Shown here piece by piece: positions 1 through 49,127 of a stretch of DNA of 49,127 nucleotides. The DNA is from Candidatus Poseidoniaceae archaeon (GTDB lineage: Archaea > Thermoplasmatota > Poseidoniia > Poseidoniales > Poseidoniaceae), in NCBI GenBank assembly GCA_028822845.1, contig JAPKCS010000011.1:1-49127 (forward strand), written 5' to 3'. The notes beneath the pieces are model-generated. The model saw nothing but the letters and a program-made list of their open reading frames with translations, had not been told where the DNA came from and made no database searches. How positions within the stretch are numbered: the first letter of the stretch is position 1; the number at the start of each line of letters is the position of its first letter. A program made the translations under genes and the position numbers.

Positions 1-64
1 GCGAGAATTGAACTCGCGACCTCCTCATTACCAATGAGGTGCTATACCGCTAAGCCACGGTGGC
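1..64 (-). tRNA. tRNA-Thr (anticodon GGT), 3' end cut by window edge
   Basis: Read on the minus strand, this folds as a tRNA. The 5' acceptor strand is GCCACCG, followed by a D arm. The 5-bp anticodon stem CCTCA/TGAGG encloses the loop TTGGTAA with anticodon GGT (threonine, reading ACC/ACT codons). A short variable loop follows, then a T arm with stem GCGAG/CTCGC and loop TTCAATT. The 64 visible bases reach tRNA position 65. The 3' acceptor strand (expected CGGTGGC) lies outside the window, so it is not seen whether CCA is encoded. No intron is present in the anticodon loop. Confidence 0.95.
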
Positions 65-90
65 AGTAATGCTGGCGACTTACCGGACCA

Positions 91-96
91 ATATAA
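91..96 (-). promoter_or_regulatory. TATA box of the tRNA-Thr gene
   Basis: On the minus strand this reads TTATAT within GTTATATTG. It is centred about 30 nt upstream of the mature tRNA 5' end at 64, which suits an archaeal TBP site with a short tRNA leader. The flanking sequence is GC-rich, so the AT-rich box stands out. Assignment is by position and composition only. Confidence 0.6.
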
Positions 97-160
97 CCGC
101 TTCGCGTCTGAATGAAGGTGTGAAAATGATACAGGTCACCTATCTGATGGCCTCAAAGCC

Positions 161-166
161 TATAAG
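161..166 (+). promoter_or_regulatory. Candidate TATA box for the small coiled-coil gene
   Basis: TATAAG lies 44-49 nt upstream of the ATG at 210. A start of transcription about 25 nt downstream would fall near 188-191, at the base of the hairpin at 191-206. That would leave a 5' leader of about 20 nt. This is inferred from spacing only. Confidence 0.4.
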
Positions 167-190
167 GTGATTTTTACAAATATTCTTTTG

Positions 191-206
191 GAGAAGGCAA
201 CTTCTC
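191..206 (+). promoter_or_regulatory. Hairpin with GCAA tetraloop next to the start codon
   Basis: GAGAAG and CTTCTC form a perfect 6-bp stem closed by a GCAA (GNRA class) tetraloop. It ends three bases before the ATG at 210. If it lies within the transcript, it would sit at the 5' end and cover the usual ribosome-binding region. No clear Shine-Dalgarno is seen outside the stem. It could control translation, protect the 5' end, or be chance. Confidence 0.4.
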
Positions 207-209
207 TGG

Positions 210-407
210 ATGGGATGGAATATGCAGCGTGAGCTTGAAACAAAAACGGAGATGCGTCAACGAATGCGCGATCTCCAGAGCCAAGTAGATGAATTGAAAG
301 ACCTTGTGAACACCTTACTAAGTGTCATTTGTGAGGAACCGGATGGTGTGCACAGTGGAGCAGCACCGACCATTCCGGGCCAGCCGGCAAACAATTACTG
401 CATGTGA
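210..407 (+). CDS. Small coiled-coil protein, 65 aa
   Basis: No family is recognised. Residues 5-42 form a charged, heptad-like helix (leucines and valines spaced among Glu, Lys, Arg and Gln), so a coiled-coil dimer is likely. A short Gly/Pro-rich tail follows, ending in Cys-Met. No membrane segment or signal peptide is seen. The ATG at 222 (Met5, MQREL) is an alternative start. The gene stands alone between the divergent tRNA-Thr and convergent rtcB, whose stop lies 2 nt away. A TATA-like box at 161 and a hairpin at 191-206 precede it. The absence of overlap with other genes and a helix pattern that fills most of the frame support a real gene, but it is short and the evidence is moderate. 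Confidence 0.55.
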   Translation: MGWNMQRELETKTEMRQRMRDLQSQVDELKDLVNTLLSVICEEPDGVHSGAAPTIPGQPANNYCM

Positions 408-409
408 GG

Positions 410-1885
410 TCATCCCTTGATGACAGCCAGTGGGCTCAATCGAGCAACTGGCCTCGCTAGGTTCGCAGCGTTGGTTAATGCAATGACTTCATCAACATCT
501 TTGTAGGCATCAGGTGCTTCTTCAGCCAATACATTTGGCGTCGAGGCATGGATTCGAATTCCCTTAGCCTCGAGCGTTTTCTTCAGTTCTTTTCCATCGA
601 TGGTTTTCTTGGCTTTGGTTCGTGACAGTGCTCGACCAGCACCGTGGCATGAAGATCCAAAGGCACGGTTCATACCTTTCTTTGGACCCGACATCAGCCA
701 GGACCCAGTGCCCATGTCGCCGGGTACAAGGACAGGTTGTCCACTTTTCCCGTAAGCAGCGTTTACATCGCTGTGATCGCCTCCGAAGGCCCGAGTTGCC
801 CCCTTTCGATGCACGCAGCATGTGCATTTTTCGCCATCAATGGTGTGGTTCTCAACTTTGGCAATGTTGTGTGCCACATCGTACAGAACCCGTGCCTCTC
901 CATCGGTGCCCAATTCCAATCGAAGCACTTCTCGAAGACGGTGAGCAAGGGCACTTCTGTTAGCAAAGGCGAAGTTCGCTGCAGCGTTCATGGCGTCAAA
1001 GTAGGCTTGCCCTTCGTTGCTGTGGAACGGGGCTGATGCCAATTGACGATCTGCCAAACTGTACCCCCATTCCTCATCGACCCATTGATTGCCTTGGGCT
1101 TTGTAACGGCCTTCGAGCGCTCTTACGTGATCGCTGCATACCTGATGGCCGAGTCCACGGGAGCCTGAATGAATCATAGCAACCAGTTGACCTTCGTACA
1201 GGCCCCATGCTTCTGCTGTTTCAGCATCGACTGTTTTACCCACTGTTTGGAGTTCAAGGAAGTGATTGCCGCTGCCGAGTGTGCCAAGGGCACGGAGCCC
1301 CCGTTCTCTGGCCCGGGTTGAAATGGCAGCTTCTTCGGTGACCAAGCGACCGCTTGATTCTATGTTTTGGAGGTCTTCATGGAAGCCAAATCCGAGATCT
1401 GCTGCTGCATGAGCGCCCCCCTGAATCAATTCATCGAGTTGGCGAGCATCAATGTCAAGACCGCCCTTGCCAGAAGCTCCCGCAGGGATTCGACCGGCGA
1501 GGCGTCCAGCCAATTTCTTGAGGTTTGGAATGTCTGATTCAGTGGCATCAAGGGCCAACATACGAACGCCGCAGTTGATGTCAAAACCAACGCCACCCGG
1601 GGAGATGGCACCACCAAGTTCACCAGCTTCCGTATCGGTGGCGATCACGCCTCCAATCGGCAGGCCGTAGCCGTAATGCCAGTCAGCCATCGCCCAAGCC
1701 TCGCCGACAATTCCAGGCAAGGAGGCCGCGTTGACCAACTGCTCTGGTCCACGATCATCTGCGTGTTTCCTCAAATGTTCAGCATCGGTGACAAGGAGTG
1801 CGTCGACCTTCATTTGTCCATGAGCCTTGATTCGCATCGTCCCATCGCCCTCGTCCGAGAGGTGGGTGCGCCAATCTTCGCCCAT
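410..1885 (-). CDS. rtcB: tRNA-splicing ligase RtcB
   Basis: RtcB is a Mn- and GTP-dependent RNA ligase. It joins tRNA exon halves by linking 2',3'-cyclic phosphate or 3'-phosphate ends to 5'-OH ends. At 491 aa the length is normal for the family (about 480). The metal-binding motif GFDINCGVR is present (Asp102, Cys105), as are GSGNHFLE, SGSRGLGHQ, a VYDVAHN motif and the HGAGRA motif with the guanylylated His at about residue 414. No intein interrupts the protein, although RtcB is a common intein host. The ATG at 1885 gives a N-terminus slightly longer than usual; Met17 or Met25 are possible starts. The gene is divergent from alaS with a gap of 118 nt and convergent with the small gene at 210-407. 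Archaeal RtcB often works with the activator archease, which is not in this window. Confidence 0.95.
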   Translation of the reverse strand: MGEDWRTHLSDEGDGTMRIKAHGQMKVDALLVTDAEHLRKHADDRGPEQLVNAASLPGIVGEAWAMADWHYGYGLPIGGVIATDTEAGELGGAISPGGVGFDINCGVRMLALDATESDIPNLKKLAGRLAGRIPAGASGKGGLDIDARQLDELIQGGAHAAADLGFGFHEDLQNIESSGRLVTEEAAISTRARERGLRALGTLGSGNHFLELQTVGKTVDAETAEAWGLYEGQLVAMIHSGSRGLGHQVCSDHVRALEGRYKAQGNQWVDEEWGYSLADRQLASAPFHSNEGQAYFDAMNAAANFAFANRSALAHRLREVLRLELGTDGEARVLYDVAHNIAKVENHTIDGEKCTCCVHRKGATRAFGGDHSDVNAAYGKSGQPVLVPGDMGTGSWLMSGPKKGMNRAFGSSCHGAGRALSRTKAKKTIDGKELKKTLEAKGIRIHASTPNVLAEEAPDAYKDVDEVIALTNAANLARPVARLSPLAVIKG

Positions 1886-1897
1886 AGTGATGCGTTG

Positions 1898-1908
1898 GGT
1901 GAATCACC
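1898..1908. promoter_or_regulatory. Short palindrome between rtcB and alaS
   Basis: GGTGA-A-TCACC is a perfect 11-bp palindrome in the 118-nt divergent region, 13 nt upstream of the rtcB start. It could be an operator, but a 5-bp half site is short enough to arise by chance. On the minus strand it also contains an AGGTGA word resembling a Shine-Dalgarno, though too far from the ATG to act for the chosen start. Confidence 0.25.
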
Positions 1909-2003
1909 TTTGAGCGTTGTTCAAGCAATTTAGACGAATCCAAAGCACAGGTTTCAAGGGGGATGTGTCGCTCGCAGAAGCGTTCCTCCTTGGGCGTGTT
2001 GCT

Positions 2004-4859
2004 ATGAGTCTGCCACCAATTGATTTGGCTGTTTTCCATGAGAACGGTTTTATCCGTAAGCAATGCAGTATCACTGCGCTTTGGTTTTGGACCACAGACC
2101 ACGATCGTACCACATGTGGGGACACGACTGAAGACGAGTACACATTCATCGGCGCACCCCTCATTCAAGGCTATGCAATGCGTGGAAAAGCACTCAAAGA
2201 TGCGATGCGGGAAACGTTCCTCAATTTCTTTGAGGGCTATGAGCACACGAGGGTCAATCCCTACCCTGTTTTGGCACGTTGGCGAGACGACATACACCTC
2301 ACGATTGCTTCGATTGCAGACTTCCAACCTCACGTCACCTCTGGTGAAGTGGAGCCTCCTGCAAACCCACTGACCATCTCACAACCTTGCATTCGGCTGA
2401 CGGATGTTGATGCAGTGGGCCGTTCAGGGCGTCACTTGACGACGTTTGAAATGATGGCGCATCACGTGTTTAACCGTCCTGAAGAAGGACGAACGTTTTA
2501 CTGGATGGAAGAATGTGTTCGCTTCTGTCATGAATTGCTGACCGATGCCTTGGGCATCGATGCTAACGAAATCACCTACGTGGAAAACCCATGGTCCGGC
2601 GGCGGCAACGCTGGAGCTGCAGTTGAGGTCATCGTTGGTGGTCTCGAACTGGCAACGCTGGTGTTCATGAACTTAGAAGAGCATCCAGACGGAGATGTGG
2701 AATTGAAAGGGGACCGTTACCGAGAAATGCCTCTTCAGATCATCGATACCGGCTACGGTCTGGAACGTTTCTGTTGGGCAGCCGCTGGAACGCCAACGAT
2801 TTACGAATCCATTTATCCTGATTCAACCAAATGGCTGAAAGACATCTCAGGATTTTCTTCGATTGCGGCTCAATGGCCAGACCTTGATTTGGATGGACTG
2901 CTTGGAGAAATGAGTCGCCTCAATGGGATCATGAACATCGAGCCCGGTGTCGATGCAGATGAATTGCGTGCGACCTTCCTTCGACGTCTTGGTGAACGAG
3001 GCGTTGTCGTAACTGCTGAGCAATTCTCAGCTGTGACCGAACCGCTCGCTAAGATTTACGCCATACCTGATCACATGCACGCTCTGTGCCACATGCTCGG
3101 AGATGGCCTTGTTCCTTCAAACGCCAAAGCAGGCTACCTCGCTCGTATGCTCGCTCGAAGAACCCTGAGGCTGCGCGATGAACTAAAATTGGATGTGTCG
3201 CTTTCTGACTTAGCAAAGCATCACATCGAAGTTAACCTCGGTGGAGCTCCAATGAAACAAACCTACGATGGTTTGCTCGGTATTCTCGAACTTGAAGAAG
3301 CACGCTATGGCGAAATGCTGCGCAAGGGTGGCAACGTCATCAACACACAACTCAAGCAACTGCCGAAGGATGCAGAACGCATTCCAGATGAGATTTTATT
3401 CAACATGAACGACTCCCACGGGCTCGCTCCAGACATGGCCGTTTCCCTCGCAAAGAAGGCTGGATGGTCTTCTGTTTCTGTTCGAACAGGCTTTGCTGCT
3501 GAAATGGCAGAACGGCATGCTACGCTTGCGAAACAAGCAGCTCAAGCCATTGAGGCCAAACCATTGGTGGAGAACCTTCCTTCGTTGCCAGCGACCCATG
3601 CCTTGTACTACGAAGATGTTCTTCAGCAGGAATTCGATGCATCGGTCCTCGCCTGTTTACCACTGATTGGGGACGATTACCCAGAAGAGGCAACCCACGG
3701 GGTCGTCATGGACAAAACCTGCTTCTATCCTGAAGGCGGTGGGCAAGAGGGTGATTATGGGTCCCTCGCTACCGATTCGACCCAACGGAGGGTGCTCGAC
3801 ACCCGGAAGGTTGGCAACCATGTCCTCCATTTGACAGACGGCGCCTTTGACAAGGGCGACCTCGTTCATGGAAGCATTGACTGGAAACGTCGAAAGCAAC
3901 TGATGGACCACCACACAGCAGTCCACATCGTCGGCGGAGCAGCCCGCCGTGTCCTTGGGCCTCACATCTACCAAGCAGGGGCCAACAAATCAGTTGAGAT
4001 GGCTCGCTTGGACATCACCCATTTCCACCGACTCAACAGAGAGGATTTGGATGCCATCGAGGCGTTAGCAAACGAGGTCATAGGTCAGGTTCAACGAACT
4101 GAAAAAACTGAACTCAACCGCCGAGATGCTGACAAAAAGTATGGCTTTGACCTCTACCAAGGTGGGGCGCCCAAAGGAAACTCCATTCGCATCCTTCGTA
4201 TTGCCGATCATGACATTCAGGCATGCGGCGGCACACACCACGATGAGCCAGGACAAATCGGATCAATTCGAATTGTTCGCTCATCTGCTGTTCAAGACGG
4301 CGTCGAACGTTTGCACATTGTGGCAGGAAAAGCAGCTTTGAACTATGCTCGTCAACAAGACACGATTCTTCGGGAAACTTGCGAAATCTATGGCATTCCG
4401 ACCGCTGATCTTCCTCGAACTTCAGAGCGGTTTTACAAGGAATGGAAAGATCAACGCAAGCGAATCGAACACCTCGAAGCCGAAATTGTTCGTTTGAGAA
4501 CCTCTGGTGGAGGTTCGGATTCACACGAAGTGGATGGCGTTCGTATCGTCATCATGGAAGCCCACGGTGATTTGAAAAAGATGACCAAGATGCTCAAAGA
4601 ACTGACCCTTGATGCACAACAGCCTACCTTGGCTGTGCTCGGTTCGAGGGAAGGGGGCGGGAAATTGATGATTGCCGTCACAGAAAACACAGTCGCATCA
4701 GAACGCTATAACGCAGTCACATTGTTGAGAGAAATCGCTCCACACATCAACGGTGGAGGCGGTGGTCGACCAACCCTTGCTCAAGGTGGGGGCTCCAACG
4801 CCGATGGTCTTGATGCCGCACTCGAAGCAGCACGATCCTCTGTTGGGCTCGAAGATTAA
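2004..4859 (+). CDS. alaS: Alanyl-tRNA synthetase (archaeal type)
   Basis: AlaRS charges tRNA-Ala with alanine in the cytoplasm and removes mischarged Ser or Gly. At 951 aa it fits archaeal AlaRS (about 900). The N-terminal class II catalytic core is followed by a helical tRNA-recognition region, then the editing domain with HxxxH (His637, His641) and CGGTH (Cys741, His745). The C-Ala end carries a run of glycines (HINGGGGGRP). The early Cys-containing segment around residues 20-40 is typical of archaeal forms. The frame is open 29 codons further upstream to an ATG at 1917, but the family's N-terminus matches Met at 2004 (MSLPPIDL). The stop overlaps the convergent Nudix gene by 4 nt. Editing and catalytic motifs are intact, so it should be the sole functional AlaRS. 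Confidence 0.95.
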   Translation: MSLPPIDLAVFHENGFIRKQCSITALWFWTTDHDRTTCGDTTEDEYTFIGAPLIQGYAMRGKALKDAMRETFLNFFEGYEHTRVNPYPVLARWRDDIHLTIASIADFQPHVTSGEVEPPANPLTISQPCIRLTDVDAVGRSGRHLTTFEMMAHHVFNRPEEGRTFYWMEECVRFCHELLTDALGIDANEITYVENPWSGGGNAGAAVEVIVGGLELATLVFMNLEEHPDGDVELKGDRYREMPLQIIDTGYGLERFCWAAAGTPTIYESIYPDSTKWLKDISGFSSIAAQWPDLDLDGLLGEMSRLNGIMNIEPGVDADELRATFLRRLGERGVVVTAEQFSAVTEPLAKIYAIPDHMHALCHMLGDGLVPSNAKAGYLARMLARRTLRLRDELKLDVSLSDLAKHHIEVNLGGAPMKQTYDGLLGILELEEARYGEMLRKGGNVINTQLKQLPKDAERIPDEILFNMNDSHGLAPDMAVSLAKKAGWSSVSVRTGFAAEMAERHATLAKQAAQAIEAKPLVENLPSLPATHALYYEDVLQQEFDASVLACLPLIGDDYPEEATHGVVMDKTCFYPEGGGQEGDYGSLATDSTQRRVLDTRKVGNHVLHLTDGAFDKGDLVHGSIDWKRRKQLMDHHTAVHIVGGAARRVLGPHIYQAGANKSVEMARLDITHFHRLNREDLDAIEALANEVIGQVQRTEKTELNRRDADKKYGFDLYQGGAPKGNSIRILRIADHDIQACGGTHHDEPGQIGSIRIVRSSAVQDGVERLHIVAGKAALNYARQQDTILRETCEIYGIPTADLPRTSERFYKEWKDQRKRIEHLEAEIVRLRTSGGGSDSHEVDGVRIVIMEAHGDLKKMTKMLKELTLDAQQPTLAVLGSREGGGKLMIAVTENTVASERYNAVTLLREIAPHINGGGGGRPTLAQGGGSNADGLDAALEAARSSVGLED

Positions 4860-5572
4860 ATCGACCGCAGTGCTTCACGATCGAAGTGAGAAACCGCAAT
4901 GTTGAGTGCTTCCTCTATGTCGTACCAACGTACTTCGGCAATTTCTTCAGTCTGAACGTTCAATGTTGATGCATCACCGTTCCATTTGGCTCGGTAGGTG
5001 AACGAGACGAACGAGATCCCCTCATCTGTGAATATGTTTTGTGTCACAATCGGTTCTGTGTCTTCGAGTTTAATGGTCAGACCGAGTTCTTCTTCAGTTT
5101 CACGTACACATCCAACAGCCGGGTGCTCATCATGATCCATGTAACCGCCAGGCAGCGTCCAAAACCCATGGAAGTGGCCCCGTTCGACCCGTCCCATCAG
5201 CACCTGTCTTTGATCGTTGCAAATCATAACCTTCGCGACCAGACGATGTATCGAGCGATAAATTGCTTCTCGGGCCACGGGATGAACGGCGTTATCACTG
5301 ATCAAATCATCCTTCAGCGCCCAGTGGCGTGGCCATTCAATCTTTGGATAGCCTTTGACCACCATGGTGACCTCACCTGCCAAATCGACTCGAGTGTGAC
5401 GGAATTCTTGCCATGGAATTTCCATCGCTTCAATTTCGAGGCGGGTTGGTAGCCTCAGGACGGTCCCGTTGTCCATTCGCCCGAGAACGGGAAGTTGTGG
5501 CCCCTGTCCGGATTCATCCACAAGAAGAACACGGCCATCGTGCTCAAGATGAACGACCTCCTTTGGGTGCAT
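4856..5572 (-). CDS. Nudix hydrolase with N-terminal extension
   Basis: Nudix enzymes hydrolyse nucleoside diphosphates linked to another moiety (for example NADH, ADP-ribose, oxidised dNTPs) using Mg bound by the Nudix box. The box is complete at residues 142-165: GGYMDHDE, seven residues, then RETEEELGL. Residues 1-105 form an extension of unknown role, rich in acidic and basic residues. The C-terminal part ends with an ordinary Nudix tail containing EEIAEVRWYDIEEA. Substrate cannot be told from sequence; the extension and the position of the box recall the NADH pyrophosphatase (NudC) layout, but no Cys-zinc site is seen. The gene is convergent with alaS, sharing 4 nt, and divergent from the MBL gene at 5683. 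Confidence 0.85.
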   Translation of the reverse strand: MHPKEVVHLEHDGRVLLVDESGQGPQLPVLGRMDNGTVLRLPTRLEIEAMEIPWQEFRHTRVDLAGEVTMVVKGYPKIEWPRHWALKDDLISDNAVHPVAREAIYRSIHRLVAKVMICNDQRQVLMGRVERGHFHGFWTLPGGYMDHDEHPAVGCVRETEEELGLTIKLEDTEPIVTQNIFTDEGISFVSFTYRAKWNGDASTLNVQTEEIAEVRWYDIEEALNIAVSHFDREALRSI

Positions 5573-5682
5573 GGCTATGGCTCGCTACCATGCCACATGA
5601 ATGCTCGTATCTGAGTTCCCCGTTCTGTTTGTATGAACTCATGAAACTGATGCTTCAAGTACTGCATGTCTGTGGCTACAGT

Positions 5683-6402
5683 ATGGGCTTTGAGCAGGTG
5701 AACCAGTCAGGCTGGGCCATGACCTACTTGGTTTGGGATGACGCCACCAAGGAAGCTGCGTTAATCGATCCTGTTTACGACTTTATGCATCACTACCTCG
5801 AAGTGCTCGAAAAGAAAGGTCTCACGCTTGTTTACGCAATGGCTACACACACCCATGCCGACCACATCACCGCCTGTTTTTCATTGAAAGAAAAACTTGG
5901 ATGTTCGTACGTTATGTGGCATTCCACGGCCTGCCTCGATGTTTCGAAATACGTCGATGATGGGGACACGATTGAAATGGGCAATGTGACGTTTAGGTTC
6001 CACCATGCTCCCGGACACACCAACGACAGCATGTTGATTGAAACGGCGACTCATGTCATGACCGGCGACTTCCTTTTCACTGGAAAGGGTGGCGTCGGAA
6101 GGGATGATCTGCCAAGCGGTCGGATGCATGTGCATTGGGCTGCTCTTCGCGTGCTTGACCTGCTTGACGGTCACCTTGTCGTCTGCACTGGCCACGATCC
6201 ACCAGGGACTGAAATGCAGACCTTGGATTGGAACCGAACCGAGAATCCAGTTTTGAAAATGACCAGTTATGAAGCCTACGAAACGTGGCAACTTGGAGTC
6301 AGTGCGGGGCTTGGTGCTGTGTCCAAAATCAAGGTGGCAGTTCCAGCAAATTTGTTCGCTGAAATACCTCAACACATACCTTGGTTGGACCAAGATCAAT
6401 GA
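5683..6402 (+). CDS. Metallo-beta-lactamase fold protein, persulfide dioxygenase/glyoxalase II-like
   Basis: The metal-binding signature THTHADH is at residues 55-61, followed by PGHTNDS and MTGDFLF, the order seen in ETHE1-type persulfide dioxygenases and glyoxalase II. ETHE1-type enzymes use one iron to oxidise glutathione persulfide to sulfite; glyoxalase II uses two metals to hydrolyse thioesters. The N-terminal segment TYLVWDDATKEAALIDPV is very typical of the ETHE1 side. At 239 aa the length fits. The frame is open much further upstream (to 5413), but that part overlaps the Nudix gene, is Arg/Pro-rich and unlike the family. Met at 5683 begins the conserved domain; 5641 is an alternative. 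No rhodanese domain is fused. The subtilase gene begins 9 nt downstream, so the two may be cotranscribed, though a functional link is not obvious. Confidence 0.82.
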   Translation: MGFEQVNQSGWAMTYLVWDDATKEAALIDPVYDFMHHYLEVLEKKGLTLVYAMATHTHADHITACFSLKEKLGCSYVMWHSTACLDVSKYVDDGDTIEMGNVTFRFHHAPGHTNDSMLIETATHVMTGDFLFTGKGGVGRDDLPSGRMHVHWAALRVLDLLDGHLVVCTGHDPPGTEMQTLDWNRTENPVLKMTSYEAYETWQLGVSAGLGAVSKIKVAVPANLFAEIPQHIPWLDQDQ

Positions 6403-6411
6403 ACACAAAAA

Positions 6412-8967
6412 ATGCGAATGCATTTGAAGGGTCACAGTGGACCACAGTTCATGCGCTCCTCTTCCGCACGTGGTCTTCTGGTCGTTTTATCGCTCCAACT
6501 GCTCTTAGTTGGCGCTTCTGCAGCACCGTTGATGTCTTCACTCAATCCCGCTGGCGATGCCGAGCGAATGGATGCTTCCTTGGAAGATGCCCTGGTCGAT
6601 TCTGAGTTTGATACCAAACTTTCCGTCATTTTCCAACTCAACAGCGAAGTGACCTCCGAAGACCGAACATGGTTGGAAAACCATGGTGCTTCCATCCTTG
6701 GCGACGCACCCTTGATCGATGGTGGCTTGATGGAAGTCACTGCCATGGATGTTCGAATCATCAGCCAATGGTCCCGGACAGAATACCTAGAATTGAACCG
6801 AGAACTGGAATTCTTCTATCTTCCTACCGAGTGGGGCGGTGAACCGACCCCCGGAATCAAGATGCATGAAACAACCCACGTGGTCAACGCTACCACTTCG
6901 TGGCATCGAGCCATCATCAACACCGATGGTACCGTTGCCTTCGAAACAGATTCCTCTTTTACCGAATGGGACGGTGACGGAACCGCCATCGTCGACTTGG
7001 ACACAGGCGTCGACGCAGGTCACCCAGATTTCGATTACCTTGCACCTTGGACTGGCGACAAAACCCTTTATTCTGCAAAATGGGACGGCGTTTGGACTGA
7101 AACTCGCAATTCTGATACCTCCTCTGGACACGGCACGCACGTCGGCGGGACCATTGCTGGAAACGGTGATGCTTCCTCAGGACGCCGAGCAGGTGTGGCC
7201 AAAGGTGGTCAACTTGTCGCCCTCGGAACGGGTGATGGCGCTTCGATTTTCGCTGCTGAACAGGGTCTAGAATGGACCTTCCAGCATTCGATTCCAGGAC
7301 AAAATGAGTACCACATCCGTGTTGTTTCCAATTCATGGGGCACAGATGGCGATTACGATCCCAATGGGGCAGTCGCCACCCTCACAGACAGGCTCACCTA
7401 CGAAAATGGCGTTGCAGTCATCTTCGCAGCCTCCAATTCTGGCGGCAGTGGGAGCGAATGTGACAGCGGTTTGAAAACCAACGTCTACGCCAACACCCCT
7501 TCAGCCATATCCGTTGCAGCACTCACCCATGATGGGACTGCTGTAACTTCCTTTTCCAGCCGTGGATGCATGAATCAAATGCACACATGGCCTGATGTTG
7601 GTGCACCTGGTCGAGATATCTGGGCCACTGCTCCTCGAGGAACTGCAATTGATGCATCGACCAAAACTCAAGGGGACCTCTACTACATGTCCATCTCCGG
7701 GACCAGCATGGCTACACCTCACGTCGGTGGTATGGCTGGTCTTATGCTCAACGCAGCACCTTCGCTAACCGTTGCAGACTATCATCGAGAAGACCACGAC
7801 GAAGGCGATTCGCTTGTCGGCGGTGAAGGAACAGCTGCTTACGGCCAATTTGCTGACTGGGATGAAGCCAATTATTCTCGAATCCATGAACTTGAATTGA
7901 TCCTTGAATTAACCGCTCGCTACGAAGGCATGGCGAATTCATGTGAAGATGGGAACGATGACGATGGCTGCAATGACATACCGGTCGACTGTTACCGCTC
8001 CGCTACAGGACGCTGCCATGATTGGCGTGTCGGCCACGGACTCACCGACGTCGATGCTGCTGTGGCTCTTGCCAGAACGCTGCAATTGATGCGGGATCAG
8101 AACGGTGACGGTATCGTCGACCACCCCGAATACACCGTGTGGGATGCTTACGAAATCTATGATGCTCTCCGCACCACAGAATCCATCGTTGTGGACACTG
8201 ACCGTGTCAGGCACGCTTGGAAAGGTGATTGGAATCACTTCAACAACGGACCAAATGGCGCTGTGTACTACACTGAAGATTCACACTATGTTTGGATCCC
8301 CAATGGTACCTACAACATGTTGGTCCAGTTTACGCCAACCGAAGTGGATGTAGAAACTGGACAAGTGGGCAACCTTCAGATGGAAATCGACCTTGGTGAA
8401 GATGGTTCCAATGACGCTCAAGGTCAAGGTACCCGTATCGCTGATACTTGGATTTATGATCTCGATGTCGACCCTTCCCACTGGAACACATGGGCCCACT
8501 TCGATGTAACTGGTCAAGCCATGGCTTTCCTCGGTGTGTTAGAAGACTTCGAATTCTTTGAAGCGAGCATTCCTTACACTGTTGATGCTGTTTTGACGAT
8601 GGACTTGTCGACGCCAGTGGAGATTACCATACCACAACGTCCAGATTTCTATTCCGACTTGGACCCAACAACACCTTCCGATGCATGGGACGATGACTAC
8701 ATGGGTCAGTTGACCTTCATCCGAAACGCCTACAATCAAGCCGCATTGATGGAAGAAATCCTTCCTAAGGCCATCGTCGAAGAGGAGGAGGATTCCTTCT
8801 TCGGTGCACTCGGTGCAGTCTTTTCTGATTACACTGGTGCTTCAGTTTCCTTTGCGGTGTTTGCACTGCTCTGCGCCCTCGGTGTCGGTTACGTTGTCCG
8901 CAGCTCCCGTGAAGATCATCCTTTGTTGCTGATGGATGAACCGGTTGATGCAGAACTCGAGTCTTGA
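6412..8967 (+). CDS. Secreted, membrane-anchored subtilisin-like serine protease (S8)
   Basis: This is an 851-aa exported peptidase. A signal peptide lies at about residues 15-38 (hydrophobic core, then ASAAP). A propeptide-like segment is followed by the S8 domain with Asp197 (DTG), His243 (GHGTHVGG), oxyanion Asn342 and nucleophile Ser432 (SGTSMATPH), so the triad is complete. About 330 residues of acidic, beta-rich sequence follow. A C-terminal membrane helix near 815-835 with a basic stop-transfer (RSSRED) anchors it, with the catalytic part outside. Acidic loops and paired Cys (for example ECDSG, SCEDGNDDDGCN) suggest Ca binding and disulfides. The ATG at 6451 (Met14) is an alternative start. 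It probably degrades extracellular protein for nutrition, in keeping with the peptidase at 36185 and other secreted proteins here. Confidence 0.93.
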   Translation: MRMHLKGHSGPQFMRSSSARGLLVVLSLQLLLVGASAAPLMSSLNPAGDAERMDASLEDALVDSEFDTKLSVIFQLNSEVTSEDRTWLENHGASILGDAPLIDGGLMEVTAMDVRIISQWSRTEYLELNRELEFFYLPTEWGGEPTPGIKMHETTHVVNATTSWHRAIINTDGTVAFETDSSFTEWDGDGTAIVDLDTGVDAGHPDFDYLAPWTGDKTLYSAKWDGVWTETRNSDTSSGHGTHVGGTIAGNGDASSGRRAGVAKGGQLVALGTGDGASIFAAEQGLEWTFQHSIPGQNEYHIRVVSNSWGTDGDYDPNGAVATLTDRLTYENGVAVIFAASNSGGSGSECDSGLKTNVYANTPSAISVAALTHDGTAVTSFSSRGCMNQMHTWPDVGAPGRDIWATAPRGTAIDASTKTQGDLYYMSISGTSMATPHVGGMAGLMLNAAPSLTVADYHREDHDEGDSLVGGEGTAAYGQFADWDEANYSRIHELELILELTARYEGMANSCEDGNDDDGCNDIPVDCYRSATGRCHDWRVGHGLTDVDAAVALARTLQLMRDQNGDGIVDHPEYTVWDAYEIYDALRTTESIVVDTDRVRHAWKGDWNHFNNGPNGAVYYTEDSHYVWIPNGTYNMLVQFTPTEVDVETGQVGNLQMEIDLGEDGSNDAQGQGTRIADTWIYDLDVDPSHWNTWAHFDVTGQAMAFLGVLEDFEFFEASIPYTVDAVLTMDLSTPVEITIPQRPDFYSDLDPTTPSDAWDDDYMGQLTFIRNAYNQAALMEEILPKAIVEEEEDSFFGALGAVFSDYTGASVSFAVFALLCALGVGYVVRSSREDHPLLLMDEPVDAELES

Positions 8968-8969
8968 GT

Positions 8970-10115
8970 TCACAACGGGTTATCTGGAATCGAACCCTTG
9001 TGTTCAGATGAGGGCAGTGCTTGCAAATCAGCGAACGTCAGTTGGTCAGGTGGCGCTTCATTGAGCGTTGTCAACCGTTCCTGCATCTCCATGCGAACGT
9101 GGAATTCAATTCGCCCTCTGGTTCGTGTTAAGTCGTAGGAGAGTGGATTCAGGGCTTCGATGATCTGATGTTCAAAGATGTCCTTGACCCTGGTACCACG
9201 CCACAAGGAATAGCCCCAGCGGAACGCAATACCAACAACGGCTGCACCGTACAAAATCATTAGAATGGACGTTGCAAACAAAACGGCGTTCCCTGAGCGG
9301 GATTCATCGAGTAAATTGCGCACAATCAAAAATCCTAAACCAATGCCGACCAAAGGTTTCAGAATGCTTTCCAACCACTGATCGACCGGTACAAGACGCC
9401 CCTTCGCAGGGTCGACAAACACCAAATCGGACTCAAAGGCCGTGTTCATGACGCTCAATGCCCCAAGAAGTATGATGTAAAGCCCCGTGGAGATTGCTAA
9501 TTCAATGCCCCATGAATCGAGGTTAAACGTCCAATGTACGATCAGCCAAGCAAACAATCCGAGAAAAGCTCCTTGTGGTACGTGGTTGAAGTGAATGACA
9601 TGGTGAGAGAATTCATTGAGTTTTGTGCTCTTGGTCGTGATGCCACGGTGAGGTTTGGGGATGTGGATAATTTGCCAGTGCATGAAGTGTTCAATGGTGG
9701 TCAAACCTTTGACCAAAAAGCGCTGACGAATCAACAATGTTTCGATTAAAATGAGCACTGGGAGACCGAGGATGATCACGGGCAAAGCCATCACAGCTGC
9801 CAGGGGGAAGATGATGATCGTTGGCAACAAAAGGAAGTGCGACAACGTCAATGGATGGAATAAATCCGCTTCGATTAAGCGCTGTTGGCTCGGTTGAATG
9901 TGCAGGCTGCGAGCCACATCATCGAGGGTCGCTCGAAATGGAGCCACTTGTCGTCCGGCATCGATGATCTGAAGAACAGTGTTGCGGTATTGCGATTCTT
10001 CATGACCAGCCCCGGTGAACAACCGCCATGCGATTCTCATTGGTAGGGCGAGGAAAAGAGGGATTGAAAGCAACCCAATAGCCCACAACAGGGTGTTTGT
10101 ATCGACCTCTGCCAT
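8970..10115 (-). CDS. Multi-pass membrane protein of unknown function
   Basis: No family is recognised. From the Met at 10115 the protein has 381 aa. An N-terminal hydrophobic segment (LLWAIGLLSIPLFLAL) is followed by a soluble stretch of about 70 residues, a long hydrophobic pair near 100-145, a His-rich region (residues 155-195, with several HxxxH-like patterns), and four further membrane segments. The C-terminal 70 residues are soluble and cytoplasmic in appearance. The frame extends to 10166, but that extension is weak. The histidines could bind metal or simply line a membrane interface. It is convergent with the subtilase, 2 nt apart, and divergent from serA with 101 nt between start codons. 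Confidence 0.75.
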   Translation of the reverse strand: MAEVDTNTLLWAIGLLSIPLFLALPMRIAWRLFTGAGHEESQYRNTVLQIIDAGRQVAPFRATLDDVARSLHIQPSQQRLIEADLFHPLTLSHFLLLPTIIIFPLAAVMALPVIILGLPVLILIETLLIRQRFLVKGLTTIEHFMHWQIIHIPKPHRGITTKSTKLNEFSHHVIHFNHVPQGAFLGLFAWLIVHWTFNLDSWGIELAISTGLYIILLGALSVMNTAFESDLVFVDPAKGRLVPVDQWLESILKPLVGIGLGFLIVRNLLDESRSGNAVLFATSILMILYGAAVVGIAFRWGYSLWRGTRVKDIFEHQIIEALNPLSYDLTRTRGRIEFHVRMEMQERLTTLNEAPPDQLTFADLQALPSSEHKGSIPDNPL

Positions 10116-10216
10116 GGTACTCCCTGATGAGGCCAACAGGAAGGACGGTTTCAAACATTGGGGCAACGCAGGAGCGGAACCTAAGATTCAAGGCCTTCGT
10201 CGGCCGGTTCGATATT

Positions 10217-11203
10217 ATGGCAAGGATTGCAGTGACGGATGGCATGGCTGAAGATGCAGTATTGCTGTTGCAACAAGCGGGACACGAAGTCGTTTTGGGC
10301 ACCATCGATGCGGCCGATTTAGCCAACGGGGCTCTCGGAGATTTCGACGCCATCATTGTACGCAGTGCGACGAAACTACCGGCTGATGTCATCGCAGTTT
10401 CAGGTGATCGTTTGTCCGTTATCGCACGGGCTGGTGTCGGCGTTGACAACATTGACATCCAAGCAGCAGCAACCGCTGGTATCCCCGTCGTGAACGCTCC
10501 GCGTGCCTCCACACAATCCGTCGTCGAATTGACGATTGGGCACTTGCTCTCCTCCATACGCCACATTCCTCGTGCCGATCGAGGCTTGCGCGATGGCAAA
10601 TGGGAGAAAAAAATCATGAAAGGCACTGAATTATCAGAGAAGAACCTTGGACTCATCGGTTTCGGTCGAATTGCCCAAGGTGTCGGGGCTGTGGCTCAAG
10701 CCCTTGGTATGACGGTCCATACCTACGATCCCTACCTTCCACCCAAGGTAGCCAAGGCACAGAACACGACCCTTCACAAGAATGTGGAGACTTTGTTTTC
10801 CAACTGCACTCACATTTCCATTCACTGCAACCTGAACGATGAAACACATCACCTTGTCAACGCTGAACGCCTTGCATTGATGCCTGGTCGGTCAAACGAT
10901 GGCATCGCTTGTGGCAATCACATCGTCAATTGCGCCCGTGGTGGCATCATCGACGAAGTTGCTTTGCTCGAAGCCCTTGAACAAGGCCATGTTGCTTCTG
11001 CAGCGTTGGATGTGTTCGAAACCGAACCCGTCCCGGCTGATGCGCTCTTGCTCCAGCACGAACACTTCCATGGAACCCCACATATTGGTGCTGCGACAAT
11101 GGAAGCCCAAGCACGTGTTGGTCGTGACATTGCACATGCGGTCATGGCTGTGCTCGATGGTGGCACCTCTGAGACCACCGTGAACGCCCATCTGATGTCT
11201 TGA
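10217..11203 (+). CDS. serA: D-3-phosphoglycerate dehydrogenase, short form
   Basis: This enzyme oxidises 3-phosphoglycerate to 3-phosphohydroxypyruvate with NAD, the first step of serine synthesis. At 328 aa it is the short form without the C-terminal ACT domain, so classical serine feedback is not expected. The Rossmann motif GFGRIAQG is at residues 148-155. Catalytic residues are Arg241 (NCARGG), Glu270 (DVFETEP) and His289 (HIGA). The N-terminal substrate region includes ARAGVGVDNID. Other 2-hydroxyacid dehydrogenases share this fold, so substrate assignment is likely but not certain. Met at 10217 matches the family start; upstream Mets in the same frame lie over the divergent gene. The glyA gene at 28914 would use its product serine. 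Confidence 0.85.
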   Translation: MARIAVTDGMAEDAVLLLQQAGHEVVLGTIDAADLANGALGDFDAIIVRSATKLPADVIAVSGDRLSVIARAGVGVDNIDIQAAATAGIPVVNAPRASTQSVVELTIGHLLSSIRHIPRADRGLRDGKWEKKIMKGTELSEKNLGLIGFGRIAQGVGAVAQALGMTVHTYDPYLPPKVAKAQNTTLHKNVETLFSNCTHISIHCNLNDETHHLVNAERLALMPGRSNDGIACGNHIVNCARGGIIDEVALLEALEQGHVASAALDVFETEPVPADALLLQHEHFHGTPHIGAATMEAQARVGRDIAHAVMAVLDGGTSETTVNAHLMS

Positions 11204-11269
11204 TTCACTTTCACTTGAACCTGCTCGGGTCTCACGAACGATGGTCAACGGTGGCGGAGATTCCCACCT

Positions 11270-11557
11270 ATGGGACGAACGGTACCAACTTGGCGAACGC
11301 GAATTGAAAACGAACTTCAGTCGCTGGAGATGTTCAGGCGAGCCCTTCCTTCAACCGAGAAGCCGTTGTTCGATGCGCTTCTCACGGGGGTTCGAAACCG
11401 GCGAACTGCAGGTGGCATGTTGCCCTCACATGATGTCTGGAAGCCCATGCTGCTTTCCATGTTGATCGAGTTGATGGTTCAGAATGCCAAACTCGAACGA
11501 CGCTTGGACGTTCTTGAAACGGCCGAGGTGATGGGCGATGAGCCGGCCCATTCTTGA
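11270..11557 (+). CDS. Small helical protein overlapping polB2, 95 aa
   Basis: No family is recognised. The sequence is rich in Arg, Leu and Met. A first helix-like part lies at residues 8-48, and a LPSHDVWKPM turn leads into a leucine-rich helix (residues 58-88) that could form a coiled coil. There is no export signal. It follows serA on the same strand after 66 nt and overlaps the polymerase gene by 20 nt, so the two are probably translated from one message. A partner or adaptor of the polymerase is a reasonable inference. An ATG at 11241 in another frame opens a shorter, less protein-like frame that does not reach the polymerase. Confidence 0.65.
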   Translation: MGRTVPTWRTRIENELQSLEMFRRALPSTEKPLFDALLTGVRNRRTAGGMLPSHDVWKPMLLSMLIELMVQNAKLERRLDVLETAEVMGDEPAHS

Positions 11558-13961
11558 TGTTCAAAGCGCCATCAACGGGACTTCAATGGATGTGTGGTTG
11601 CTCGATCGTGAGCATGGGGCAGTCAAGGTCAATGTCCCTTGGTGCCCTTCAATTCACGTCCATGCAACCCGGCATCGGTTGAAGCATCTGTGGGCTTGGT
11701 TGGAACAACCTGAGATTCGAGATCGTTTTGGCGTTGGCATGATGCGAACGCACCGTTCGCGACTTTCATTGGATGCTTCTGAAGTGGATGATGTGCTGGA
11801 AATCGATGTCCACAACAGTTGGAACATGAGGAAACTTGCAGCCCACATTGAAACCAGAGGCCAGTACCGTCATCACACTCTTTATTCGGTCGACGCTCAC
11901 TTAGCGCAGCGTTTTCTGGTTGAGTATGGCGTGTCGCCATTCCAACGGGTGGAATGGGACGGAGCTACATTTCAAGCAACGCAACGCTCCTGGCAACTAC
12001 CAGAACTCAGCGTTGTTCACATGAGCGTCACCTACCGAACCAACAACGGGTTCCACACAGAAGAGGCCGAAATTGACGGCATCGAATTCCGGGCCTGTTC
12101 CTCAGATGGTCAATGCGATCTTGATGCCCCGCCCATGCGCTCACTCATTCGAGCGAATCATCGAGATTCAGAGATGTTCTTGGGGCATCTGGAAGCGGTT
12201 ATGGCCGAGTACAATCCTGATGTGCTGTTGACGCACGGTGGCGATGGTCTTCATTTTCCGGCGCTGATGCGGCTGGCCAAAAAAGCGGGTGTGACCTTGT
12301 CGCTCAGCCGTGATGACCGTCCACTGGCGGCTCGGACCTCTGCTCGAACCGTTCACTCGTATGGCCAAACCCTGCATAAGGACGGGTATGTTCCATTGTA
12401 CGGTCGCCTCCACATCGATCAAAACAGCAGCTTCATCGTTCGTGAGGGTGGTTTACTCGGTCTGTTTGAACTGGCACAGCATTCGCAACAATCCCCTCAA
12501 GACATCTCACGATTGTCGCCGGGGTCTGTGATCAGTGCGATTCAAATGCGCACGGCGATGGAGGATGGGGTGCTTGTTCCATGGAAGAAAAACCGTCCTG
12601 AGGATACCAAAACTGCTTGGGCGTTGCTTCATGCAGACCGGGGTGGCTTGTACCTTGACAGCAAACCCGGCGTGTATGCCCACGTGATCGAACTCGACTT
12701 CGCGAGCCTCTTTCCAAGCATCATTGCCACACGGAACATCTCCACAGAGACCCTTAACTGCCCGTGTTGCCAAGCCAAAGAAACGCCTGATGCCAGCCAT
12801 TTCGTTCCGCTTCACCCTGCTGCTGCAGAACGGGCATTTACTGAACGACACACAAAACGTCACTTCGGTGCGGGGCTGTTCCCAATCGCTTCTCCAAACG
12901 CTCTTCCCGTCCCTGGCCTTTCTTCACACACATGCGGGCAAATTCACGGCTTCCTCGGACGCATTGTGGCACCTTTAATTGAGCGAAGGCGTCAATTGAA
13001 GCTTCAAATCCTCACCAAAGGTGACCGTTTCGATCAACAACAAAATGCTCTCAAGTGGTTGCTCGTAACGTGTTTTGGATACACCGGATACAAGAATGCT
13101 CGATTTGGACGCATTGAAGCCCACGAAGCGATTTGCGCTTGGGCTCGCGATATTCTTCTCGAAACCATTGCTATGGCGGAAGAAGACGGTTGGGAAGTGC
13201 TGCACGCCATCGTTGATTGTGTTTGGATCCAGGACCGACGCCATCGAACTGCAGAACAACGTCGGATCGATGCTCATGCCTTTGCTCAACGGGTCACAGA
13301 ACGTGTGGGGATCCCTCTTGAATTCGAAGACATGTACCGCTTCATCGGTTTTGTTCCGAGCCGTGTTCACGGGGCTGGTTCATTGACGAAGTACTGGGCG
13401 TTTGGAGAGCGTGGGCTGAAAGTCCGAGGCATCGAACAGCGACAACATTCGACCTGTGTCTGGGTTGCCAACATGCAACAAAGAGCGCTTCAAATGCTCG
13501 TCGAGCACTCCAACGACATCGATGGTGTTCCTGGTCTAAAAGCACAAAAAGCAGTCGTTTCGCTGTTGCAGCAACAGATTCAGCGCCTCGAGCGGAATGA
13601 AGTTGGGCTGGACGAACTTGTTGTCGCACGCCGAGTTACTCGGGATTTGGATGACTTTCATGTGGCGACCCTCACTCACGCAGCGTTGCTTCGAGGTCGC
13701 CTTCACGGTGTGACCATTCCCCCAGGTGGCAAAGTACGCTTTGCCGTTCTTGCTTCAACTGGGATGGTGCAACATGAACGGGTGATCTTACTCGAAGAGT
13801 TGGATGATGACCAACACCGGTCCAAACGTCCCGATGTGGACCATTACAGAGCGCTGGCCATCCGTGCAATCTGGGCCATTGTGGCACCTTTCGGATGGGA
13901 TGAAGAAGAAGTGTGTGTCGGTCAGCGTCGATCATCGCTGGATGCTTACATGGAGCAGTGA
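11538..13961 (+). CDS. polB2: Family B DNA polymerase, PolB2-like, with degraded exonuclease
   Basis: An 807-aa B-family polymerase. Motif A is intact (DFASLFPS, Asp387). Motif B is recognisable (Lys506 to GY at 514-515). Motif C, normally YGDTDS, reads HAIVDCVW, so the first Asp is Ile and only the second (Asp560) remains. The proofreading domain has lost its catalytic residues: the FDIET-like Exo I site reads VVHMSV (159-164), Exo II (Asn...Phe-Asp) reads HGGDGLHF (233-240), and the Exo III region before SRLSPGS appears shortened, without its Tyr/Asp pair. This matches the archaeal PolB2 group, in which motif decay is known and activity has been debated. If active, it would be an error-prone gap or bypass polymerase; replication in euryarchaea relies mainly on PolD and PolB1/B3, which are not in this window. 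The start overlaps the small gene upstream. Confidence 0.85.
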   Translation: MSRPILDVQSAINGTSMDVWLLDREHGAVKVNVPWCPSIHVHATRHRLKHLWAWLEQPEIRDRFGVGMMRTHRSRLSLDASEVDDVLEIDVHNSWNMRKLAAHIETRGQYRHHTLYSVDAHLAQRFLVEYGVSPFQRVEWDGATFQATQRSWQLPELSVVHMSVTYRTNNGFHTEEAEIDGIEFRACSSDGQCDLDAPPMRSLIRANHRDSEMFLGHLEAVMAEYNPDVLLTHGGDGLHFPALMRLAKKAGVTLSLSRDDRPLAARTSARTVHSYGQTLHKDGYVPLYGRLHIDQNSSFIVREGGLLGLFELAQHSQQSPQDISRLSPGSVISAIQMRTAMEDGVLVPWKKNRPEDTKTAWALLHADRGGLYLDSKPGVYAHVIELDFASLFPSIIATRNISTETLNCPCCQAKETPDASHFVPLHPAAAERAFTERHTKRHFGAGLFPIASPNALPVPGLSSHTCGQIHGFLGRIVAPLIERRRQLKLQILTKGDRFDQQQNALKWLLVTCFGYTGYKNARFGRIEAHEAICAWARDILLETIAMAEEDGWEVLHAIVDCVWIQDRRHRTAEQRRIDAHAFAQRVTERVGIPLEFEDMYRFIGFVPSRVHGAGSLTKYWAFGERGLKVRGIEQRQHSTCVWVANMQQRALQMLVEHSNDIDGVPGLKAQKAVVSLLQQQIQRLERNEVGLDELVVARRVTRDLDDFHVATLTHAALLRGRLHGVTIPPGGKVRFAVLASTGMVQHERVILLEELDDDQHRSKRPDVDHYRALAIRAIWAIVAPFGWDEEEVCVGQRRSSLDAYMEQ

Positions 13962-14004
13962 TGGGAGCATCTACGCAGCACTCGGATCATACACATTCGC
14001 TATC

Positions 14005-14029
14005 AAAAAACATCATCGGTTGTGTTTTT
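14005..14029. terminator. Bidirectional T-run terminator between polB2 and the ceramidase-like gene
   Basis: AAAAAC (14006-14011) and GTTTTT (14024-14029) are inverted repeats with a 12-nt spacer. The plus strand ends in five T after polB2, and the minus strand gives six T after the ceramidase-like gene. Archaeal terminators are T-runs, with or without stems, and the position between convergent stop codons fits both genes. Confidence 0.55.
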
Positions 14030-14046
14030 AGATTGAATCTGCTTGT

Positions 14047-15057
14047 TCAAAGTTGACTCGATTCCGGATTTGTTTCAGTTCTGAAGTATCGGTAGAAGAA
14101 GTACAACGACACTCCAGTCAATACGTGCCACACAGCATGGTATTGGAACAGTGAATCAGGGTTGCATGCTGCCTCGCCGCTGCGGCCATAGCGCCATACG
14201 ATGTTCCCCACAATGTAGCAGCCGAATCCAATCCACAAATCAGGTCGAGCTTTTCGAAGAAGGGTCTGTCCGGGGTTGAAGTGGAGCGCCAATGCGATGC
14301 CGATGAACATCAAACATAGGATGATGATTTGCACGGTTGGGGCGCCAACAGAAAGCGTGATGCATGCCAGAAGTGGAACTCTAATCATCCATGACAACCG
14401 ATTTCCACTGAGGTTTTTTGTCTCCTGTATCAGCCAAACACCGATGTACAAGGACCACAAGTAATCACGAGTGATGCTGGTCAGTTTTAGATCACGTGAC
14501 CCTGAAAAGTTTTCAATGAGGATGATGTTGGCGTTGGCAGCAAAAGTGTCCAACAGGGCAGTCAACACGAACACGCAGAAAAACACGGATAAGAAAAATC
14601 TGTCACTCCAGCGGTATTGGCGGCTGAGGTTGTAATAAATGGGGAAGGAGATGAAAAACAACATGCCGGTCCAATCCATGCTGGTGCCCCAGTTGGTGTT
14701 CGTTCCATGCATGGCAAAACTACCGACTCCAATATAGATTGAACCGGTTGCAAAAAGAATCGGATAGACGCTCCGTTCAAGCATTGGGTTTGTTGCTTTC
14801 TCCCTGCTTGTGGGCAGGTTCCACAAAACCACGAGCCCAACAAACACATAGGTCAAGTTGGACAGCGTGTTCATCGGTTCCTTGATCAGCCCATCTGAGA
14901 TTCCCTCACAGAAGTTGGTAGCGGACTCTATTGGCTCGACGGCCCATGTTGAGGCACCAAGGATGACGTACATTGTGGCAAGAAGGGCCAGTATTCCGAT
15001 GGAAACAACAAACTCCCGCTTTTGTTCGAACAGCGTCGAAAACGATTGTTTGGTCAT
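14047..15057 (-). CDS. Ceramidase/CREST-superfamily membrane hydrolase-like protein
   Basis: An integral membrane protein of about 336 aa with roughly seven or more hydrophobic helices. Features of the alkaline ceramidase/CREST superfamily appear in order: CEGISDG then EPMNTLSNL near the first loop, a Ser and His in GSFAMHGT, MDWTGM, and a C-terminal HAVWH. In this superfamily the Ser, Asp and three His form a zinc site that hydrolyses amide bonds in lipids. Archaea do not normally make ceramides, so the substrate is unknown; another lipid amide or membrane-sensing role is possible. A GTG at 15153 would add 32 residues, but Met at 15057 is preferred because an AT-rich TATA-like stretch lies about 25 nt before it. 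It is divergent from the CDP-alcohol phosphatidyltransferase. Confidence 0.72.
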   Translation of the reverse strand: MTKQSFSTLFEQKREFVVSIGILALLATMYVILGASTWAVEPIESATNFCEGISDGLIKEPMNTLSNLTYVFVGLVVLWNLPTSREKATNPMLERSVYPILFATGSIYIGVGSFAMHGTNTNWGTSMDWTGMLFFISFPIYYNLSRQYRWSDRFFLSVFFCVFVLTALLDTFAANANIILIENFSGSRDLKLTSITRDYLWSLYIGVWLIQETKNLSGNRLSWMIRVPLLACITLSVGAPTVQIIILCLMFIGIALALHFNPGQTLLRKARPDLWIGFGCYIVGNIVWRYGRSGEAACNPDSLFQYHAVWHVLTGVSLYFFYRYFRTETNPESSQL

Positions 15058-15203
15058 GGCTCGGCGACATCGCAGTAGTATTTGTTTCTGAGTATTGAAC
15101 AGCAACATTGACCCAACAGGCAGAGGCCATCTGAACTCATCGACGTTGCTCACTTGCTATTCTGATACACTTTTCGGCTTCAATTCATACTCAACGCATA
15201 TCA

Positions 15204-15992
15204 GTGAAGTGCTTTACGCTCAGGTCGGGTGACTCTTTGGGAGTGAAGAAATATGGGGACCGCGAGGTCGTTGATTTGTCCGAATGGGGGCGACCAATCG
15301 CTCGTGTCATGGCCAACTTCCTCAAGGAGAAACCAATTTCAGTGATGCAGGTTACCAACATTCACTTTGTTCTCTCGCTCTACTGTGCTTGGCTGATCTT
15401 TGAAGGGAGCCCAATCCTTGCTTGCTCATTGCTCATTGTGAAGGGTGTGATTGACGCAGTCGATGGCGAATTGGCCCGCATGCGCGAACGGCCATCGCAC
15501 GTCGGACGGTACTGGGATACCGTGGCTGATACCCTCGGCCTGGTTGCTGTAATGTGGGCGTTCGCTACCGTGTTGAACTGGGAGGTTGTTTTCACCGGTG
15601 CCATGATTTTGGCGACCTTATTCCAATATTCACTGTTCAATCACTATTCAATCCTGATGCGTGCCCTCGGTTCCGGGGACGATACCAGTCGAATTGATGA
15701 GCGCGTCCGCCCGGTCGCTCACCCTTGGGAAAAGCAGAGCAATGTCAACTTCTTGCATTTCATCTACCTGTGCTTTTTCAGTTGGCAAGACCGAATCATC
15801 TCCGCATTAACCGGCAAAGGATCAGAAAATCTCGTGTTCGAGTTAACCGTTTCTTCTTCACTGGGATACGGCGCACAATCAATCGTGATCTTTTTGCTAG
15901 CATTGACGCAGAACCTCGATTACTTGCCTCACTTGGTCTTGGGTGTCAATGGTTCGTTGATGGCCTTGGTCATCCTTCGCAGTCGAATCTAG
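15204..15992 (+). CDS. CDP-alcohol phosphatidyltransferase family protein
   Basis: A membrane enzyme that transfers a polar head group (or alcohol phosphate) onto a CDP-activated lipid. The signature DxxDGxxAR...GxxxDxxxD is complete: Asp84, Asp87, Gly88, Ala91, Arg92, Gly101, Asp105 and Asp109. Hydrophobic helices surround it and continue to the C-terminus, and the length of 262 aa fits the family. The head group (inositol phosphate, glycerol phosphate, serine or other) cannot be told from sequence. The start is a GTG at 15204; a second GTG at 15243 would begin right before KKYGDREV and is equally plausible. It may help make archaetidyl phospholipids together with the geranylgeranyl reductase at 42983. 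Confidence 0.85.
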   Translation: MKCFTLRSGDSLGVKKYGDREVVDLSEWGRPIARVMANFLKEKPISVMQVTNIHFVLSLYCAWLIFEGSPILACSLLIVKGVIDAVDGELARMRERPSHVGRYWDTVADTLGLVAVMWAFATVLNWEVVFTGAMILATLFQYSLFNHYSILMRALGSGDDTSRIDERVRPVAHPWEKQSNVNFLHFIYLCFFSWQDRIISALTGKGSENLVFELTVSSSLGYGAQSIVIFLLALTQNLDYLPHLVLGVNGSLMALVILRSRI

Positions 15993-16038
15993 GGCTATTC
16001 CCGCCCTCCTTCGCCCTTCATTTGAATCGAATGCCACC

Positions 16039-16045
16039 TTTTTTT
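16039..16045 (+). terminator. T-run terminator candidate after the CDP-alcohol phosphatidyltransferase gene
   Basis: Seven consecutive T lie 47 nt after the stop at 15992, in a 220-nt convergent gap (15993-16212). The rest of that gap contains no gene or RNA that can be supported. A T-run like this suffices for archaeal termination. No stable stem precedes it. Confidence 0.4.
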
Positions 16046-16212
16046 GGATGATGAATGTAAGCCGTGACTCAAAGCTCACCACGGTGGCGACACGCGATTT
16101 GAATGGTTTGCCTGGATTGCAGAACGCATCGAGAATTTGATGATGCTGACACATCACCTCAACCAGCCCACATTGCCCACAAGGATTGGTTACCTTTCAG
16201 TGCTTGAGTGCA

Positions 16213-16923
16213 TCAATGCAAACCGGTCTCTGTTAATTGATCAAACACACGAAAGAGATTCATCGTGATCCTTGGCTCTGGCCACGTGCCAGAAGTTCCG
16301 CTTGGTTGGTGAACCAACCATCTTCGGTGGCGGCTTGTTTTGGAAATCCTTTGTTCGCTGAGGTGTTGAGATGAACGCCGCTCAATCATGGCCAACAGAT
16401 GTTGATGCCGCTTGGAAACCGGTTCGGTGGCCGTGATGACAATAACGGCCGTGTTGCTCTTTTCGGCTAAGTCTTGGAGTTGAATGCTGATGTTGCGCAT
16501 AAGACTCCGGGCCTCATGGTCCCCCACTTGCGTGTCCAAATGCATGGCAATCGGTCCATCGATCACCACCAATGGGGACCGAGTGATCGAAACTTCCCTT
16601 GGCAGGCGTTCAACCAAGGTGGCCAGTTGATGAACGGTAAAACCACGGCCGATGAACAAACGATGAAGGTGGTCACGTGCTGAAGGCTCATGGCTCGGAA
16701 AGCAGTTCAAAATACGGCTTGGGTCAATGCGCGATGCACCATCCACCCAATGGACGCTTTCGCCTCGCATCAAGGCGGCTACGGTCCAAGCCTCAGCGTA
16801 CTTCCTCATGCTTTGTCCTGCACGCCCATGACCGTGCAACTGGTAGATACCGCCCCGCATTGGGGCGATCGTTGTGAGGTCCAATGCTGCATCGCTTCGT
16901 TGAAGAGGGAAGTTGACGGTCAT
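16213..16923 (-). CDS. RecA/RadB-like ATPase paralog with degenerate Walker A
   Basis: A 236-aa RecA-fold protein. The P-loop position reads GHGRAGQS (31-38), which keeps both Gly and the Ser but has Gln where the catalytic Lys belongs. Walker B is plausible (LVVID, Asp122). The segment RGFTVHQLATLVERL resembles Rad51/RadB paralogs, and a hydrophobic strand (TAVIVITATEPV) follows where the sensor strand is expected. The protein lacks the N-terminal HhH domain of RadA and is as short as RadB. Loss of the Lys suggests weak or no ATP hydrolysis, so a mediator or scaffold role is likely. It is divergent from a Y-family polymerase with only 120 nt between start codons, recalling bacterial ImuA beside ImuB. 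The paralog assignment rests on motif order, not on a search. Confidence 0.7.
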   Translation of the reverse strand: MTVNFPLQRSDAALDLTTIAPMRGGIYQLHGHGRAGQSMRKYAEAWTVAALMRGESVHWVDGASRIDPSRILNCFPSHEPSARDHLHRLFIGRGFTVHQLATLVERLPREVSITRSPLVVIDGPIAMHLDTQVGDHEARSLMRNISIQLQDLAEKSNTAVIVITATEPVSKRHQHLLAMIERRSSQHLSEQRISKTSRHRRWLVHQPSGTSGTWPEPRITMNLFRVFDQLTETGLH

Positions 16924-16961
16924 ACTTCGGAAGGTTTGGAACCCGGTCCTCTTTCCTTCGG

Positions 16962-16979
16962 TTCACCCCCTCGGGTGAA
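16962..16979. promoter_or_regulatory. Inverted repeat in the divergent promoter of recA-like and dinB
   Basis: TTCACCC, a 4-nt spacer and GGGTGAA form a perfect 7-bp dyad. It lies 39 nt upstream of the recA-like start (16923) and 64 nt upstream of the Y-polymerase start (17044). The place and symmetry suit an operator that controls both genes. No regulator is known, and archaea lack LexA. Confidence 0.45.
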
Positions 16980-17043
16980 AGTGAATGTCATCAGGTCGAA
17001 AGGCGTCATCAACTTGAAACACCGTGGCCACTCGAACAGGGTC

Positions 17044-18177
17044 ATGAAGGAGGAGAGTGCAGGGACCTCTTCCTCAAACGAACGCATTCTTGTTCATTGT
17101 GATTTGGATGCGTTTTTTGCTTCGGTGGAAATCCTTCACAGAAGTTTAGATCCAGAACGTCCATTGATCATTGGTTCAGATCCCAAAGGCGGTCGCGGGC
17201 GTGGTATCGTTTCAACATGCAACTACGCAGCCAGAGCGTTTGGTATTCGCTCAGCCATGCCGATTGGAGAAGCGTGGCGGCGATGCCCAGGTGCCCCGTT
17301 TGGCACAGGGCACTACATTCACGGCACGCGAGGTTTGTACAACCGTGCCTCGAGAAAAGTAATGGCAATGTTACGTCCACCAGCAGAGCATTTTGAACAA
17401 GCGGGCATCGATGAAGCCTACCTCGACATCACGAATGAAGTCGAAGGTGACTGGGATCGAGCTTATGCCCTCTGCCGTGAACTGCAAAAGACGATTGAAG
17501 ATCAGTTGGGCCTCACCGCTTCGTTCGGTATTGCACCGACTCGAATCTTGGCTAAAATGTCAAGCGAAATCAACAAACCAAACGGTATTTTTAGGATGCT
17601 GCCAGATGAAACTCACGAATTCTTTGTCGAACGCTCGTTGCGTGAAGTTCCCGGTATTGGTCCGAAAAGAGCCACACAATTAGCAGAGTGGGGGTTCAAC
17701 ACCGTCGATGAGGCCTATGAGTTGGGTGAATTGGCATTGGGGCGGATCGCAGGTGAACGGTTTGCGACGTGGCTTATCCGCGTCGTCGATGGTGACACAA
17801 GCAGTGAAGTGAGCCCTCTTCGAAGCCGAAAATCAATTGGTAAGGAGAACACCTTCGCCAGCGATGAACACGACACTGAACGCGTGTTGGAACACCTCAC
17901 AACACTTGTTGAGACGGTGATGTCGAAAGCCAAGGGCATTGGTGTAGCAGGGCGCTTATGTGAAGTCAAGGTTCGCTACACTGGGTTTGAAACTCACACG
18001 CATGGGCGTTCTATTCCTGTGGCGATGGATGATGTCGATGTGTTCACGCGCTTGGCCACACGCTTGTTTGCTCTGAACGTGGATCACCAGCGACCAATCC
18101 GCCTCATTGGATTTCGTCTTGGTCAACTCGATATGCCACCAACTCGGCAAGCCAAGTTAGCTCTCGAAGAGGAATGA
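17044..18177 (+). CDS. dinB: Y-family translesion DNA polymerase (Dpo4/DinB)
   Basis: A 377-aa lesion-bypass polymerase that copies past damaged bases with low fidelity. Palm carboxylates are present: Asp20 and Asp22 in HCDLDAFFASVE, and Asp123/Glu124 in GIDEAYLD. Phe25 at the steric-gate position excludes ribonucleotides. The finger motif STCNYAARAFGIRSAMPI is intact, the helix-hairpin-helix VPGIGPKRA lies near residue 205, and a little-finger domain ends the protein. No convincing PIP box is seen at the C-terminus. Met at 17044 is chosen because the family starts just there; the open frame further upstream lies across the divergent gene. The stop is directly adjacent to the convergent valS stop. 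Pairing with the RecA-like gene suggests DNA damage tolerance. Confidence 0.92.
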   Translation: MKEESAGTSSSNERILVHCDLDAFFASVEILHRSLDPERPLIIGSDPKGGRGRGIVSTCNYAARAFGIRSAMPIGEAWRRCPGAPFGTGHYIHGTRGLYNRASRKVMAMLRPPAEHFEQAGIDEAYLDITNEVEGDWDRAYALCRELQKTIEDQLGLTASFGIAPTRILAKMSSEINKPNGIFRMLPDETHEFFVERSLREVPGIGPKRATQLAEWGFNTVDEAYELGELALGRIAGERFATWLIRVVDGDTSSEVSPLRSRKSIGKENTFASDEHDTERVLEHLTTLVETVMSKAKGIGVAGRLCEVKVRYTGFETHTHGRSIPVAMDDVDVFTRLATRLFALNVDHQRPIRLIGFRLGQLDMPPTRQAKLALEEE

Positions 18178-20670
18178 TCACTCAAGGTGGTGCATCCGTG
18201 TGAGGATGGCGGTGAATTCAGAGAGCGCTTCAGGGATCGCAATACCGGACACGGGCTGATTGAGCGAAATACCCTGCTCTTTCTTGTGGCCCCATGTGTC
18301 GCCGTTGAAGGTCTGAATGTCTTGCGAAAGGTTCCGCAAAGCATCGCCATGTTCGGTGCCTGGTGCAACCGAAGGGTAGGCGTGCGGGGGGAACGCATCG
18401 ACATCGACGGCAGAAGCGCCGTAGATGGTTGAGGACACGTGGTGGGTGAAGAACGGACAAACTGGTGTGAAGGCCGACATGAAATCACGAACGATTCGAT
18501 GGAGGGTCCATGCTGCTGCCAAATCATCGTCATAGAGTCGAGATTTGACCATCTCCAAATAATGGCTTGGCAAGACGCCAGTTCCGAAGGTTTTCAGAGC
18601 CTGAGTGGCGGTATAGATGTCCAACTCAGACCATGCTTCTTTGACGGTGTCCATTGTGTCCTGGAACTCTGCGAGGATCCATTCATCCTCAATGGCCAAG
18701 TCCTTTGGCTGTGTATCTAAGTCGGCTGGGACCTCAAATTGAGATGCAAACCGGGCGACGTTGAACAGTTTGGTCAGCACGCCGAAGTACTTCTTTTCTA
18801 TTTCTTCGGGATTGATGTGGAAATCGTCACCAACTTGTGCATCGCATGCTTTCCAAAGCCGGAAGCACTCGCTGCCAATTTTGTTGGCTCGTAGGCTGAC
18901 GGTCTTGTCAGGGCCTTTGACTTTCCATGATCCAGTGCGCCCACCGGCTCCACATTCGAGGACGGAATCAGCATCGATACCGTTGCCGAGTGACTTGCTC
19001 ATCTTCCGGCCCCAGGGGTCCATGCCCAAGCCATCGATCCAAACGTGTTTGAATCCTGGCTGATCGAGCAAGAGCGTTGATTTGAGCAGGGTGTAATACA
19101 ACCATGTGCGAACGATTTCCTTCCCTTGTGGTCTCAATGCTGTCGGGAATGCATCCTTGAACACCTCCGGTTGATTGAGGTAGCCGCTGACAAAGAGGTT
19201 CGAGTTCGAGGAATCCATCCAGGTGTCGAACACCTTTTCTTCACCAACAACCGTGCCGAGGCTGGCCTTGAGTTCTTCAAAGGATCCGAGCACCTTACGG
19301 CTGTCACGGTCGAGCACTTGGCTGCCTTCAGGTGGTGATTGGCACCACGGCTGGACATAGGTACCAGTTGGTGGGATGATGATTTTATCATCGTCATCGC
19401 AATACCAGATTGGGATCTCAGTGTGGTACCAACGACGTCGTGAAATAGGCCAGTCGATGCTAATGTTGTCCATCCAATCCAGCAAGAATTGTTTGTTCCG
19501 GACCGGGTGGAATTCAATCTCCTCCACGTGTTCACGAATTCGGTCTTGAGCGTGGGTTTGGCGAACATACCATTCCTTGAGAAGGATGATTTCCACAGGG
19601 TTCTTTCCTCGTTCAGAAACGGGAACCTCTTGTTCACGCTCGACAATGCTGACAATGCGTCCTTCACTTTCCAGATGTTCGATGGCAGCAGCCCGTGCTT
19701 CGAGGACGGTTTGACCTGCAAACGGTCCAGCCAATTCGGTCATGCGTCCTTCTAAATTGATGGCTTGGAACGGGGAGAGGCCAAGTTCACGGAACACAGC
19801 CACGTCGTTTTGGTCGCCGAATGAACACACCATCAGCACACCAGAACCGAAGTCTGATTTTACGGAAGGGTGTGTCATAATTTCAACGCTTGTTTCACGG
19901 CCATCAACCGGCATGGGCAGATTGATTCGCTTTCCGACCAGGTGTGTGTATCGCTCGTCATCCGGGTGAACGACGACGACACCACAGGCGCAGATCAATT
20001 CAGGCCTGGTTGTAGAGATGACGATTTTGGTACCGTCTTCACAGTTCCACTCGACGTCGACCAGCTTGGTTCGACGAGAGAGACGTTCAACTTCAGCGTC
20101 GGCGATGGTTGTGCCTTCAACAGGGTCGTAGATGTTCGGACGCAAATCTTCAATGATCGAGCCATTTTTGAACAGTTCAATAAAAATGGATTGAGTCACG
20201 GTTCGGTATTCCGGTGAATCGGTTAGGTATTCGCGATCAAAGTCACACGAAAGACCAACCCGACGAGCCGTCTTCCGCATGGCCTGAGTAAAGGTTTCAA
20301 TCGTTGATTTGCAGAGTTCCAAAAACTCAGCACGGTCGTATGTTTTCATCTTGCGCTTGGTGTTCTTCTCAACGGTGAATTCAATGTTGATACCGTTTCG
20401 GTCGACGCCCCATGGGAAATAGACTTCCTTGCCGAGCAATCGTTGTGAACGAGCAATGACGTCAATCATTGAGTATTGGGCAACCGCACCGATGTGCCAT
20501 GTGCCAGATGGGTAGGGTGGTGGCGTGTCGATGACGAACATCTCTTTTCCACTGTCAGGTTTGAAAGCATACCTGCGTGCATAGACCTGCGGGTCTTCAG
20601 CATGTGCTTCTTGAATCTTCTTTTCGAGGTCAATCGACCAACGCTTTTCGTTTAATGTCGGGGCTGGCAT
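18178..20670 (-). CDS. valS: Valyl-tRNA synthetase
   Basis: Class I synthetase that charges tRNA-Val and edits Thr. About 830 aa. The first signature reads TPPPYPSGTWHIGA (His59 to Ala62): the last His of HIGH is Ala, a position that varies in archaeal ValRS (commonly Asn). KMSKS is intact in GRKMSKSLGN. The editing domain is present (STTRPELICA, then FGSGVLMVCSFGDQND). The anticodon-binding part follows. The ATG at 20670 is preceded by a good Shine-Dalgarno (AGGTGA on the minus strand, 20676-20681, spacing 5), which favours it over the Met at 20691. The C-terminal coiled coil of bacterial ValRS is absent. IleRS and LeuRS are less likely because the signatures and length match archaeal ValRS best. 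Confidence 0.88.
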   Translation of the reverse strand: MPAPTLNEKRWSIDLEKKIQEAHAEDPQVYARRYAFKPDSGKEMFVIDTPPPYPSGTWHIGAVAQYSMIDVIARSQRLLGKEVYFPWGVDRNGINIEFTVEKNTKRKMKTYDRAEFLELCKSTIETFTQAMRKTARRVGLSCDFDREYLTDSPEYRTVTQSIFIELFKNGSIIEDLRPNIYDPVEGTTIADAEVERLSRRTKLVDVEWNCEDGTKIVISTTRPELICACGVVVVHPDDERYTHLVGKRINLPMPVDGRETSVEIMTHPSVKSDFGSGVLMVCSFGDQNDVAVFRELGLSPFQAINLEGRMTELAGPFAGQTVLEARAAAIEHLESEGRIVSIVEREQEVPVSERGKNPVEIILLKEWYVRQTHAQDRIREHVEEIEFHPVRNKQFLLDWMDNISIDWPISRRRWYHTEIPIWYCDDDDKIIIPPTGTYVQPWCQSPPEGSQVLDRDSRKVLGSFEELKASLGTVVGEEKVFDTWMDSSNSNLFVSGYLNQPEVFKDAFPTALRPQGKEIVRTWLYYTLLKSTLLLDQPGFKHVWIDGLGMDPWGRKMSKSLGNGIDADSVLECGAGGRTGSWKVKGPDKTVSLRANKIGSECFRLWKACDAQVGDDFHINPEEIEKKYFGVLTKLFNVARFASQFEVPADLDTQPKDLAIEDEWILAEFQDTMDTVKEAWSELDIYTATQALKTFGTGVLPSHYLEMVKSRLYDDDLAAAWTLHRIVRDFMSAFTPVCPFFTHHVSSTIYGASAVDVDAFPPHAYPSVAPGTEHGDALRNLSQDIQTFNGDTWGHKKEQGISLNQPVSGIAIPEALSEFTAILTRMHHLE

Positions 20671-20856
20671 GTGCCTCACCTGGCCCCTCACGCATCAATG
20701 GTGCGGGTCCATTTGACGCTGACAGGGTTCACCTTTCAAACCAACGGGTTGTGCTTGAAGCCTCGGCCCAGTCCTTACAAATTTGAAACATACCATGCAA
20801 ACCGTAGGTAGGCCTTTCAAGGGGTCCGGCATCCAAACAATCGAAGGGGGATAGAT

Positions 20857-23800
20857 ATGGTCGATACAGATGCACCAAAATCCCCTGGAAAGGCTTCAGA
20901 GCGGTTCTCAGACAGAATTGGCAACCTCGCAGATTACAGCCGTTCTCGCCTCCAGAACAGCGCCATTGATCTCAGCGCTCGGGTCAAGGAATTCAAACCC
21001 AAAGAAGCCCTCGATGCTGTGCTTGAAGCACCTGACCGTTTCAAGCGAGAGTGGCAGAAAAATGGCGCAACCGGTGCCATCACTCGTTTTCCATTAGCGA
21101 CCATCATCATTTTCTTGATGTTGACAGCGTTCTTCATGACTCAGTCAGGGTTCCTCGACAACACCCGCTTCGATGACGACCTTGAAAATCCAGCTTTGAA
21201 CGTCAATGGGGATTTAGAGGTCTATTTACCAGATGGTTCGAAAATTGCAGCCTTGCTCGGGAAAGTGGAAGAGGATTGGACAACCAACGTGATGGTCATT
21301 TACATCGAGAGCGAGAGTCGGAACATCACCGATCAACGTGTGCTTCAAGAGATCAGTTTCGTCGAAAAGGACCTCAATCCTGAATTGTCAGATCCAAGCG
21401 ATGACGTGATTTACATTCTTTCGATTTCCACGGTCTTGAAAGAAGTCAATTCAAGCGCTCCTCGAGTCAGAAAAGCATTCGTCGACCAAGTAGGCCAACT
21501 TGGCTGTGGTGTGCAGCAAGACGATTGCACATCAGCAGCCTTTACAGATGCGTTAAACAGCATCCTTGATGACACAACTTCCGAGTTTGAAGGTGGGTAT
21601 GAAATTCCATCTCAAACGACCATCGACCTTGTGATTGGGGAGATGTATGAAGACGATGGAACGCCCACGCCTGGTCTCGATAAACTCGCTCGTGACATCA
21701 CCGACGGAGCCAAAGGAGAAGCAGATGGGATCCTTGATCGTGCAATCATGGCCATAGCGGTGACCGAAGACAAACCGGCAAAAGAGATCATCGAGAACAC
21801 ACAAAGCCGTCTCGACCTCATCAGTCAACTCGAACGTCCATGTGAATTCAATGCAGATGGCACAGCGGCCGGAACTGAACGCTGCACTTGGGACGACCTC
21901 GGCCTGACCATGACCTTGACAGGTCCAGTACCAATCACCAACTCAGTCACCGAATTTTCATTCAAACTCTTTTGGCAAATTTTCCCTTCTGCAATCATTT
22001 TGGTGGCCATGGGTCTGTTTGTGTTCCACTCCGATATTCTTCAAGCAGGATTGACCGGAATTCGCCCGATTCAAGGATTGAAAGTTGTCATTATTTCTGG
22101 TTTACCAACCTTATGTGCAGTCTTTTGGACCCTCGGCATCATCGGGTGGACCAACTACGAAGTGACGATGACGGTGATTATTGTCGGTCCGATTTTACTG
22201 GCACTTGGTGTATCGTATGGTCTCCACATCACCAACAGATACGCTGAAGAAGATGGTACGAAATCTGAAAAGATGAAAGCCTCACTCAGTTCAACAGGAA
22301 AAGCAGTGTTCCTTTCGGCGGTGACCACCGTGATCGGTTTCATCTCGCTGGTGTTCACGCCAATGGCCCCAATTCAAACGGTTGGTATCGCCCTTTCAGG
22401 TGGTATCGTTGTCGTTTACATCTTGACGATGTTCATGGTGCCAAACTTGACTTTACTTCTCGATTTACGTAAGCCAAAACATCCACCCCTTCGTGCTTTC
22501 GAGATTCTTGTCGAAATACCAGTGAAGCGCAATGTTGGTGTGATTACCGTTTTCGTCCTATTGATCCTCTTTTCTGCAACCATCGGTCAAGCCAACGTCG
22601 AAGAGAACATTGACTTGCTTGGAATGGCACCTGAGGGTGAACTGCCTGTGATCAAAATGAAACAGTACAGTTCGGAATTTAGTTCAGGTCAAATCGGCAT
22701 GGTCCTCGTTGAAGCAAACATCAGCGGTGACACGCAGGACAGCGATGCAACAAACGATGATCCAGCAGGGAACTTGCAGGCCATCGATGAACTGGAAGGT
22801 CTTCTCAACACTGTTGACAACACCACAGCCGTGTCCATTGTGTTCTTGATGAAGTCGACGGGTATTGCAGTGACGGTGGAAGACTTCGGCCTCAATGAAC
22901 TCATTCAAGCGAATCCTTTGATTCCAGAAGACATCAGACAAACGGCTGCTGTGCTGCTGGATAACACGGTAACTCAAGACGCATCGTTCTGGGATTTGCT
23001 CATGGCACCGGACGATTATGGTCTCCCAGGTGGTTCCCAGAGTGAGATTTTCCTACTGAATGTGTTTTACGCCTCCATCACCGATGAAACACGTGAAATT
23101 TTCATCAACAAAGACTTCAGTCGTAATTTGATTTACGTCGATATGCCCTACCTTCCTGTTGCTGCAACCAGTAAAATGGTAATTTCAGTGAATGATTACA
23201 CGGGGGATTTTGAAGGAACCTCGCTGGGTGACAAGGCCAATGATCTCGCTGGTGTTGCATCAACCGCCATTGAAGTCAACGAACTGATTGTCGGTTCTCA
23301 ATGGACTTCGCTCGGGTTTGCCGTTATTCTGACCCTGATCACCCTCGCTGTTGTGTTCAAAGATGTGCAATATTCACTGTGGACGACTTCACCCGTGATT
23401 GCCACTGTTGCCATGCAATGGCTCGTCATGTGGCAAATGGACGTTCCGTTATCCTTGGTGACAGTGATGATTGGTTCAATCTTAGTTGGTGTTGGCGTCG
23501 ACTTCTCGATTCACATATCCAACCGTATACGCGAATTGGGTGGAGGCATTGATGCGATTCGTAGTGCCGCCATTGGAACGGGTATGTCTCTGTTCGAAGC
23601 AGCTGTTGTGACCACGCTTGGTATGCTCACTGCCTACCAGATCCCGATCCCTGAAATCAAACCATTCGTTACCGTCATTCTCATCCTGCTCTGGGTTGCT
23701 GCTGCGAGTGCTCTCTTCCTCCTGCCCGCCATATTCGTAACCCTCGAAAACATGGGCATAGGTGCCGTGAGTGGGCGAACGACCATGGCCAAACGCCTCG

Positions 23801-23877
23801 GTCTTGGAAATACTAAAACCATGGACGTCGATGTCCTTGATGCAGCATTAGTGGATGATGTTGTTGATGTTTGGTGA
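20857..23877 (+). CDS. RND/MMPL superfamily transporter
   Basis: A 1006-aa membrane protein with the duplicated RND layout. The first helix is at about residues 82-97, followed by a large extracellular loop, then a bundle of five to six helices from about 375. A second helix lies near 568 with another large loop, and a final bundle begins near 835. Conserved features include GVSYGLHITNRYAEE and its repeat GVGVDFSIHISNRIRE, one in each half, typical of the MMPL/HpnN group that moves hydrophobic lipids using the proton gradient. An 80-residue basic-acidic, probably cytoplasmic tail precedes the first helix, which is unusual. The start is supported by GGGGGA 5-6 nt upstream. The substrate is unknown. 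It begins a long plus-strand gene run. Confidence 0.88.
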   Translation: MVDTDAPKSPGKASERFSDRIGNLADYSRSRLQNSAIDLSARVKEFKPKEALDAVLEAPDRFKREWQKNGATGAITRFPLATIIIFLMLTAFFMTQSGFLDNTRFDDDLENPALNVNGDLEVYLPDGSKIAALLGKVEEDWTTNVMVIYIESESRNITDQRVLQEISFVEKDLNPELSDPSDDVIYILSISTVLKEVNSSAPRVRKAFVDQVGQLGCGVQQDDCTSAAFTDALNSILDDTTSEFEGGYEIPSQTTIDLVIGEMYEDDGTPTPGLDKLARDITDGAKGEADGILDRAIMAIAVTEDKPAKEIIENTQSRLDLISQLERPCEFNADGTAAGTERCTWDDLGLTMTLTGPVPITNSVTEFSFKLFWQIFPSAIILVAMGLFVFHSDILQAGLTGIRPIQGLKVVIISGLPTLCAVFWTLGIIGWTNYEVTMTVIIVGPILLALGVSYGLHITNRYAEEDGTKSEKMKASLSSTGKAVFLSAVTTVIGFISLVFTPMAPIQTVGIALSGGIVVVYILTMFMVPNLTLLLDLRKPKHPPLRAFEILVEIPVKRNVGVITVFVLLILFSATIGQANVEENIDLLGMAPEGELPVIKMKQYSSEFSSGQIGMVLVEANISGDTQDSDATNDDPAGNLQAIDELEGLLNTVDNTTAVSIVFLMKSTGIAVTVEDFGLNELIQANPLIPEDIRQTAAVLLDNTVTQDASFWDLLMAPDDYGLPGGSQSEIFLLNVFYASITDETREIFINKDFSRNLIYVDMPYLPVAATSKMVISVNDYTGDFEGTSLGDKANDLAGVASTAIEVNELIVGSQWTSLGFAVILTLITLAVVFKDVQYSLWTTSPVIATVAMQWLVMWQMDVPLSLVTVMIGSILVGVGVDFSIHISNRIRELGGGIDAIRSAAIGTGMSLFEAAVVTTLGMLTAYQIPIPEIKPFVTVILILLWVAAASALFLLPAIFVTLENMGIGAVSGRTTMAKRLGLGNTKTMDVDVLDAALVDDVVDVW

Positions 23878-23913
23878 GCAACACATCAAAAAGCCCCTCG
23901 TTCTGCCTTCACC

Positions 23914-24390
23914 ATGGTGAATCACTGGCTGATGAAATCAGAACCGGATGTCTACCCCTATGAGCAACTCGTGAAGGATGGGTCGACCCATTGGGACGGT
24001 GTGCGTAATTATCAGGCTCGCAACATGATGCGGGATGATATGAAAATTGGAGACTTGGTTCTTTTTTATCATTCAAACTTCAAACCACCACATATCGCAG
24101 GTGTGGCTCGTGTGTCGAAGGAAGGCTACCCAGACCACACTTCCTGGGATTCCAACAGTAAATACCACGATCCCAAATCCACGCCTGACCAACCACGCTG
24201 GTTCATGGTTGAGTTGGAACCAGTGTGTGCTCTCGGGAACATCGTTCCACTTCAATCGGTTCGGGACAATCCTGCCTGCGAAAACATGTTGCTCATCAGG
24301 CGAGGTCAGCGACTTTCGATTCAACCCGTCGACCCTGTGGATTTTGATACAATTCTTTCCATGGGTGGGTGCTCTCGGAGCGATTTTTGA
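23914..24390 (+). CDS. EVE-domain protein (THYN1-like)
   Basis: EVE domains are PUA-like folds that are thought to bind modified DNA or RNA bases. The protein of 158 aa begins with the typical WLMKSEPDVYPY, then WDGVRNYQARN, LVLFYHS, and GVARVSKEGYPD, all hallmarks of this family. The WDGVRNYQARN region is where substrate binding is expected. It is a single-domain form without a nuclease. The gene lies 36 nt after the transporter and 45 nt before the aminotransferase, so cotranscription is likely but function is not implied. A link to modified nucleotides in the genome cannot be tested here. Confidence 0.9.
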   Translation: MVNHWLMKSEPDVYPYEQLVKDGSTHWDGVRNYQARNMMRDDMKIGDLVLFYHSNFKPPHIAGVARVSKEGYPDHTSWDSNSKYHDPKSTPDQPRWFMVELEPVCALGNIVPLQSVRDNPACENMLLIRRGQRLSIQPVDPVDFDTILSMGGCSRSDF

Positions 24391-24435
24391 CTCAACCTTG
24401 ATGAAGGACGTCATGGACGAGGGAATGGTGAGGCT

Positions 24436-25647
24436 ATGACAGGTGAACAAATTCCAGTTGCGCCTAGGGCCTCGAGGATTGAATATGCCATTCGAGATGT
24501 CGTGGTTCCGGCTACGAAACTCGAATCTGAAGGCCACACCATTCTCAAACTCAACATTGGTGACCCAATTGCATACCCTGGCTTGCCGACCCCCGAACAC
24601 ATGGTCGAAGCCTATGTTCAAGCTTTGAGGGATGGAAACAACGGATATTCACCATCGTATGGAATTCCATCGTTGCGTACGGCCATTGCTCGGGACGAAC
24701 AACGAAAGGGATGGGCTGCAACTGCAGATGACATCTACGTCTGTCACGGAGTGACCGAAGCCTTGCAGATTCTCTTTGCATCGGTCCTTTGTGAAGGCGA
24801 CAAAGTGCTTGCTCCTGGCCCTCACTACCCCCCTTACATGGCGTACCCACAAATGTACGGGGCGACCACGGTCGAGTACCGACTCAAACCCGATGATGGC
24901 TGGAAGTTGGACCTTGAAGACATCAAATCCAAAATGGATGATTCAGTTCGTTTGCTGGTTTTGATCAATCCGAACAATCCATGTGGCAGCGTTGCCAATG
25001 AATCTGAAATCAAAGCCTTGCTCGATATTGCACGGAATTTCCCAAAATGTATGATCGTCGCTGATGAAATTTACGATGGTTTGGACTTCACGGGCGAACA
25101 TGTCAGCGTCGCCAGTTGTTCAACTGATGTCCCAGTGATCTCTTTGAATGGTGTTTCCAAAGTCTACTATGCTCCAGGTTGGAGGATCGGTTACATGGCC
25201 TTACACGACCCATCACGACGTCTTCTGTTGGTTCGGGACGGCATTGAGCGTATGCTTCGTGCTCGGCTCTGCGCTTCGACCCCGGCTCAACTTGGTTACC
25301 TCGCGGGACTCGAGTCAGACCGTTCTTGGATGGAAGGGTACTCTTCCAAGGTTGTTCAACAACGCAATGTCTGCATCGAGCGAATTCAATCCATTGAGGG
25401 GCTCGAAGTTCAATCATCTGGTGGGGCGTTTTACATGTTTGTCAAACTCACAGACCCAAAATGGGCGAATGATGACAAGCAATTTGTACTTGATTTGCTG
25501 CATGAGGAGCATGTTCTCGTTGTACATGGCAGTGGTTTTTCACCAGAACTAGGCAAAGGGCATTTCCGAATTGTTTACTTGCCAGAACCAGATGTTCTAA
25601 ACGATGCCTTCGACCGTATCGAACGGTTTTTGATTCGCCATCGATGA
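24436..25647 (+). CDS. Class I PLP aminotransferase (alanine/aspartate type)
   Basis: A 403-aa fold-type I transaminase. PLP Lys242 is in GVSKVYYAPGWRIGY; Asp210 and Tyr213 (ADEIYDG) contact the cofactor; Asn in NPNNPCG near 179-183 and Arg250 near the Lys complete the pocket. An Arg near residue 370 is expected to bind the alpha-carboxylate. It resembles archaeal AlaA/AspC-like enzymes, which transfer amino groups among Ala, Asp and Glu with 2-oxoglutarate, but substrate cannot be fixed. A GGTGAGG lies 2 nt before the ATG, a tight Shine-Dalgarno spacing. The TPR-membrane gene follows after 22 nt. Confidence 0.85.
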   Translation: MTGEQIPVAPRASRIEYAIRDVVVPATKLESEGHTILKLNIGDPIAYPGLPTPEHMVEAYVQALRDGNNGYSPSYGIPSLRTAIARDEQRKGWAATADDIYVCHGVTEALQILFASVLCEGDKVLAPGPHYPPYMAYPQMYGATTVEYRLKPDDGWKLDLEDIKSKMDDSVRLLVLINPNNPCGSVANESEIKALLDIARNFPKCMIVADEIYDGLDFTGEHVSVASCSTDVPVISLNGVSKVYYAPGWRIGYMALHDPSRRLLLVRDGIERMLRARLCASTPAQLGYLAGLESDRSWMEGYSSKVVQQRNVCIERIQSIEGLEVQSSGGAFYMFVKLTDPKWANDDKQFVLDLLHEEHVLVVHGSGFSPELGKGHFRIVYLPEPDVLNDAFDRIERFLIRHR

Positions 25648-25669
25648 TGGTCATGTCGCCGATGTATTG

Positions 25670-28600
25670 ATGTCCAAGAGGCTTGACGGTCGACACATGC
25701 TTGGGCAAGTTCGAAGGTTTCGTCTCGCCCTCTTGGCTTGCGCTTTGGCCATTTTAGCGCTTCCACAAGCCTCTGCCTCAGAAATTGCAGATGTTGGGGA
25801 TTTCAAAGTTGCCTTTCTTTATCCTGTGATCGTGGCTTTTGCAATTGCCATACCTGTTTGGCGGTGGTTCATTCCGAACCAATTGGCCAACCTGCAAGTT
25901 GCTTTTGAGATCGACGATAATTTGTACGAAGTTCACCGCATCACTCGCGGCGTCGATGAAGCTCGTGCCTTGCTCAAAGAGGGCGGGACGGCCTACGGTA
26001 TCGGGCTGTACGTCATGGGTATGACTGGTGTGCTGCTTCTGATCACCGAATTGCTGTTCGATCCCGAGGTTTACTTCTTACCAGATTTGTTTTTGGTTGC
26101 GGTCTTGGTTGGAATACCAGTCTTCATTTCACCATGGGAAACCCTCAACGCTCAACTGATTGGAACACGAAAGGGAAGTGGGAAAGGAAAATCGTATGTG
26201 AAGTTCGTACGCCGGTTGACAACCCTCCTGATTCTTCTTGGTGTGACCTTTGCCGTGGTGATTTATGGCAGCACCCAGTCCACTGGTCTGGCATTTATTC
26301 AACCGATTTGGGTTGCAGCAGCCATGCTGACATTCATGGCCCCTACCATTTTTGCTTACGGGCGAATCATGGGTGCTTCATGGAACATGATTCTCATTAA
26401 CAAATGGCGCACTGCAAACGGAAGAGCGAATCCGATTGACCCCGATAAGCCAGGTATTATCAACAGGTTTTTCTCTTTGATTCTGGTTTTGTTTTTGCTC
26501 ACCATGCCCCTTACAGCGCTCAATGGGGTCATCACTGTTTACCATATCCTCTTCAACGATGTTCCGGAAGAGAAAGCATTCTTGATCCTCAACTACGGAG
26601 GTGTCCTTGGATACATGGTGTTCGAGCGTGTTGACATCATCGCTCAAATTTTGTTTGAATGGCAATTTATCAAGGAACTCCCACAATTTTTGTCATTGTA
26701 CCTTTCGCTGAACATCGCCATCGTCGGTCTTGCGTTTATTTTTGAACTGACACGAAACCTGGTCTTGGGTGGCCAATCTTTCGGTGGATTGTTTGGTGTG
26801 ACCCTCGATACGCCGAGGGAAATACGAACTGAAGTCGAAGCCCAATCGAGACAATTGACCTTTGCGTTCGCAGGTTTCTCGGGGTATACCGTTCTGTTAC
26901 TGATCTTGGTATGCTACAAAGAATTTGGATCATTGATGCCCTTAACCGATGTTTTGGAGGCTGATCGGTTTGGGTTTGATGAACGTGCTCGACTCGAAAC
27001 TACGTGGATGTTTATTGCGCTCGGGCAGGCAGTTTTCCTGTTCACTTGGGCTCTTTCAATCATGCGTTTCCGTTCACTTAAAGCGCTCAAATTCGATTTG
27101 AATCCTGATGAACGGCGTGAAGGTGCTGTTAAATTTGCACAAGGTGATTGGATGCGTACATTGGTTGATGAGGCGGCCATCTCAGAAGATCTCAACACCC
27201 TCATTCAATTCCAACGCCGTTCAATCAAAGGTGACCCAGCCCTCATCAGGCACGAAAAAGCCCGAGCCCACATGTGGGAGATGTCGCTTCGAGGTCTATG
27301 GCCACAAGCGATTGAAGAAGCTAGAAAAGTCCTCGCACAAGCAGGTGGGGATGACGATGTATGTCGCATGATCATCGCCACTGGACACATGGCTTCTCGA
27401 CGTTTAGATGCTGCACGCGAGGCCCTGCATGGATTGCAACAACCCGAAGGATACGATGAGCCAGAACTTTTGGCCTTTGTTTGTGAATGGTTAGATCCAT
27501 GGCAAGGGAGCGTTGAGGAAGACGATTTCTGGGATTGGGAAAACAACTCTTGCATCGACCATCTTCAAACCCTGATGCGAATGTTACGCGGTTGGCAACC
27601 TTCGCCAACCGAACAATCGATCCACGATGACCGACTCACTCGAGTTGCACAACTTTCGATGGTCAGCCTCATGCGTGCACAACGTCGCCATGATGAGGCT
27701 CTTGAGCTTGCTCTGAAAATTGTTCGTTTAGATCCCATCGGCGCCCGCCCCCGCATCGCTGTCGCTTTGTGTTTGATTGACAAAGGCGATTGGCACAGTG
27801 CTCGCTCGATTCTCAGAGAACTCAAGGACAGCGATGGTCAAGATCCAAGGGTCCTCGCTCTTGCTGCAATCCTCGGACAATCCGTGGATGAACATGAAAT
27901 GGAAGTGGCCCTCGCAGTTGGGAAAGGAAAACGTATTCGACACTGGATCAATGATGCACCAGTCAACGCTGTTGCAGGCCTCGTTGTCCGTGGTGGCATG
28001 GATGAAGCCATGAGTGCAAACGTTCTGATTGCGGCGCACGAAGCGACCCGCCGAGGCATGCCTCCTCAATTCACATTCGGCTGGCTCACCATTCTTTACC
28101 ACATGCTGGTCTTGGTCCCTGTGTGGTTCGTTGTTTCCATCTACGTCTACGGCCAAGAAGGACAAATGGCTGGTATCTTAGTGCTTGCTACCTTGCTTCT
28201 GTTGCACCTCGCTTCCCGTCGTTTTTCCAAGCAACAACGCCGTGTTATACGCCATAGGGATCAAAAAGCAATGGTTTCCTATGCCAAACGCATGAAACGG
28301 TTCAAAGTCAATCCTGAGCGAGGTAACATTCCAGTAGGTACCCATCTTTTGTTGTCTGGGATGCTCGTTACAGTCAGTGGTGTGGTGCTTGATCTTGGTT
28401 TGCCTGGTTGGATGACAGTGAGGCTGCCGAAGGACACTGATAAGGCAGTCAAAGCAAGACTTAAGCGACAATCGAAAGCCATTTCGAAATCCAGACCTCC
28501 TCGTCTCCAACCCCTCGGTGATGGTTGGTGGCTAAAGCGGCCGAAGGAAGAAGGATCCGATGTTCCCGCTCTTGAACGCTTGATTGGACAATCTGCCTAC

Positions 28601-28855
28601 CGAGGGCGTCAACAGAACCTCCTCAAAAAGCAGAATGCAGGCCGTTCGAAATCCTCTGCTAAGTCTGCAGCTGCCACTCGGTCTGTCGCCGATTTGAACC
28701 TCGGTAACCGAGGTATTCCGACCAACACCCGGGTTTCAGAACGGGTGCAAAGCCGCAAGCCGAAATCAAATGTCTCCATCGGTTCGAAACAAACAGGTCC
28801 GAATGTTCGCCCCCCCGCTCGTAAAAACGACGACGACACCATCGATTTTAGCTGA
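25670..28855 (+). CDS. Large membrane protein with TPR-like domain and basic tail
   Basis: No named family is recognised. The 1061-aa protein starts with a signal-like segment (residues 16-38, ending QASASE), followed by about nine membrane helices up to residue ~480. A helical soluble region (about 485-800) follows, whose repeats such as HDEALELALKIVRLDPIGARPRIAVALCLIDKGDW look like tetratricopeptide repeats. Two to three more helices lie near 806-850 and 895-920. The C-terminal 130 residues are rich in Lys, Arg, Ser and Gln, probably disordered. The arrangement resembles a scaffold that places a protein-interaction domain on the membrane's cytoplasmic face. A TTG at 25667 precedes the chosen ATG; Met at 25697 is a possible start. 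It is cotranscribed with its neighbours in spacing only. Confidence 0.75.
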   Translation: MSKRLDGRHMLGQVRRFRLALLACALAILALPQASASEIADVGDFKVAFLYPVIVAFAIAIPVWRWFIPNQLANLQVAFEIDDNLYEVHRITRGVDEARALLKEGGTAYGIGLYVMGMTGVLLLITELLFDPEVYFLPDLFLVAVLVGIPVFISPWETLNAQLIGTRKGSGKGKSYVKFVRRLTTLLILLGVTFAVVIYGSTQSTGLAFIQPIWVAAAMLTFMAPTIFAYGRIMGASWNMILINKWRTANGRANPIDPDKPGIINRFFSLILVLFLLTMPLTALNGVITVYHILFNDVPEEKAFLILNYGGVLGYMVFERVDIIAQILFEWQFIKELPQFLSLYLSLNIAIVGLAFIFELTRNLVLGGQSFGGLFGVTLDTPREIRTEVEAQSRQLTFAFAGFSGYTVLLLILVCYKEFGSLMPLTDVLEADRFGFDERARLETTWMFIALGQAVFLFTWALSIMRFRSLKALKFDLNPDERREGAVKFAQGDWMRTLVDEAAISEDLNTLIQFQRRSIKGDPALIRHEKARAHMWEMSLRGLWPQAIEEARKVLAQAGGDDDVCRMIIATGHMASRRLDAAREALHGLQQPEGYDEPELLAFVCEWLDPWQGSVEEDDFWDWENNSCIDHLQTLMRMLRGWQPSPTEQSIHDDRLTRVAQLSMVSLMRAQRRHDEALELALKIVRLDPIGARPRIAVALCLIDKGDWHSARSILRELKDSDGQDPRVLALAAILGQSVDEHEMEVALAVGKGKRIRHWINDAPVNAVAGLVVRGGMDEAMSANVLIAAHEATRRGMPPQFTFGWLTILYHMLVLVPVWFVVSIYVYGQEGQMAGILVLATLLLLHLASRRFSKQQRRVIRHRDQKAMVSYAKRMKRFKVNPERGNIPVGTHLLLSGMLVTVSGVVLDLGLPGWMTVRLPKDTDKAVKARLKRQSKAISKSRPPRLQPLGDGWWLKRPKEEGSDVPALERLIGQSAYRGRQQNLLKKQNAGRSKSSAKSAAATRSVADLNLGNRGIPTNTRVSERVQSRKPKSNVSIGSKQTGPNVRPPARKNDDDTIDFS

Positions 28856-28913
28856 GTTCGACCTTAGGACTTTTTGAGCAATGGTTCAAAGACCGGCCAT
28901 CGAATGCACCGCT

Positions 28914-30227
28914 ATGAGCAAACAACGTGGTGCTTGGTCTCCGGATTCGTCAACATTGAACAAGGCCCAAGCCGTGATGAATGCTGCTTCTGAGAGTGGA
29001 ACATTATACCGCAATGGGTTGGGCATGATCGCTTCTGAAAACATCGTTTCGCCGATGGTACAGAAAATTGTTGCGAGTGACTTGCACGGGCGGTATGCAG
29101 AAGGATTGCCTGGAAAGCGATATTACCAAGGTTGCGAAGGTTTTGACACCATTGAAAGCATGGGCATCGAACTAGCACGTTCAGTCTTCAATGCCCCATT
29201 CGCCAACATTCAATCGACCTCGGGAACGGTTTCCAACATCGGGGCACTCAAAGCACTGGCCAAACCAGGTGATGGAATCACTGCAGTTTCGACTGCAGAT
29301 GGGGGCCATATCTCTCACGCTCGGATGGGTGCTGTTGGTTTGCGGGACCTCAACCTCTCGACTTACCCTTGGAACGAAGAACGCATGGAACCAGACATCG
29401 ATGGGGCCTGTGCCCTTATCCGCTCGGTCGAACCGAAGGTTGCCTTAATTGGCCAATCGGTTTTCCTCTTCCCGACTCCATTGAAAGAAATTGCAGACGC
29501 AGCCCACGAAGTTGGGGCCAAAGTGATGTACGATGGAGCCCACGTTTTGGGCCTCATTGCCGGTGGTGTTTTTCAAGACCCATTGAGGGAAGGAGCGGAC
29601 GTTATGACCGGTTCTTCACACAAAACATTCCCTGGTCCACAAGGTGGATTCCTGCTTTCCAGCAGTGAAGATCCAGTGTTTCAAAAGCGGCTTAATAACG
29701 CAATCTTCCCCGGTGTTTGTTCGTCATATCACCTGCACCACGTGGCTGGGAAGGTGATTGCATTGGCAGAATTTGAAGAGTACGGTCAAGCCTATGCAGA
29801 AGACATCATCAAGAACGCACAACATTTCGCTTCCTCTCTCGCAGCAGAAGGCTTCGATGTTCTCGCTGAAAGTCGAGGCTACACTGCTTCCCACCAAGTC
29901 CTAACGCGCCACGGTGGCACTGATTCAGGTGCCGGAGCGACGGCTGCACGTTTGCTTGAAGATGCTGGAATCGTGACCAACATGAACATGCTTCCCGGTG
30001 ACAGCAAAGCGTTGACACCCTCTGGCCTCCGCCTGGGTGTGCAAGAACTCACGAGGGTCGGTATGGGGCCTTCAGAAATGGAGGAGGTTGCGAATCTCTA
30101 CGCTCGTGTCCTACTTCATGGCGAAGACCCGACCATCGTCAAGGAATCCGTTAAGGAATTGAAATCAAATCATCAAGTGATCCGTTACTGCTTCAATGAA
30201 GACAACCTCAACGGTTACCCTCTCTGA
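28914..30227 (+). CDS. glyA: Serine hydroxymethyltransferase
   Basis: This PLP enzyme interconverts serine and glycine, passing the one-carbon unit to a tetrahydropterin. It is 437 aa from Met at 28914. The PLP Lys237 is in TGSSHKTFPGPQGG. The N-terminal GMIASENIVSP, HGRYAEGLPGKRYYQG and ANIQSTSGT motifs are clear. Archaeal forms may use methanopterin or folate; the sequence does not settle this. An upstream ATG at 28881 would add 11 residues. It works with SerA at 10217 in serine and glycine synthesis. The next gene starts without any gap after the stop. Confidence 0.93.
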   Translation: MSKQRGAWSPDSSTLNKAQAVMNAASESGTLYRNGLGMIASENIVSPMVQKIVASDLHGRYAEGLPGKRYYQGCEGFDTIESMGIELARSVFNAPFANIQSTSGTVSNIGALKALAKPGDGITAVSTADGGHISHARMGAVGLRDLNLSTYPWNEERMEPDIDGACALIRSVEPKVALIGQSVFLFPTPLKEIADAAHEVGAKVMYDGAHVLGLIAGGVFQDPLREGADVMTGSSHKTFPGPQGGFLLSSSEDPVFQKRLNNAIFPGVCSSYHLHHVAGKVIALAEFEEYGQAYAEDIIKNAQHFASSLAAEGFDVLAESRGYTASHQVLTRHGGTDSGAGATAARLLEDAGIVTNMNMLPGDSKALTPSGLRLGVQELTRVGMGPSEMEEVANLYARVLLHGEDPTIVKESVKELKSNHQVIRYCFNEDNLNGYPL

Positions 30228-31304
30228 GTGACTGGAATGCCAACCGCCAAGGATTCCAGCCCAGATGATGGTTCAACGCTCTTGAGCGCTCTACGGGATG
30301 AGTTCAGCGCCAAAGATGGAATGATTTTTGATGCGCATGGTGGTGCATGGATCGTTTGGAAAACCAGTGAACTCTATGCATGGTGGCATTCTTTTGAAGA
30401 CCAATGCAGCGTTCCTTTACAACGAAAATTGATGAACGCTTGTGCTGACCAAGAAGAATACCTTTTGGGTCTCAATCAAACCCTGAGCACTGGCTGGTTG
30501 CTCCGAAAGAGGAAACAAAAGTCTGCTCTCGATCAGCGATGGGCTCGCTATGGATGGGGCCTTATTGATCTCAATAAAGACGTTCTTCAGACCTTACTCT
30601 TTGCCCCAATGGCATCCGGTGTAGCACTTGCAACAAAGGAGCAACAGGCTGATGAGCGCATGAAACTTGAATGGCAACAAGCAAGCCAACGAACCATCAG
30701 TCTCGAATTCACCTCCGCCCCAAGCAACCTCGCGCCCGCTCCCGAAGCGCCACTGATGCCTTGGTCCATGCCTCATCAGCAAGGATTCAATCCGCCTCAG
30801 TTCCTCGAAGAACTTGAGTGGATGAATGCTTCCTGGTCCGTCGGTGGTGAGCCCACCTGTTTGTTCCCGATGGATGCCTTTACTCGGTTATTTCATACCT
30901 GTCGGGCCTATCCAAATTCGGTTTCTAAGGAGCAACAACAGGCGTGGTTGACGCCTGATTTTGATGCAGGAACTCGCAGTGTCTTTCTGATGATCGTAGC
31001 ATCAATGGCGACTTTGGTCAACGGCGGTGAACGACCGATTTACATCGAAAACAGTTCCAGTTGGGCCTCGTTGTCCGCTCACTATCTTTCACCGAATGGC
31101 TGGGGCCATCCGCTTTCAGTCGAATCACTGACGACTGAACATGGTGTTCGCTTTACGCTTGAATCTGGTTCCACATTGCCTTTTTTAATCGGCTGGCTGG
31201 TTGCAATGTGGGAGCGTGGGCATGGTAAGGCGTCGAAATTCAGGCTTGAAAAACTCCAGAATCAATGGTCGCTTGAGGTTGATTCCAGACTTGCCTACAA
31301 CTAA
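30228..31304 (+). CDS. Conserved-looking unknown protein translationally coupled to glyA
   Basis: The 358-aa product is not recognised. It is soluble, without signal or membrane segments, and rich in Trp and Gln. A helical region at 55-165 includes KEQQADERMKLEWQQASQR. A Pro/Ala-rich linker (PSNLAPAPEAPLMPW) separates it from a C-terminal mixed domain (about 190-355). It begins with GTG immediately after the glyA TGA, with an ATG nine nt further on at 30237. The tight junction suggests one message with glyA, but the function need not be related. No catalytic signature is visible. Confidence 0.7.
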   Translation: MTGMPTAKDSSPDDGSTLLSALRDEFSAKDGMIFDAHGGAWIVWKTSELYAWWHSFEDQCSVPLQRKLMNACADQEEYLLGLNQTLSTGWLLRKRKQKSALDQRWARYGWGLIDLNKDVLQTLLFAPMASGVALATKEQQADERMKLEWQQASQRTISLEFTSAPSNLAPAPEAPLMPWSMPHQQGFNPPQFLEELEWMNASWSVGGEPTCLFPMDAFTRLFHTCRAYPNSVSKEQQQAWLTPDFDAGTRSVFLMIVASMATLVNGGERPIYIENSSSWASLSAHYLSPNGWGHPLSVESLTTEHGVRFTLESGSTLPFLIGWLVAMWERGHGKASKFRLEKLQNQWSLEVDSRLAYN

Positions 31305-31366
31305 GGTGTGTGGTGCGGTTTTGAAGGATGTTCAGTCAGCAACTCCGCCCATCTATGGTTAAGGAC

Positions 31367-31371
31367 TATAA
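31367..31371 (+). promoter_or_regulatory. TATA box for the TSP3-repeat surface protein
   Basis: TATAA lies in the 97-nt gap before the surface protein gene, about 35 nt upstream of the ATG at 31402 and 53 nt before the ATG at 31420. Transcription would begin near 31394-31398. This suggests the surface-protein gene has its own promoter and is not only read through from glyA. Confidence 0.45.
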
Positions 31372-31401
31372 CCACGACATGGAGTCGAGAAACTTGCACA
31401 G

Positions 31402-34400
31402 ATGTGCCGGGTGTTATTTATGTCGCTGAATCACAACCAAATGGCTTATGCCGCTATTGTTTCAACCTTGATTTTTGGCTCAATTTTCGTGGGTCTCTCA
31501 GGTTACTTCCAAACCAGTGAAGGAATCGGTGGCTTCGAAAGCGCAGCTGAAGACGATTTGTTCGGCGCAGGAACATCGCTTGGTATTGCAATTGATACCG
31601 ATGGCGACGGCTTGTCGGACGTTCTTGAGAACACTCAATACGGTACGGATCCAACCGATGCCGACACCGATAAGGACGGTATGAGCGATGGTTGGGAAGT
31701 TGATCACAACCTCAATCCACTCGATAATGGTGAATCCGAGGACTTGTTACAAGATCCTGGTGAAGCAGATACCGACGATGCCAACATTGCCAATGAAACC
31801 GATTCGTGGCCTGATCCAAGCCAAGGACCAAACGGCGACCCTGATCGTGACGGTCTGATCAATAAAATCGAAGAAGAACTCGGTACTGATCCTCAACGCA
31901 GTGACACTGACAACGATGGTCTCAATGACCGTTGGGAGTCACTTTACACAATGACTGTTCAAACACCTGGTGGCGATGTGACCTTGTTCAATCCACTCAG
32001 TGGAAACTGGGACTGCCTCTTGCTCGACCAAGCCATGGAAGACACCCTTTCTACCCGATTCAACGGAGAAGGCGATGTTGCAGATTGGGATGACCTTGGC
32101 AACTCCATTGGTGCACATTCGTGTGACATGGTGCTCGACACCGATGATGACGGACTTGCGAACTTCGAAGAAGAAGCCTTTGGGACCAACCCAACCGCTC
32201 GTGACTCCGACATGGATTTAATCGATGATATCGTGGAAGTGTCGAACGTTTCAGTTGGACTTTTCAGTGGCGTAGGTGAAAACTGTAACATTCCACTCTT
32301 GGATTCCATCACCCGCTCTGCTCCATTCCAAGACCAGGATCGTTCTTGGTTCATGCTGGACATGGACGGTGACGGTTTGTTGAACGGCCCTTCCGATTGG
32401 GACACGGACGGCGACGGAATGCCCGACGGTTTCGAATTCTGCTACTCGAACGTTCTTGACCAACCAAACAACAACGCTTTGGAAACACTCAATCCTTCAA
32501 ACGCTTCCGATGGCTACGGCGATTGGGACGAAGACGGCATGAACAACTACGAAGAGTACCAAGTTGCCAACATCTTCGGACCAACCAATTTCACATCTCC
32601 ATGGAGACTCGACACCGATTTGGACGGTATGCCAGATGGCTGGGAAGCAACAAATGGCCTCCATCCTCGCGACGGTGCCAACGGCGACCTCGACCCTGAC
32701 CATGACGGTTGGGACGCAGACGGCGATGGCGCAGTGCGCTACGACACTTTGGAATACACAGCAGTCGTGATCGGCATCGATGTCATCGAAGACCAATGGG
32801 TCGACGCGAACTCAACAGTCGCTCGTGCACAGATCACCCTCGCTGGTGGAAACAAGCAAACCATTCCGTTGGTGGCTCCAGTTTCCGGATATGTCTATGA
32901 AATATACGTGTCACTCGGGCAAGCAGTCGACTCACGGTTGTTTGATTGGATGGAAATTGTCGAACCAGAAGAACAATTCACCAACCTCATGGAATACAAC
33001 GCACGTGACCGAGACGGTGACGGTATCATCGATGGTCGTTCAACCGACCCACTCAACCCTGACACCGACGGTGATGGACTCATCGACGGGATTGAAGTGA
33101 TGGGTTGGGAAATCCTTGTTGTCAACAATGGTGTCGTTCGAACATGGGTCACATCCGACCCAGGTCTTTTCGACACTGATGAAGACGGCCTCTCTGATTA
33201 CAGCGAATTCGCAACTGTTTGCACAGGTGGTTCCAACGCCTCCAACCCAGACACCGATGGCGATGGATTGGGCGACCAATCCGAAGCACTCGCTGGGTTC
33301 TCTTGGGAAGGCGTCGCCTACTTCACCAGCCCATGCATGTTCGATACAGACAACGATGGTTTGGAAGACGGTGAAGAAGTGATTGCAGGAAAGGACAACT
33401 TCCTCACGCACGCTAACAATTCCGACACAGACAATGACAGCCTCATCGATGGAAACGAAGTTCTCTTCATTCCACGTCCATTCCAAAACCCTACCAACCC
33501 ACTGATCAACGACACCGATGGTGACGGCATGCTCGATGGATGGGAAATGCAGGTCAAATCAGCGGAAGAGAACACCAACTCACACAGCCTGTGGGTCGTG
33601 ACTTCTTCATGGGACCGGCCAGGATGTGTTTCTTCACAAACCTCTGATTGCTCAATGAGCCCAGGTGGCTATGTGTGGCTAAACAAACTCGGTGGCTTCG
33701 TCATCGAACCTATGTTTGAAGTTTCTGAAATGAACCTAACCGGATTTTCGATGCCAATAAATGACTTCTGTGGATGCAACGGTCGTTGGGCGTTGGACCC
33801 ATCACTTGACTCGCTTAAGGACGATACCTTTGACATCGACAATGACTCATTGGCCAACGGTGCTGAGGCACCAGACAAGTGGAACACCAACCCCGTCGAT
33901 GACGATACAGATTCGGACGGTCTTCCAGATGGTTGGGAAGTCTACTACTCAGGACTCGCACTCGAAGCTGGTCTGGTTGACAGCGCAAGCGTCAGTGCTT
34001 ACGGCGCCCGTGGTGTGCTCGACCCGTCCATGCCTGACAGCGATCTCGATGGCATTGATGACGGTTATGAAGACCCTGACAACGACGGATTGAACCGAAC
34101 CGGCTTGATCAAGAAGTACTGCCCTGGTTACAACGACACGACGAATTCCGAGTGCAACATTAACCCGAATGATGCAGATGGAAAGAAGTTCTATGACAAC
34201 CTTGAGAACTACACCAACCTCGAAGAATATCAAAATGGAACCAACCCCATCACCAACGACACTGACGGCGATGACTGGAACGATGGACCAGAGGTTTACT
34301 ATCAAGATCACGACAATGATGGCATGGCTTCTGGTTGGGAATTCCACTTCCAATTTGATCCATTTGATGCTGCAGACCGCATGGCGGACATCGATGGAGA

Positions 34401-34500
34401 CGGCCACGTCAACTACTGTGAATACAAATGGGACACAAATCCACGTGACCCAACCAGTTTCCCAGGTCAAGGTGAATTGTGCGATCCCTTTGCACAATGA
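31402..34500 (+). CDS. Secreted thrombospondin type 3 repeat (Ca-binding) surface protein
   Basis: A 1032-aa acidic exported protein. A hydrophobic signal or anchor lies at about residues 14-36 (YAAIVSTLIFGSIFVGL). The rest is dominated by TSP3/calcium-loop repeats of the DTDGDGLSDxxE type, separated by short DGWE and NPxxxDTD blocks, so many calcium ions should be bound and stiffen the protein. One insert near 470-520 looks like a beta domain. No C-terminal membrane helix, sortase-like or lipobox signal is seen; the protein could stay attached by its N-terminal helix. Possible starts are 31402, 31420 and 31441. A role in the cell surface or adhesion is inferred. It precedes another surface protein, and the two resemble the Ca-binding lipoprotein at 38750. 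Confidence 0.8.
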   Translation: MCRVLFMSLNHNQMAYAAIVSTLIFGSIFVGLSGYFQTSEGIGGFESAAEDDLFGAGTSLGIAIDTDGDGLSDVLENTQYGTDPTDADTDKDGMSDGWEVDHNLNPLDNGESEDLLQDPGEADTDDANIANETDSWPDPSQGPNGDPDRDGLINKIEEELGTDPQRSDTDNDGLNDRWESLYTMTVQTPGGDVTLFNPLSGNWDCLLLDQAMEDTLSTRFNGEGDVADWDDLGNSIGAHSCDMVLDTDDDGLANFEEEAFGTNPTARDSDMDLIDDIVEVSNVSVGLFSGVGENCNIPLLDSITRSAPFQDQDRSWFMLDMDGDGLLNGPSDWDTDGDGMPDGFEFCYSNVLDQPNNNALETLNPSNASDGYGDWDEDGMNNYEEYQVANIFGPTNFTSPWRLDTDLDGMPDGWEATNGLHPRDGANGDLDPDHDGWDADGDGAVRYDTLEYTAVVIGIDVIEDQWVDANSTVARAQITLAGGNKQTIPLVAPVSGYVYEIYVSLGQAVDSRLFDWMEIVEPEEQFTNLMEYNARDRDGDGIIDGRSTDPLNPDTDGDGLIDGIEVMGWEILVVNNGVVRTWVTSDPGLFDTDEDGLSDYSEFATVCTGGSNASNPDTDGDGLGDQSEALAGFSWEGVAYFTSPCMFDTDNDGLEDGEEVIAGKDNFLTHANNSDTDNDSLIDGNEVLFIPRPFQNPTNPLINDTDGDGMLDGWEMQVKSAEENTNSHSLWVVTSSWDRPGCVSSQTSDCSMSPGGYVWLNKLGGFVIEPMFEVSEMNLTGFSMPINDFCGCNGRWALDPSLDSLKDDTFDIDNDSLANGAEAPDKWNTNPVDDDTDSDGLPDGWEVYYSGLALEAGLVDSASVSAYGARGVLDPSMPDSDLDGIDDGYEDPDNDGLNRTGLIKKYCPGYNDTTNSECNINPNDADGKKFYDNLENYTNLEEYQNGTNPITNDTDGDDWNDGPEVYYQDHDNDGMASGWEFHFQFDPFDAADRMADIDGDGHVNYCEYKWDTNPRDPTSFPGQGELCDPFAQ

Positions 34501-34562
34501 TGCGTTCCTAAAGGATGCACATCACGCCAAGTTTCTTGACTGGTTGGCTATGAGTTGACAAC

Positions 34563-36098
34563 ATGAGCAAGCGATTGCGACTTCTGACGGTGCTTGCCAT
34601 CGCGTTGTTTGTTTCTGCTTCATTGACTCAGGCAGCCCCCGCTCGAACCTCACCTGAGGATCAGGATAACCAACGAAGGGTTGTGTTTCATCAAGAAGAT
34701 GGGACCAAAGCAAACTCAACACTTCTCCTCAACGGAACCTCCACTCACCCACTCCAATCAAGCACTTGGCGCCTTGTCAACATGACCAAGTTCGATCAGC
34801 ACGACACGCTTGCAGAAGGGACTCACCTCTCAAGCGTCATCCCATCAGGTGAGAAACAATGGCGTTGGACACTTGTTCTGGATGTCGAAGATATTCATTG
34901 CACCTGCAGCGTCGAAGTTTTGGTCAACAATCATTCCCTGCACCCCTCAGTCATCATGGTTTATCTGGGAGATTCAGGCCACAGACCAGTTCTCAAACCT
35001 CTTTCTAACCCCTTGTATTTACTCACCACTGAAACTCTTGTCGTGGAAATGGATGCTGTGACACCTTCTCAATCCTTGAACGGCTCTGCGCTCTCGACTA
35101 CGGTGTGCGAAGCACCATGGGCTGTTTGCTTGGCTGAAAAGGTTCCATTTGAACTGACATACAGTGTCACTGATTCCATCGGTATCGAGTTTAATTCGAC
35201 TGAAATCGCATTACCTGATGGCTTTTGGATGTTCCACATTGAACTGGAAGACCGCACATTGAAAGTTTCGAACACGGTTTCCTTCGTTCTCCAACTTGAC
35301 AGACAGGCCCCCCTCATCACGCTTTCAAATTCGCTGAACTCAGATGCTGTCGACCTTATGGAAAGCGCCATGGTTTCGGGAGATGTCGCATCGGCTTCGG
35401 TGGCAATGGAACACTCAGAAGTTCTTTTCTCAGCAGATGTTTCAGATGGGTATGCTGGTGAATCCGAAGTGCTCACATGGTCTAAAATCTCACCCAGCGG
35501 TGAACAATCAACCTTTTCACCCACTTCCTTCGTCTCGCCTTCAAGTGTTTCATTTACCCCTGATGAAGCAGGCGAATGGACTGTTGTTCTCCTCGTTCGT
35601 GATTCAGCAGGTCATCTTGTTCGAGCAACCTCGTCAATCACTGTCGAGAACGTTCAGCCACAGGCCCGTTTGTTGCTTGACGGTTTGACGGTCAACGATG
35701 GCGATATGGTGATGTTTCCTCAAGGGACCGACTGGGTCCTCAATGCCAGTCAAAGCCTTGACACTGAAAACGACTTGGCCGGATTGGATTACCGCTGGTA
35801 TGTTGGTGAAGAACTGATCAAGAATGGAGGAGCAACCCTCACCTCTGGAGACTTCAACAAATCGGGTGCTCACACCCTGCGCTTGCTCGTGACCGATGAT
35901 GATGGCGCCCAAAGCGAACTTTCGTTCACAATAAACGTTCCATCAGACTCAGTTTCTGGTTCGGAAGGCTTGATTGGTGGCAACCCGTTCACCCTCGGCC
36001 TCGTTGTGGTATTCTCCCTCTCAACGTTCCTTCTTGTACGAATGGGACGTTCCTCCCCCCCAGAATCCTTGCCAAAATGGCAATCTAAAAAAGAATAA
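34563..36098 (+). CDS. Membrane-anchored surface protein with PKD-like domain
   Basis: The 511-aa product has a signal peptide (residues 5-24, ending TQAAPA), a mostly beta extracellular region, and a C-terminal membrane helix at about 480-500 followed by a short basic tail, so type I topology. Residues 365-460 resemble a PKD/Ig-like fold (DYRWYVGEELI, SGAHTLRLLVTDDDGAQ). The paired Cys in HCTCSVE and near TTVCEAPWAVC may form disulfides. Many NxT/S sites are present that could be N-glycosylated. It is 62 nt after the TSP3 protein on the same strand. Adhesion or S-layer-associated roles are possible; there are no catalytic motifs. Confidence 0.72.
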   Translation: MSKRLRLLTVLAIALFVSASLTQAAPARTSPEDQDNQRRVVFHQEDGTKANSTLLLNGTSTHPLQSSTWRLVNMTKFDQHDTLAEGTHLSSVIPSGEKQWRWTLVLDVEDIHCTCSVEVLVNNHSLHPSVIMVYLGDSGHRPVLKPLSNPLYLLTTETLVVEMDAVTPSQSLNGSALSTTVCEAPWAVCLAEKVPFELTYSVTDSIGIEFNSTEIALPDGFWMFHIELEDRTLKVSNTVSFVLQLDRQAPLITLSNSLNSDAVDLMESAMVSGDVASASVAMEHSEVLFSADVSDGYAGESEVLTWSKISPSGEQSTFSPTSFVSPSSVSFTPDEAGEWTVVLLVRDSAGHLVRATSSITVENVQPQARLLLDGLTVNDGDMVMFPQGTDWVLNASQSLDTENDLAGLDYRWYVGEELIKNGGATLTSGDFNKSGAHTLRLLVTDDDGAQSELSFTINVPSDSVSGSEGLIGGNPFTLGLVVVFSLSTFLLVRMGRSSPPESLPKWQSKKE

Positions 36099-36184
36099 AT
36101 CGAAGGTTCCCATCTGCTGGACTCATTACGATTTTGTTGTTATCGAAGGCAACGGTTGAAGATGGAGCGCTTCCTCGCAGTTCT

Positions 36185-37555
36185 ATGTACGATGCTGCTC
36201 TTGAACTCATTGGGAGCGAGCCGCAACCAATTTCCAACGATGAGTACCGACGAAGGGTTGACCGGCTGACATCACAAATGCGCCCTGGTGACCTTCTTAT
36301 CGTCCCTGCATCGAACACCGCAGTTCATTCCAATGACGTACATTATCCTTACAGAACCCAGAGCGATATGCTTTACCTTGCAGGCTGGGATGAACCCGAT
36401 GCAGTGTTCACAGTTCACCACCAGGAAGGAAAGTGGTTCAGCACCCTCTTCGTCCAACCCAAAGATACGCTCAAAGAAATTTGGGAAGGTCGTAGACCCG
36501 GCACAGAAGGAGCTCTAGCAAACTGGCCAATCGATGCTGCACATTCATCACATGAGTTGCAATCCCATTTACAATCCATGCTCTCCGATGCCACGAGGGT
36601 TCTTCTCCGAACCGGCATTCGAAGTGAAATCGATCAACTCGTGGTCAATGCATTGGAACGAAGGGACAGGGCTAGGCAGCATTTCGGCTCCGGACCAATC
36701 ACGATTGAAGACCCAAGTGCTCGCATTGCAGAACTAAGGTTAAGAAAATCCGCTGCCGAAATAGCGCAAATGCGTTTTGCTTCTGAAGTGAGCAGCATTG
36801 CCCATGTCGCCGCTATGCGCAACACCAAACCAGGACGAATGGAATACCAACTCCAAGCCACCATTGAAGGCTTCTTTTCTTATGCTGGTACATCCGGTTG
36901 GGCTTACCCATCAATCGTTGGCTGCGGTGACAACGCAACGGTGCTCCATTACCACCAAAACAACGATGTTTGTGAAGATGGTGAAGTTATTTTGATCGAT
37001 GCAGGTGCAGAATACCGTGGCTATGCAGCCGACATTACGCGTTCATGGCCAATTAATGGGAAGTTCACCGACGCACAAAAGGAAATCTACCAACTTGTGC
37101 TCGATGCCCAGTTAGCTGCAATCGACAAGTGCCGCGTAGGACTCCCTTACAACGCTCCCCATGACGAGGCACGACTTGTCTTGGCTCAAGGCCTCATCGA
37201 CCTTGGCGTCATCAATCAAACCCTCGAAGAAGCACTTGACAGCGAATCAGGCGAATTGAAAAAGTGGTACATGCATAACACCGGCCACTGGATTGGTCTG
37301 GATGTTCACGATGTTGGTGTGTACAAACCAAACGGGGAACCACGTTTACTGGAAGAAGGTATGGTGATGACCGTCGAACCAGGCCTCTACTTCGGCGCTT
37401 GGCGCCCAGATGTCGATTGCCCAGAACGGTACGCCGATCTTGGCGTTCGTATCGAAGATGACGTTCTTGTGACCTCTGGAAACCCAGATGTTCTTACTTC
37501 GGCTTGTCCAAAAACCATCGATGACATTGAGAGCATCACCGGTCAACCATTTTGA
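36185..37555 (+). CDS. pepP: Xaa-Pro aminopeptidase (M24B)
   Basis: Removes N-terminal residues that precede proline. The 456-aa protein has an N-terminal creatinase-like domain and the C-terminal pita-bread domain. Dinuclear metal ligands are Asp272 and Asp283 (LIDAGAEYRGYAADITRSWP), His in HNTGHWIGLDVHD, Glu in VEPGLYF and Glu in GVRIEDD. No signal peptide is present, so it acts in the cytoplasm on imported peptides; the subtilase may supply them. The frame extends upstream to a TTG at 36134, but the Met at 36185 fits the family. The stop overlaps the Shine-Dalgarno of the following gene. Confidence 0.9.
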   Translation: MYDAALELIGSEPQPISNDEYRRRVDRLTSQMRPGDLLIVPASNTAVHSNDVHYPYRTQSDMLYLAGWDEPDAVFTVHHQEGKWFSTLFVQPKDTLKEIWEGRRPGTEGALANWPIDAAHSSHELQSHLQSMLSDATRVLLRTGIRSEIDQLVVNALERRDRARQHFGSGPITIEDPSARIAELRLRKSAAEIAQMRFASEVSSIAHVAAMRNTKPGRMEYQLQATIEGFFSYAGTSGWAYPSIVGCGDNATVLHYHQNNDVCEDGEVILIDAGAEYRGYAADITRSWPINGKFTDAQKEIYQLVLDAQLAAIDKCRVGLPYNAPHDEARLVLAQGLIDLGVINQTLEEALDSESGELKKWYMHNTGHWIGLDVHDVGVYKPNGEPRLLEEGMVMTVEPGLYFGAWRPDVDCPERYADLGVRIEDDVLVTSGNPDVLTSACPKTIDDIESITGQPF

Positions 37556-37561
37556 GGTGAT
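37554..37561 (+). promoter_or_regulatory. Strong Shine-Dalgarno for the MqnC-like gene
   Basis: GAGGTGAT is an eight-base complement to the typical archaeal 16S rRNA 3' end and lies 3 nt before the ATG at 37565. It overlaps the TGA stop of the aminopeptidase gene, so the two are probably translated as a coupled pair. It is the strongest such site noticed here, and shows that this organism uses leadered translation for internal genes. Confidence 0.7.
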
Positions 37562-37564
37562 ACA

Positions 37565-38749
37565 ATGAATTGGAAGTCTATTCTTGCAGAACAGTCCGCA
37601 TGGTCGAAGGACAATGCTGCTGAATTGCGAATGAGTCCTGAAGAGGCTGTGACGCTCTACGACCATGCTCCACTTCATGAATTGATGACCGCCGCTCATC
37701 AACGTCGGATTGCCATGCACGGGCCAACAAGGGTGACCTACCTCGTGGATCGCAACATCAACTACACCAACGTGTGCACAATCAATTGCCAATTCTGTTC
37801 TTTTTATCGTCCCCCTGGCCACGATGAAACCTACACACAAACGTTTGAGGAAATTTCAGGCCGGATTTCTGCGCTGGAAGAAATTGGTGGATCTAGAATC
37901 TTAATGCAAGGGGGCGTGAACCCAGATCTTCCTTTCGAATGGTATGAGGATTTACTGCGTCACATCGCCACGAATCATCCAACCATTGCCATCGATTGCT
38001 TCAGTCCAATCGAAATTGAAGGCATCGCAGAAGTGAGCAATCAAACCACATTGGAAGTGCTCACACGACTCAAAGCAGCAGGTATGGATGGTCTTCCTGG
38101 TGGTGGCGCAGAAATGCTCGTCGATGATGTGCGCAAAGACGTTTCACCAAAAAAGGGACTTCCGGAAAATTGGCTGCGTGTCATGGAAGAAGCTCAAAGC
38201 CTCCAATTGACGACCAGTGCCACAAACGTGATCGGTTTTGGGGAATCGAACGCGCAGCGTGTTGAACACATGCGCCGTGTTCGGACCTTACAGGACCGAT
38301 CGTTAGAAGAGAACGCAATTGGATTTACTTCCTTTATTGCCTGGCCTGTTCAACTCGAATCAAACAGTTTCGGTCGTCGCAACCGTGGGTCGAACCGAGT
38401 GACGCTTGGCGCAGGTTCGTCAGAATACCTCCGACACGTCGCTATGTCGCGTCTTTTCTTGGACTCAATTCCTAGCATTCAGTCCTCGTGGCCAACCATG
38501 GGCATTAAGACCGCACAAATGGCTTTGTTTGGAGGAGCGAACGATGTTGGTTCGACCATGATGGAAGAAAACGTGGTATCTGCCTCTGGAACCACTAAAT
38601 TCAGTGCCAGCGAGAAGGAATTGCAGCATGTCATTCAACGAGCTGGCTTCGTGCCTCAACGAAGAGACAGCAATTACGTGCTCCTAGAAACACCACTCGT
38701 TGTTCCAAATCACGAGAGCATTCCCGCACCAATTCCGTTGCAAGGATGA
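37565..38749 (+). CDS. mqnC: Radical SAM enzyme, MqnC/CofH family (dehypoxanthine futalosine cyclase-like)
   Basis: Radical SAM protein of 394 aa with the CxxxCxxC cluster Cys71, Cys75 and Cys78. The context NINYTNVCTINCQFCSFYRPPGHDETY, and later GLPGGGAEMLVDDVR and GSTMMEENVV, matches the MqnC branch, which closes dehypoxanthine futalosine to a spiro compound in the futalosine route to menaquinone. The related CofH makes the F420 chromophore with a different core. The SD-ATG start is strong. The other futalosine genes (mqnA, B, D, E) are not in the window, so pathway membership is inferred. The gene meets the convergent lipoprotein gene with no gap. Confidence 0.82.
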   Translation: MNWKSILAEQSAWSKDNAAELRMSPEEAVTLYDHAPLHELMTAAHQRRIAMHGPTRVTYLVDRNINYTNVCTINCQFCSFYRPPGHDETYTQTFEEISGRISALEEIGGSRILMQGGVNPDLPFEWYEDLLRHIATNHPTIAIDCFSPIEIEGIAEVSNQTTLEVLTRLKAAGMDGLPGGGAEMLVDDVRKDVSPKKGLPENWLRVMEEAQSLQLTTSATNVIGFGESNAQRVEHMRRVRTLQDRSLEENAIGFTSFIAWPVQLESNSFGRRNRGSNRVTLGAGSSEYLRHVAMSRLFLDSIPSIQSSWPTMGIKTAQMALFGGANDVGSTMMEENVVSASGTTKFSASEKELQHVIQRAGFVPQRRDSNYVLLETPLVVPNHESIPAPIPLQG

Positions 38750-41700
38750 TCACGAACCCGTGGTTGAGTTGTAGTAAACAACCCAAATCTCAGCATGGAT
38801 GTTCCGTTGACCATTGCCGATTCCATCTGAAGGAACATACTCTTGTCCATTGAACAATCCCTTGTAGGACAATTGATTGTTTCCACCTGATAGGTCGCTC
38901 CATGAAGTGATGTCATAGGTCCACTGCTTGACATCTTGGCCTGCGCACCAACCGGCTCGACCAAAAGGCCACGAACCAAATTGATTGGCGACAACACCGT
39001 TCCGCACCTCATTTTCACACCCTTCATTCGAATACACCAGTGGATGCCATTCGTATGTGGATTGACCGTTGAGTTCGTAATGGTGTTGATGATCACAGAA
39101 TTCAGCACAATTTTCAGCGTCTTTCCCGAAACCGTGGCCGGTGATTGTTGCAACAATTTGAACCTTCGAAGCCCATGAAGGGACAGTGAAATTCAACTCC
39201 CTGGTGTGCTTTGATTCGTTGTTATAGGTTCCATCGAATTGTCCACCGGTGAATGCAAATGTTGCATCTTCACCGCGTAAACCACTGCCCCAGTCACTGA
39301 ACAGGAAGGAGACTGTAAGGTCACCTTTGTTGGCACCTTTGTATTGGAAGGTTCTGTTTTCATTGTTATCGAGCATGAAAAGGTAAGGTGATACATCGGT
39401 CAACCATTTTCCTTCCCTTCCATACGTGGTGATCCAGCGCATGAATTCTGTACCACATGAAGATGCGTTGTCCGCTTGACAAATTTTCAAATTGGCTTCG
39501 TAATCCCACTCGTGACATCCGCCGTACGAACCGTCTGATTTTTGATACCTGTTTGATCGGTCGAAGCAAGCGTGTTCGTGGTACACTTCCAGCGTGTCAT
39601 ACCCGGTGAGGTTCCCAGGCAGGATGGTCGATTGAGTTGAAGTGAACCCTGAACTCCATCCTCCAGAGTGCCGAGCAAAATCCATCAGCGTTACTTCCTG
39701 AACCGCTGGATCATGCCTTCGAATTTCGACTGGGAATTCAGCGTTCCATTGATGAGGTTCGTGAACCAAATGCATTGGATCGTTGGTTTGTGATGTCCAT
39801 GCGTAGAGGGATCCAGTTTCTCGGGCCAATTGGAATCGATCGATGCCCATGTACCTTGGATTATTGAAACTGGAAATCATCTGACCTAACCCACCGGAGA
39901 TACTTCCGGCTTGTTGGTCGATGTAATGGATGCGATCTTGCCACATTTCTTCTTCATCAGGGTTCAGTGCATTTTCGATGGCAGCCTTACGGTTGATCAC
40001 ATCTGTATGATAGGTTGTATCAAAGGAACCAAAGAAGAGGTGCACATTTTCTGGGAGTCCACGGATGAAGGGTCCCGGGCTTTGACCCCATGTTCCAGCG
40101 TTCGAATTTCCAGACGAATCTGTGTATTTGAACAGGAAATAGTAGATGTCATGCCCTGTCCATTCCTGTTGAAAGTAGTAAGTGCCATCAAGCGTTGGCA
40201 CGGTAAAGTGAGGTACGCTTTGCATCGGCCCGTTGAGGGTGGAAGTCGAAGTCCAAGAAACGGGTGCTTGTACCACAGCGCAGCCAAGATGATCGATGGT
40301 CCAACGCACTGGGGAATCAGGACACTGGTCGATGTTAGCAGAGACCCCATCCTGGTCGAGATCAGCACAACCAACCTCGTTGACAACGAGTCCAGTGGGT
40401 GTACCTTCACACAGGTCAAGCGCATCATTGACCCCATCGAAATCCGAATCTCTTTGTTCAGCTGCGCATCCTTTTTCATCGATGTCAGTAGCGTTTGCAG
40501 GGGTTTGCGGGCATCGGTCGAGTTGGTCTCCAGTTGCATTGACGTCAAGGACGTTATCATTGTCATCGTCATCATCTTCTGTTGCATCAGCACACCCATC
40601 ATCATCAAAGTCACTTGAGGCATCTCGGAGCCATGAAGTGAATCCTTTGGGGCACAAATCGTCTTCGTCCAACGCCAGATCATTGTCGTCATCCTCATCT
40701 TCGTCTAAATCGAGGCAACCATCGCCATCCCAATCACTGTACAATGTTGAACTCCAGCCAACCCGTCCATTGGGGCAAGCATCGTCAACATCGAGGACTC
40801 CATCATTGTCGTCATCTTCGTCTTCATTGGTGTCATGGCAACCATCAGAGTCGTAATCTGCATCAGGGGTACTGATCCAGCCAACAGAATCAGGGCACAA
40901 ATCGTGAAGATCGAGAACGCCATCCCCATCATCATCATCATCTTCATCGTTGTCTCGGCAACCGTCTGAATCTTTGTCACTGTTGAGGTTTGATTGCCAT
41001 CCTTCCTGTTCCCCGATGCCGTCAGGACATCTGTCGTTCGCATCATGGATGCTGTCGCCATCGCTGTCTTGGCCACCGCCTTCAAGGATCACATCAGTCA
41101 CGAATGTGTCACTCAGTGAAGTGTATTGACCACACGTGGCGATGGTAGTAATGGCCATGCTTGCATCAATTTCAGTGAAGTCCAGCATTATTTTCCAGGT
41201 TCCATCCTCTTTGATTGTGATCTCACCGCTTGTACCATCGGTGATTGTGTAACCAAGAACGCACGTGTCGAGGGCTTCGTGAACAACAACGCCTTCGTGC
41301 CAAAGAAGGTTCGGTTCTTCCAGTATTTCTCGGGAACTGGTTTGGAGGATTGGTGCCGATTCGATTGGGGGTGTGACTTCAACTCTGTGTTCGATGCCCT
41401 GCACATCGGGAGCAACGGCTGTCGAATCTACGGGTTCAATCGCCACACTGACCGTGTAATTACCAACCATCGAAGGTAGGAATTCAAGGGAATACCCTTG
41501 TGGAGATACGCTCCATCCATAGGCGGATAAGGTGTCAAAAACGGGCGTCGTCACGGTTGGGATTAGTTTCCATCCTTCACCGATGTAACGGACCTGTAGC
41601 ACGATTGGCGTACCATCGAGGTCAAGCGTACTTACGGGGTTTATCCATTCGAGAACAGGGGATTCGAGGGTGATTGGAACAACTTCTTCTTGAGGTGGAA

Positions 41701-41779
41701 CTGAATCAACAGCCCCAAAGCATCCTGCGAATCCGAGCAGTGCGACAAGCAGCATGGCCGTCGGCACCGTGCGATTCAT
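38750..41779 (-). CDS. Lipoprotein with TSP3 repeats and PNGase F-like domain
   Basis: About 1009 aa from Met at 41779. A signal peptide with lipobox (LLGFAGC, Cys20) predicts lipid anchoring outside the membrane. Residues 30-230 look beta-rich. Residues about 235-505 hold the TSP3 Ca-binding repeats (CPD...DGC.D..EDDDDDNDGVLD). The C-terminal ~500 residues carry motifs resembling peptide-N-glycosidase F: GCHEWDYEANLKIC, then a RWITTYGREGKWLTDVSP segment near 778, and TGHGFGKDAENCAEFC near 880. PNGase F cleaves the amide that joins N-glycans to Asn. Many paired Cys fit an extracellular enzyme. I cannot map all catalytic residues by eye. An upstream ATG at 41914 would remove the signal from the N-terminus, so it is rejected. 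It may strip glycans from algal glycoproteins. Confidence 0.72.
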   Translation of the reverse strand: MNRTVPTAMLLVALLGFAGCFGAVDSVPPQEEVVPITLESPVLEWINPVSTLDLDGTPIVLQVRYIGEGWKLIPTVTTPVFDTLSAYGWSVSPQGYSLEFLPSMVGNYTVSVAIEPVDSTAVAPDVQGIEHRVEVTPPIESAPILQTSSREILEEPNLLWHEGVVVHEALDTCVLGYTITDGTSGEITIKEDGTWKIMLDFTEIDASMAITTIATCGQYTSLSDTFVTDVILEGGGQDSDGDSIHDANDRCPDGIGEQEGWQSNLNSDKDSDGCRDNDEDDDDDGDGVLDLHDLCPDSVGWISTPDADYDSDGCHDTNEDEDDDNDGVLDVDDACPNGRVGWSSTLYSDWDGDGCLDLDEDEDDDNDLALDEDDLCPKGFTSWLRDASSDFDDDGCADATEDDDDDNDNVLDVNATGDQLDRCPQTPANATDIDEKGCAAEQRDSDFDGVNDALDLCEGTPTGLVVNEVGCADLDQDGVSANIDQCPDSPVRWTIDHLGCAVVQAPVSWTSTSTLNGPMQSVPHFTVPTLDGTYYFQQEWTGHDIYYFLFKYTDSSGNSNAGTWGQSPGPFIRGLPENVHLFFGSFDTTYHTDVINRKAAIENALNPDEEEMWQDRIHYIDQQAGSISGGLGQMISSFNNPRYMGIDRFQLARETGSLYAWTSQTNDPMHLVHEPHQWNAEFPVEIRRHDPAVQEVTLMDFARHSGGWSSGFTSTQSTILPGNLTGYDTLEVYHEHACFDRSNRYQKSDGSYGGCHEWDYEANLKICQADNASSCGTEFMRWITTYGREGKWLTDVSPYLFMLDNNENRTFQYKGANKGDLTVSFLFSDWGSGLRGEDATFAFTGGQFDGTYNNESKHTRELNFTVPSWASKVQIVATITGHGFGKDAENCAEFCDHQHHYELNGQSTYEWHPLVYSNEGCENEVRNGVVANQFGSWPFGRAGWCAGQDVKQWTYDITSWSDLSGGNNQLSYKGLFNGQEYVPSDGIGNGQRNIHAEIWVVYYNSTTGS
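40268..41070 (-). repeat. TSP3 repeat block in the lipoprotein gene
   Basis: Tandem coding repeats of about 38 codons, each with an Asp-rich loop and a CPD or CP motif. The period is clear in the protein (CPDGIG, CPDSVG, CPNGRV, CPKGF, then shorter units). At DNA level the Asp codons create GAT/GAC-rich tracts that on the plus strand read as atc/gtc runs (for example 40560-40620 and 40925-40960). They are not CRISPR because the units vary and lie in frame. Confidence 0.75.
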
Positions 41780-41816
41780 GAAACGACTTACAATTGGCCG
41801 TCTTTGAATGTGTTGT

Positions 41817-42968
41817 TCACGACAACTGGTCAGATTCAGAGCGTCCGTCGTTTGTTGGCAATGCTTCGATGCGAACGGGTTGGATTGAATGGGCAACTGC
41901 GAGGGGTTGAACAAACATCAGTGAGCCACCCCGAGGGCGTTCTATTCTTATGATCAGTTCCCAATGCACCCGTATCAATGGGGTGGAGACTGTGCCCGGC
42001 CAGGTATTTGGAGGCGTTTCAAGGCGCAAGGGCTCAGATTTCCAAGCCATTCTTCCGCCAAATTCCATCACACGCATTGGCCGCAAGAAAAGACCGCCTC
42101 GCACCTCACGGTGCTCCATTGGTGCTTCTTCACCGCCTCCGGTTCCATCGTCTTGTCCGACCTCCCAATGATGTGGTAACACGGTTGTGAGACCTGGTGG
42201 TGGTTGAGCGTCCATCGATCGTCCTAATGCTTCGAACACCTCTTCTCTGGCGGGTGGTAAAACCCCAACGCGCCACATGACCTCAATGTTCTTCCAGCCT
42301 TCGCGTTGTTCCGGGAATTCCACGGTGACCACGAGCGGTTGACCTGCAGTAGGCGTTTCATCCCACGTGATCACAGGATCCATGGGAGAAGATTGTAGGA
42401 ACCGACGTTGAGAAATCATATCTGAAAAATTAGCGCCAACTCGTAACAGCAAGGGTGCTAACAGGAGCGGTACCACGATGATGCCAAGGGCTGGATAATC
42501 GAGTAAACCAATTCGAACGGTACCGGTGCCAATGCCGATAAAACCCATGGAACTCAATATCGGCTCGATGAACAAATAACCAAGGGAAAGGAGCAGCACC
42601 ATCACGGAAAAAGACATGAATTTTCGCACTGCACGATGAACAGGGTTCGGCGTAAGGTACCAACCTTGCCGATGAAGCTTGACAATTCGAGGAATTTTTC
42701 CAGTCTCTAAGATCGAAGACTTGCGTGGAATATTGCTGTCATCAAAGACTTCGTCTTGGTAGACATACCGTTGCTCGATCAACCAACCTTTCTCGCTTCC
42801 AAGGCGGAAACTCGGGGTCTGTTGAGAGAGAATGGCTGGGAGTTCTTCCGCTGTGACATCGTTTTCGATCGTCCAGGAATGAGTCGCTAAAGGAAGTTCG
42901 TTGGCATCAAACCGTCCCGGTTCAAAGGGAGGATAGCGAACCCGCTGTTCGAGTTTAATGACTGGCAT
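41817..42968 (-). CDS. Membrane protein of unknown function, two helices
   Basis: Unrecognised 383-aa protein. The N-terminal 115 residues are soluble with several short beta-like strands. Two membrane helices lie at about 117-137 and 150-170, followed by a soluble C-terminal region of about 200 residues rich in Trp, Glu and Pro (for example EGWKNIEVMWRVG). The C-terminal domain could be an extracellular or cytoplasmic beta fold. It lies between geranylgeranyl reductase (14 nt upstream) and the lipoprotein gene (37 nt downstream) in one minus-strand run. No functional motif is seen. Confidence 0.7.
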   Translation of the reverse strand: MPVIKLEQRVRYPPFEPGRFDANELPLATHSWTIENDVTAEELPAILSQQTPSFRLGSEKGWLIEQRYVYQDEVFDDSNIPRKSSILETGKIPRIVKLHRQGWYLTPNPVHRAVRKFMSFSVMVLLLSLGYLFIEPILSSMGFIGIGTGTVRIGLLDYPALGIIVVPLLLAPLLLRVGANFSDMISQRRFLQSSPMDPVITWDETPTAGQPLVVTVEFPEQREGWKNIEVMWRVGVLPPAREEVFEALGRSMDAQPPPGLTTVLPHHWEVGQDDGTGGGEEAPMEHREVRGGLFLRPMRVMEFGGRMAWKSEPLRLETPPNTWPGTVSTPLIRVHWELIIRIERPRGGSLMFVQPLAVAHSIQPVRIEALPTNDGRSESDQLS

Positions 42969-42982
42969 AGGAACACAACCAC

Positions 42983-44197
42983 CTATCGGAACATCAACCG
43001 GGTTCCAGCCCTCAGTGCGAGCCTTCTGAATGCTGGTACCTTCTTGATCAAAGCCAGACCCAATGGAACTGGTTTCTCGATGTCCCCAATCTCATTGATC
43101 AGTTCCAGGACTTCTTCCTTGGCAAAGTTGGTGAAGTGCTTATTCAATTCTGCATCTGTGGTATCGGAAACCAGGAGGTTACGAAGAGCACGGGCTTTGT
43201 CCTGTTCCTTCTTCATAGCGGTGAAATGCTTAATGCTCAATTTGTAAAGTATTTTTTCAGTCAAACGATCGGCTGTAATGGCTTCCGAAAGGGGTTTGAG
43301 TATGCCTTTGATTTGACGGAACCCTGGCCCGATGCCCCCACCTGTGGTCGGTTTGGCCATTCCTGCTGCATCGCCAAGGAGCATGACCCTGTTTGACACA
43401 GTCTTTTTGACCATTCCACTGGGGATTGGTCCGCAATAACGTGCCGTTTCTGTGATGTTTTCGAACCTGTGTTTCCAGAGTGGATGGTTGAGCAAATCTT
43501 CGTAACATTCCTCTACGCTTTTTCCGTCGAGGCGGTCTGGTGTCGACCAAACGCCAATTCGATGACTACCGAAGCCCGATGGGATGACCCATGAGAAGAA
43601 ACCAGGTGCAATTTCAGAACCGCTGTACATTTCCAGCCACCGTTCTTTTCCTTCATAGCCAAGAACCTCGGTTTGGAAACCAATCATCATTTCTTTTGGA
43701 CGACCCATCTTAAAATTACGTCGAGTCCAGCTGTGTGCTCCATCGCACCCTAAGAGCAGTTTCGTCTTGATCTCCTTGATGTCCCCATCGATTTGGATTT
43801 TCATAAGCACACCCTCATCGTTAGCTGTTGCTTCGAGGGGTGTTGAGTTGAGTGAAAGGGTTGCCCCAGCCTGCATAGCTTGCTGGACGACGCCTTGGTC
43901 AAACTGCTTTCGACAGACCACATAGGTCCGTAATTTGCCAGATGTGCCTACGGGGACCAAGGTTCCATCCGGTCCGTGAATTCGAGCTCCGTCGATTTCT
44001 TGCAAAACAGAGTCGTACAATTTGACCTCATGCATTGCTTTTGGTGTTACGAGACCAGCACACTGGAAAGGCCTGCCAATTTCCTGATGCTCTTCAAGCA
44101 TGAGAACGGAGTGACCAAGCGATGCCAAGTGAGTTGCTGCACGGCCACCTGTTGGGCCGGCGCCGACGATGACTACGTCCCAATCGCAACCGACCAT
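42983..44197 (-). CDS. Geranylgeranyl reductase family flavoprotein
   Basis: A FAD-dependent enzyme of 404 aa that in archaea saturates the isoprenoid chains of membrane lipids (and sometimes menaquinone). The dinucleotide motif GAGPTGG is at residues 12-18. The GRPFQCAGLV segment holds the redox-active Cys typical of the family, and LLGDAAGMAKPTTGGG near 285 contacts the flavin phosphate. Length and motif order match archaeal digeranylgeranylglycerophospholipid reductase, but plant ChlP-type relatives share them. Linked lipid functions in the window are the CDP-alcohol phosphatidyltransferase and the MqnC-like enzyme. Confidence 0.88.
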   Translation of the reverse strand: MVGCDWDVVIVGAGPTGGRAATHLASLGHSVLMLEEHQEIGRPFQCAGLVTPKAMHEVKLYDSVLQEIDGARIHGPDGTLVPVGTSGKLRTYVVCRKQFDQGVVQQAMQAGATLSLNSTPLEATANDEGVLMKIQIDGDIKEIKTKLLLGCDGAHSWTRRNFKMGRPKEMMIGFQTEVLGYEGKERWLEMYSGSEIAPGFFSWVIPSGFGSHRIGVWSTPDRLDGKSVEECYEDLLNHPLWKHRFENITETARYCGPIPSGMVKKTVSNRVMLLGDAAGMAKPTTGGGIGPGFRQIKGILKPLSEAITADRLTEKILYKLSIKHFTAMKKEQDKARALRNLLVSDTTDAELNKHFTNFAKEEVLELINEIGDIEKPVPLGLALIKKVPAFRRLALRAGTRLMFR

Positions 44198-44220
44198 GAG
44201 TTGTTCAGAAGCGTAACACC

Positions 44221-44239
44221 CATCAATCTTCGCTTGATG
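44221..44239. other. Hairpin between topB and geranylgeranyl reductase genes
   Basis: CATCAA and TTGATG form a 6-bp stem around a 7-nt loop in the 71-nt gap. Both genes are on the minus strand, so it lies in the leader of the reductase or after the stop of topB. It may be a processing or weak termination site; no T-run follows on the minus strand. Confidence 0.3.
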
Positions 44240-44268
44240 AGGTGTCGATAGTGGCGACTCTGGAACCT

Positions 44269-47016
44269 TCAGCGCTTGGCGAATTTATAGCCAATGCTCT
44301 CGTTCTTCTTGAGGTAAATTTTGGAAGCAAACTCACGGTTGGTCTTCTTCGAGATGAAATTGTCAAAGGGACCAATTTCTTTCTTTTCGATAAGCACCTT
44401 AGCTTCATCACGGGTAATTTCCCGCTTTGAAATTTCTCGAGCTACTTGGAGGGAACAACCTGTTGATCCTTCCTCTGGTTGGTAGTGGGTTTCTGTTTCC
44501 ACGATGTTGACCTTGTGGGTCGGGCAAACTGCCACGACACCTGGTGCGACTGGGAAACGTGTTGCATCTGCTGCTGCTTCTCTTGGTGGGAAGTCAAACT
44601 TGACTCGGGTGTTCTCGATCACCAAGAAGGCCTTGAATGGTCGACCACGCTTTGAGGTGAAATCTTCCAGCAAATCGGACTTTCCATTGGTCATGATGAC
44701 TTTTGCTTCTTCTGGTGATATGGAGCGCTTGCACATTTCCTTTGATAATCCTCTAAACTTACACTCAGCGTGATCACACGCATACATGGTTTGACCGATT
44801 CGTATGGTTCCGTGGTCACATGCAGGGCATGGGCAGAGTTCCTCATCGTTTTCGTCTGTTGAAGATTCTCCACCGCCGATGAATTCCACTCGGCCTTCTT
44901 CGGTGAGTTTAACTGAAGCCACATAGTGTTCTCCTGAGCGACTAAAGAATCCATGAAGGTCATCCAATTGGCGAAGTTGCATCAGTCTCGCTGCTGTGAT
45001 TCGATCGAACCAGCGTCCGCTTGTGTCCTTCCAAAAGACAAATGAGCAGCCTTTATCTCGGCCTTCATTCTTTTCGCACTGATAGGAAAGAGTGGTCTCT
45101 TCAACCGCAGAACTGCAGGCTGGACAATCGCCGAGCGAGTCCTCTTTGAGGTACAATTCTGCCCGGTCGTGATTCTTGATTCGCTCGACCATTGAGGTGG
45201 TTTGAGCCACAATGGTGTCCATGTAGGTCGATTTGGGTTCATCACCGCGTTGGACACGGAGAAGGGATGCTTCCATTTCGCCGGTTAATTCAGCAGAAGT
45301 AATCCATTCAACTGGGATTCTTCGGAGCACATCAATGATACGAATGCCATGGGCAGCTGCACTGATGCTTCCACCCTTGGCACGCAAAATATAGCCTCGG
45401 TCTACGAGTTTTTCGATGGTATCCGCTCTGGTTGCAGGCGTACCCAATCCCTTTTCCTTAATTGCAGCAGCAAGATCTTCATCTTCGATGTGTTTTCCAG
45501 CATGTTCCATGAGTCGAAGCAATCCTGCTTCCTTGAGTCTGCCCTTCGGTTTGGACCGTTCTTCTTTGAACTCAAATTCACTGACGTCTGCTTTGCACGG
45601 GTTGGCTGGGAGTGAATTCCATCCATCGGGAAGGTCTTGCTTCTTTGGTCGGACAGCTCGCCAACCTTCGGTTTTGATGGTGCGTACTTCTTTGAGGAAC
45701 CGTTCACTGTCAAGTGTGCTGATTCGCTTCTGAACATCCCAGACTGCAGGAGGGTACCATGAGGCGAGGAATGTTCTGGCGATCAAGTCGTAGAGTTTCT
45801 TATGGTCCGCACTTGGGAATCCATCCGGAATTTTCCCAGTAGGGATAATGGCAAAGTGATCGCTCACTTTTGCGTCATCAAAGTTGCGTCCCGTATTCTT
45901 CAATCCATCTGAGACCAGGGTGGCACTGTGGTTCGTGTACTCATCTTGAGCGCCAAGTTGACGAATAATTTTGGAAACTTCTTCCTTCATGTCATTTGGC
46001 AAATGGCGGGAATCTGTACGAGGGTATGTGGTCACCTTGGAGTCTGCATACAAATTTTGTGCGATACCCAAGGTTCGTTTTGCTGACCATGACCACAAAT
46101 TGTTGGCTTCTCTCTGGAGGCTGGTTAGGTCAAAATTTAGGGGGGGTTTCTCACTTGCATCCCGTCGAGTTTCGGTGACTTCGGCCTGAGCGCCTGAATC
46201 CATGATTGCTTTCAATCGATCATGTTCGGCTTGCTCAACAATTCGGTGAGGTTTGTAATCTGGTTCTTCTGGGTTATCGACGTGATTGTTTCTCTCCCAA
46301 CGGGCGTTCCATGATGCATCACCGGCTTTGAAATCGGCATTGAGTTGCCAGTAAGGCAATGGCTTGTGACCAAGAACTTCCAATTCATGATCAACCACCA
46401 TAGCCAGGGTCGCAGTCTGAACGCGTCCCAGGGAAATTGCTGCACGTTCATTTCGCTTTCGTGGGAGGAATGAGTTTGCGATTCGAGAACCGTTCATCCC
46501 GATGATCCAATCTGCTTCGGAACGGGCGTATGCTGCATCTCTCAATGCATTGTACTCAACACCATCTTTCCTGCCTTCATATGCAGTGTTGATCGCATCT
46601 GTTGTCATCGATTGCAACCACATGCGGGAAGTCATGACTTTCGACTTCGTATGTTGGACGATGGTCCGGAAAATTAGTTCCCCTTCACGAGCTGCGTCAC
46701 AAGCGTTGACAATTTCTGTTACGGACTTGTCTTTGATGAGTTTCGAGACCGCTGTGAGTTGTTTTTTGCCACGACCACTGATCGGTTTGTATTCGAATGC
46801 TTCAGGAACAAAGGGGAGTCTATCGACTGTTTTTCTCCAGTCCTTGAACGCTTCATCATAGTCGTCCATGTACTTCAATTGCAACAAATGACCGACCGCC
46901 CAAGTGACGACCATGCCGTTCCCTTCCCAATGGGTTTCGTGCTTTCCTTTCACTCCAAGCACATTGGCGATGTCGTTGGCAACGCTTGGTTTCTCGGCCA
47001 GAATTACAATCGTCAT
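44269..47016 (-). CDS. topB: DNA topoisomerase III, bacterial-type (TopB)
   Basis: A type IA topoisomerase of 915 aa that passes single strands and can resolve recombination intermediates. The Toprim part has EKPSVA (Glu8) and CDAAREGE (Asp107, Glu111, Glu113). The active Tyr is Tyr330 in TTYPRTDSRHLP. The core GLGTPATRADTIEKL motif is present. The C-terminal part has two Cys clusters likely to bind zinc (near 625 and 720: CPAC...C...C) and two Toprim C-terminal repeats (near 760 and 860). The DAxREGE pattern and repeats match TopB of bacteria more than archaeal TopA or reverse gyrase. No helicase domain, so not reverse gyrase. The Met at 47016 is a good start. A palindrome lies 57 nt upstream. 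Confidence 0.9.
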   Translation of the reverse strand: MTIVILAEKPSVANDIANVLGVKGKHETHWEGNGMVVTWAVGHLLQLKYMDDYDEAFKDWRKTVDRLPFVPEAFEYKPISGRGKKQLTAVSKLIKDKSVTEIVNACDAAREGELIFRTIVQHTKSKVMTSRMWLQSMTTDAINTAYEGRKDGVEYNALRDAAYARSEADWIIGMNGSRIANSFLPRKRNERAAISLGRVQTATLAMVVDHELEVLGHKPLPYWQLNADFKAGDASWNARWERNNHVDNPEEPDYKPHRIVEQAEHDRLKAIMDSGAQAEVTETRRDASEKPPLNFDLTSLQREANNLWSWSAKRTLGIAQNLYADSKVTTYPRTDSRHLPNDMKEEVSKIIRQLGAQDEYTNHSATLVSDGLKNTGRNFDDAKVSDHFAIIPTGKIPDGFPSADHKKLYDLIARTFLASWYPPAVWDVQKRISTLDSERFLKEVRTIKTEGWRAVRPKKQDLPDGWNSLPANPCKADVSEFEFKEERSKPKGRLKEAGLLRLMEHAGKHIEDEDLAAAIKEKGLGTPATRADTIEKLVDRGYILRAKGGSISAAAHGIRIIDVLRRIPVEWITSAELTGEMEASLLRVQRGDEPKSTYMDTIVAQTTSMVERIKNHDRAELYLKEDSLGDCPACSSAVEETTLSYQCEKNEGRDKGCSFVFWKDTSGRWFDRITAARLMQLRQLDDLHGFFSRSGEHYVASVKLTEEGRVEFIGGGESSTDENDEELCPCPACDHGTIRIGQTMYACDHAECKFRGLSKEMCKRSISPEEAKVIMTNGKSDLLEDFTSKRGRPFKAFLVIENTRVKFDFPPREAAADATRFPVAPGVVAVCPTHKVNIVETETHYQPEEGSTGCSLQVAREISKREITRDEAKVLIEKKEIGPFDNFISKKTNREFASKIYLKKNESIGYKFAKR

Positions 47017-47072
47017 CGATTAAGAGCGCATCGCCGAGGCTACTTGAACTCTCTCCAAGCCCACTCGTGAGC

Positions 47073-47092
47073 ACAGATACTCTTGTATCTGT
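47073..47092. promoter_or_regulatory. 8-bp palindrome upstream of topB
   Basis: ACAGATAC, TCTT, GTATCTGT is a perfect 8-bp inverted repeat with a 4-nt spacer. It lies 57 nt before the topB start and 37 nt after the stop of the upstream minus-strand gene. It may be an operator for topB or an RNA hairpin at the 3' end of the gene before it. No T-run follows, so a repressor or activator site is slightly favoured. Confidence 0.45.
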
Positions 47093-47128
47093 ACCGTGTT
47101 TTCCGAATCACAAATGTAGGCCTTCGAG

Positions 47129-47611
47129 TTATTTCGTTGCCCTGATCGTTCTTGATTCGCGTTCATTCCAGGGTTGTTCACTGTTCGGACCGCCGCATCC
47201 AAGGCATCCAGGATAGCCAGCAGCCAGCAGGTCAATGCACGCCTCATGGACCACTGACCATGAGTCCGTAACTTCCATCGGAATCCAGCATGTTTCAGGT
47301 TCAGGCTCTTCGTGACCTAAACGGACCACATGGCCTGACAGATCGCCTTCATCTTCGAGAAGCAAAACATCGATTGAATTTTTGTCGTGTGGGAGTAAGA
47401 TCGGGAAGGTGAGTCGTGATGGTTGCGCATCGCCCATGCTGAGGAACAAAGCCTCCAGTTGTGGAAAGGCATGGCGCGGAGCCCGGATAGTCAATGCCTC
47501 CAAACGAAGAATTCTCCGAGCGGCTTCCCTCACCGCCGGCCACATTGGGTCATCAATCCGCACATTTGGCCCCAGCAAGCCGAAGTCTTGAAGCATGCCG
47601 GTCCGAGGCAT
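47129..47611 (-). CDS. Hypothetical protein, about 160 aa
   Basis: Not recognised. A soluble protein with an amphipathic helix (residues 22-55, WPAVREAARRILRLEALTIR), beta-like strands and a cluster of Cys and Gly near residue 137 (GYPGCLGCGGPN), which could bind metal but has only two Cys in close spacing. A CxxC-like pair and charged tail end it. Starts at 47611 or 47596 both leave a very short gap to the divergent pyrD at 47617. The sequence composition is protein-like and the open frame covers the whole interval on that strand. Confidence is moderate. Confidence 0.6.
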   Translation of the reverse strand: MPRTGMLQDFGLLGPNVRIDDPMWPAVREAARRILRLEALTIRAPRHAFPQLEALFLSMGDAQPSRLTFPILLPHDKNSIDVLLLEDEGDLSGHVVRLGHEEPEPETCWIPMEVTDSWSVVHEACIDLLAAGYPGCLGCGGPNSEQPWNERESRTIRATK

Positions 47612-47616
47612 CAACC

Positions 47617-48756
47617 ATGGGATTGGTCTTCAGGTTGGTGAGCCGTCCTCTTCTCGCCCTTCAAGATTCAGAAAAAGCCCACGCTCGAGCCCTCTTCGGT
47701 CTCAAATTAATGAATTCTAACCCCCTGACACGTGCCCCATTGCGTCTTCTCTACACTCCGAAAACCTTGCCAGTCGAGAGGTTTGGAACGATCTACAGAA
47801 ACCCATTTGGTCTCGCAGCGGGCATGGATAAACGAGCTGAAGCCTTACGTGGTTGGGAAACACTTGGACTTGGATTCATCGAAATAGGTGGCGTCACCGC
47901 TGAAGAACAAACGGGCAATCCTAAACCACGGATGTTCCGTTCAGGGACCTCAAAAGCCCTTGTCAACCGAATGGGGTTCAACAACCCCGGGTCTCTAAAA
48001 ATCTCAAAGCAACTTGAATCACACTTCCAGCGCTTCGGTGCCCCAAACGTTCCACTCTGGGCGAACCTTGGCAAGTCGAAGATCACACCACTTTCAGAAG
48101 CACCCGCTGATTATGCTACAACCATGGAACGTTTGTGGGCATTTTGTGATGTGTTTGTCATCAATGTCTCTTCACCCAATACTCCGAACCTCCGGGAGTT
48201 GCAACATGATGAGGCGTTGTCAGACATTGTGAATGCTTGCACTTTGGTCAACAACAGTCAATCAAAACTACACGGGGCTAACAAAAAACCTTTGTTGGTA
48301 AAAATTGCTCCGGATTTATCAGATGACCAACTGGTTGCTGTTGTCAAAACGGCCCGGGAATCCGGTTGTGACGGCATTGTTGCAACCAACACCACCATCG
48401 AACGCCCAGAGCCCTCTTCGGCTAAAGAACAGAGCGTTTTCTCCGAAACAGGGGGTATGAGTGGTGTTCCGGTCACCACACGCTCAACCGCTATGATTCA
48501 TCGAATCTATCAACTGACCAATGGCGAATGGCCCATTATTGGCGTCGGTGGAATCAGCAATGCTAACGATGCTTGGGACAAGATCGGGGCCGGTGCTTGC
48601 CTTCTCCAGGCCTACAGTGGATTTGTCTTCGAAGGTGCAGGATTGACGAAATCGATCGTTAATGGCCTCCATAAAAAACTCCAACTAAGCCCCTTTGCCA
48701 CCTTTGATGAAGCGATTGGCTTCGCCCACCGTGACAGCCCACGGGTTGATGAATGA
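47617..48756 (+). CDS. pyrD: Dihydroorotate dehydrogenase, class 2 (quinone-dependent)
   Basis: Oxidises dihydroorotate to orotate in pyrimidine synthesis, passing electrons to membrane quinone. The 379-aa product has the class 2 N-terminal segment (residues 8-38, LLALQDSEKAHARALFGL). FMN and substrate motifs are present: NPFGLAAGMDK, NRMGFNNPG, NVSSPNTPNLREL (active Ser near 185), KIAPDLSD, ATNTT and GVGGI. The Ser base, not Cys, separates it from class 1. Its presence implies a quinone pool, in line with the MqnC-like gene. The Met at 47617 is the first that fits the family; upstream frame is in the divergent gene. The next gene starts 21 nt downstream. Confidence 0.93.
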   Translation: MGLVFRLVSRPLLALQDSEKAHARALFGLKLMNSNPLTRAPLRLLYTPKTLPVERFGTIYRNPFGLAAGMDKRAEALRGWETLGLGFIEIGGVTAEEQTGNPKPRMFRSGTSKALVNRMGFNNPGSLKISKQLESHFQRFGAPNVPLWANLGKSKITPLSEAPADYATTMERLWAFCDVFVINVSSPNTPNLRELQHDEALSDIVNACTLVNNSQSKLHGANKKPLLVKIAPDLSDDQLVAVVKTARESGCDGIVATNTTIERPEPSSAKEQSVFSETGGMSGVPVTTRSTAMIHRIYQLTNGEWPIIGVGGISNANDAWDKIGAGACLLQAYSGFVFEGAGLTKSIVNGLHKKLQLSPFATFDEAIGFAHRDSPRVDE

Positions 48757-48777
48757 CGACTGTTTGGAGGGAAACGA

Positions 48778-49127
48778 ATGTACTCTCGACGGACCCGCTT
48801 TCTTCTGCTTGGAGCAGTGGTGACGATTGGCCTTCTCGGTATCATTTTGGTTCAGGCACCAGAGCCAACCCGAGCGGTCGACGACCTCATGGATGATCCC
48901 TCAACCTATGTTGGAAAAGAAATCGCAGTTCGAGGTGAAGTCCTCGATGGTAGCATCGATAACAGCACACTCGTTTTCATTCTTCATGGTGCAACACATG
49001 AATTATCCATCGATTATTCCGATGCATCTGTCTCAAACGGTCTTGGAGATAACCGCACGGTCTACGCCCAGGGCATTCTGCGATTGATCGACGGTGAGTA
49101 CGTGCTTGAAGCGGACATCATCAAAAC
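48778..49127 (+). CDS. CcmE-like OB-fold membrane protein, 3' end cut by window edge
   Basis: Visible 116 codons open from ATG at 48778 to the edge. A GGAGGGAAACG leader with a Shine-Dalgarno-like GGAGGG precedes the ATG. Residues 8-25 form a membrane anchor (LLLGAVVTIGLLGIILVQ). The following OB-like domain, VDDLMDDPSTYVGKEIAVRGEVLDGSID...YAQGILRLIDGEYVLEADIIK, matches the shape of CcmE, the heme chaperone of cytochrome c maturation (membrane anchor, RxGxV-type strand, then LxxGxYVLExxxI). The His of CcmE that binds heme lies near the C-terminus and would be outside the window, so a heme role is not shown. It may be cotranscribed with pyrD. Confidence 0.6.
   Translation, partial: MYSRRTRFLLLGAVVTIGLLGIILVQAPEPTRAVDDLMDDPSTYVGKEIAVRGEVLDGSIDNSTLVFILHGATHELSIDYSDASVSNGLGDNRTVYAQGILRLIDGEYVLEADIIK

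Follow-up and report, generated by a model that had tools for sequence, protein, structure and literature searches.

Genes at the locus

The window, that is, the whole stretch of 49,127 nt analysed here, comes from the 1.92-Mb genome (57 contigs) of a member of the marine group II archaea (Poseidoniaceae). The genes and short elements with which we are concerned are collected in Table 1.

Table 1. Genes and sequence elements of the polB2–dpo4 region, in window coordinates
Feature	Position	Strand	Remarks
TTCACTTTCAC	11204..11214	+	immediately behind the stop codon of serA; 55 nt upstream of PPB2 (start codon)
PPB2 (arCOG07300)	11270..11557	+	95 aa; small helical PolB2 partner; starts MGRTVPTWR
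PolB2	11538..13961	+	807 aa; proofreading-deficient B-family translesion polymerase
Ceramidase-like membrane protein	14047..15153	-	Pfam PF05875, 1.2e-13; not part of the mutasome
CDP-alcohol phosphatidyltransferase	15204..15992	+	Pfam PF01066, 2.7e-13; not part of the mutasome
iRadA	16213..16923	-	236 aa; ATPase-defective RadA/Rad51 homologue without the N-terminal domain
TTCACTTTCAC	16975..16985	-	midway between iRadA and dpo4 (51 nt to the start of iRadA, 58 nt to that of dpo4)
CATCAACTTGAAACACC	17007..17023	+	conserved, about 20-40 nt upstream of dpo4
Dpo4-type Y-family polymerase	17044..18177	+	377 aa; Pfam IMS 9.4e-37, IMS_C 1.6e-19

The small ORF that precedes polB2, and overlaps its start by 20 nt, was absent from the first-pass annotation of this DNA. 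It possesses both hallmarks of PPB2, an N-terminal MGRT and Arg9, which are described as invariant in that family (PMC11791011). Across 16 aligned sequences, residues M1-V5 and R9 do not vary, and PPB2 accompanies PolB2 in 20/20 genomes.

PolB2 itself matches the NCBIfam model PRK05761 (type B DNA polymerase, Dpo2 type) at 1e-113. Motif A (DFASLFPSII) is conserved; motif C reads IVD instead of DTD, so that the first Asp is lost, and the D(K/R) motif, D367-R368, lies upstream of motif A, the last two being invariant in 16 aligned sequences. The canonical exonuclease acidic residues are not visible in this alignment. At the C terminus there is a PCNA-box-like SSLDAYM, where relatives have TTLLDF or TLFDFF. 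A mobile or viral origin was rejected, the viral contig collection that was searched containing no relatives of PolB2.

The RecA-like protein has the P-loop GHGRAGQS, a Walker A motif with Gln replacing Lys, as the first-pass annotation had noted, and it belongs to the Rad51/RadA family. Its AF2 model (pLDDT 81.5, pTM 0.82) matched RAD51/DMC1/RadA folds, with E values down to 4.5e-11, which sets aside the concern that this small ATPase might be an unrelated P-loop protein. When aligned against the PDB, RadA (E=5e-9) came ahead of RadB (1.2e-5).

One should not take the Lys-to-Gln change as the defining loss. The Walker A Lys is retained in many relatives of iRadA and replaced by Q, S or R in most of the window's clade, which makes the change a late step. 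It is the catalytic Glu of the WIDTE motif that is replaced (WIDGA/G) in every relative compared, the motif reading WVDGA in the window protein. Many of these relatives (L099, L141, L144 and others) have an intact Walker A, for example GSGFGGKS, despite the lost Glu; judging from their sequences, they may bind ATP without hydrolysing it.

For dpo4, the listed ORF start at 16690 includes spurious upstream sequence. The start is probably the ATG at 17044, from about which the nearest relatives align at 84-87% identity. The catalytic motifs HCDLDAFF and IDEAYLD are intact, and dpo4 diverges from iRadA with 120 nt between the two starts (16924-17043), in agreement with the earlier description of an intact Dpo4-type polymerase lying head to head with the RecA-like gene. 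The two lipid-related genes reported between polB2 and iRadA are likewise real, yet they occur at this site only in the window and in one further, nearly identical genome (L140), whose PolB2 is 96% identical; they are a lineage-specific insertion.

Partners of iRadA and the position of dpo4

The PolB2 mutasome was described in silico (Timinskas 2025) as PolB2 together with the small helical PPB2 and iRadA, a RadA homologue that has neither the N-terminal domain nor the ATPase residues (PMC11791011). The product of 16213-16923 is iRadA, the third subunit of that assembly: it combines the Rad51 fold with the absence of the N-terminal domain and the loss of ATPase residues, and its gene accompanies polB2 and PPB2.

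Co-occurrence was counted in 60 relatives. All three genes were present in 20/60 and none in 40/60, with no genome holding just one or two; two extra PolB matches, at 27% identity, are other polymerases. In the genus, on the other hand, 35/36 genomes have dpo4, irrespective of whether the cassette is there. Since iRadA, PolB2 and PPB2 are all-or-none and many genomes possess dpo4 without the cassette, the partner of iRadA should be sought in PolB2/PPB2 and not in Dpo4. This exact co-occurrence upholds the suggestion of the first-pass annotation that the PolB2-like polymerase belongs with the RecA-like protein. Gene order was examined in a scan with one genome per species, which yielded 74 loci with all three genes; the order PPB2> PolB2> <iRadA, with iRadA convergent to PolB2, was kept in 74/74. 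By membership, and as read from its sequence, the window encodes the PolB2 mutasome set (PolB2, PPB2 and iRadA), and by analogy with the published system the three would form a complex in this archaeon. Among the contigs compared, CALDQY010000189.1 (L191) is titled "uncultured Rhodobiaceae bacterium" and is a typical Poseidoniaceae contig, which is probably a mislabelled bin.

The likeness to known PolB2 mutasomes, including the Dpo2 operon of Sulfolobus, extends to the three subunits, each with its diagnostic motifs, to a PolB2 that has lost the first Asp of motif C and proofreading and carries PCNA-box-like tails, and to an ATPase-dead iRadA without its N-terminal domain. There are also differences. 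In the published survey the three genes mostly share one orientation (PMC11791011), whereas here iRadA is convergent to ppb2-polB2 and has its own promoter; in the Poseidoniaceae dpo4 is a stable neighbour, and both promoters carry the UV-type motif described below; and the cassette of the window is split by two lipid genes. Marine group II does not figure in the main text of that survey, nor does any Y-family gene near PolB2 (PMC11791011). The same authors drew the parallel with Escherichia coli Pol V (UmuD'2C-RecA), in which an error-prone polymerase is likewise joined by a small subunit whose N-terminal arm is inserted and by a RecA/Rad51-family protein, and which is damage-inducible (PMC11791011). 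The archaeal set differs from Pol V in having a B-family instead of a Y-family catalyst, an inactive RadA instead of RecA, and a PPB2 that is unrelated to UmuD.

The arrangement serA-PPB2-PolB2-iRadA-dpo4-leuRS, with iRadA and dpo4 divergent, is kept in 43 loci from at least four genera, and the cassette is placed away from dpo4 in 25 loci. Genomes without the cassette have an empty site, in which serA is directly followed by dpo4 and leuRS. Among the 23 Poseidoniaceae genomes in which both genes could be placed, PolB2 and dpo4 lie within about 1.5 kb of each other in 16, from four genera (a count read from result tables, one further genome being split by contig ends); the distance of 3.1 kb in the window is due to the two extra genes. 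The linkage of the RecA-like protein, PolB2 and dpo4, on which the first-pass reading depended, is therefore conserved over several genera. A recent iRadA-dpo4 insertion in one small clade, an idea derived from close relatives, was rejected since the same site is occupied in at least four genera.

The PolB2 tree has three clades of dpo4-site cassettes; the window's clade has as its sister the main group of relocated ones. The simplest reading of these data would be an ancestral cassette at the dpo4 site with later relocation and losses; repeated insertion or recombination at that site is a possible alternative. The whole neighbourhood is syntenic (alaRS, serA, leuRS, RND and aminotransferase genes), and linkage alone is therefore no proof that dpo4 is coupled to the cassette, as it may reflect mere inheritance. 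The link to dpo4 is best explained, from the gene orders compared, as an old and mostly vertically inherited neighbourhood in the Poseidoniaceae. Relocated cassettes often adjoin an SRAP or photolyase-like gene (L199, L201, L205, L206; L141-L143, L150, L152, L153), so that the cassette repeatedly adjoins damage-related genes.

The TTCACTTTCAC element and known damage-response motifs

Exact copies of TTCACTTTCAC number five in the genome, compared with one for a reversed control pattern, and they precede PPB2, iRadA, radA, a 58-aa ORF and tRNA-Glu(CTC). When one mismatch was allowed, the genome scan returned 74 matches versus 28 for the control; this is too many for a regulon, and we therefore used exact matches and conservation. 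With up to two mismatches, the element was found in the upstream regions of PPB2 in 57/72 loci and of iRadA in 42/62 loci, as opposed to 5/282 control upstream regions, counts that partly reflect the shared ancestry of related promoters and, as these are not independent, should not be read as probabilities. It lies mostly at about -55 to -70 in the PPB2 and iRadA regions, with a further conserved block, GGGT..AAA, after it, and is kept where the cassette sits elsewhere, including loci in which iRadA is far from dpo4. In the upstream regions of unlinked dpo4 genes, searched on both strands, TTCACTTTCAC occurred in 0/21. Many genomes, whether dpo4 is linked in them or not, have a somewhat variable form of CATCAACTTGAAACACC in front of this gene, and it is probably the core promoter of dpo4 itself.

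At the canonical radA gene of the window's genome (G000:C27:203328-204362), TTCACTTTCAC lies at position -164 and is joined by an inverted copy at -137. A similar pair, with a TTCA(C/G)TTTC-like sequence near -164 and its inverted partner near -137, precedes radA in most genomes of the genus, whether they have the mutasome or not.

Several further genes carry related elements. A gene for a 205-aa, weakly beta-propeller-like protein (G000:C6:3113-3727; L288, L307), found in most genomes of the genus, has TTCACTTTCA(C/G)TTT at -66 to -68 in 29/30 relatives, the remaining relative being masked by N, and there too GGGTGT or GGGTCT..AAA follows; from its upstream sequence, it is a probable member of the proposed TTCACTTTCAC regulon. 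A conserved 58-aa ORF (MTTTGTHILDALCWTPAAPLIRAARR...; L277:1561-1737, G000:C30), which follows the RFC small subunit gene and for which no Pfam match was found, has a TTCACTTTCAC-type element upstream in several genomes. The tRNA-Glu gene with anticodon CTC (L278:1622-1695, G000:C48) is preceded by such an element as well, also in a second genome (G015, L227).

In Halobacterium NRC-1, TTTCACTTTCA is common to the four genes that were consistently induced by UV-B, with radA1 in first place; it lies about 50 nt ahead of their start codons and was proposed to be the site of a regulator (PMC2556686). TTCACTTTCAC has the same core, TTCACTTTCA, and precedes radA and other damage-associated genes, at about 50-65 nt upstream of the starts in the case of PPB2 and iRadA; a TTTCACTTTCA-like element is thus found upstream both of radA and of candidate co-regulated genes. 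In contrast to Halobacterium, which belongs to another archaeal lineage, the Poseidoniaceae have different putative targets (the mutasome, iRadA, the beta-propeller-like gene, the 58-aa ORF and tRNA-Glu) and an inverted pair further upstream of radA. The shared core, combined with the copy upstream of radA, makes it well supported by comparison that the mutasome would belong to a UV/damage regulon, and we regard TTCACTTTCAC as a putative UV/DNA-damage regulatory element.

Some caution should be employed with a second comparison. The DNA-damage-responsive element (DDRE) of Saccharolobus, ANTTTC, is bound by Orc1-2 (PMC9738581). TTCACTTTCAC contains ACTTTC, which fits this consensus, and the PolB2 gene is a (putative) target in both; the match amounts to six loose bases, however, and such a hexamer does not discriminate, so it is too short for claiming identity with the DDRE. 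In the open-licence literature searched, we found no paper that links the Halobacterium motif, reported in 2008, with PolB2 or marine group II, nor any report of its regulator or of a wider role.

Working model and alternatives

We consider it probable that the locus holds a PolB2 mutasome beside a Dpo4 inserter, with the PPB2-PolB2 and iRadA promoters sharing an 11-bp element of the Halobacterium UV-B type. Following UV or other damage, a regulator acting at TTCACTTTCAC would switch on ppb2-polB2, iRadA and radA, the element being assigned by comparison, and perhaps dpo4 too through the shared divergent gap. By extension from Sulfolobus, where in vitro Dpo4 works first, as inserter, and Dpo2 (PolB2) after it, as extender (PMC8721586), Dpo4 would insert a nucleotide opposite the lesion and PolB2, without proofreading, would extend the distorted end. 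Published models of homologues suggest that the N-terminal arm of PPB2 would reach toward the active site of PolB2 and that the docking of iRadA on PolB2 would use an oligomerisation contact of the Rad51 type, and the PCNA-box-like tails of PolB2 may tether the complex to the clamp.

Joint control of dpo4 is a possibility in this scheme. Sulfolobus Dpo2 is a damage-inducible mutagenic polymerase and Dpo4 a housekeeping enzyme that is not damage-inducible (PMC7390963). Given this, the missing motif at unlinked dpo4 genes and the element that dpo4 has of its own, co-induction of dpo4 should be treated as a prediction and not as a result. The broader proposal is a TTCACTTTCAC-marked, SOS-like sunlight/DNA-damage regulon in marine group II that has common ancestry with the Halobacterium element and would control radA, the PolB2 mutasome, Dpo4 (by way of the shared divergent promoter region) and small proteins; we hold it tentatively, at close to an even chance and leaning slightly against. 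A serious competitor, if one that we think somewhat more apt to be wrong than right, makes dpo4 a housekeeping gene for translesion synthesis, located beside the cassette site by chance, with regulation and function uncoupled from the mutasome. The serA, leuRS, RND and aminotransferase genes are, after all, equally syntenic, and the behaviour of Sulfolobus Dpo4, the CATCAACTTGAAACACC element and the 0/21 count would all fit such hitch-hiking. Against it stand the copy of TTCACTTTCAC in the shared gap, the relocated cassettes that again adjoin photolyase-like or SRAP genes, and the sequential action of Dpo4 and PolB2 in vitro. The element might also be a general promoter component and not a damage operator, as its near-fixed distance of about 55-70 nt from start codons and the GGGT..AAA block behind it would allow; we judge this unlikely in view of its rarity in the genome and in control upstream regions, the distant inverted pair at radA, and the same sequence marking UV-B-induced genes in Halobacterium (PMC2556686).

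Two other readings concern iRadA itself. The first-pass annotation had suggested that the RecA-like protein and the Y-family polymerase might be an archaeal analogue of the ImuA-ImuB mutasome, in which the PolB2-like enzyme could take the place of DnaE2. ImuA is a RecA-fold protein that has lost its ATPase and is encoded near translesion polymerases, and in this outline, though only in outline, the likeness is real: the genes do form a mutasome-like set, one of whose members is a degenerate RecA/RadA protein. That iRadA is an ImuA-like partner of Dpo4 within an ImuA-ImuB-type core is, all the same, distinctly improbable. The short divergent gap in 43 head-to-head loci speaks for it, but iRadA has no linked dpo4 in 25 loci and tracks PolB2/PPB2 exactly, while dpo4 is nearly universal in the genus, and published models put iRadA on PolB2 (PMC11791011). 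Moreover, the active site of ImuB is dead, whereas the window's Y-family enzyme has an intact one, and the second polymerase, with which the RecA-like protein goes, is of the B family, so membership of the ImuA-ImuB family was rejected. The long ORFs around the cluster include none that we could recognise as a C-family DnaE2, and the notion of a DnaE2-like third part was not borne out; the published parallel is with Pol V and not with ImuA-ImuB-DnaE2. As iRadA belongs to PolB2 and not to Dpo4, ImuA-ImuB serves as an analogy. We give scarcely any credence to iRadA acting on its own, without relation to PolB2, as a recombination mediator of the RadB kind. Weak matches to a RadB model (7.9e-05) and to RadB in the PDB exist, but RadA outscores RadB there, the gene follows PolB2 and keeps the same order relative to PPB2-PolB2 in several different places of the genome, co-occurrence is all-or-none, and an iRadA orthologue without PolB2 was found in none of the 60 relatives; RadB orthology was accordingly rejected.

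On the preferred reading, a PolB2 mutasome beside Dpo4, what appears to be new here is the presence of TTCACTTTCAC upstream of PPB2 and iRadA, the convergent gene order and the stable dpo4 neighbour. To our knowledge, little is known of how DNA-damage responses are switched on in archaea outside the Sulfolobales. An element of the Halobacterium type on radA and on the PolB2-mutasome promoters of abundant surface-ocean archaea offers a candidate regulon whose genes can be listed, and the conserved dpo4-PolB2 neighbourhood lends genomic support to an inserter-extender relay that has so far come from Sulfolobus biochemistry. The placing of an error-prone PolB2 complex and a second bypass polymerase behind a UV-type signal suggests an SOS-like response to sunlight, and it predicts that mutagenesis in marine group II would be induced by sunlight.
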